Source: Roseibacillus sp. (GTDB lineage Bacteria; Verrucomicrobiota; Verrucomicrobiia; Verrucomicrobiales; Akkermansiaceae). From it: a stretch of DNA of 33,212 nucleotides. Every line of letters starts with the position of its first letter. Within the stretch, counting starts at the first letter, position 1. The notes below the pieces were generated by a model. The model was not told the origin of the DNA and ran no database searches. It worked only from the letters and a program-made list of their open reading frames with translations. Below are positions 1 to 33,212 of the stretch, in pieces. The DNA is taken from NCBI GenBank assembly GCA_002686085.1, contig NZAC01000047.1, positions 1 through 33,212 on the forward strand. Reading direction: 5' to 3'. The translations under genes were made by a program, and so were the position numbers.

Positions 1-191
1 CCCAAACTGGATCAAGAAAAGAACCCCAATTCCACAAGATATGGTATATTTTTACAAAAATCATACGACATCTCGAATTGTCCAAATCCTGGTAATTTTT
101 GCTGCCCGAGCCAGTAGGCCTCCACAATACCCTTGCTGACTCAATCTCAGAGCCAGCAAAGTTTTGCCCGATCGAGAGACCCACCGTGCGA

Positions 192-220
192 TTGACCTGT
201 CTTCTCTCCACCTTTAGAAC
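192..220 (+). promoter_or_regulatory. candidate sigma70-like promoter for the SDR gene
   Basis: TTGACC at 192-197 and TAGAAC at 215-220 are separated by 17 bases. The -10 match is weak, but the -35 match and spacing are good. Transcription would start around 227-229, on or next to the ATG at 229, and there is no Shine-Dalgarno sequence in between, so the message could be leaderless. The rest of 1-191 holds nothing I can recognise. Confidence 0.35.
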
Positions 221-228
221 CCGCCCCC

Positions 229-1011
229 ATGCCCACATTTCTCTCCGAACTATTCTCTCTGGAAGGCAAGATCGCCGTTGTCATTGGCGGCACTGGTGAA
301 CTTTGTGGAGCGATGGCGGAAGGGCTCTCGCAAGCAGGGGCAGAAGTAATCCTGGTTGGGAGAAGCGAGCAAAAGGCAATCGCCCGCATCGATGCAATTG
401 CCTCCAAGGGTGGCCGAGCACACTTTGTTGCGGCCGATGTGAGTAGCCGAGACGGTCTCGATAACCTCCGCGACGAGGTTATCGCACAGCATGGAAGAGT
501 CGATGTCCTCGTCAACGGGGCTGGAATCAATTCCCCTACTCCGGTTCTGGATATTACCGAGGAAGAATTTGCCAATATTATTGATATCAACCTCGCTGGA
601 GTTCTCCGGGGGTGCCAGAGCTTCGGTAGTTACTTTCTCGAGCAGAATATCAAGGGTTCAATTATCAACCTTGGGTCTATTTCTGGCCTCAATCCTCTCT
701 CGCGCGTCTTTACCTATTCCGCATCAAAAGGAGCTGTTCACAATCTCAGCCGTAATCTCGCCCGGGAGTGGGCACCTCACGGAATCCGGGTAAATACCCT
801 GGTGCCCGGATTTTTCCCCGCAGAACAAAATCGGAAAGTCCTTACCCCTGACCGAGTAGCTCAGATCATGGGTCACACCCCGATGGACCGTTTTGGTGAG
901 GCTCACGAGCTGGTAGGTGCGACCCTGCTACTCGCTTCAAACCGCGCTGGCGGATTTATAACTGGCACCGAAATGATAGTAGATGGCGGCTTCAACGCTG
1001 TTAGCATCTAG
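229..1011 (+). CDS. SDR family NAD(P)-dependent oxidoreductase (D-mannonate oxidoreductase-like)
   Basis: A classical short-chain dehydrogenase/reductase of 260 residues, the usual length for the family. The nucleotide-binding glycine motif GGTGELCG is at residues 20-27, NGAG at 96-99, the active-site Asn at 121 (INLAG), and the catalytic set is Ser150, Tyr163 and Lys167 (YSASK). The C-terminal stretch [11 protein letters not shown] (193-203) and the GG-MIVDGGF ending resemble the SDR group annotated as D-mannonate/fructuronate oxidoreductase, so a sugar-acid substrate is plausible, but SDR substrates cannot be read from sequence. It is a soluble cytoplasmic enzyme. No sugar-acid genes sit next to it inside the window; genes upstream are not visible. 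The fold is certain and the substrate is not. Confidence 0.85.
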
Positions 1012-1279
1012 GCCTGTCTGCTTTTGTGGAGGGGTTCGAGGCACCCTGACCGACACTGGGTAGCGAATCTCCCGGTAACTGCGGTATGATAGGCCGATCC
1101 TCACCCAATTCAGATCAGGCAGATGAAATTCTAACCCACAGACACTCCGTTCAAATCACATCGGCCGCATGGAACCTTGAAAACAAGATTCTAACTGTAC
1201 CGCGCCTTGCCCTTCGCCCTCCCTCCGTGTATTGACCCAGCTACCTTAGGACTTTCAGCTCTCACAGCTCTCCTACCTC
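1012..1279. other. intergenic region between the SDR gene and secA
   Basis: These 268 bases contain no credible gene. The only overlapping frame runs into secA in another phase and resembles nothing. I see no convincing terminator or promoter; TTGAAA-like and TTGACC-like elements occur upstream of secA but lack a properly spaced -10. Confidence 0.5.
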
Positions 1280-4200
1280 ATGATCAAGTGGATTCTCCAG
1301 AAAATCGTCGGATCGAAACACCAGCGCGAACTCAAGCGCATGCGGCCGATGGTTGCTCGAATAAACCGCATAGAAGAGTCCCTGCAAGGCGAGTCCAGAG
1401 AGGCTATCCTCAGCAAGGTTGAAGGATGGCAGACGCACTTGCGAAGGTATCTTCCCCTCGAGACTGCCACCAAGCGTCAGATCGAACAGTTAGATGCGGA
1501 CAAGCTTTCCGAAATGGCCACCGCTGTAGGTGAGCGTATGTTATCTCTCCGGGATGAGTTTCCAAGTCTCCCAGAGCGTGTAACACCCGATCCTGACTCC
1601 ATCGAGAATGCCAAGGAGGCCTTCCGTAGCATCGAAGATCGGTTTCCTGAATTAAGGCGGAAGTATCTCGAGGAGATTCTTCCAGAAGCATTTGCTGTCG
1701 TAAAAAATGCGGCGCGGCGCCTCGTCGGAGAGACGGTTGACGTCTGCGACCAGCCTCTTACATGGGACATGGTGCATTTCGACGTTCAGCTATTTGGAGG
1801 GATAGCTCTCCATCGTAAGATGATCGCGGAAATGCAAACCGGGGAAGGAAAGACCTTGGTAGCCACTCTCCCTGTATTTCTGAACGCCCTGACCGGGCTG
1901 GGCGTTCATGTGGTCACGGTAAATGACTACCTAGCACGAAGAGACTCTGAATGGATGGGTGCAGTCTTTAAGTATCTGGGTCTTACGGTGGGCTGTATCC
2001 AGAATCAGCAGGCTCCTCCAATTCGAAGAGAACAGTATTGCTGTGACATCACATACGGAACCAACTCAGAATTTGGTTTCGATTACCTTCGTGATAACGG
2101 AATGGCATCCTCTTCCGATGAACAGGTCCAGCGTTCTCACTACTTTGCTATCATTGACGAGGTCGACTCTATTCTTATCGATGAGGCCCGAACCCCTCTC
2201 ATTATCTCCGGCCCCTCGGTTATGAACTCCTCGACCGAGCAGTATGTTCGGCACAAAGCATTGGTCGAGCAGCTCGTTAAGAAACAGAATCTACTCTGTA
2301 ACGAACTGGCTGCCGAAGCTAAGAAGCACCTAGACAACGGGGATGAAGAGGAGGCCGGACGATGCCTCTTTAAGATCAAACTGGGACAACCGCGAAATCG
2401 TCAGCTCATGCGGTCGATGGAGGACCCGGACCTTCGTCGTCTGGTTCAGAAAAGTGAGTTGGCACTTTATCAGGATACTCAGAAAAAAGAGCTTTTTGCG
2501 ATTAAGGAGGAGCTCTTTTTTACTATCGACGAAAAAGGACACGATGCCGACTTGATGGAAATGGGGCGCGAGTTCCTTTCGCCTGATGATCCTGAAGCCT
2601 TCGTCCTCCCCGACTTGGTAGAAGCTTTTGCTGAAATCGATGCCAATCCAGATCTCGACGAGAAAATGGCACTGGAAGCCAAGGAACAGGTTGAGGCAAG
2701 TCTGGATCGCCGGGGTGAGAAAATGCACTCGATCTCACAGCTCCTCAAGGCCTACTGCCTTTTTGAACGGGATGTTGAGTATGTCGTTCAGGAAAACAAG
2801 GTGATCATTGTCGATGAGAATACTGGTCGTGAGATGCCTGGCCGGAGATGGTCCGACGGACTGCATCAGGCCGTGGAAGCCAAGGAAGGCGTTGAAATTG
2901 AACGTGAGACTCAGACCTACGCTACAATTACGATCCAGAATTACTTCCGACTTTATGACAAACTGGCGGGAATGACCGGAACTGCCGAAACGGAAGCCGC
3001 GGAATTCTCTGATATTTACAATCTCGATGTCCTGCCGATCCCACCCAATGAGCCTAATCAGCGTGAAGACCGTAACGACCAAGTTTTCAAAACGAGGAGG
3101 GAGAAATATAATGCTGTCATTACCGCAATCCAGGAGTCACACCAGAAGGGACAGCCAGTCCTCGTAGGGACCGCTTCGGTAGATGCTTCGGAGACTCTCT
3201 CCCGAATGCTCAAGCGCGCTAAGATACCCCACTCCGTTCTCAACGCGAAATACCATCGTCAGGAAGCGGAGATCGTCACCAGGGCCGGGCAGAGAGGCGC
3301 GGTTACCGTGTCAACGAATATGGCCGGCCGAGGTACTGACATCAAGCTCTCTGAAGGAGTCGCTAAGCTTGGTGGACTCATGGTGGTAGGAACGGAAAGA
3401 CACGAATCCCGACGGATTGACCGCCAGCTGCGTGGACGTTGTGCCCGTCAGGGAGACCCGGGCGCATCCCAGTTTTTCATCTCTTTCGAAGATGACTTGA
3501 TGCGTAACTTTGCCGCAGCAGACCGAATGACCAACATGATGGATCGCTTCGGCATGAAAGATGGCGAAGCTCTCGAGCATCGATGGCTCAACCGTTCCGT
3601 TGAAACTGCTCAAAGGAGAGTGGAGCAACTTCATTACCGACGCCGGAAATACGTCCTCGATTTTGATGACGTCATGAATAGCCAGCGGGCCGCTGTGTAT
3701 GGTTACAGGAACGAGGCTCTCACCTCCGAGGATCCCCGCGAAATGATCTATGAGATCATCGACAAGGTCATCCCTGCGAAAGTCGAAGGATACTTCGAGC
3801 AAGAAGAAGGTGATAGTAGTGACTTCAGTGAATTGATCGGCTGGGCCAATACGACATTTCCAATCCACTGGGAACAGTCGCCCTCGAGTATGATGAGCAT
3901 GGGAGCAGACGAAATCAGCACTATCATCATCAGCAAGGTTAAGGCGGCATATGAACTCAAGGTACAAGTCGAAGACCCTGCCCTTCTTGATCAGCTGGAA
4001 AGACACATCGTCATGGTCTCCATCGACAAACTCTGGCAAGAGCACCTTTACAATATGGACGCCCTTCGCGAGGGTGTCGGCTTAAGAGCGCAAGGGCAGA
4101 AGGATCCTCTCGTTGAGTATAAGAACGAGGCCTACAATCTCTTTGTAACTCTCTGGGACCGAATCGAGGCCGAGGTCCTTGGCAATCTTTTCCGGAGTAC

Positions 4201-4450
4201 TACCAACCTCGAGAAGTTCGAGCAGTTTCTACACAACCTTCCTCTCGAATTGAATGACAGGGACTCCGAAAATCCCGGGGGAATTCCCAGCCCTGGAGGT
4301 GTTCAGGCCACTGGTGGCGCACAAGGAGAGGGAGGGCAACTTAAACTGAATATTCCAAAGCGCCGACCAAGTATAAAGGTAGGCCGTAACGAACCGTGTC
4401 CCTGCGGATCGGGCAAAAAATACAAAGCCTGCTGCGGTCGGCAGGGATAG
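1280..4450 (+). CDS. secA: preprotein translocase ATPase SecA
   Basis: The motor ATPase that drives secretory proteins through SecYEG. It has 1056 residues against about 840-900 in most bacteria. The Walker A motif MQTGEGKT is at 185-192, the Walker B/DEAD-type motif DEVD at 293-296 followed by [11 protein letters not shown], and the preprotein-binding and second helicase domains follow ([40 protein letters not shown]). The C-terminus carries the SecB/phospholipid-binding zinc motif with Cys1040, Cys1042, Cys1051 and Cys1052. The extra length lies mainly at about residues 315-505, between the DEAD motif and the conserved [17 protein letters not shown] segment. It is charged and helix-prone, like the insert known in SecA of Bacteroidetes, Chlamydiae and Verrucomicrobia. 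The ATG start gives a normal N-terminal helix; no Shine-Dalgarno sequence is visible. Confidence 0.98.
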
Positions 4451-4518
4451 CTTGGCGCAAGTCAGACGAAACCCGTAGAATTTGCCCGAATTAGGCTATG
4501 TTACGTGTAAATCTCGGC

Positions 4519-4547
4519 TTGACGCTCCGGTGTGGCGCCCCTAGGCT
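4519..4547 (+). promoter_or_regulatory. candidate sigma70-like promoter for rpsU
   Basis: TTGACG at 4519-4524 and TAGGCT at 4542-4547 have a 17-base spacer in the gap between secA and rpsU. The -35 is near consensus and the -10 is weaker. The predicted start point near 4554 gives a leader of about 32 bases that begins with the palindrome at 4555-4567. Confidence 0.4.
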
Positions 4548-4554
4548 CCGCGCC

Positions 4555-4567
4555 CCCAGTCACTGGG
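4555..4567. repeat. 13-base interrupted palindrome in the rpsU leader
   Basis: CCCAGT and ACTGGG flank a single central C. It lies at the predicted 5' end of the rpsU transcript, 18 bases before the ATG. A one-base loop is too tight for a clean RNA hairpin, so a protein operator on DNA is at least as likely. Its function is unknown. Confidence 0.35.
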
Positions 4568-4585
4568 AAAACTCTGTAATATTCC

Positions 4586-4876
4586 ATGGCGAACAGTCAC
4601 GACCGCGGCATTGACATAAAGAAGGGAGAATCCGTAGACCGGGCTCTCAAGCGGCTGAAGACGATGCTTGATACCGAAGGTATCATCGAAGAGATGCGGC
4701 GCCGGAGAGCTTTTGAGACCCCGACGCAAAGAAAAGTTCGGAAGGCCCGCAGCGCAATCAAGCGCAACCGCGTGAGATGGCGCTATATCTCTGAGTCCGC
4801 AGAGAAAAAAATTGAGGAGCGCAAAGCTGCTGCTGCCGCTGCCGCTGCCAATTCAGTCCAGGAAGACCTCGCCTGA
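4586..4876 (+). CDS. rpsU: 30S ribosomal protein S21
   Basis: Small basic protein of the 30S platform near the anti-Shine-Dalgarno end of 16S rRNA. It has 96 residues, longer than the usual 60-70. The S21 signature runs from KKGESVDRALKRLK (12-25) through the IIEEMRRRRAFETPTQR segment to the basic KARSAIKRNR stretch. Beyond the family core there is an extra C-terminal tail that is charged and then alanine-rich (a run of eight Ala at about residues 81-88). It has its own candidate promoter and runs towards fabF. In some bacteria with weak Shine-Dalgarno usage S21 is variable or absent, so the retained, extended form here is worth noting. Confidence 0.93.
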   Translation: MANSHDRGIDIKKGESVDRALKRLKTMLDTEGIIEEMRRRRAFETPTQRKVRKARSAIKRNRVRWRYISESAEKKIEERKAAAAAAAANSVQEDLA

Positions 4877-4886
4877 GGCGGTCTCA

Positions 4887-4901
4887 CGGACTCTTCGTCC
4901 G
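4887..4901. terminator. short hairpin between convergent rpsU and fabF
   Basis: CGGAC and GTCCG form a 5-base-pair stem around a 5-base loop in the 59-base gap between the convergent genes. There is no run of T on either side, so as a terminator it is weak. Confidence 0.2.
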
Positions 4902-4935
4902 GCTTGTCAGGCTTTCGTTGAGATCGTGGGGTAGT

Positions 4936-6186
4936 CTACCCCTCAAAGGATTTCACAATGAGGGTGGCATTGTGCCCACCAAAGCCGAAGCCATTGCTCG
5001 CAGCAACTCGCACCTTCGACTCACGTGCTTCATTCGGCACGTAGTCCAGGTCGCATTCGGGATCCTGATTCTCAAGATTAATCGTTGGAGGAAGAACCCC
5101 TTCCCTGACCGCCATGATGCAGGCGGCAAGTTCCACAGCGCCTGCAGCCCCCAGCAGATGGCCCGTCATTGATTTCGTCGAGCTGACCGCCAAGCCATTG
5201 GTGGCATGATTGCCGCATGCTACCTTGATCGCTCTAGTCTCTGCGATATCACCCAGGGGCGTAGAAGTCCCATGAGCATTCAGATAATCGATTTCATCCG
5301 GATTTACCCGCGCGTGCTTCATGGCCATCTGCATCGCACGAGCAGGACCGCTCCCATCCGGCGAAGGAGCGCTCAAATGATGAGCGTCTGCACTTACCCC
5401 GTAACCCGCAAGCTCGGCATAGATCTTTGCTCCACGTTTTTTTGCATGCTCTAGTTCCTCGAGCATCAACACTCCTGCCCCCTCTCCCATCACAAATCCG
5501 TCGCGATCGACATCAAAGGGTCGTGATGCACGCTCGGGCTCATCGTTGCGACAGCTGAGCGCTCTCATATTGCTGAAACCAGCCAGCCCCATATCTCTAA
5601 TCGAGGCTTCAGCGCCTCCTGCCAGAATGGCCTCGGCATCTCCGAACTTAATAATACGCCAAGCTTCACCGACGGAGTTGTTAGCAGTAGCACACGCTGT
5701 CACGATTGCCATATTGGGACCTCCGAACCCATACTCCATTGAGATCATCCCTGTCGCAATATTTGCGATCATCATCGGAATCACAAAAGGACTGACCCTT
5801 GGCGCTCCTTTTTCCATGTATACCGTATGCTGTTCAACAAGAGTATGAAGACCGCCAATCCCGCTGCCAACCATCACACCAATCCGAGTTTTGTCCACTG
5901 ACTCAGGATCCATCCCACTGTCATCCATCGCCATCCGAGCCGCAGGAAGTGCAAACTGAGTGTAGCGATCTGATCTTCTGGCATCCTTCGGATTTGTGTA
6001 AAACGGCTTGGGATCAAACCCTCTCACTTCCCCTGCAATTCGGCATGGGAACTCCGAGACATCACATTGCTCGATCCGGGTGATTCCCGAATGCCCCTCC
6101 TTGAGACTTTTCCATGTCGCATCAAGATCATGCCCAAGCGGACTGATCGCACCGATGCCGGTTACTACAACTCTGCGTTCAGACAT
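4936..6186 (-). CDS. fabF: beta-ketoacyl-ACP synthase II
   Basis: Condensing enzyme of fatty-acid elongation: decarboxylates malonyl-ACP and adds two carbons to acyl-ACP. At 416 residues it has the normal FabF length. The catalytic Cys is 165 in VTACATANNS, the two active-site His are 305 (NAHGTSTPLGD) and 343 (KSMTGHLLGAAGA, with Lys338), and the glycine-rich end NGFGFGGHNAT is at 398-407. It is cytoplasmic. It is the last gene after the exbB-exbD operon, 63 bases behind the zinc-ribbon gene, so it may be co-transcribed. No acpP or other fab gene is adjacent, which is unusual because acpP-fabF pairs are common. Confidence 0.96.
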   Translation of the reverse strand: MSERRVVVTGIGAISPLGHDLDATWKSLKEGHSGITRIEQCDVSEFPCRIAGEVRGFDPKPFYTNPKDARRSDRYTQFALPAARMAMDDSGMDPESVDKTRIGVMVGSGIGGLHTLVEQHTVYMEKGAPRVSPFVIPMMIANIATGMISMEYGFGGPNMAIVTACATANNSVGEAWRIIKFGDAEAILAGGAEASIRDMGLAGFSNMRALSCRNDEPERASRPFDVDRDGFVMGEGAGVLMLEELEHAKKRGAKIYAELAGYGVSADAHHLSAPSPDGSGPARAMQMAMKHARVNPDEIDYLNAHGTSTPLGDIAETRAIKVACGNHATNGLAVSSTKSMTGHLLGAAGAVELAACIMAVREGVLPPTINLENQDPECDLDYVPNEARESKVRVAASNGFGFGGHNATLIVKSFEG

Positions 6187-6249
6187 AAGAATATCTTTGC
6201 CCTAATGAGGCGTTCCATGCCTAAACGCCTGATCGCAGTTGCGCAAGCC

Positions 6250-6492
6250 TCATCCCAATCGCCTGTCAGGCCCCGTAAGATTCGAGCTCGCACAATCTGG
6301 ACATTTCTGCAACTTGCCCGCTCCGGTCCGGAGGTAAGACCGACCGCATACGCGACAATTGAAAGTGTTTTGCTTGAGCGCTCTCTCACATCGTCTCTCA
6401 CGAATACTACCTGCGAGAGTAATACTCCCTGCCGCAACCATGGAAGCGGTTAAAACCAGAGAAAAAAGCTGTGAAATCTCTATCGCAAACAT
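6250..6492 (-). CDS. small membrane protein with a C-terminal zinc ribbon
   Basis: An 80-residue protein with one hydrophobic segment at about residues 8-30, a basic stretch, then two CxxC knuckles (Cys46/Cys49 and Cys64/Cys67) 14 residues apart. This is the layout of a rubredoxin-like zinc ribbon and suggests metal binding next to the membrane. I chose the ATG at 6492, two bases after the stop of the upstream gene; a TTG at 6498 would overlap it. I do not recognise a named family. The coupling to the ExbBD genes upstream and the clear cysteine pattern argue that it is real. The positive-inside rule, with RERRCER just after the helix, would place the ribbon in the cytoplasm. Confidence 0.7.
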   Translation of the reverse strand: MFAIEISQLFSLVLTASMVAAGSITLAGSIRERRCERALKQNTFNCRVCGRSYLRTGAGKLQKCPDCASSNLTGPDRRLG

Positions 6493-6494
6493 CT

Positions 6495-7322
6495 TCAAGG
6501 ATAACGCGCTTCAACCCTGACCCCCTCGACCTGAATCCTCACTCGCCCCCACGTCAGCTTCTCCTCCGCCGGTTCCAGACGCTGCAAACGAAGCCAACGC
6601 CCAAGCAGTCCATCCAGATCCTGCTCATCGGGGTCCAGTACTTGACACGTTTGAATTTGACCCTTGTCGTCCACACTGACCATAAACCTTCGATCTAATC
6701 CAAGAAGATCACGAATCCGTAGATTGGCCTCTCCCTCAAGCCTGTTCACAAGAAGAGCCTCCAATGGCCACTCACTGCCGGCGGTGTTCCAACGCTTTTG
6801 TAGACTTCCCTCTACCTGCAAATACACACGCCCTGCCACCTCTCCCATGGCTTGAGCTGAGGCCGATGTTGCTACCTCTCCCGGGAGGTTGCGCTTAAGG
6901 GGATTAATAATGGCCGGCAACTGCACATCCACAATCCGCGACTCAGAGGGATACAGCAGCGCCTCGAAACGCGCTTCGCGCTGGAGGACCTCCTCATAGG
7001 ATGAAACCCGTCTCTTCAGTTCGTTATCCACTTCAGGTTCCCATCGCTCTAAATCTGGCGCCTTCCCATGAGCCCAGGACAACCATCGACGAGAGGCCTC
7101 ACTTCCGGGCGTCAAAACAGTTAAGCTGCCTGCCTCTCTGAACTCCCGACCACGCTCGGCGCCTTCCACGGTTATCAGCAGCGTAACGGCTCCGAACAAG
7201 ACCACGCCTAGAAACAGTGCCAGCAGGGTTCTTCCAAAATAACTCTCCTCCTGACGCCAGCTGAACAGCAAGCCTGCTTTCCTATCTTCAAGGATCAGGC
7301 GATTCTTCGTCCACCACCTCAT
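6495..7322 (-). CDS. TonB-position membrane-anchored periplasmic protein, unknown
   Basis: A 275-residue protein with a basic cytoplasmic N-terminus, a single membrane helix at about residues 29-51, and a long periplasmic part. It starts 4 bases inside the end of exbD (ATGA overlap), so translation is coupled. The C-terminal third (from LRIRDLLGLDRRFMVSVDD to the end) has an alternating strand/helix pattern like the small C-terminal domain of TonB/TolA proteins, but there is no Pro/Lys-rich spacer. By position and topology it could be the energy-transducing partner of this ExbBD pair. That is inference; I recognise no named family. Confidence 0.7.
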   Translation of the reverse strand: MRWWTKNRLILEDRKAGLLFSWRQEESYFGRTLLALFLGVVLFGAVTLLITVEGAERGREFREAGSLTVLTPGSEASRRWLSWAHGKAPDLERWEPEVDNELKRRVSSYEEVLQREARFEALLYPSESRIVDVQLPAIINPLKRNLPGEVATSASAQAMGEVAGRVYLQVEGSLQKRWNTAGSEWPLEALLVNRLEGEANLRIRDLLGLDRRFMVSVDDKGQIQTCQVLDPDEQDLDGLLGRWLRLQRLEPAEEKLTWGRVRIQVEGVRVEARYP

Positions 7323-7795
7323 TCGTTCGAAAGAATTTCCTCCTCTGGAGAGGTCTCTCTTAATCCACCGAATCCCGCATTCTCCATTTCAAAACGCCCA
7401 CCAAGGATCACCTCAACGCCCACCTCATCTGCCAGAATTTCGAGCTCACTAAGAAGGCCGAACTTCATATTTTGATCGAGTACCGCAACCAGAACCTCGA
7501 TACCTCTGGCCTCCTTAAGCCGCATCAGCTCATCTGCAAGATCCTCAAAATCGATCTTCTTTCTTCCTAGATGAAACCTCGGAGGGGAACCTGCTCGACC
7601 AAAAAGGCTAACTCTTTTCTCGGGGGCAATGGTGTCCATTCGCGAACTGAACTTCATCTTGTTTAATGGCACCCCAGCTTGATCAGCTACCGCTGGAACC
7701 AGCGCAAAAAAAATTAAAAGCACCGCAATGATATCCAGTACTGCCAACAAATAAAGTGCCGAAGGCCTTTCTGGAAGAGTCAGCTGGGCTCTCAC
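7319..7795 (-). CDS. exbD: ExbD/TolR-type proton-channel subunit
   Basis: A 158-residue inner-membrane protein with one helix at about residues 15-37 and the conserved membrane Asp at position 21 (LAVLDIIAVLLIFFALVP), followed by a periplasmic domain ending in an ExbD-like fold (VLVAVLDQNMKFGLLSELEILADEVG). ExbD/TolR uses this Asp to couple proton flow through the ExbB/TolQ ring to a TonB- or TolA-like partner. It starts at GTG, overlapping the stop of exbB by 4 bases (GTGA), and its stop overlaps the next start by 4 bases. The insert at residues 45-85 is longer than in enteric ExbD. It is a divergent member; membership rests on topology, the Asp and the ExbB neighbour. Confidence 0.82.
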   Translation of the reverse strand: MRAQLTLPERPSALYLLAVLDIIAVLLIFFALVPAVADQAGVPLNKMKFSSRMDTIAPEKRVSLFGRAGSPPRFHLGRKKIDFEDLADELMRLKEARGIEVLVAVLDQNMKFGLLSELEILADEVGVEVILGGRFEMENAGFGGLRETSPEEEILSNE

Positions 7796-8481
7796 GACTC
7801 AATACTTCTCGACTTCTTTGTTGTAGTTCTCCGTGCTTCGACCTCTTCCCGGAACGGTAGAATATCAATTCCGGAGCGAGCATCGACAATCAGGTTAACA
7901 ACTTCAATTCCAGTTCTCTGCAGGCGGTACAATAGCCGCTTTGCCTTCCCAAGCATCGTCAAGTAAAAGAGATAGGAGGCAGTCGCGATGCACAAGCCAG
8001 CCGCGGTTGTCACGAGACTCTGAAAGATGCCACCTGCGAGACTCGCATAGGCTACTTCACCTTCAGCCTGATTGATTTCAGTAAACGCATCAATTAACCC
8101 CAAGGATGTTCCCAAAAGACCCGCAAGCGGAGCAATAAGGGCGACTCCCAGCAAGGCCCGCAGATTTTTCTCTATGCGCGGCACCTCCATACACACAGCT
8201 TCATCCGCAATCATAACGAGGTCTTTTCGCTCCATGTGATGGCGGATCAGTACACTATGAGCAATTCGCCCCACTGGGCCTCGCAAACGGTTTGCCTGAT
8301 GGATTGCTTCCGCAAACCCCTTCTGCCGGAGGTGATTGGATATACCGACGAGAAAATCAGCGACGTTTACCCTGACGCTATGAAAATAGAGCAGCCTTTC
8401 AATGATGTATACAACGGCCATAAAGGCCAAGGCGGCTTGGAGCCAGAGCACCGGTCCGCCATACTGCAAAAGGTCCGACAT
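7792..8481 (-). CDS. exbB: ExbB/TolQ/MotA-type proton-channel protein
   Basis: Membrane protein of the MotA/TolQ/ExbB family. I start it at the ATG at 8481 (MSDLLQYGGPVLWLQ), giving 229 residues. Longer starts exist at 8565 (ATG) and 8580 (GTG), but the added 33 residues are polar and unlike the family, and the longer form would leave only 24 bases to the divergent helicase gene. The first helix is at about residues 10-30. The conserved channel region APLAGLLGTSLGLIDAF is followed by a third helix around SLVTTAAGLCIATASYLFYL. It should form the ring that powers the ExbD and TonB-position proteins encoded next in the same overlapping operon. Confidence 0.88.
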   Translation of the reverse strand: MSDLLQYGGPVLWLQAALAFMAVVYIIERLLYFHSVRVNVADFLVGISNHLRQKGFAEAIHQANRLRGPVGRIAHSVLIRHHMERKDLVMIADEAVCMEVPRIEKNLRALLGVALIAPLAGLLGTSLGLIDAFTEINQAEGEVAYASLAGGIFQSLVTTAAGLCIATASYLFYLTMLGKAKRLLYRLQRTGIEVVNLIVDARSGIDILPFREEVEARRTTTKKSRSIES

Positions 8482-8570
8482 CGCCTTGGAGTCTACCGCG
8501 GACGCGTTTGAATGGCCAGACGTTCCGTCAGAATCAGGTAATTCTCTGGAAACAAGGTGATCCATTGCCC

Positions 8571-8599
8571 TTGACCCCACCGTGGAGTCGCTCTACCTA
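8571..8599 (+). promoter_or_regulatory. candidate promoter for the helicase gene
   Basis: TTGACC at 8571-8576 and TACCTA at 8594-8599 are 17 bases apart. The ATG at 8605 is only 5 bases past the -10, so transcription would begin at or near the start codon. The element lies in the divergent space between exbB and the helicase. Confidence 0.35.
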
Positions 8600-8604
8600 G
8601 CGAG

Positions 8605-9801
8605 ATGTCATTTGACCAGCTGGGGCTTTCTGGAGAGGTCTTGAAAGCCATTGAGGAGTCTGGTTACACCAATCCAACTCCCATCCAGGAGAAGGGTATT
8701 CCACTTGTTCTTGCCGGCCGCGACGTCGTCGGGGCATCGCAGACAGGCACCGGAAAAACGGCAGCTTTTGCCCTTCCGGTCCTTAGTAAGCTGACGGCTA
8801 TGGGGAAACCCCAGTGCCTGATACTGGAGCCAACCCGGGAATTAGCCTACCAGGTTGCGGAATCCTTCGAGCACTACGGGAAGCATACCGGGTGCCGAGT
8901 CGCCCTCCTGCACGGCGGCGTTGGATACGGTAAACAGGTCGAGCAGCTGGAGCGCGGCGCTGACATCGTCGTTGCTACCCCGGGACGGCTCATCGACTTA
9001 TTCTACCGCGCAAGCATGCGGTTTGGTGAAATTAAAACCCTGATCCTCGATGAAGTAGACCGTATGCTGGACATGGGCTTCTTGCCTGATGTCCGCAAAA
9101 TCGTCAATTTGTGCCCTTGGGAAGATCGCCAGACACTTTTCTTCTCAGCAACGATGCCTCCCGCAATTCAGACCTTTGCCGAATGGTGCCTCAAAGATCC
9201 TGTTGAAGTTGAAATTGCCCGGCGTGCAGTCCCCTCTACCGTCACTCATGCTTTCTACCCGGTGGCAATGAGCCAGCGGGACGAACTCCTTCTGGCCTTA
9301 CTGAATAAGACTGACTTTCACAGTGTGATGATCTTCACCCGCACTCGAAAAGAAGCCGACTCCGTAGCCTCTCTCCTCAGGCAAAAAGGCCTCGACAAGG
9401 TTGCTGCAATGCATTCGGACATTAAGCAGGCTGATCGCATGAAGGCGCTAAAGGGTTTCAAGGACGGCCTCTATGAGGTCCTTGTTGCTACTGACGTAGC
9501 GGCTCGCGGAATTGACATTTCAAATGTCACTCATGTGATCAATTACCGTGTACCAGAAAACGCGGAGGATTATGTCCATCGGATCGGGCGAACTGGTCGC
9601 GCAGAACAGGAAGGAGACGCCTTCACTCTCCTCACTGCGGATGAACTGGATTTTGCAACTTCCGTAGAGCGCTTCATCGACAAGAAAATCGAGCGAAAGA
9701 AGTTAGAGGATTTTGAATACGCCTACACCGCAATTCTGGATGACAAGCCCGCCAAGCCCATCCGCCGTCCCCGCCGCCCATCGGGACGACGCCGCAAGTA
9801 A
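8605..9801 (+). CDS. DEAD-box-type ATP-dependent RNA helicase (RhlE/SrmB-like)
   Basis: A two-domain superfamily 2 RNA helicase of 398 residues. Motifs in order: Q motif around Gln28 (PTPIQEKG), Walker A ASQTGTGKT at 44-52, PTRELA at 77-82, GG at 104-105, TPGR at 125-128, motif II DEVD at 149-152, SAT at 181-183, and the C-terminal ATDVAARGID, YRVPENAEDYVHRIGRTGR series (motif VI at 325-332). Motif II reads DEVD instead of DEAD. The Asp-Glu pair that binds Mg-ATP is intact, so activity is expected. A short basic tail (PIRRPRRPSGRRRK) probably adds RNA affinity. Such proteins remodel rRNA or mRNA; the exact target cannot be told. ruvC follows 64 bases downstream. Confidence 0.94.
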   Translation: MSFDQLGLSGEVLKAIEESGYTNPTPIQEKGIPLVLAGRDVVGASQTGTGKTAAFALPVLSKLTAMGKPQCLILEPTRELAYQVAESFEHYGKHTGCRVALLHGGVGYGKQVEQLERGADIVVATPGRLIDLFYRASMRFGEIKTLILDEVDRMLDMGFLPDVRKIVNLCPWEDRQTLFFSATMPPAIQTFAEWCLKDPVEVEIARRAVPSTVTHAFYPVAMSQRDELLLALLNKTDFHSVMIFTRTRKEADSVASLLRQKGLDKVAAMHSDIKQADRMKALKGFKDGLYEVLVATDVAARGIDISNVTHVINYRVPENAEDYVHRIGRTGRAEQEGDAFTLLTADELDFATSVERFIDKKIERKKLEDFEYAYTAILDDKPAKPIRRPRRPSGRRRK

Positions 9802-9851
9802 CCGAAAAAGCCTGCATCCCTACAAGCTTCTGTAATTCCCCTCCTATTTTC

Positions 9852-9857
9852 AGGGAG
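9852..9857 (+). promoter_or_regulatory. Shine-Dalgarno sequence of ruvC
   Basis: AGGGAG lies 8 bases before the ruvC ATG. It is one of the few well-placed ribosome binding sites in this window, most genes having none or relying on overlap with the previous gene. Confidence 0.55.
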
Positions 9858-9865
9858 TCGTAGCC

Positions 9866-10369
9866 ATGCGTATACTGGCCATTGATCCAGCCATCAGAAA
9901 CACCGGCTTTGCCATTGTTGAAGGAGACCACAAATCCCATGTTGCTCTTGCTTTTGATGTTATTTCTCTGCCGCGTACGGTTTCTCAGTCTGAAGCCCTC
10001 TCTGCGATCAGAACCGGCTTAAGTCACCTTATTGAGAAGTGGGAGCCTGACGAGGTTGCGGTCGAGGGGATTATCTATGTGCAATCTCACCGCACTGCGA
10101 TTTCCATGGGCGCGGCCCGGGCCGCCGCCCTTATCGCAGCTGCGGATCATGGATTGAATGTTTACGAGTACGCGCCTCGCAAGATCAAACAGGCAGTCGT
10201 TGGTAAGGGCTCCGCAGATAAGCACCAAGTCGCATTTATGGTCCGAGCCTTGCTCGGACTCAGTGAAACCCCCGCCCATGATGCAGCCGATGCCCTCGCT
10301 ATCGCTCTGGCTCATCTTTTTGCCTCGGACCCTTTGAAAAAGGCCGCGCTTCCACGCACTCAAATCTGA
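9866..10369 (+). CDS. ruvC: Holliday-junction endonuclease RuvC
   Basis: Resolves four-way DNA junctions made by RecA, acting with the RuvAB branch-migration complex. At 167 residues it has normal length. The RNase H-like active site is complete: Asp7 (LAIDPAIRNTGFA), Glu67 (AVEGI), and His138-Asp139 with Asp142 (PAHDAADALAIALAH). The loop RTAISMGAARAAAL (76-89) matches the family's conserved helix. It has a good Shine-Dalgarno sequence and follows the helicase gene by 64 bases; ruvA and ruvB are not in the window. lipB starts 37 bases downstream, so the three genes may share a transcript. Confidence 0.95.
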   Translation: MRILAIDPAIRNTGFAIVEGDHKSHVALAFDVISLPRTVSQSEALSAIRTGLSHLIEKWEPDEVAVEGIIYVQSHRTAISMGAARAAALIAAADHGLNVYEYAPRKIKQAVVGKGSADKHQVAFMVRALLGLSETPAHDAADALAIALAHLFASDPLKKAALPRTQI

Positions 10370-10406
10370 ATCCTTTTAAAAACGGATCACCCTAAGATAA
10401 CGACAA

Positions 10407-11048
10407 ATGATTCCCTGCTGGTTAGGTACTGATATCCCATATCAGGAGGCTCTTGATCTCCAAGAGGATCATGTTGGCAAGATTCATTCCGGCGAAGCCC
10501 CGGAGACTATGTTTCTACTGGAACATTCTCCCGTATATACCATCGGACGCACTCGGAATCAGAGTAGCCTCGGAGATTCATCCCACCTCCCTCACCCTGT
10601 ATACGAAATCAATCGAGGAGGACAGGCGACCTATCACGGGCCAGGCCAACTAGTAGGATATCCGATTCTCAACTTGCGGAATTATGGACAGGATCTGCAT
10701 GCCTATCTCAGAGTCCTCGAGGACTCGCTCATCGCGACTCTTGCGGATTACGATGTGATTGCTGGAGCTCGCGAAGGGTTAACTGGAGTTTGGGTTCAGG
10801 ACCGTAAGATTGCCAGTATTGGTGTGGGCGTACGTAAATGGGTATCGATGCATGGGTTCGCCCTGAATGTCACGGCAGAGTCTCTCCCTCCATTTCTTCA
10901 AATCACTCCTTGCGGCCTTGAAGGAGTGACTACCACCTGCCTGCACAATGAAACAGGTGAAGCACCTACCCCCAGAGAAGTGGGCGAAAGAACCCTTCAC
11001 CACCTGAGCGTTCAGCTCCATGCCATGGCTCGTAGCTCTTCGGCCTGA
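10407..11048 (+). CDS. lipB: lipoyl(octanoyl) transferase LipB
   Basis: Transfers octanoate from octanoyl-ACP to the lipoyl domains of 2-oxoacid dehydrogenases and the glycine cleavage H protein, the first step of lipoate assembly. It has 213 residues. The signature RGGQATYHGPGQLVGYP is at 70-86, the catalytic Cys is 169 (ITPCGLEGV), and the paired Lys is 134 (KIASIGVGVRKW). The intact Cys/Lys pair distinguishes it from LplA-type ligases. The partner lipA is not in the window. It runs convergently into the EF-G gene with 37 bases between them, which hold an inverted repeat. Confidence 0.95.
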   Translation: MIPCWLGTDIPYQEALDLQEDHVGKIHSGEAPETMFLLEHSPVYTIGRTRNQSSLGDSSHLPHPVYEINRGGQATYHGPGQLVGYPILNLRNYGQDLHAYLRVLEDSLIATLADYDVIAGAREGLTGVWVQDRKIASIGVGVRKWVSMHGFALNVTAESLPPFLQITPCGLEGVTTTCLHNETGEAPTPREVGERTLHHLSVQLHAMARSSSA

Positions 11049-11071
11049 CAGCACATGGCCGATTCTGTCAG
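11045..11071. terminator. inverted repeat between convergent lipB and fusA
   Basis: CTGACAG (11045-11051) and CTGTCAG (11065-11071) form a 7-base-pair stem with a 13-base loop, overlapping the lipB stop codon. Its place between two converging genes suits a two-way terminator, but the T-rich tail is poor. Confidence 0.35.
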
Positions 11072-11085
11072 CAGATCAGATCCCT

Positions 11086-13176
11086 TTACTTGCCTTTGGC
11101 TGCTTTTTCCTCCTCAACCTTCTTAATGACCTCAGCAGAAATGCTGTTAGGAGCAGCGGTGTAGTGAGAAAACTCCATGGAGAACTGGCCCCGACCCGAA
11201 GTCATGGTCCGCAGGTCTCCAATGTAGCCAAACATTTCTCCAAGCGGAGCATCTGCCTTGATTCGAATCCCCGTGGGGGCCCGATCCTGAGCATGAATCA
11301 TTCCACGTCGCCGATTCAGATCACCGATCACGTCTCCCACATTGTCTTCTGGAGTAAAGACATCCAGCTTCATGATTGGCTCCAGCAGCTTTGGAGATGC
11401 CTTCGGAATCGACTGCCGGTAGGCCGCTCGTGCCGCAAGCTCAAAAGCTACAGCAGAGGAGTCCACCGAGTGATGTCCCCCATCAGTAAGTGTCACCTTG
11501 AAATCAAGACACGGAAACCCAGCAAGGACACCCTTTTCGAGAGAGTTCCTGAAGCCCTTTTCCACAGCGGGGATAAATTCCTTTGGAACATTACCACCCA
11601 CCACCTTTGATTCAAATTCGAAACCCGAACCAGGCTCAAGGGGCTCTATTGAGAAATCTATCTTCGCATACTGACCGGAACCCCCACTTTGCTTCTTGTG
11701 CGTGTAGGAATCATCGATTGCATTCGTAATGGTCTCCCGGTAGGCGACCTGCGGCGCACCCACTTCCGTTTCCACACCATAGGTCCGCTTCAAAATATCT
11801 ACCTTGATGTCGAGGTGGAGTTCCCCCATTCCCTTAAGAACGGTCTCTCCACTATCTTGATCTGTTTCCACCCGGAAAGACGGATCTTCCTTCATCATCT
11901 TCGCAAGGGCTACACCCAGCTTATCGGCTTGCCCTACCTCGGAGGGAGCTACTGCCATCGATATGACTGGATCTGGGAACACCATTGGCTCAAGCGTAGC
12001 AGGATTCTTTTCATCACAGAGAGTATGACCTGTCTGAACATTTTTGAGACCGAGAAGGGCAACAATATCTCCAGCCTGAGCCTCCTCTAGCTCCTTCCTG
12101 TCATCAGCATGCATCTCAACGATACGACCCACTCGCTCTGTTTTTCCGGTGAAGGTATTAAGAATCATGGTCCCCTTCTGGAGTCGCCCTGAATAGACTC
12201 TTGTGAATGTCAGGGCTCCGTATTGATCATCCATGATCTTGAACGCCAGAGCTCGTAGCGGACGGTCCGGGTCAACAATGGCAAACTCGCCGGTCTCATT
12301 TCCGTCAATATCGATTTCGGGCTGAGCGGGCACCTCGGTCGGATTAGGCAGGTAGTCCACAATCGCGTCCAGAATGAGCTGCATCCCCTTGTTTTTAAAG
12401 GCCGACCCACAGAAGGTTGGGAAGAAAGCAAGGCCGATAGTGCCCTTTCGGATCAACGATTTGAGCGTCTCGACGTCCGGCTCCTCTCCTTCGAGGTATT
12501 TCTCCATAACATCGTCATCCTGTTCGACAACCGTTTCGATGAGTTCGTTCCGATACTCCTCAACCTTGTCCACCATGTCCGCAGGCGGATCCTCGATGGT
12601 ATATTTGGTGGGGTCTCCAGAATCATCCCAGATCCATGCCTTCCTTGTCAGAATATCAATTACACCTGTGAAATCGTCCTCAATTCCAATGGGCAAGGTC
12701 ATTACCAGGGGCTTGGCCGCCAGAACTGTCTTGATCTGGTCTACGACCCGATAGAAATCAGCACCGATTCGATCCAGCTTGTTGACTAGAATCAGACGAG
12801 CGACTGCCGAATCGTTAGCGTAACGCCAGTTCGTCTCGGACTGAGGCTCAACCCCACCTGAGCCGCAGAATACCCCGACTCCTCCGTCAAGAACCTTGAG
12901 AGACCGATACACTTCGATGGTGAAGTCTACGTGTCCGGGGGTGTCGATAATATTAAGCTGATGGTCATTCCAGAAACAGGTTGTAGCCGCTGACTGGATA
13001 GTAATTCCCCTCTCCTGTTCCTGCTCCATGAAGTCCGTAGTAGCGGCACCATCATGAACCTCACCGATCTTATGAATCTTCCCGGTCAGTTTGAGAATAC
13101 GCTCGGTGGTGGTCGTTTTCCCTGCATCCACGTGAGCAAAAATGCCAATGTTGCGATATCTTGAAAGGTCTGACAT
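11086..13176 (-). CDS. fusA: translation elongation factor G
   Basis: GTPase that drives translocation of tRNA and mRNA on the ribosome. At 696 residues it has full length with all domains. G motifs: AHVDAGKT (14-21), RGITI (56-60), DTPGH (78-82), NKLD (132-135). Domain II onward includes [16 protein letters not shown], the domain IV segment [12 protein letters not shown], and the C-terminal [19 protein letters not shown]. Around residues 97-112 it reads [16 protein letters not shown] where housekeeping EF-G usually has VDGAVAVFD-AVAGVEP. With its position away from an rpsL-rpsG-tuf operon, this suggests one of several EF-G paralogues; I cannot tell which. It is monocistronic, converges with lipB, and no Shine-Dalgarno sequence is visible. 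Confidence 0.95.
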
Positions 13177-13326
13177 GCTTGAAAATTGGGTTGTCTGAAG
13201 CTAAGAAGCCGCTGTATCTGCCTCACCTCGCACGAAAAGTCGAGACTCTAGACGCATATTAGCCCGCTAATTCCTCAAAATCTGCCCCTTTTAGCACTAG
13301 TGGCCCACAGATATCACTTTAGATGG

Positions 13327-13373
13327 GCGAAATATGATGCAATTCTGCACCGCCCTTGTGGGGCGCATTTCGC
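13327..13373. repeat. nested inverted repeats between the hydrolase gene and fusA
   Basis: GCGAAAT at 13327-13333 pairs with ATTTCGC at 13367-13373, and inside it CGCCC (13351-13355) pairs with GGGCG (13361-13365). It lies downstream of the hydrolase gene and upstream of fusA, both on the minus strand, so it could be a terminator for the first or a leader element for the second. The rest of 13177-13415 holds no gene I can support. Confidence 0.35.
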
Positions 13374-13415
13374 AGACAACTCTCAATCGCATTCTGCTAG
13401 AGGCCAACGATATGA

Positions 13416-14288
13416 TCAGCGCTTATCTGCGGCAAAGCGAAAGGGCTTCTTACCCGTAAGATCCGCACTGGTGAAAGTTGGGCACCAGTAACGCTCGACA
13501 TGAGTTACGACAAGATCCGTTCCAGTGAAATGGTCAACCCCGGGTGGCCGCTGCGGATTATACATGGTGTCAGTCATATCCCTCATAAGAGCAACATTCT
13601 TACCAAGCTTCACCATCTGTCGGATTCCAACTGGTCTCCCCAGAACGCACATATTCAAGTGAACTCCACAGAGAATTACATTCTCGATCTTCTTTGCTGA
13701 GAGAAGATTGAAGGCTTCCTGTCCGTTGTCGGTAATCGCGTCTCCACCAAGAATCTCAATCCCCTTGTTCTGTCTCGTCCATGCTTCCCGGATCTCACAC
13801 TTGGGTTCCTTGCAACTGCAACCCATATCCGAATCGTCAATCGGGAGGACTCCCTCGAACTCAGGATCAGGCCAACACCACTTGGTTCCCCAGCGATCCT
13901 TCGTACTCAATTTTACTGGGGTTTTTGCAAAGGGCGCATTCTGGGCGTATCGGCGTTGCGGAGTATCCTTGTAAAAATCCACGACGCTACTGGGGGCGTG
14001 AATAATGAGGACCCCTTGGTCACGAAGCTTCTTCACCACCTCATTCAGCGGACCGGTCATCTCTTCTACACGGCGAGCTGCTGACTTACACCAGTGATCA
14101 TCCCACATATCACAAATGATTAGCGCAGTCGCAGATGCCTTCCACTCGACCTTTCCTGAATTTTTTTTGGCCGGAGCGTCCTTGGCCCTCGAACGCATCA
14201 TGAGAGTCAGTTTTTCATCAGCCATAAGCGATGCAGGAAGAAATAAAAGAAGCAGGAAGGAAAGCGCACGATTCAACGATATTTCCAT
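13416..14288 (-). CDS. secreted isochorismatase-fold cysteine hydrolase
   Basis: A 290-residue protein with a signal peptide (basic start, hydrophobic 8-21, likely cut after LMA at residue 23). The mature part has the isochorismatase-like cysteine hydrolase fold: Asp60 in ALIICDMWDDHWC is the expected acid and Cys214 in GVHLNMCVLGRPVGIRQM the nucleophile; the matching Lys is not certain. Family members hydrolyse amides such as nicotinamide, N-carbamoyl amines or ureido compounds. The long insert with Cys157, Cys159 and Cys164 (CSCKEPKC) and the export signal set it apart from cytoplasmic nicotinamidases. Similar exported versions occur in planctomycetes and Verrucomicrobia. The substrate is unknown. 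It follows DUF1501 by 96 bases but has a candidate promoter of its own. Confidence 0.85.
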   Translation of the reverse strand: MEISLNRALSFLLLLFLPASLMADEKLTLMMRSRAKDAPAKKNSGKVEWKASATALIICDMWDDHWCKSAARRVEEMTGPLNEVVKKLRDQGVLIIHAPSSVVDFYKDTPQRRYAQNAPFAKTPVKLSTKDRWGTKWCWPDPEFEGVLPIDDSDMGCSCKEPKCEIREAWTRQNKGIEILGGDAITDNGQEAFNLLSAKKIENVILCGVHLNMCVLGRPVGIRQMVKLGKNVALMRDMTDTMYNPQRPPGVDHFTGTDLVVTHVERYWCPTFTSADLTGKKPFRFAADKR

Positions 14289-14294
14289 GAATCA

Positions 14295-14323
14295 AAATTA
14301 GAGAAGCAAGCATTGCTTCGCAA
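14295..14323 (-). promoter_or_regulatory. candidate promoter for the secreted hydrolase gene
   Basis: Reading the minus strand, TTGCGA (14323-14318) and TAATTT (14300-14295) are 17 bases apart, with the ATG 6 bases beyond the -10. The matches are partial. The arrangement repeats the close promoter-to-start spacing seen at 229, 8605 and 29850. Confidence 0.25.
14303..14319 (-). terminator. hairpin between the DUF1501 gene and the secreted hydrolase gene
   Basis: GAAGCAA and TTGCTTC form a perfect 7-base-pair stem around a 3-base loop. On the minus strand it is followed by a T-rich stretch (TCTAATTTTG), so it fits a factor-independent terminator of the DUF1501 transcript. It also overlaps the spacer of the candidate promoter above; both may be true. 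Confidence 0.4.
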
Positions 14324-14384
14324 CGTCGAATGCTTATCTGGGAAGCACATGTTGGCTGACCCAGCCCTTAATCAAGGGCCGAAA

Positions 14385-15848
14385 CTACGAAAGAACTCCC
14401 TCGATCACCCTTCCATGAACATCGGTTAAACTCTCCTTTCGTCCCTGATGAAAGTAGGTCAGCAGTTCGTGATCTATTCCCATCAGATGTAGAATCGTAG
14501 CATGAATGTCATGCACGTGGACACGATCAACCGCTGCTTCAAAACCAAATTCATCAGTCTCACCGTAAGAGGTGCCCCCCTTTATTCCGGCACCAGCCAT
14601 CCACATTGAGAACCCATACGGATTATGATTGCGCCCCGGAGCGTTCTTTCCTTCGCTAAAGGGCATCCGCCCGAATTCTCCACCCCAGATCACGAGCGTC
14701 TCATCAAGAAGGCCTCTTTGCTCAAGGTCTCCGAGAAGGGCTGCAATAGGTTGATCAACCTCAGCACTATGCTGTCCGTGATTCTTTTCGATAGACTCAT
14801 GCGCGTCCCAAGTCTCCTCCAGATGGCCTCCGCCAGAGTAGAGTTGCACGAAACGCACTCCTCTCTCCACGAGTCGCCGGGCTACTAGACAATTGCGCCC
14901 AAACTCATCGGTTGGGTGTTTCCCCACCCCGTAAGCCTCCTTGATCTCTACCGATTCCTCATCAAGGTCAACCGCCTGAGGCGCCTCCGCCTGCATACGA
15001 TAGGCTAGTTCATATGTCTGGATTCTTGCGGCAAGCTCACTCCCTCCGGGGCGCTTCCTAAGATGAACCTCGTTGAGTTTGCCGAGTAGATCAAGCTGGT
15101 TGCGCTGCCCCTCCCGGTCAAGGTGAGCAGGACCTGCCAGATCCAGAACTGGACTTCCAGTAGGGCGGAACAAGGTCCCCTGATAAGTAGCTGGCATGAA
15201 CCCGCTGGACCAGTTGGGCTGTCCGCTGATCGGCCCACCCCTCTTGTCGAGCATTACCACATGCGCCGGTAGACTATCGTTCTCCGAACCCAACCCATAA
15301 GACACCCAGGACCCCAGTGAGGGCCTCCCGATCAGAGGCATCCCGGTGTTCATCTGTACGAGTGCCGACCCATGGGCATGACTATCGGCATGACAGGACC
15401 GGATAACGGCCAATTTGTCCGCATGTGCCCGCAAGCGTGGAAAGAAATCGGAAATCAGCAGTCCACTCTGCCCTCCCGGGTGGAACTCCCGCCAGTTGGG
15501 AGTAAGGAACCCGACCCGACGTCCCCCCGAATTGATGTAATTTTTATCCGGCGGAAGTGCCTTACCCGCATACTTTCGCAACTCCGGCTTATAATCGAAA
15601 GTGTCGACCTGGCTAGGCCCGCCATTCATCATGAGGAAGATACAGGCCTTGGCCTTGGCCGGGAAATGACCAGCCTTCGGAGCTAAGGGATCCGAAAGCG
15701 CAGACCCTGCCGCATGCTTCGCAAAAAATCCGGACCCGGCTAGGAGGGACGTAAGCGCCACACCGGTAAAGCCACCTCCCATCTCCCAGACGAATTCACG
15801 CCTAGTCTGCCCGCAGGGGTAACCAAGCTTCTGTCTGCTAGTCAACAT
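14385..15848 (-). CDS. DUF1501 domain protein, Tat-exported
   Basis: A 487-residue member of the DUF1501 family (alkaline-phosphatase/sulfatase-like fold), very frequent in planctomycetes and Verrucomicrobia. The twin-arginine signal is at residues 16-17 (RREFVWEMGGGFTGVAL), followed by the family hallmark MMNGGPSQVDTFDYKP at 73-88 and the C-terminal WGGEFGRMPFSEG, GRNHNPYGFSMWMAGAGIKGG and HDIHATILHLMGIDH stretches. The hydrolase-like fold suggests a sulfatase- or phosphatase-type role outside the cytoplasm, but no activity is established for the family. It overlaps the DUF1549/DUF1553 gene by 11 bases, the usual two-gene arrangement, so the two products probably act together. Confidence 0.93.
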   Translation of the reverse strand: MLTSRQKLGYPCGQTRREFVWEMGGGFTGVALTSLLAGSGFFAKHAAGSALSDPLAPKAGHFPAKAKACIFLMMNGGPSQVDTFDYKPELRKYAGKALPPDKNYINSGGRRVGFLTPNWREFHPGGQSGLLISDFFPRLRAHADKLAVIRSCHADSHAHGSALVQMNTGMPLIGRPSLGSWVSYGLGSENDSLPAHVVMLDKRGGPISGQPNWSSGFMPATYQGTLFRPTGSPVLDLAGPAHLDREGQRNQLDLLGKLNEVHLRKRPGGSELAARIQTYELAYRMQAEAPQAVDLDEESVEIKEAYGVGKHPTDEFGRNCLVARRLVERGVRFVQLYSGGGHLEETWDAHESIEKNHGQHSAEVDQPIAALLGDLEQRGLLDETLVIWGGEFGRMPFSEGKNAPGRNHNPYGFSMWMAGAGIKGGTSYGETDEFGFEAAVDRVHVHDIHATILHLMGIDHELLTYFHQGRKESLTDVHGRVIEGVLS

Positions 15849-18441
15849 ACAGAAACTCGTTGGTATTTAGGAGAACGTGACAAACCGAAGCAAGCGCACG
15901 CAACTCCGGATCGGAATCCCTGATGGATTCTCGGCTTGAAAAAGGCACCGAATACTTTTTTGCCAGCACCTCCCCCACGCGCCTTATTTCTGCCGCGCTC
16001 AACTGTCGATTGTATACCAGGATCTCTGCTATGTCTCCGGTCCAGTATTCTCCATCAATATTTCCCTGCTGACCGATAACATATGAGCCTCCCAGTTTTC
16101 GCCGTGACAACGATGACGACCGGGAAGCAATAACTGAGCCATTATACAGGATCATGCTTCCCCCGCTGCCAGTAGAAGCCGCCAACACGAAGGCATCCTC
16201 CGGTCGTTCGATTGCTCCCTCACTACGATAGTCGTCTGAAAAGCGCACGGTCCCCTTGCCTGTCAACCCAAGGAACAGCGAGGTTGTCGAGTTTCCGGCG
16301 CTCCCATTCCAATTGGAGAAGATCCCCCGGTGAGAAACCAGCCCACTGCGGTCCCTTGCCACTGCAATGATGGTATTGGCCTGTGAGTTTACCACCTCGC
16401 CTTCAAGAGAGAGATAGTCTCCTTTCCCACTGAAGCGTAACGCCGAATAACCCGCGATCGCGTCTCTGACCAAGCGGGGACGGCGTTTGGACTCACCCTG
16501 ACGCGCGTGGTGCTCCTCGCCTGATCCATCCAGCCATCTTAGAGCACGCCCTTTCGAATCCATCTTCAGGCCACGGTCTGCCGCAAGCCACAAGGAAAGA
16601 CCCTGACCCGGAATTCCTGAAAGATCAGGCTCGCTCTCTTCCGCTCTCTCGAATCGTCCCTTTTGCTTAGCGTGGTGACTCAAGGCCATATCAAGCTCCA
16701 CTCCTGAAGGATCCCGGGCCAGAACAAGTCTCCACGCCTCCTCGATGGCCTCCCGGCCACTCATTCCCCCGGCCACGATCCGGTCGGCCAATTGTGCACT
16801 CCGATCATGCACAAACTTATTATTGAGCATCGCCAGAGCCTGAGGAGCGACCGTTGTAACATCACGTCGCCCACACGGTTTCTCGCTGTTTGGAAAGTCA
16901 AATGCAGTCATCATCGGGAGCAAGAGGTGCCGTTTACTCAACATGTAGACACTTCTCCTTTTCCGTTCCTGTCTAGGGGACTCCTTCCATGCCTTTCCCT
17001 TGCGGGAAAACCCTTCTAGCGCTTCCGGGGGCATTACAGGATAGAAGCTTGGACCACCCATCTTCCGATTCAATTCCCCGGAAACAGCCAGCATGGAATC
17101 CCTCAACGCCTCGGCATCCATGCGTCGCCTGTTCTGCCTCCAGAGGCTCATGTTGCCAGCGTCTATCTGTGAATAGACCTCGGCCTCCGGGTGCAATGAA
17201 GATTGGCGATAGGTCTCCGAGAGAACTATCTTGCGAATAAGAGGCTTAATCTTCCAACCACTCTCCATGAATTCCACCGCCAACCAGTCAAGAAGCTCCG
17301 GGTGACTCGGAGGTGCCGCCTTCTTTCCAAAATTATTGGGAGTTCGCACGATTCCATACCCAAAGAGAACCTGCCAGATCCGGTTTACCATTACCCGGGC
17401 CGTAAGAGGATTGCGGCGATCAACAATGAACCCGGCCAGTTGCGCACGCCGCCGCGTTGTCTTCCACCCGGGACGAGGAGGGTCCATTGGTATATCGAGA
17501 ACTGGCACAAGCGAAAGAAAACCCGGCGCCACCACCTCTGCCTTCCGGTGAATCTCACCATTCTCCAACAGATGCAGGTCAGCAGGGTCCTTCCTTATGT
17601 CCGTCCATCCAAAAACCTCCTTTACCCCCAGTTCTGACTCACTCGGCCCTCCCATCAGTTTTCCGTCCCGAGGTTCGATTGCGCCGGGCCAGAAAGCTCC
17701 TGCCAAGCGATAGTAGTCACGCTGGGGGATGGGATCAAATTTGTGATCGTGACAGCGGGCACACCTCACGGTGATTCCGAGAAAGGCCGTGCTTACTACA
17801 TCCACCATATCCTCTAACCGTTCATACATATATTCCTGAGGATCATTCGGCTCATCATTCCAAGTCCCGGCTCTCAACATTCCGGTTGCAATCACAGAGT
17901 GTTCAGTTCGCCCCGCTAACTCGTCCCCCGCCAACTGTTCACGCACGAACTGGTCATAGGGCATGTCCTGGTTGAACGCCTCAATGACCCAGTCCCGGTA
18001 TTTCCAGATGTTGGGCTTAACAGCATCACGCTCATACCCATTGGTTTCGGCATAGCGCACAACATCAAGCCAGTGCCTGGCCCACCGCTCCCCAAAAAAG
18101 CTTGAGGAGAGAAGCTCATCAACCAATTCATCATAGGACTTTCCCGATTGCCCCGATACGAAGGACGAGACCTCCTCGGCAGTCGGCGGGATCCCCGTCA
18201 AGTCATGACGCAGCCGCCGTATCAGGACTCCCCGCCCGGCTTGATTTGCGGGCACCATCCCCTTCTCCAACAGACGCGCCCTGACAAAGGAATCAATCGG
18301 CGCCAACCCATCTCCTTCCTCCAGAACGGGGACCGGAGGACGCTCAACGGCCTGAAAGGCCCACCAGTCAAGGCCTGCCTTCTCTTCTTCTCCCTGAGCA
18401 AGAAGGCTAAGCAGAATGATTCCCGGAACAAAAAAGCGCAT
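15838..18441 (-). CDS. DUF1549/DUF1553 protein with an inserted LamG-like domain
   Basis: An exported protein of 867 residues from the ATG at 18441; a TTG directly before it gives one more. It has a signal peptide (about 1-17), then DUF1549 (about 48-260) with the haem-type motif CARCH at 227-231 in the family context CARCHDHKFDPIP, then DUF1553 from about 334. The N-terminal planctomycete cytochrome c domain often fused to this family is missing. Between about 612 and 832 sits a concanavalin/LamG-like sandwich (LSLWLAADRG at its start, WTGDIAEILVYNRQLSAAEI at its end), probably carbohydrate-binding. The normal DUF1553 ending (LASVCHVLLNTNEFLYVD) comes only after it, so the domain is inserted. 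Its partner gene DUF1501 overlaps it. A role in extracellular polysaccharide use is inferred, not shown. Confidence 0.92.
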   Translation of the reverse strand: MRFFVPGIILLSLLAQGEEEKAGLDWWAFQAVERPPVPVLEEGDGLAPIDSFVRARLLEKGMVPANQAGRGVLIRRLRHDLTGIPPTAEEVSSFVSGQSGKSYDELVDELLSSSFFGERWARHWLDVVRYAETNGYERDAVKPNIWKYRDWVIEAFNQDMPYDQFVREQLAGDELAGRTEHSVIATGMLRAGTWNDEPNDPQEYMYERLEDMVDVVSTAFLGITVRCARCHDHKFDPIPQRDYYRLAGAFWPGAIEPRDGKLMGGPSESELGVKEVFGWTDIRKDPADLHLLENGEIHRKAEVVAPGFLSLVPVLDIPMDPPRPGWKTTRRRAQLAGFIVDRRNPLTARVMVNRIWQVLFGYGIVRTPNNFGKKAAPPSHPELLDWLAVEFMESGWKIKPLIRKIVLSETYRQSSLHPEAEVYSQIDAGNMSLWRQNRRRMDAEALRDSMLAVSGELNRKMGGPSFYPVMPPEALEGFSRKGKAWKESPRQERKRRSVYMLSKRHLLLPMMTAFDFPNSEKPCGRRDVTTVAPQALAMLNNKFVHDRSAQLADRIVAGGMSGREAIEEAWRLVLARDPSGVELDMALSHHAKQKGRFERAEESEPDLSGIPGQGLSLWLAADRGLKMDSKGRALRWLDGSGEEHHARQGESKRRPRLVRDAIAGYSALRFSGKGDYLSLEGEVVNSQANTIIAVARDRSGLVSHRGIFSNWNGSAGNSTTSLFLGLTGKGTVRFSDDYRSEGAIERPEDAFVLAASTGSGGSMILYNGSVIASRSSSLSRRKLGGSYVIGQQGNIDGEYWTGDIAEILVYNRQLSAAEIRRVGEVLAKKYSVPFSSRESIRDSDPELRALASVCHVLLNTNEFLYVD

Positions 18442-18512
18442 CAATCGGGTAACTTAAATGCCCCGACGATAAGCGCGAGCCAAATCCCGATAGCTCTCCG
18501 GCACAGCAAGCA

Positions 18513-21500
18513 CTAAGGCTCCCCCCAGCCTCCTCCCCCGGGAGTCAGAATCCGGACCCGCTCGCCGGCCTCAACCGTAAAACTGCATATCTCAGGCAAT
18601 TCCTCATACGATCCGTCTCGCCGGAGTAGGGCTTGGCGCCCGGGCAATCCCGCCGCTCCTCCCTTTTTTCCCCGGGGGGCTTTTTTGCGTCTCTGAGTCA
18701 GCATTGAAACGGTCATACCCTCAAGAAACTCAAACTCTCGTTCGAGTCCACATCCCCCGCTCCATCGACCGCGACCCCCAGAGTCCTCTCTAAGAGAAAA
18801 ACTAAGCAAGCGCACAGGAAACCGGCGTTCCAGGATCTCCGGATCCGTAATCGCAGTATTGCTCATATGTACGTGTGTGCCGCTCAACCCAGACCACCCA
18901 GGCCCAGCTCCAGAACCACCTCCAATGGTTTCGTAATACGCGAAGGCCGCATTTCCAAAGAGGAAGTTATTCATTGTGCCCTGGCTGTTGGCCTGCAGAT
19001 CAAGTGCATCGAGAAGGACGTCAACAATGCGCTGACTGGTCTCCACATTCCCCCCGACGACCGCAGGGCAGGCACTCGGATCCTCAGGAAAGACGGGACT
19101 CAGAATACCCTCGGGAGTCTTGATATGGACATCGTCTAGAAGGCCTTCGTTGAGAGGAAGATGGTCCCCAACCCACGCCCTAAGCACATAGAGAACCGCA
19201 CTCCTCACGATTGCTTCTGTTGCATTGAGGTTCCCCTCATGAACTGGTCCAGATCCCGAAAAATCAACCTGCAACCCTTCCTCGGAGCATCGCAGCAGCG
19301 CTTGGATCCGCGTTCCGTCATCAAGAACATCTTCTCCCTGCCACCGGCGCCCCGTTAGAGGGAGAAGTTTAGATTTCAGCACCTTAGCAGCGTGGTGATA
19401 TAACTCAGTCATATTCCGAAGAACAACCTCGCAAGATGAGGCTCGAACTAACTCCTGCAAGGCCATGACTCCATAGTGATTACATGCGGACTGAGCAGCG
19501 AGATCCGCCATATTATCATCCAGCATTCGACTAGGGTAATGGGACGACCGAAAGAGATCTTCGATTTCCTGAAACCTGCTCCTTCCCGATTCACAGATGA
19601 GAATTGGCGAGATGACCACACCTTCTTCCTCCAGGCAGTGGGCTTCCGCGGGCATCGAGCCGGGCGCCCTTCCTCCAATCTCAGCATGGTGAGCGCGGTT
19701 CGCAACAAAACCGATTAAGCGCTCCCTGACAAAGACAGGACTAATCAAAGTCACATCGGGAAGGTGTGACCCCCCGAAGGCGGGATGATTAACCATCACT
19801 GTATCCCCATCCCTCCATTTGTGCCCCTCACTGACTTTCCTGACGCACAGGCCAATCGCTCCCAGATGAACTGGGATATGCGGAGCGTTCACAACCAGTC
19901 TTCCGTCTGCGTCAAGCAGAGCGCAGGAAAAATCGAGGCGCTCCTTGATATTCGGAGACATTGCTGTCCTGCGCAGCAGTTCACCCATCTCTTCTACGAG
20001 ACCTTCAAAACGGCAACGAAATAGCTCCAACTCTATCTCCGGGGACCACCCGACAGAGGATTGCTCTCGAATTGGATCTATCTGATCCTCACGCACTAGA
20101 CGCATCCCACCGCGCGAGCCCTTAGCCCATCTCCAGCCCGGCTCAATCACGCAGGTTCTAAAAGCATCTTGTATAACTTCTATTTTTTCCACCGTCAGGG
20201 CGGGACCAAATTCCTCTGAGGGCAGCTCCATCTCAGCGACCCCTGCTACGACTCTCAGCGCCACCAATTCAATCTCTTTCCCTGCAGGAGGATCATATCC
20301 ATAGAGTTCTCGATACTTCTCACGAAAACACCTTTCTAATTCACCATGCTCAGGCACCGCGTCCATCTCTAGGTCCAGCGTAGTATCCTGTCCCCACAAT
20401 CGCATTTCACAAAGAACCCTGTTCAGAGAGGCCCCCTCACCCAGCGAATCCAACGCCTCCTGCACCAGGTCCTCGACTCTCTCTACCCATCCTTCCCCAA
20501 TAGCGTCCAACCGAGCTAACACCTGTTGTTCTACTATTTTTTCCCTGGCACAGTGATGCAATCCCCTCGCACTCAACAATCCTGCATCGCCGGGAATGAG
20601 TATCTCTCTGATCCCGAGCTTGGCTGCCACCCCACATGCATGCTGGGGGCCGGCTCCTCCAAAAGCTACCAGACTGTAGCTCGATGGATCACAACCCTCC
20701 CTGATTGAAACTTTTCGAATCGCATCCGCCATACGCTCAATCGCTATCTCACGCAGTCCCCCAAGCAATTGTCGCTTTGGCCTTGGAGGCACGCCGTCTT
20801 TCTCCATCTTACGTTGGAGCTCATGCAACTTGGCCCTTGCTGCATCAATATCTAGCGGTATCCCTGCCCCTGTTGCATCCATCAATCCTAGCAGCAAATT
20901 CACATCCGTTACCGTTAACGGCCCTCCATTTCCATAGCACGCAGGACCCGGGTCTGCCCCCGCACTCTCCGGACCCACCGCGAGGGCCCCGGCAGACCAC
21001 TGACAAATAGAACCTCCTCCTGCGGCTACCGTCTCAATCCTTATTGACGGAGCAGCGACTCTCGCAGGCCCAATCTTTTGCTCGTAGCGCAGGACTGGAC
21101 CCCCATTAATCCGAGAAACATCGCTACTGGTGCCTCCCATATCAAACGCAATAACCTTATCGTAGCCGGCGGATCGCGCCACTTCCATGGCTCCTCGCAC
21201 CCCACCAGCTGGACCACTCAGCAGACTGTCAATTGGTCGATAATCCTTTGCGTCCTTGAGCCCGCCACCACTGGTAAGAAGTTCAAGACTTCCGCCCTCC
21301 ATTCCGCTCCTGACATTTGCCACGAACGAATCCATGACTGGAGCAAGGTAGGCGTTAGCAGTGGCCGTCTCCGCACGCGGGAGGAGTCGAACCGCCCCAG
21401 TCAGATCGGCAGAGAGAGAGACGAATGAAATTCCCGCCTCTCGCAACCAACCTCCCACTTCCTGCTCATGCGCAGGATTCGCATAGCTATTCAAAAGAGC

Positions 21501-22190
21501 GACAGCCACAACATCGACAGCATCGGCTTTCAACCTCTCGACCAGAGCCTCTCCCTCTGTTCTACTGAGGGGTTCAATGACCCGCCCGGAAGCGTCGATG
21601 CGTCCGCTTAATCCCACACAGGAGTCAAATACCGGGGCCTCAAGCTCCTGCCGCAGATCAAACAGATGTGGCCGGCGCTGGTCACCAATCCGTAAGAGGT
21701 CCTCGAATCCTGCGGTTGTAATCAGAACCCCCTTGCTTCCCTTACGCTCTAACAATGCGTTAGTCGCCCTCGTCGTGGACACCCTGAAATCGACATCTGG
21801 AAAGGGCAGCTCAAGCGGAGTAGAAGTAAGAATTCGCAAGGCAAGGATCGGAGGCTCCTCTCCGGTAAACATCTCGAGAGCATCACCCTTTACAAAATCG
21901 CTTCCTCCATGAATAGAAAGCAGCCCCCCCTTAGGATTCCAATCAGCAACCACTCCCCCACCCTCAACCTGAAAACCTCTTAGAAAATTACCTGCAAACT
22001 CATGATCTCCCGCAAGCTGGTAACAACCTCCTGCGACTACCTTCTCAACTTGCACTCTTATCACACTACTGGAGAGCACCTTGCAGCGACACTCGTCTCC
22101 ATCGGGACTGAGCGCCCAGCCGTCGGTGAACGTCCCCCCCGTATCAACGCGAACCTTCCAGGACTTCTCTGACTGGTGAGCGCTCTTCAC
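18513..22190 (-). CDS. fused HyuA-HyuB hydantoinase/5-oxoprolinase family protein
   Basis: One 1225-residue chain with both halves of the hydantoinase/oxoprolinase family. The N-terminal actin-like ATPase (HyuA) has the phosphate loop DTGGTFTD at 16-23, [10 protein letters not shown] at 348-357 and AFGGAGPQH at 509-517; the HyuB half begins near residue 718 ([20 protein letters not shown]) and runs to the glycine-rich end ([11 protein letters not shown]). The fused order is that of 5-oxoprolinase, which opens 5-oxoproline to glutamate using ATP; hydantoinases and acetone carboxylase-type enzymes share the folds. The substrate is therefore likely a cyclic amide, not proven. Cytoplasmic. The start is GTG at 22190, the only candidate before the P-loop. 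It precedes the DUF1549 gene by 71 bases. Confidence 0.9.
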
Positions 22191-22302
22191 CGACGAAAGT
22201 TAGCAAGGACATGTTCATAGATTATGAGCATCGTCGCTCTCACTTAGCAGTCCGGGTCAGCTTGTTCAAATCGCTCCGGACTCTTGAGGCATTCAGACAT
22301 TA

Positions 22303-22332
22303 CGAGAGCTATTTGAGCCTCTCCAGCTCTCG
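22303..22332 (-). terminator. hairpin spanning the stop of the 298-residue gene
   Basis: CGAGAGCT (22303-22310) and AGCTCTCG (22325-22332) give an 8-base-pair stem with a 14-base loop, covering the last codons and stop of the gene at 22309. No T-run follows on the minus strand, so termination by this hairpin alone is uncertain. The gap 22191-22308 otherwise looks empty. Confidence 0.35.
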
Positions 22333-23205
22333 CGTGCAGATGTAAAGCGTTTCCCGCACCCCGGGACCATACCGCCCCTCCATGAGGATCCCAAGCGCGG
22401 TCCCCTGATACTGAACAAAATCAATCACACCCCGCGGGCAGTTCACGATCACCGCATCTTCATTCCCTAATCCTAGCTTTGATGCGCAGCTCTTCAGACT
22501 GCCGAAGGCGTCTACCTCAGAGGGATCGATTTCTGCTACGTTAATAATTCCGGGCAAATCTCGCATTCGCTCCATGATCTCAAGGTGGCTTAACTCATGG
22601 TCCACCCCAAAAATTGCCCGCAACTCGAGCTGCCTTGTGCGGTCCGAGAGGGGGGCTGGCTGTTCGTCCCGTTGCCCCGGCAAAGTTACCCCCGCATTGG
22701 ACCCGGCAGCAGACTGACTGCTTCCTGCAGGAATGGCAAAATCCGCTTGCCCTTTACTCCCCACCGGGGAAATCGGCACCGCTTGATTCATCGCGGAAGC
22801 TGTATTTTCCTGCTGCGGAGTCATTTCCCCAAAGGGATCTCCAGAATCATCGGATGCGGTGTTTTCCCCGCCAAATGAGGACTTACCCGGCGATCGGGAT
22901 GGCACCATTTCCAGTGGAGCGAGAGCCGCAGGACCGGAGGAAAATCCATGCATGGGGAACCCTGGGCTCACAACCCCTTCGATCTCTGAACGAGTCCCCT
23001 CAACAAGCTCAAATGGACTTGCTGCAGAAGCGGGCTGGGAACTTTTTGTCGGGCGTAGTTTCGCCCGGTCCGAGGACGCCATTGAATCACCCTCAGAACC
23101 ATCCATCTCTACATGAAAAGGACTCTCGTTAACTTCGTCCCTGTCAGCGGACTCCCCAACCGGGCGTGTGGCAAATGGATTAGATGAGTGATTTGAGTGA
23201 GACAT
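22309..23205 (-). CDS. unknown protein with a disordered N-terminus and small C-terminal domain
   Basis: A 298-residue protein I do not recognise. Residues 1-190 are low-complexity, rich in Ser, Pro, Gly, Ala, Glu and Gln, with recurring short patches (SNPFATRP, ESPFHVE, ASPFELVEG, GDPFGEM) that share an S/D/N-P-F core. Residues 191-298 look folded: RAIFGVDHELSHLEIMERM, LPGIINVAEIDPSEV, DAVIVNCPRGVIDFVQYQG and RETLYICTRELERL alternate helix and strand, as in roadblock/longin-type domains, though that resemblance is weak. No signal peptide or membrane helix is present, so it is probably cytoplasmic. It stands alone between hyuAB-like and def, with its own candidate promoter. The repeated NPF-like motifs may be docking sites. 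Confidence 0.65.
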   Translation of the reverse strand: MSHSNHSSNPFATRPVGESADRDEVNESPFHVEMDGSEGDSMASSDRAKLRPTKSSQPASAASPFELVEGTRSEIEGVVSPGFPMHGFSSGPAALAPLEMVPSRSPGKSSFGGENTASDDSGDPFGEMTPQQENTASAMNQAVPISPVGSKGQADFAIPAGSSQSAAGSNAGVTLPGQRDEQPAPLSDRTRQLELRAIFGVDHELSHLEIMERMRDLPGIINVAEIDPSEVDAFGSLKSCASKLGLGNEDAVIVNCPRGVIDFVQYQGTALGILMEGRYGPGVRETLYICTRELERLK

Positions 23206-23226
23206 ACTGAAAACCTAAGGGCTACC

Positions 23227-23256
23227 ACGATAGCTCCCCCCCCTTACGAATGTAAA
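23227..23256 (-). promoter_or_regulatory. candidate promoter for the 298-residue gene
   Basis: On the minus strand TTTACA (23256-23251) and TATCGT (23232-23227) are 18 bases apart. The -35 differs from consensus at one base and the -10 at two. The start point near 23220 gives a leader of about 15 bases. Confidence 0.35.
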
Positions 23257-23352
23257 ACCTATTTGATGTGAATAACCCGGAAGACTCCAAGAGCACTCAT
23301 CCAGAGAGACTTCACCTCAAACCCTTGAGTCCCTGCAATCCAACCTTTCCGG

Positions 23353-23901
23353 CTACCCTTGGCCCTTAAGCCTCTTCAACTCCCCACGGACCATCAGCTT
23401 GCCGGCGGCACTCAGTCGATCAACGAAGAGAACGCCATTGAGATGGTCGGTTTCGTGCTGAATGACCCTCGCCAGCAACCCGTCGGTCTCGATGCGCAGT
23501 TCGCTCCCGTCCAACTGTGGAAAGATTCCATCCACCATTCCCGGTCTCTGTACCTCCGCGCGAACCTCATGGATACTCAGGCATCCCTCCTCCATGCGTT
23601 CCTTACCCCCTCCTTTTTTGAAGGTCGGGTTTATGAAAACCAGCGGCATGATTTCCGTGACAGATACTTCCTTGCCATTCACCCTGAGAAAGCTCACGCA
23701 GTCGGGATCATGGGAGACATCTACCACTGCCAGTCGAAGGTCTATCCCTACCTGAGGAGCGGCAAGACCCACCCCATTAGCGTCGTGCATGGTTTCAATC
23801 ATGTCCTCTACAAGACTCCTGATTTCATCTGTTACTTCTTTGACCTCTTTGCAACGCTTACGCAGCACTGGGTCTCCAAACTGGGTAATTGGGAGAATCA
23901 T
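23353..23901 (-). CDS. def: peptide deformylase
   Basis: Removes the formyl group from the N-terminal methionine of new proteins. It has 182 residues. The three family motifs are present: GVGLAAPQ at 43-50, EGCLS at 105-109 with metal ligand Cys107, and HETDH at 149-153 with His149, Glu150 and His153. The residue after CLSI is His (SIHEV) where Pro is common, a minor variation. Its ATG overlaps the exbD stop by 4 bases, making def the last gene of the rsmA-tonB-exbB-exbD-def run. In most bacteria def is next to fmt; here fmt is absent, so control of def is tied to the envelope genes. Confidence 0.95.
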   Translation of the reverse strand: MILPITQFGDPVLRKRCKEVKEVTDEIRSLVEDMIETMHDANGVGLAAPQVGIDLRLAVVDVSHDPDCVSFLRVNGKEVSVTEIMPLVFINPTFKKGGGKERMEEGCLSIHEVRAEVQRPGMVDGIFPQLDGSELRIETDGLLARVIQHETDHLNGVLFVDRLSAAGKLMVRGELKRLKGQG

Positions 23902-24377
23902 GGCTGAAGCGGATCTACAAAGTCAACAGGCTGAGGGCGACGAATACGGGCGGGAACATCCTTGATGTCATACTCTGCTGCAGTCAGGGCGTCCAGCACC
24001 ATGAAAAGCTGTGAGAGAGTCGCTGCCTCATCTGCCGCGAGCTCCAGCTTCCGAAGAGGATTTTCCTCACGAAACACAATTAGCGCATCGGATAGAAGAT
24101 CAGGACTCGCAAGCTCATAGTTATCAAGCGTAATTGTTCCCCCTGCTCCAACCGCGAGCACTGCCCTGCGCTCCACCACTTCGGAGGTCTCCATTTCCTT
24201 TACCACCGGAAGAGTCACCTTCACCACTGGTCTTGGTTCGGGAGGCGCCGCAGAGCTCCTTTCCTCTTCCGGAACGCCCCGGGTTACGATGAAAAAGATA
24301 AGCAGAATCGTCAGAATATCAATGAGGGGAACGATCGGAACCCGCTCCTTTCTTCGCCCTGGATGATAAAATTTCAT
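23898..24377 (-). CDS. exbD: ExbD/TolR-type proton-channel subunit (second set)
   Basis: A 159-residue inner-membrane protein with a short basic cytoplasmic start, one helix at about 14-33 carrying the essential Asp20 (VPIVPLIDILTILLIFFIVT), and a periplasmic domain ending in an ExbD-like alpha/beta part (KLELAADEAATLSQLFMVLDALTAAEY). It is closer to classical ExbD than the copy at 7319-7795. Its ATG overlaps the exbB stop by one base (TAATG) and its stop overlaps the def start by four, so the genes are translationally linked. With exbB and the TonB-like protein upstream it forms a complete energy-transduction module. Confidence 0.93.
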   Translation of the reverse strand: MKFYHPGRRKERVPIVPLIDILTILLIFFIVTRGVPEEERSSAAPPEPRPVVKVTLPVVKEMETSEVVERRAVLAVGAGGTITLDNYELASPDLLSDALIVFREENPLRKLELAADEAATLSQLFMVLDALTAAEYDIKDVPARIRRPQPVDFVDPLQP

Positions 24378-25114
24378 TACCTGCCCGAATCTGGAAATTG
24401 AGAGAGTGTCTGGCGACTGTCCATCTTTCCATCACGCCCTGCCGGTAAATCACGAGCACTTATAACCCCCCCAAGAAGCACCTCCAAGCGGGCTGCCATT
24501 GTCTCAATTTTTCTCGTGAAATAACTGTGGGCCACCACTGATGGAACCGCGACTACCATCCCCGCGATTGTGGTTCCCAGGGCCCGCGCTATCCCAGCGC
24601 CAATCTTGGCGTTGTTGGCCCCGGAAGTGAGATCCTCTGTATTCCCAAAAATGAGAACTAACCCGCTCGCTGTTCCCAGCAGGCCTAACAAAGGAGCAAC
24701 AGTAATAACCACGTCAAGAATTGGTAACCCCGCATTCATCCGGACAACCTCCTCTCTTGCACTCGCCTGCACCGCCTCCTTGGCTTCCCCTATGGGGAGA
24801 TCCTCATTCCTCATAGCGACATCGCAAAGACGCGCCAGAGAAGAATCTCCCTCTCTGAATTCAGCACGCAACCTTTCAAGCCGGTCATTTTCGTAGTGCG
24901 TCTCGATCAACTCGATGTCGCCCGCTAAACGCCCGGGCACCACCGAGGCCTTTGTGAGGGTGATCAATTTATATACAATTACCATGAGAGCCAGCACCGA
25001 GCAGAACACGATCAAGAGCATGAAAAACCCACCATCTGCAAAGAACTTCCATGTTTTCTGAAGAGCTTCTGGGGCAACTCCCGATACTGAAAATTGAGTA
25101 AACGCAGTCAACAT
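24377..25114 (-). CDS. exbB: ExbB/TolQ/MotA-type proton-channel protein (second set)
   Basis: Membrane proton-channel protein of 245 residues from the ATG at 25114. A longer form from 25171 would overlap the tonB-like gene by 56 bases and adds residues not seen in the family; the chosen start is one base past the tonB-like stop. The first helix is at about 27-52 (GGFFMLLIVFCSVLALMVIVYKL). The signature VAPLLGLLGTASGLVLIFG and the third helix LGTTIAGMVVAVPSVVAHSYF are typical of ExbB/TolQ. It should assemble as a pentamer around the ExbD dimer and power the TonB-like protein encoded just before it. Confidence 0.94.
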   Translation of the reverse strand: MLTAFTQFSVSGVAPEALQKTWKFFADGGFFMLLIVFCSVLALMVIVYKLITLTKASVVPGRLAGDIELIETHYENDRLERLRAEFREGDSSLARLCDVAMRNEDLPIGEAKEAVQASAREEVVRMNAGLPILDVVITVAPLLGLLGTASGLVLIFGNTEDLTSGANNAKIGAGIARALGTTIAGMVVAVPSVVAHSYFTRKIETMAARLEVLLGGVISARDLPAGRDGKMDSRQTLSQFPDSGR

Positions 25115-25115
25115 C

Positions 25116-26330
25116 TCAAAAGTGAAAGTTAATATGAAATTCCAGAGGCTCTCCCTCAAGTTCCTCAACAACCTCTTGCGGCATACCAGGCAACTGCGGC
25201 TGTTGGACTGCCCTCATTGTGAAACCCTTCTGCATGGCGCTCGCTTGAAATACGTCAAGGTAACGCAGCCCAGAAACCCGACCCGCCTTGTCCACATAGA
25301 ACCGGAGGGTCAGAATTCCCGGGAGAACATGATCCCTGTGCATGACACAACGCCTCTGCCACTCCGTTTCAATGATCCGGTTCACCTGTGCCTTGTATTT
25401 TCCGAGGGCCGTCGCCTCTACCTTGAGGGAGCTCTGACCTCGACGACTGATCGTCCCCTCCATCCTTGTCTTCCGCGACTCCGTATTGAACCCCTCCTGC
25501 CCTTCACTTTCCTTTAGCCGCTCCTCGGACGTCTCTCTCAACCCTTCCTCTACACCGTCATCGGCATCGCCGGTCTCTGGCCGCTCTGGATCATTCTTAT
25601 CCACCTGTTGCCGCAACTCGGATGTCTCTTCGACGGGAATCTCAACTACGTCGCGCTCTGCCGGAGGCGCGGGCGTAACATTTGCCGGGGTTGGGCTCTC
25701 GGTCTTTCCAACAACAGATCCTGAGAGTTTCTCTGGGGGATCTCCGGCACCAGCCTGACCTTCGTTCTCTCCCGGTGAGAAATCGGAGTCGGTGAGAATT
25801 CTCTCGTTTCTTTCAGCTTCTCTTCCTCCCTGAGTCGGAACTGCCGGTCCATCCACCCGGGAAGGAGCGAGCTCGCTACCCTCCTCGGTATTACGTTCAC
25901 CAATCAGAACCGCACCCTCAACAGCATGTTCACTCTCCTGTTCCCGAGATGTCTCCACAAAGCTCTTTGTCTCAGCTTCAACCAACTCCGGCAGAGACGC
26001 GTCCTCAGCCGCTCGATCAAAATTTTCCGGGGCTACACTTGTCTGTCCCAGAGCCTCACGCATCGCCATCAGCTCAAGTGCGTCCAGCTCGACGAGAACC
26101 TCTCTCCCCTTATCCGCAGGAGCATTGCTAATGATTTCTTCATCCTTCTCCTCCGTGAGAATATTTATTACAGCGCCTCCCACCATCGCGCCAAATGCCA
26201 TCAGATGCAAAATCACCGCAGCGACCACCGCTATGGCGACACTCTTCTCTCTCGCTGGCCTCGGAGCGAACACGACAGCGCAATTCTCGCCCGAGTTCTC
26301 TCCTCTGGCAACTACCGAACCGCTTTCCAT
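25116..26330 (-). CDS. TonB-like energy transducer with a long acidic spacer
   Basis: A 404-residue single-helix membrane protein. The cytoplasmic N-terminus is short, the helix is at about residues 30-57 and contains a His (AVVAAVILHLMAFG, His42), a feature shared with TonB. Then comes a long acidic, Glu/Pro/Ser-rich periplasmic stretch (about 60-305), unlike the Pro/Lys spacer of enteric TonB, and a C-terminal TonB/TolA-like domain (about 308-404: ALGKYKAQVNRIIETEWQRR, LTLRFYVDKAGRVSGLRY). By analogy it transmits force from ExbBD to outer-membrane receptors or to a Tol-like envelope function; the sequence does not decide between them. The ATG at 26330 was preferred to a TTG nine bases upstream. 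It overlaps the end of the rsmA-Nudix gene by 19 bases. Confidence 0.85.
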   Translation of the reverse strand: MESGSVVARGENSGENCAVVFAPRPAREKSVAIAVVAAVILHLMAFGAMVGGAVINILTEEKDEEIISNAPADKGREVLVELDALELMAMREALGQTSVAPENFDRAAEDASLPELVEAETKSFVETSREQESEHAVEGAVLIGERNTEEGSELAPSRVDGPAVPTQGGREAERNERILTDSDFSPGENEGQAGAGDPPEKLSGSVVGKTESPTPANVTPAPPAERDVVEIPVEETSELRQQVDKNDPERPETGDADDGVEEGLRETSEERLKESEGQEGFNTESRKTRMEGTISRRGQSSLKVEATALGKYKAQVNRIIETEWQRRCVMHRDHVLPGILTLRFYVDKAGRVSGLRYLDVFQASAMQKGFTMRAVQQPQLPGMPQEVVEELEGEPLEFHINFHF

Positions 26331-27661
26331 GCCCTCCAACAGGAAATAAATCCGCTGGAAAAATCTTCAGGGCGCTTTGAAAGCCATGCACAAACCTCCC
26401 CGGGAGGCATCCATATGCCAGCCTCAACCTCGGAACAAGGGAAGCGAATTGGGTCCGTTTGACGAGCTTCGAAAAGATGCACAAACTCCCATCCTGTCTC
26501 TTTGGTGGGAGGCAGAATCGCCACGCGATTCAATTGCCCCATGTCTTGTTCGATATTCTGCTGACCAGCCTCTTCTCCGAGCTCTCTGACTGCGCAAGAT
26601 TCATAATCCTCACCAGAATTGAGGTGCCCGCTAACACTCGAGCCCCAGACCCCGGGTTGAGCATCCTTCAGCCTCGATCTTTTCTGAAGAAATACTTCAC
26701 CACGCTTATTCAGAATGAAGACATGAACGGCACGATGAAGCAGATGTTTCTCATGAACTACCGACCGTTCTTCCTGACCGACTACCTGATCTTGCCCATC
26801 GACAACGTCAAACAACTCGTCATCCCGCTGTGGAATTTTGCTCAAAGGATGTGGGTCGTAGCACCTGCAAAGCTCTACCCATTGAGCAAGATCCAGTTCC
26901 TCTGCCCGAGCAGTCTCTGCAACACCAAGATTAGCAGCTACCTCAGACCATTCTGGCTCTGCTGGCAGAGCCTTTCGAAGTTGCTTACGCCTCTGGGAAA
27001 ATCCCCGACGGATCAGTTCGTCAAAAAAGCGAGCGTCATAGACCGGGAACTCGTCGCTCCTCGGGCTGACCTCGACTACCGTTGAGTCAATAGCCGGACG
27101 CGGATAGAACACACTGGGCCCGATCGTCTTTATTGGATTACTCACCCATTCGCTCTGCATCCTGAGCGAAAGCACGCCATATTGCTTTGTACGCGGCTTC
27201 GCCACGATCCGATCGATTACCTCTCGCTGGAGCATGAGGACCGCTCGACAGATTGGAGATGGCCGCTCAAGAAAGTTTCTCAGAATTGCACCGCCTGCGG
27301 AATAGGGCAGGTTCCCAACGAGCTTTACAGGCCGCTCCTTGAACAAGGGACGCAGGTCAAACCGGGCCCCATCTGCATGCACTACCTCAACGGCTTCGTC
27401 TTTGGCAAACCGGTGTTTCAGCCAATCCGCAAGCCTTCGGTCAAACTCGATAAGAAGTAATCGGCGCACCCTGCCCGCAAGGGCCTCGCTCAACGAGCCC
27501 GTGCCCGGCCCTACTTCCACCACAAAATCGTCTGGACCCGGGTCCAGCTGATCCACAATCCACCGGGCCGTATTCGGGTCAGTAAGGAAATTCTGGCCCA
27601 GTTTCTTGGAAGGAACTACCCCAGCCTGCTGAAGGGCCTCCCTGACATCATGCCCGGTCAC
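26312..27661 (-). CDS. rsmA: RsmA/KsgA 16S rRNA dimethyltransferase fused to a Nudix hydrolase
   Basis: A two-domain protein of 449 residues from a GTG at 27661; this start aligns with normal RsmA (VTGHDVREALQQAGVVPSKK), whereas the GTG at 27775 would add 38 unrelated residues and overlap the divergent gene. Residues 1-270 are RsmA/KsgA: LGQNFLTDPN from residue 21, the SAM loop EVGPGTG at 49-55, catalytic NLPY at 117-120 and the FYPRP region. It dimethylates two adenines near the 3' end of 16S rRNA. Residues about 280-449 are a Nudix domain of the YfcD/Idi-like type, with a complete Nudix box at 345-366 (Gly345, Glu351, Arg359-Glu360, Glu363-Glu364, Gly366). Most RsmA proteins end after the first part. 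The Nudix substrate is unknown. It heads the operon with tonB-like, exbB, exbD and def. Confidence 0.93.
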   Translation of the reverse strand: MTGHDVREALQQAGVVPSKKLGQNFLTDPNTARWIVDQLDPGPDDFVVEVGPGTGSLSEALAGRVRRLLLIEFDRRLADWLKHRFAKDEAVEVVHADGARFDLRPLFKERPVKLVGNLPYSAGGAILRNFLERPSPICRAVLMLQREVIDRIVAKPRTKQYGVLSLRMQSEWVSNPIKTIGPSVFYPRPAIDSTVVEVSPRSDEFPVYDARFFDELIRRGFSQRRKQLRKALPAEPEWSEVAANLGVAETARAEELDLAQWVELCRCYDPHPLSKIPQRDDELFDVVDGQDQVVGQEERSVVHEKHLLHRAVHVFILNKRGEVFLQKRSRLKDAQPGVWGSSVSGHLNSGEDYESCAVRELGEEAGQQNIEQDMGQLNRVAILPPTKETGWEFVHLFEARQTDPIRFPCSEVEAGIWMPPGEVCAWLSKRPEDFSSGFISCWRAWKAVR

Positions 27662-27761
27662 AGGGAAATCATGAAGGAACCCTGCCGATGGAGCAAGAAA
27701 CGAGAGACTGGATATCAAGCACTCGCCACCTGCCACTCTCTTGGCTAAGTTAACCCTTACC

Positions 27762-28343
27762 GTGACTGCGGCCACCTACCTTACACTTCTCCGGACCATT
27801 CTGGTTCCAGTCTTTGCGATTCCTGCAGTCTCCTACGGAATGAGCGTAAAATCAGGCAACCCCAACGAGGCCCTCCACTGGTGGGCTGTGGGGATATTTT
27901 TTGTCGCCGCGATGACGGATTACGCCGATGGAGTCATTGCTCGGCGCTACAACCAGCGAACCCGTCTCGGCGCATTCCTTGATCCGCTCGCAGATAAGCT
28001 TCTCATTCTCACCGCCATAACGATCCTCTTTCTTCTCCCGTGGGGTGAAAACTGGAAGATCCCCGCCTGGTTCGTTGGGCTTGTCTTTCTCCGGGATGCC
28101 ATTGTATGGGGCGGAATAGCAATACTACGATATCTAAACCGCTCCGTTAAGATCAAACCGCATTGGACAGGGAAAGCCTGCACGGCTTCAATCATGTTCA
28201 CCGTCTCATGGACAGGACTGAAAATCATTCCTATCAATCCAATTTACCCCGTCGTCGTAACCTCGGCATTTATCGTTCTGGCTACCCATCAGAGCATTCT
28301 TCAAGGAGTGCGGATACTCCACCAGGAACAATCTCGCCCATAA
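27762..28343 (+). CDS. pgsA: CDP-alcohol phosphatidyltransferase, PgsA-like
   Basis: Integral membrane enzyme that most likely makes phosphatidylglycerol phosphate from CDP-diacylglycerol and glycerol 3-phosphate. The family motif D-x2-DG-x2-AR-x8-G-x3-D-x3-D is complete (DYADGVIARR through LDPLADK), followed by several hydrophobic helices. I start at the GTG at 27762 because VTAATYLTLLRTILVPVF aligns with the usual PgsA beginning, giving 193 residues; a TTG at 27741 would add seven. It is divergent from the rsmA-Nudix gene with 100 bases between, and der follows 12 bases downstream, so the two are probably co-transcribed. A cardiolipin- or phosphatidylserine-type relative cannot be fully excluded. 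Confidence 0.88.
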   Translation: MTAATYLTLLRTILVPVFAIPAVSYGMSVKSGNPNEALHWWAVGIFFVAAMTDYADGVIARRYNQRTRLGAFLDPLADKLLILTAITILFLLPWGENWKIPAWFVGLVFLRDAIVWGGIAILRYLNRSVKIKPHWTGKACTASIMFTVSWTGLKIIPINPIYPVVVTSAFIVLATHQSILQGVRILHQEQSRP

Positions 28344-28355
28344 AATAAAAGGACT

Positions 28356-29747
28356 ATGAAACCCAGTATTCGGAAGCCCGTAGTCGCACTCGTTGGACGC
28401 CCCAACGTGGGAAAGTCTGCCTTGTTCAATCGCTTGGCCGGTCGAAGCATCTCAATTGTGCACGATGAACCGGGTGTCACCCGGGACCGAGTCTCCTCCC
28501 CCTGTAACTTAACTGCCATACCCTGTGATCTGGTGGACACCGGAGGCATCGGAGCTCTTGCAGATGCTGACTTTTCCGAGGCAGTCAGCACGGAAGCAGA
28601 GATCGCAATTGATACTTCTGATATCATACTCTTCCTCGTTGATGCCCGGGAGGGATCAACCCCTGTCGATCAAGCCATCGCACAGCAACTCCGCAAAGCC
28701 GCCGACAAGGTGTGTCTCGTTATTAACAAAAGCGATCATCAGGAACTCGATCACGTTGCAGGAGATTTTGCAGGACTTGGACTTGGCGACGGGATTTCCG
28801 TGTCGGCAGCCCACGGGAGAAACATCAGACTACTCCTTGGCGCTATCGACAGCCGTCTGACCCCATTTGCTGAATCAATACATGAAGCTGAGGAGGCATC
28901 CCGTATTACTGGCCTGAAGATTGTTGTGATCGGAAGGCCTAATGCCGGGAAATCTTCGTTGGTCAATGCAATCCTAGACGACGACCGCACCATTGTTTCG
29001 GAGGTTGCCGGCACCACCCGCGATGCGGTTGATATCCCTTACGATCGCGCAGGTGAGCGTCACACTCTGATCGATACCGCAGGTTTGCGCCAGCGCTCGC
29101 GAATGGATACTTCCGTGGAGGTCTTTTCTGCCATGCGAGCCGAACGATCAATCCGCCGGGCAGATCTCTGCCTGCTAGTCGTCGATATCGCCGCCGGAAT
29201 CAGCGCCCAAGATCGCAAAATAGCCCGTCTCGTACAGAAAGAACAAAAACCCTGCATTATCGTAGCGAACAAGTGGGACCTCTACCATCCCGATGCTCCC
29301 AGAAGCGCTCGAATGGAAGAGGCCGAGGAGACCATTAGGAATGAACTCTTCTTCCTCCACTACGCGCCTTTCATCTGCGTCTCTGCGAGAGAGAGACAGG
29401 AACTCGATAGGATTTTTGGTTCCATAAAAAAGGTGAGGGAAGGGTCACAGAAGATCATGGGAACGGGGGAGCTTAATCGTCTTCTGAGCGATGCGCTTCG
29501 ACGCAATCCCCCGCCCACCAGCAAGCGCCACCGGAGGAGGCTCAAGATTCTTTATGGTACCGCCGCGATCAATGACCGGTATGCGGCCGTGCCAGTGCCT
29601 CTTTACATCTTGTTTGTAAACGACAAGCGCCTCCTTGGAGATACATATCAGTCTTATCTTGAAAATACGCTTCGCAAGGAGAACCCCTCTCTAGGAATTC
29701 CTATCAATTTCTCAGTTCGGTCCCGCAGAAAACCCGAAAGGCAATAA
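28356..29747 (+). CDS. der: ribosome-assembly GTPase Der (EngA)
   Basis: GTPase with two tandem G domains, needed for 50S subunit assembly. It has 463 residues. The first domain has GRPNVGKS at 14-21, DTGG at 61-64 and NKSD at 124-127; the second has GRPNAGKS at 193-200, DTAG at 240-243 and NKWD at 305-308. The C-terminal third is the KH-like domain unique to Der (about 365-460). The ATG is preceded by AAGGA, unusually close at two bases, and follows pgsA by only 12 bases, consistent with read-through translation from that gene. All GTP-binding residues look intact. Confidence 0.96.
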   Translation: MKPSIRKPVVALVGRPNVGKSALFNRLAGRSISIVHDEPGVTRDRVSSPCNLTAIPCDLVDTGGIGALADADFSEAVSTEAEIAIDTSDIILFLVDAREGSTPVDQAIAQQLRKAADKVCLVINKSDHQELDHVAGDFAGLGLGDGISVSAAHGRNIRLLLGAIDSRLTPFAESIHEAEEASRITGLKIVVIGRPNAGKSSLVNAILDDDRTIVSEVAGTTRDAVDIPYDRAGERHTLIDTAGLRQRSRMDTSVEVFSAMRAERSIRRADLCLLVVDIAAGISAQDRKIARLVQKEQKPCIIVANKWDLYHPDAPRSARMEEAEETIRNELFFLHYAPFICVSARERQELDRIFGSIKKVREGSQKIMGTGELNRLLSDALRRNPPPTSKRHRRRLKILYGTAAINDRYAAVPVPLYILFVNDKRLLGDTYQSYLENTLRKENPSLGIPINFSVRSRRKPERQ

Positions 29748-29814
29748 TTCCGAGAAAGGGGGTGTTTCCCGTCCGAGTCAATCGGTATCGCAAACCCTTA
29801 TCCCGCCTTGATCG

Positions 29815-29843
29815 TTGATCCTACCTCTCCGAGCGTACACAAT
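29815..29843 (+). promoter_or_regulatory. candidate promoter for the ABC ATPase gene
   Basis: TTGATC at 29815-29820 and CACAAT at 29838-29843 are 17 bases apart, four of six bases matching at each element. The ATG at 29850 is 6 bases past the -10, again suggesting a leaderless message. Confidence 0.3.
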
Positions 29844-29849
29844 GTCCCC

Positions 29850-30845
29850 ATGCCAATACTCGAGGTCAAAAACCTGACTACCAGATTCCATACGCGGGCA
29901 GGAGTCGTCCATGCGGTAGAGGACCTCTCTTTTTCGCTGGAGGCTGGACAAACAGTTGGCATCGTCGGCGAATCCGGCTCGGGAAAAAGTGTGACTTGCT
30001 ACTCCCTTCTGGGACTGATTCCGCAACCTCCAGGAAAAATTCATAGCGGGAGTGCCATTTTCCGGGAAAGCGGTGATGGTGCAGGCCTTGATCTTCTCGC
30101 CAGCTCCGAGAAAGAGCTAGCTAGCATTCGGGGCAAGAAGATCTCGATGATCTTTCAGGACCCCATGACCTCTCTGAACCCATACCTCAAGATTTCCAAA
30201 CAGCTGACCGAATCGTTGGAAATTCATGAGAATGTAAGTGGGTCAGATGCCTTAAAAAGAGCGATCACGGCATTAGAAGAGGTCGGAATACCCGAGGCAT
30301 CCAAACGGATTCATGCTTATCCGCACGAATTCTCCGGTGGAATGCGGCAACGGGTCATGATCGCAATGGCTCTCATCACCAGGCCTGAAATTCTCATCGC
30401 GGACGAACCCACAACAGCGCTCGATGTAACCGTTCAAAAGCAGGTTCTTGATCTCCTGAAAGAACGCCAAAAAGCTCTCGGTCTGTCTATTATCCTTATC
30501 ACCCACGATCTGGCCGTAGTCTCGGAAAGCTGCGACTTGGTGAACGTCATGTATGCAGGCCAGATCGTAGAACACGCACAGACGAGTGAACTCTTCTCCA
30601 GGCCTCTTCATGCCTATACCCGCTCACTATTGAAGAGCATTCCAGCTACTCACAAGGGTGGCGACTCTCTGTATACGATTCCGGGCGTTCCTCCGGACCT
30701 CTCTCAAGAGCCTAATTACTGCTCTTTCACTCCTCGCAATACGATAGGGGATCAGAGCCTCTGTCTGAAAGATGAGCGCCCTGAACTCAAGGAAGTCTCC
30801 GAGGGGCACTTTGTGCAAAACTGCCCGGGTTGCGTTGCTCGCTAG
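29850..30845 (+). CDS. oligopeptide/dipeptide ABC transporter ATP-binding protein (OppD/DppD family)
   Basis: An ABC-type ATPase of 331 residues. Walker A GESGSGKS at 40-47, Q-loop Gln103, signature FSGGMRQR at 161-168, Walker B LIADEP at 182-187 and switch His219 are all present. The C-terminal extension specific to peptide/nickel importers (PGVPPDL near 279) carries four Cys (291, 305, 325, 328), the pattern linked to an iron-sulphur cluster in DppD. I start at the ATG at 29850, which aligns with [13 protein letters not shown]; an in-frame TTG at 29808 adds 14 unrelated residues. No permease, binding protein or second ATPase is adjacent, so its partners must be encoded elsewhere. It converges with the next gene 9 bases away. 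Confidence 0.92.
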
Positions 30846-30854
30846 CCGATCCTC

Positions 30855-31283
30855 TCAGACCTCGATTTCCTCCCCGCCAACATGGAATCCAATCTTCCGC
30901 CTTTCCTCCGGCTCTACCCTCTGAGTATAGCATAAAATCTGGAGACTCGCCTGGTGCGACACGAACATACAGGAGGCTCCATCGAGGACTCCTTCTACTA
31001 CGACTCCCGAATGTCCATCTTCTCCTACTGACCGAACCTCTATGGCACTCCCGTTAGCAAGAATACAGAGAATCGCAGGCTGCTCATCCTCAGCCAGACG
31101 CTCTCTCCACTTTTGAAGCCGGTGAGCCAGCCGCTTCACAAATTCTCCTGCGGACTCAAACCGATGCTGCGCTTCTGCCGGCATATGAGCGAGAATCTCG
31201 CCAATATCAGGCATCCCTGTAATTCCTGGAAGACTGATGTATGGGCTCCGCAAAGACTCTTCTTTCTCGTTCAACTCCCCCAT
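30855..31283 (-). CDS. conserved-looking small protein, unknown, coupled to folE2
   Basis: A 142-residue cytoplasmic protein that I do not recognise. Its ATG overlaps the folE2 stop by one base (TGATG), which argues strongly that it is translated. The first half is helical and charged (EAQHRFESAGEFVKRLAHRL). The second half, from about residue 69, is predicted beta-rich: AILCILANGSAIEVRSVGE, GVVVEGVLDGASCMFVS, ASLQILCYTQRVE, ending RRKIGFHVGGEEIEV. The pattern of an AILCILANG strand, an 'IEVRSV' strand and 'VVVEGVLDG' could be a small barrel of the SH3/Sm type, but this is only a visual impression. It is the last gene of the dksA-like/rpmG/rpsR/folE2 run. Confidence 0.65.
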   Translation of the reverse strand: MGELNEKEESLRSPYISLPGITGMPDIGEILAHMPAEAQHRFESAGEFVKRLAHRLQKWRERLAEDEQPAILCILANGSAIEVRSVGEDGHSGVVVEGVLDGASCMFVSHQASLQILCYTQRVEPEERRKIGFHVGGEEIEV

Positions 31284-32071
31284 CACCCTGGCTTATTCTC
31301 GATTTCGGCGTAGGCGCTATGGTTGTGGATGGATTCAAAATTCTCAGCCTCAACCCTGTACCAGGAAATTGACCCCTGTTCCACAGACCTCCGCGCCACA
31401 TTTCTCACCAAGTCCTCTACAAACACAGGATTGTCATAGGCTCGTTCTGTTACCGCTTTTTCGTCGGGGCGCTTCAAAAGGCTGTAGAGCTCTGAACTCG
31501 CAGACTCCTCAACCGTCTCAATCGCATCCTCAATCCAGATTACCTGCGGGGACCTGAGTGAATAGGTAACGATGCCCCTCTGATTATGGGCTCCTCGTTC
31601 ACTGATGGCCTTCGAGCATGGACACAGAGTCGTGACCGGCACCATAACCGTAAGGACAAAATCCTCTGTCTTTCCTGCTTCGATTTCAAAGCGAACCTCA
31701 TAGCTGAGACTACTCTCTTTCTCTGTTACAGGAGCCCGCTTGGAGCGAAAGAAAGGGAACTGATAACTCACCCATGCCCTCTCTGCTTTGAGACGTCGCT
31801 GAAGCTCGCGTGACACCATCCCCGGCTCCCTCACGTCCAGGCAGTTTCCATGCTCGTTGAGGACCTCAACAAAACGACTCATGTGCGTCCCCCTCTGTTC
31901 ATGGGGTAGGTTTACCGCCATTGAGACATCTGCCACAGTATGCTGGAGATCGCCATCCCGACCCACAACCACGACGGGGTGCTTCAAGGACTTAATCCCT
32001 ACCCGATCGATAGGCAAGTTACGATAGTCCCTCTCGTTCTGCGTGTCAGTCAGCTCCTGCATTGATCCCAT
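31283..32071 (-). CDS. folE2: GTP cyclohydrolase FolE2 (type IB)
   Basis: Opens GTP to dihydroneopterin triphosphate, the first step of folate (and queuosine) synthesis. It has 262 residues and belongs to the FolE2/COG1469 family, not to FolE. Signatures: GTHMSRFVEVLNEH (61-74), the active-site Cys150 in TTLCPCSKAISERGAHNQRG, and the C-terminal SIHNHSAYAEIE (248-259). FolE2 is known to work with metals other than zinc and is often Zur-controlled as a stand-in for zinc-dependent FolE. It sits 65 bases behind rpsR and overlaps the following small gene by one base. No canonical Zur box is recognisable upstream. Confidence 0.95.
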   Translation of the reverse strand: MGSMQELTDTQNERDYRNLPIDRVGIKSLKHPVVVVGRDGDLQHTVADVSMAVNLPHEQRGTHMSRFVEVLNEHGNCLDVREPGMVSRELQRRLKAERAWVSYQFPFFRSKRAPVTEKESSLSYEVRFEIEAGKTEDFVLTVMVPVTTLCPCSKAISERGAHNQRGIVTYSLRSPQVIWIEDAIETVEESASSELYSLLKRPDEKAVTERAYDNPVFVEDLVRNVARRSVEQGSISWYRVEAENFESIHNHSAYAEIENKPG

Positions 32072-32136
32072 GGGGGCCAGCTAGACCATGACGCTGCATT
32101 GAGCCCGACTATTCGGTCAGGCAACCACAAGAAGAA

Positions 32137-32379
32137 TCAGGGCAGCAGACTTACAGCCCGGGCCCGCTTGATCTCACGAGTGATCTTACGATGCATCTTG
32201 GCAGACACCCCGGTCACCTTCCGCGGAAGAATTTTCCCCGTCTCGGTGGTGAACTTTGCGAGAACATTAGGGTTAAGGTAGGTAACCTGCTCGATCTGAA
32301 GATCGAGCCGCTTCCGCGTCATCCTCTTATTCGCCTTCCGGAAAGCAATCCGGCGCTCCTTGGTCTTGGGCTCACTCAT
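32137..32379 (-). CDS. rpsR: 30S ribosomal protein S18
   Basis: Small-subunit protein of 80 residues that binds next to S6 on the platform. The conserved C-terminal core is clear: NVLAKFTTETGKILPRK, VTGVSAKMHRKITREIKRAR and the end VSLLP. There is no cysteine at all, so it is the zinc-free type; S18 versions with a zinc ribbon exist in other bacteria. The gene lies 9 bases after rpmG instead of in the common rpsF-ssb-rpsR-rplI order. Pairing of cysteine-free rpsR with rpmG recalls the Zur-controlled paralogue operon of mycobacteria, although here it may be the only S18. Confidence 0.95.
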   Translation of the reverse strand: MSEPKTKERRIAFRKANKRMTRKRLDLQIEQVTYLNPNVLAKFTTETGKILPRKVTGVSAKMHRKITREIKRARAVSLLP

Positions 32380-32388
32380 GATCAGTCG

Positions 32389-32562
32389 TTAGCGAAGTTC
32401 GCGATGGAGCGTTCTACGCTTTAGGTAGTGATTGAACTTTACTTTCTCAAGCCTCCCAGGCGTCCGCAGACTTTTCTTGTTCCGGGTAGTAGTGTAGCGG
32501 GACGGCTGTTTGCCCTCCGCCTTAGCTTCGGTGCATTCGAGAATGATGATGTCGCGTGGCAT
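32389..32562 (-). CDS. rpmG: 50S ribosomal protein L33
   Basis: A 57-residue gene readable on the minus strand from the ATG at 32562 to the TAA at 32389. The protein starts [20 protein letters not shown], continues [20 protein letters not shown] and ends [17 protein letters not shown], a full match to the L33 pattern. Only one cysteine (Cys10) is present, so the two CxxC zinc knuckles of the 'C+' form are missing; this is the zinc-independent 'C-' type. It lies 30 bases after the dksA-like gene and 9 bases before rpsR, so all are probably on one transcript. No Shine-Dalgarno sequence is obvious. Confidence 0.95.
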
Positions 32563-32592
32563 GGTTGCGAAAAGGGCGGGAAACCTAGCGGA

Positions 32593-33212
32593 TCAGGCGC
32601 TTCCGTCAAGAGAAACCGCTGAAGAGCCAGATGCAGCACCTCCGAACCCGACCGCATCAGAGCTCCGGAATTTCCGATTAGGATTCTCCTGCTCCCACTT
32701 GGACTGGCACTCTACCGTGAGACGGGCAAATGGTATCGCTTCCAAACGAGCCTGAGGAATTCTTTTTCCTGACAGCCCACATATTCCGTAAGATCCATCC
32801 GCGATACGCTCCAAAGCCGCCTGTATCTCCTGCAGGGCGTCCTGCTCCTTGGAAAGAAGGTTAAGCGCAAAATCACGGTCGTAAGCGTCGCTACCTGCGT
32901 CACCCAGGTGGGTTCCGCTTACCGACGCCTCTCCACCCGAGGAACCATTGCGGAGGGTTTCCTGCTGAACCCCATACATCGCGTCCATCAGCTCATCCTG
33001 AAGATCAAGAAGACGCTGCCGCTGCTTTTTGACGAAAAGCGTTAATTTAACAGGCTTTCTGGGCGCAACCTTCTTCGCGGGAACTTTCTTTGCAGCCTTC
33101 TTCGCAGGAGCTTTCTTTGCAGCCTTCTTCGCGGGAGCTTTCTTTGCAGCCTTCTTCGCAGGAGCTTTCTTTGCAGCCTTCTTCGCGGGAGCTTTCTTTG
33201 CAGCCTTCTTCG
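32593..33212 (-). CDS. DksA/TraR-family protein with a Lys/Ala/Pro repeat tail (5' end outside the window)
   Basis: The reading frame is open from the window edge; an internal ATG at 32988 would give only the last 131 residues, but the frame continues upstream without a stop through RKPVKLTLFVKKQRQRLLDL into repeats. The N-terminal part is at least five copies of a 9-residue unit made of Lys, Ala and Pro (KKAAKKAPA), like the tail of histone H1. The coiled-coil (DLQDELMDAMYGVQQETLR, then LLSKEQDALQEIQAALERI) and the zinc-finger region (GSYGICGLSGKRIPQARLEA) are of DksA/TraR type. Two of the four zinc Cys are replaced (CxxS and TxxC), so zinc binding is doubtful. DksA-type proteins act on RNA polymerase; the tail suggests nucleic-acid binding as well. 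It leads the run rpmG-rpsR-folE2. Confidence 0.88.
   Translation of the reverse strand, partial: KKAAKKAPAKKAAKKAPAKKAAKKAPAKKAAKKAPAKKAAKKVPAKKVAPRKPVKLTLFVKKQRQRLLDLQDELMDAMYGVQQETLRNGSSGGEASVSGTHLGDAGSDAYDRDFALNLLSKEQDALQEIQAALERIADGSYGICGLSGKRIPQARLEAIPFARLTVECQSKWEQENPNRKFRSSDAVGFGGAASGSSAVSLDGSA
33069..33212. repeat. 27-base tandem repeat in the tail of the DksA/TraR-like gene
   Basis: Five full copies of a 27-base unit and a 9-base start of a sixth run to the window edge. Copies differ at few positions; the Pro codon alternates CCC/CCT from copy to copy, giving a 54-base higher-order period. Each unit encodes nine residues, so copy number can change without a frameshift. Confidence 0.9.

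Follow-up and report, generated by a model that had tools for sequence, protein, structure and literature searches.

The stretch of DNA analysed here, referred to as the window, comprises 33,212 nucleotides from Roseibacillus sp. (Akkermansiaceae; contig NZAC01000047.1 of assembly GCA_002686085.1) and raises the question of why the gene for a 16S rRNA dimethyltransferase, RsmA (KsgA), should continue in frame into a Nudix hydrolase, and what the second domain might do there. The relevant features of the locus are as follows:

26312-27661, minus strand: whole rsmA-nudix fusion gene, 449 residues, with a GTG start at 27661 and the stop at 26312-26314
26861-27661, minus strand: RsmA/KsgA part, residues 1-267 (methyltransferase domain and C-terminal helical domain), above cut-off for PF00398 and TIGR00755
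27302-27313, minus strand: RsmA catalytic motif IV, N117-L-P-Y120, with N in 50/51 and L, P and Y in 51/51 fused sequences
26819-26860, minus strand: inter-domain linker, residues 268-281, of lower model confidence (pLDDT 71 for block 271-280)
26315-26818, minus strand: C-terminal Nudix domain, residues 282-449, above cut-off for PF00293 and predicted alone with a pLDDT of 92.8
26561-26629, minus strand: Nudix box, residues 345-367, with G345, E351, R359, E360, E363 and E364 invariant (51/51)

The minus-strand frame is open throughout from 27661 to 26312, and in alignments its GTG falls at the start position of relatives. In Pfam the RrnaAD model covers residues 19-266, with 178.9 bits (cut-off 24), and the NUDIX model residues 308-425, with 64.2 bits (cut-off 21.1), confirming the initial annotation of this DNA, which had described RsmA and a complete Nudix domain in one uninterrupted frame. 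The case it had named against itself, a sequencing error that removed a stop between the domains, is excluded, as is an assembly error, because the same fusion recurs in a single frame in well over 100 independent assemblies. An AlphaFold2 model of the full protein (pLDDT 92.8, pTM 0.89) suggests that each domain sits in a defined position with respect to the other.

In order to establish how far the fusion extends we used several collections. A genome-collection scan returned 14 full-length relatives with identities of 49-97%, from Roseibacillus, Persicirhabdus and other Verrucomicrobia. Within a sample of the order comprising 142 genomes from six families and 39 genera, about 136 contain a single frame that covers nearly the whole query; the exceptions include two genomes matched piecewise, each over two contigs (G132, G134), two with small fragments (G055, G105) and one with no match (G076). 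Across the phylum, three additional families, f10, f11 and f15, all of the same class, have the fusion, and there is none among the matches listed from other classes. All 66 translated fused loci are single-frame. The named loci with the fused form derive from Roseibacillus, Persicirhabdus and uncultured Verrucomicrobiales. In the sixth of the exceptions (G097:C450:5515-6687) the reading frame of the fusion is intact, but about 30 residues are gone inside the RsmA half (query 131-162). As to how widely the combination occurs, which a domain-architecture search had been proposed to show, the sequence matches within the phylum reveal a fusion that is near-universal in the order and present in three further families, with separate genes in others.

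It had also been claimed that no function is described for this combination, and this stands: the literature that we searched, which subscription papers mostly lay outside, contains no functional description of an RsmA/KsgA-Nudix fusion, and what it gave was an uncommented annotation. The portion of PMC3861447 around its Table 1 lists, as protein 34, an Akkermansia-like dimethyladenosine transferase of 450 residues with domains 'ksgA, NUDIX hydrolase', that is, a protein of the same length and with the same two domains in a relative, entered there in a table with neither discussion nor test. The main text of the V. spinosum essential-genome paper mentions none of rsmA, ksgA or Nudix. The architecture is thus visible in annotation and unstudied within the literature searched. 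A loosely similar pairing exists in E. coli, where the ksgA-apaGH operon groups the RsmA gene with that for ApaH, an Np4A hydrolase; there too RsmA is associated with a nucleotide hydrolase, but the genes are separate and the ApaH fold is unrelated.

The RsmA half is complete. The fusion protein passes the TIGR00755 ksgA equivalog cut-off of 171 with 221.9 bits, and a profile search of the 3.95-Mb genome finds no second RsmA above cut-off, leaving the fused copy as the sole one. The SAM-binding GxGxG, the NLPY motif and the C-terminal RRK block are all present; over the 51 fused sequences G51, G53, L118, P119, Y120, R224, R225 and K226 are invariant and N117 is found in 50. The model of this half matches B. 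subtilis KsgA (6ift) with Z 30.8 and an rmsd of 2.3 over 270 aligned residues. In comparison with the known 16S rRNA adenine(1518/1519)-N6-dimethyltransferase it is therefore of full length, with all catalytic motifs and the same fold, and what distinguishes the fusion from an ordinary RsmA of about 270 residues is the added C-terminal Nudix domain. The 16S 3' end, which holds the target sequence of RsmA, is intact in seven fused relatives; the pattern is absent from the window's own assembly, where it was probably not assembled.

The Nudix half is complete as well. Its box, G345-HLNSG-E351-DYESCAV-R359-E360-L-G-E363-E364-AGQ, agrees in all but its last position with the consensus GX5EX7REUXEEXGU, and the full catalytic box that had been noted at the outset is borne out by the presence of all six key residues in 51/51 fused relatives. 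The last (hydrophobic) position is Gln in the window protein and 3 others and Ile, Val or Leu in the other 47. Outside the box H303, H309, R310, H313, K332, D333, W339 and E392 are likewise invariant over the 51 fused sequences. The closest folds to the domain, modelled alone, are YfcD (2fkb; Z 23.7, rmsd 1.6, 159 aligned), DR0079 (2o5f; Z 22.5, rmsd 2.0, 159 aligned) and IDI-I (1hx3; Z 21.4, rmsd 1.8, 162 aligned), followed by other Nudix structures with Z of 18 or less, so that the YfcD/Idi-like kinship put forward earlier also holds. The match to YfcD of E. coli and DR_0079 of D. radiodurans extends over nearly the whole domain and both have a complete or nearly complete Nudix box, but the identity is merely 23-26%, and the fused domain has in addition conserved HRAVH, KD..pg.WdSS and tgwE blocks as well as the attached RsmA.

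Assignment to a named family is a different matter. The Nudix half scores below the YfcD equivalog (PRK15393; 60.8 against 152 bits) and below both profiles for type I IPP isomerase (TIGR02150, 56.2 against 105.8; PRK03759, 77.8 against 127), and equivalog cut-offs are also unreached by one separate Nudix relative and by one distant fused one. With the domain below all equivalog cut-offs, the sequence does not reveal the substrate. The top NCBIfam match is IDI at 77.8 bits, which is below cut-off. With type I IDI the domain shares the fold and a Glu equivalent to E116 (E392, invariant in the 51 fused sequences), but it has the canonical RExxEE box and lacks the catalytic Cys67; the aligned residue, 344, is Ala in 41, Ser in 9 and Gly in 1 of these sequences. 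Membership in the IPP isomerases is rejected on the basis of these scores and this position. The four other Nudix genes of the genome resemble RppH, MutT (two) and NudE/AdpP, and none is like the fused domain. A role as an RppH-type RNA 5'-pyrophosphohydrolase is unlikely, an RppH-like gene being found elsewhere in the genome.

More can be learned from families in which the two domains are not joined. In the other sampled families of the class, f7, f8, f9, f12, f13, f14, f16 and f17, RsmA and the same type of Nudix are encoded by separate genes, usually distant from one another (1.47 and 3.90 Mb in G297, 0.78 and 1.39 Mb in G221), and the separate Nudix, named examples of which derive from Opitutales, Opitutus and IMCC26134, is 37-50% identical to the fused domain. 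Distant unfused relatives occur in other classes of the phylum. The refuting case that had been named, relatives with two separate genes at this very place, is excluded: the separate genes that exist belong to other families and normally sit elsewhere in the genome. Fused genomes have this Nudix in the fused copy alone, so the separate gene seems to have been replaced by the fused domain. One f13 genome (G231; L120 1148-4705) differs from the other non-fused genomes checked in having Nudix and rsmA as divergent genes with 2.3 kb between them. In G211 (L082, around 1500-2010) about 500 residues precede the separate Nudix within one long open frame, reported as 883 residues, of which 674 fall inside the locus; this may be another fusion or merely an open frame.

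Neighboring genes were considered as a source of clues. Only in Roseibacillus-type relatives is the run pgsA, der, tonB-exbB-exbD-def conserved, and in some other relatives pgsA, bcp, tonB/exbB, dppD or oxoprolinase recur singly near the fusion; because of this restricted distribution the gene context gives no function, and conserved operon partners were rejected as a guide. The neighbors of the separate Nudix gene are uninformative as well; in many f9 genomes a small divergent gene, of unknown kind (L024 4463-4936, minus strand), recurs beside it. In the window itself def, exbD, exbB and a TonB-like gene lie directly downstream of the fusion (23353-26339, minus strand), the TonB-like frame, from a TTG, overlapping the end of the fusion gene. 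Further along, at 18513-22190 on the minus strand, a frame of 1225 residues looks like the A and B parts of hydantoinase/oxoprolinase joined into a single protein, and a relative of it is near rsmA in L018 also.

In a maximum likelihood tree of the RsmA half, with no root placed, a branch with support 100/97 separates all 33 fused rows from the others, and this single clade of fused RsmA sequences is explained by one old fusion event. The tree of the Nudix domain is poorly resolved, with three label changes and long branches, and is compatible with one fusion without being proof of it. Comparison of the window gene with six Roseibacillus-type relatives gives dN/dS values of 0.07-0.11 (RsmA half) and 0.11-0.19 (Nudix half). 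Purifying selection acts on both halves, a little more loosely on the Nudix half.

We consider it likely, from these comparisons, that the product of this one old fusion is a bifunctional housekeeping protein combining 16S rRNA dimethylation with hydrolysis of small diphosphates. The N-terminal half would be the only RsmA of the cell, dimethylating the neighboring pair of adenosines in helix 45 of 16S rRNA, and the C-terminal half would be an active metal-dependent Nudix hydrolase of the YfcD/DR_0079/IDI-I neighborhood, continuing a reaction that in the unfused families of the class belongs to a stand-alone protein. We infer from sequence that both halves are active, that the most likely type of substrate for the Nudix half is a small diphosphate, and that no coupled chemistry arises from the fusion. 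The diphosphate may be a pyrimidine nucleoside di- or triphosphate, as for DR_0079, or a prenyl diphosphate (IPP or DMAPP, for example), as for plant NUDX3, which dephosphorylates these two compounds to monophosphates (PMC11062433) and which we liken to the fused domain by function only. The covalent link would hold the halves at a fixed stoichiometry and probably in a fixed orientation to each other; a new reaction would not be required. In other families the same Nudix is a gene of its own, as a rule not linked to rsmA, and for this reason its activity is probably independent of rRNA methylation; nor does it seem to need RsmA, given that a free-standing relative has the same active site. With the fusion so nearly universal, the two activities could depend on each other after all, and its retention over the sampled families allows the link to alter either of them.

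A fairly unlikely alternative, in line with the sensor role that the initial annotation had offered as one option, is that the Nudix domain senses or responds to a small diphosphate (a nucleotide, a (p)ppGpp-like compound or an isoprenoid) and adjusts RsmA activity or the release of RsmA from the 30S, so that ribosome maturation is coupled to the metabolic state. A covalent link kept over nine sampled families and the fixed arrangement of domains that is predicted with a pTM of 0.89 are what one would expect of such a device, but a pure sensor could afford to lose catalytic residues, all of which are kept in 51/51 sequences, and the relative with the same active site is free-standing and away from rsmA. 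The full conservation of catalytic residues leads us to favor an active enzyme over a pure sensor, though the domain may be both. The more far-reaching form of the idea, in which the domain binds or hydrolyses a metabolite whose level reflects nutrient or isoprenoid/nucleotide status, with RsmA on the 30S gated in this way across the entire order, is more doubtful still.

It is improbable that the fusion is neutral, a Nudix gene having landed in frame behind rsmA and staying there because re-splitting is unlikely. Such a history would fit the single origin on the RsmA tree and the fact that, whichever relative the window's gene is compared with, the Nudix half changes somewhat faster than RsmA; the strong constraint on both domains and the lack of a clear re-split pair in the sampled fused families speak against it. 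A neutral history is compatible with the bifunctional protein that we prefer, differing solely on whether the link matters.

The initial annotation had raised the possibility that the Nudix domain clears a by-product of methylation. The RsmA reaction converts SAM to SAH and produces no diphosphate, and because of this and of the free-standing Nudix with the same site away from rsmA the proposal is weakened; the probable independence of the Nudix activity from methylation argues against it as well. Removal of a product of the RsmA pathway, such as N6-methylated or N6,N6-dimethylated adenosine nucleotides from rRNA degradation, is quite improbable too, even though the human Nudix MTH1 hydrolyses N6-methyl-dATP (PMC7152754) and a house-cleaning role would explain linkage to an enzyme that makes dimethyladenosine. 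The closest folds are YfcD, DR_0079 and IDI and not MTH1, free-standing relatives are normally unlinked to rsmA, and MutT-like Nudix genes are already in the genome. Very improbable, finally, is that the Nudix half supplies a missing IPP isomerase, for despite its top match and fold (IDI-I, Z about 21), the invariant E392 and the lack of a type 2 IDI above cut-off in the genome, it remains below the IDI cut-offs, never has Cys at the C67 position, and is not required as an isomerase here because IspH, which makes both IPP and DMAPP, is present.

RsmA is among the most conserved of ribosome-maturation enzymes, and the sequences indicate that in a whole order, the gut bacterium Akkermansia included, it bears a fixed second domain that is probably catalytic. 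For annotation this means that genomes with the fusion should not be expected to hold a separate gene of this Nudix type. The fusion also offers a simple genetic test for a tie between rRNA dimethylation and small-diphosphate metabolism; were gating to prove true, an entire bacterial order would couple a universal modification of 16S rRNA to metabolism via one protein.
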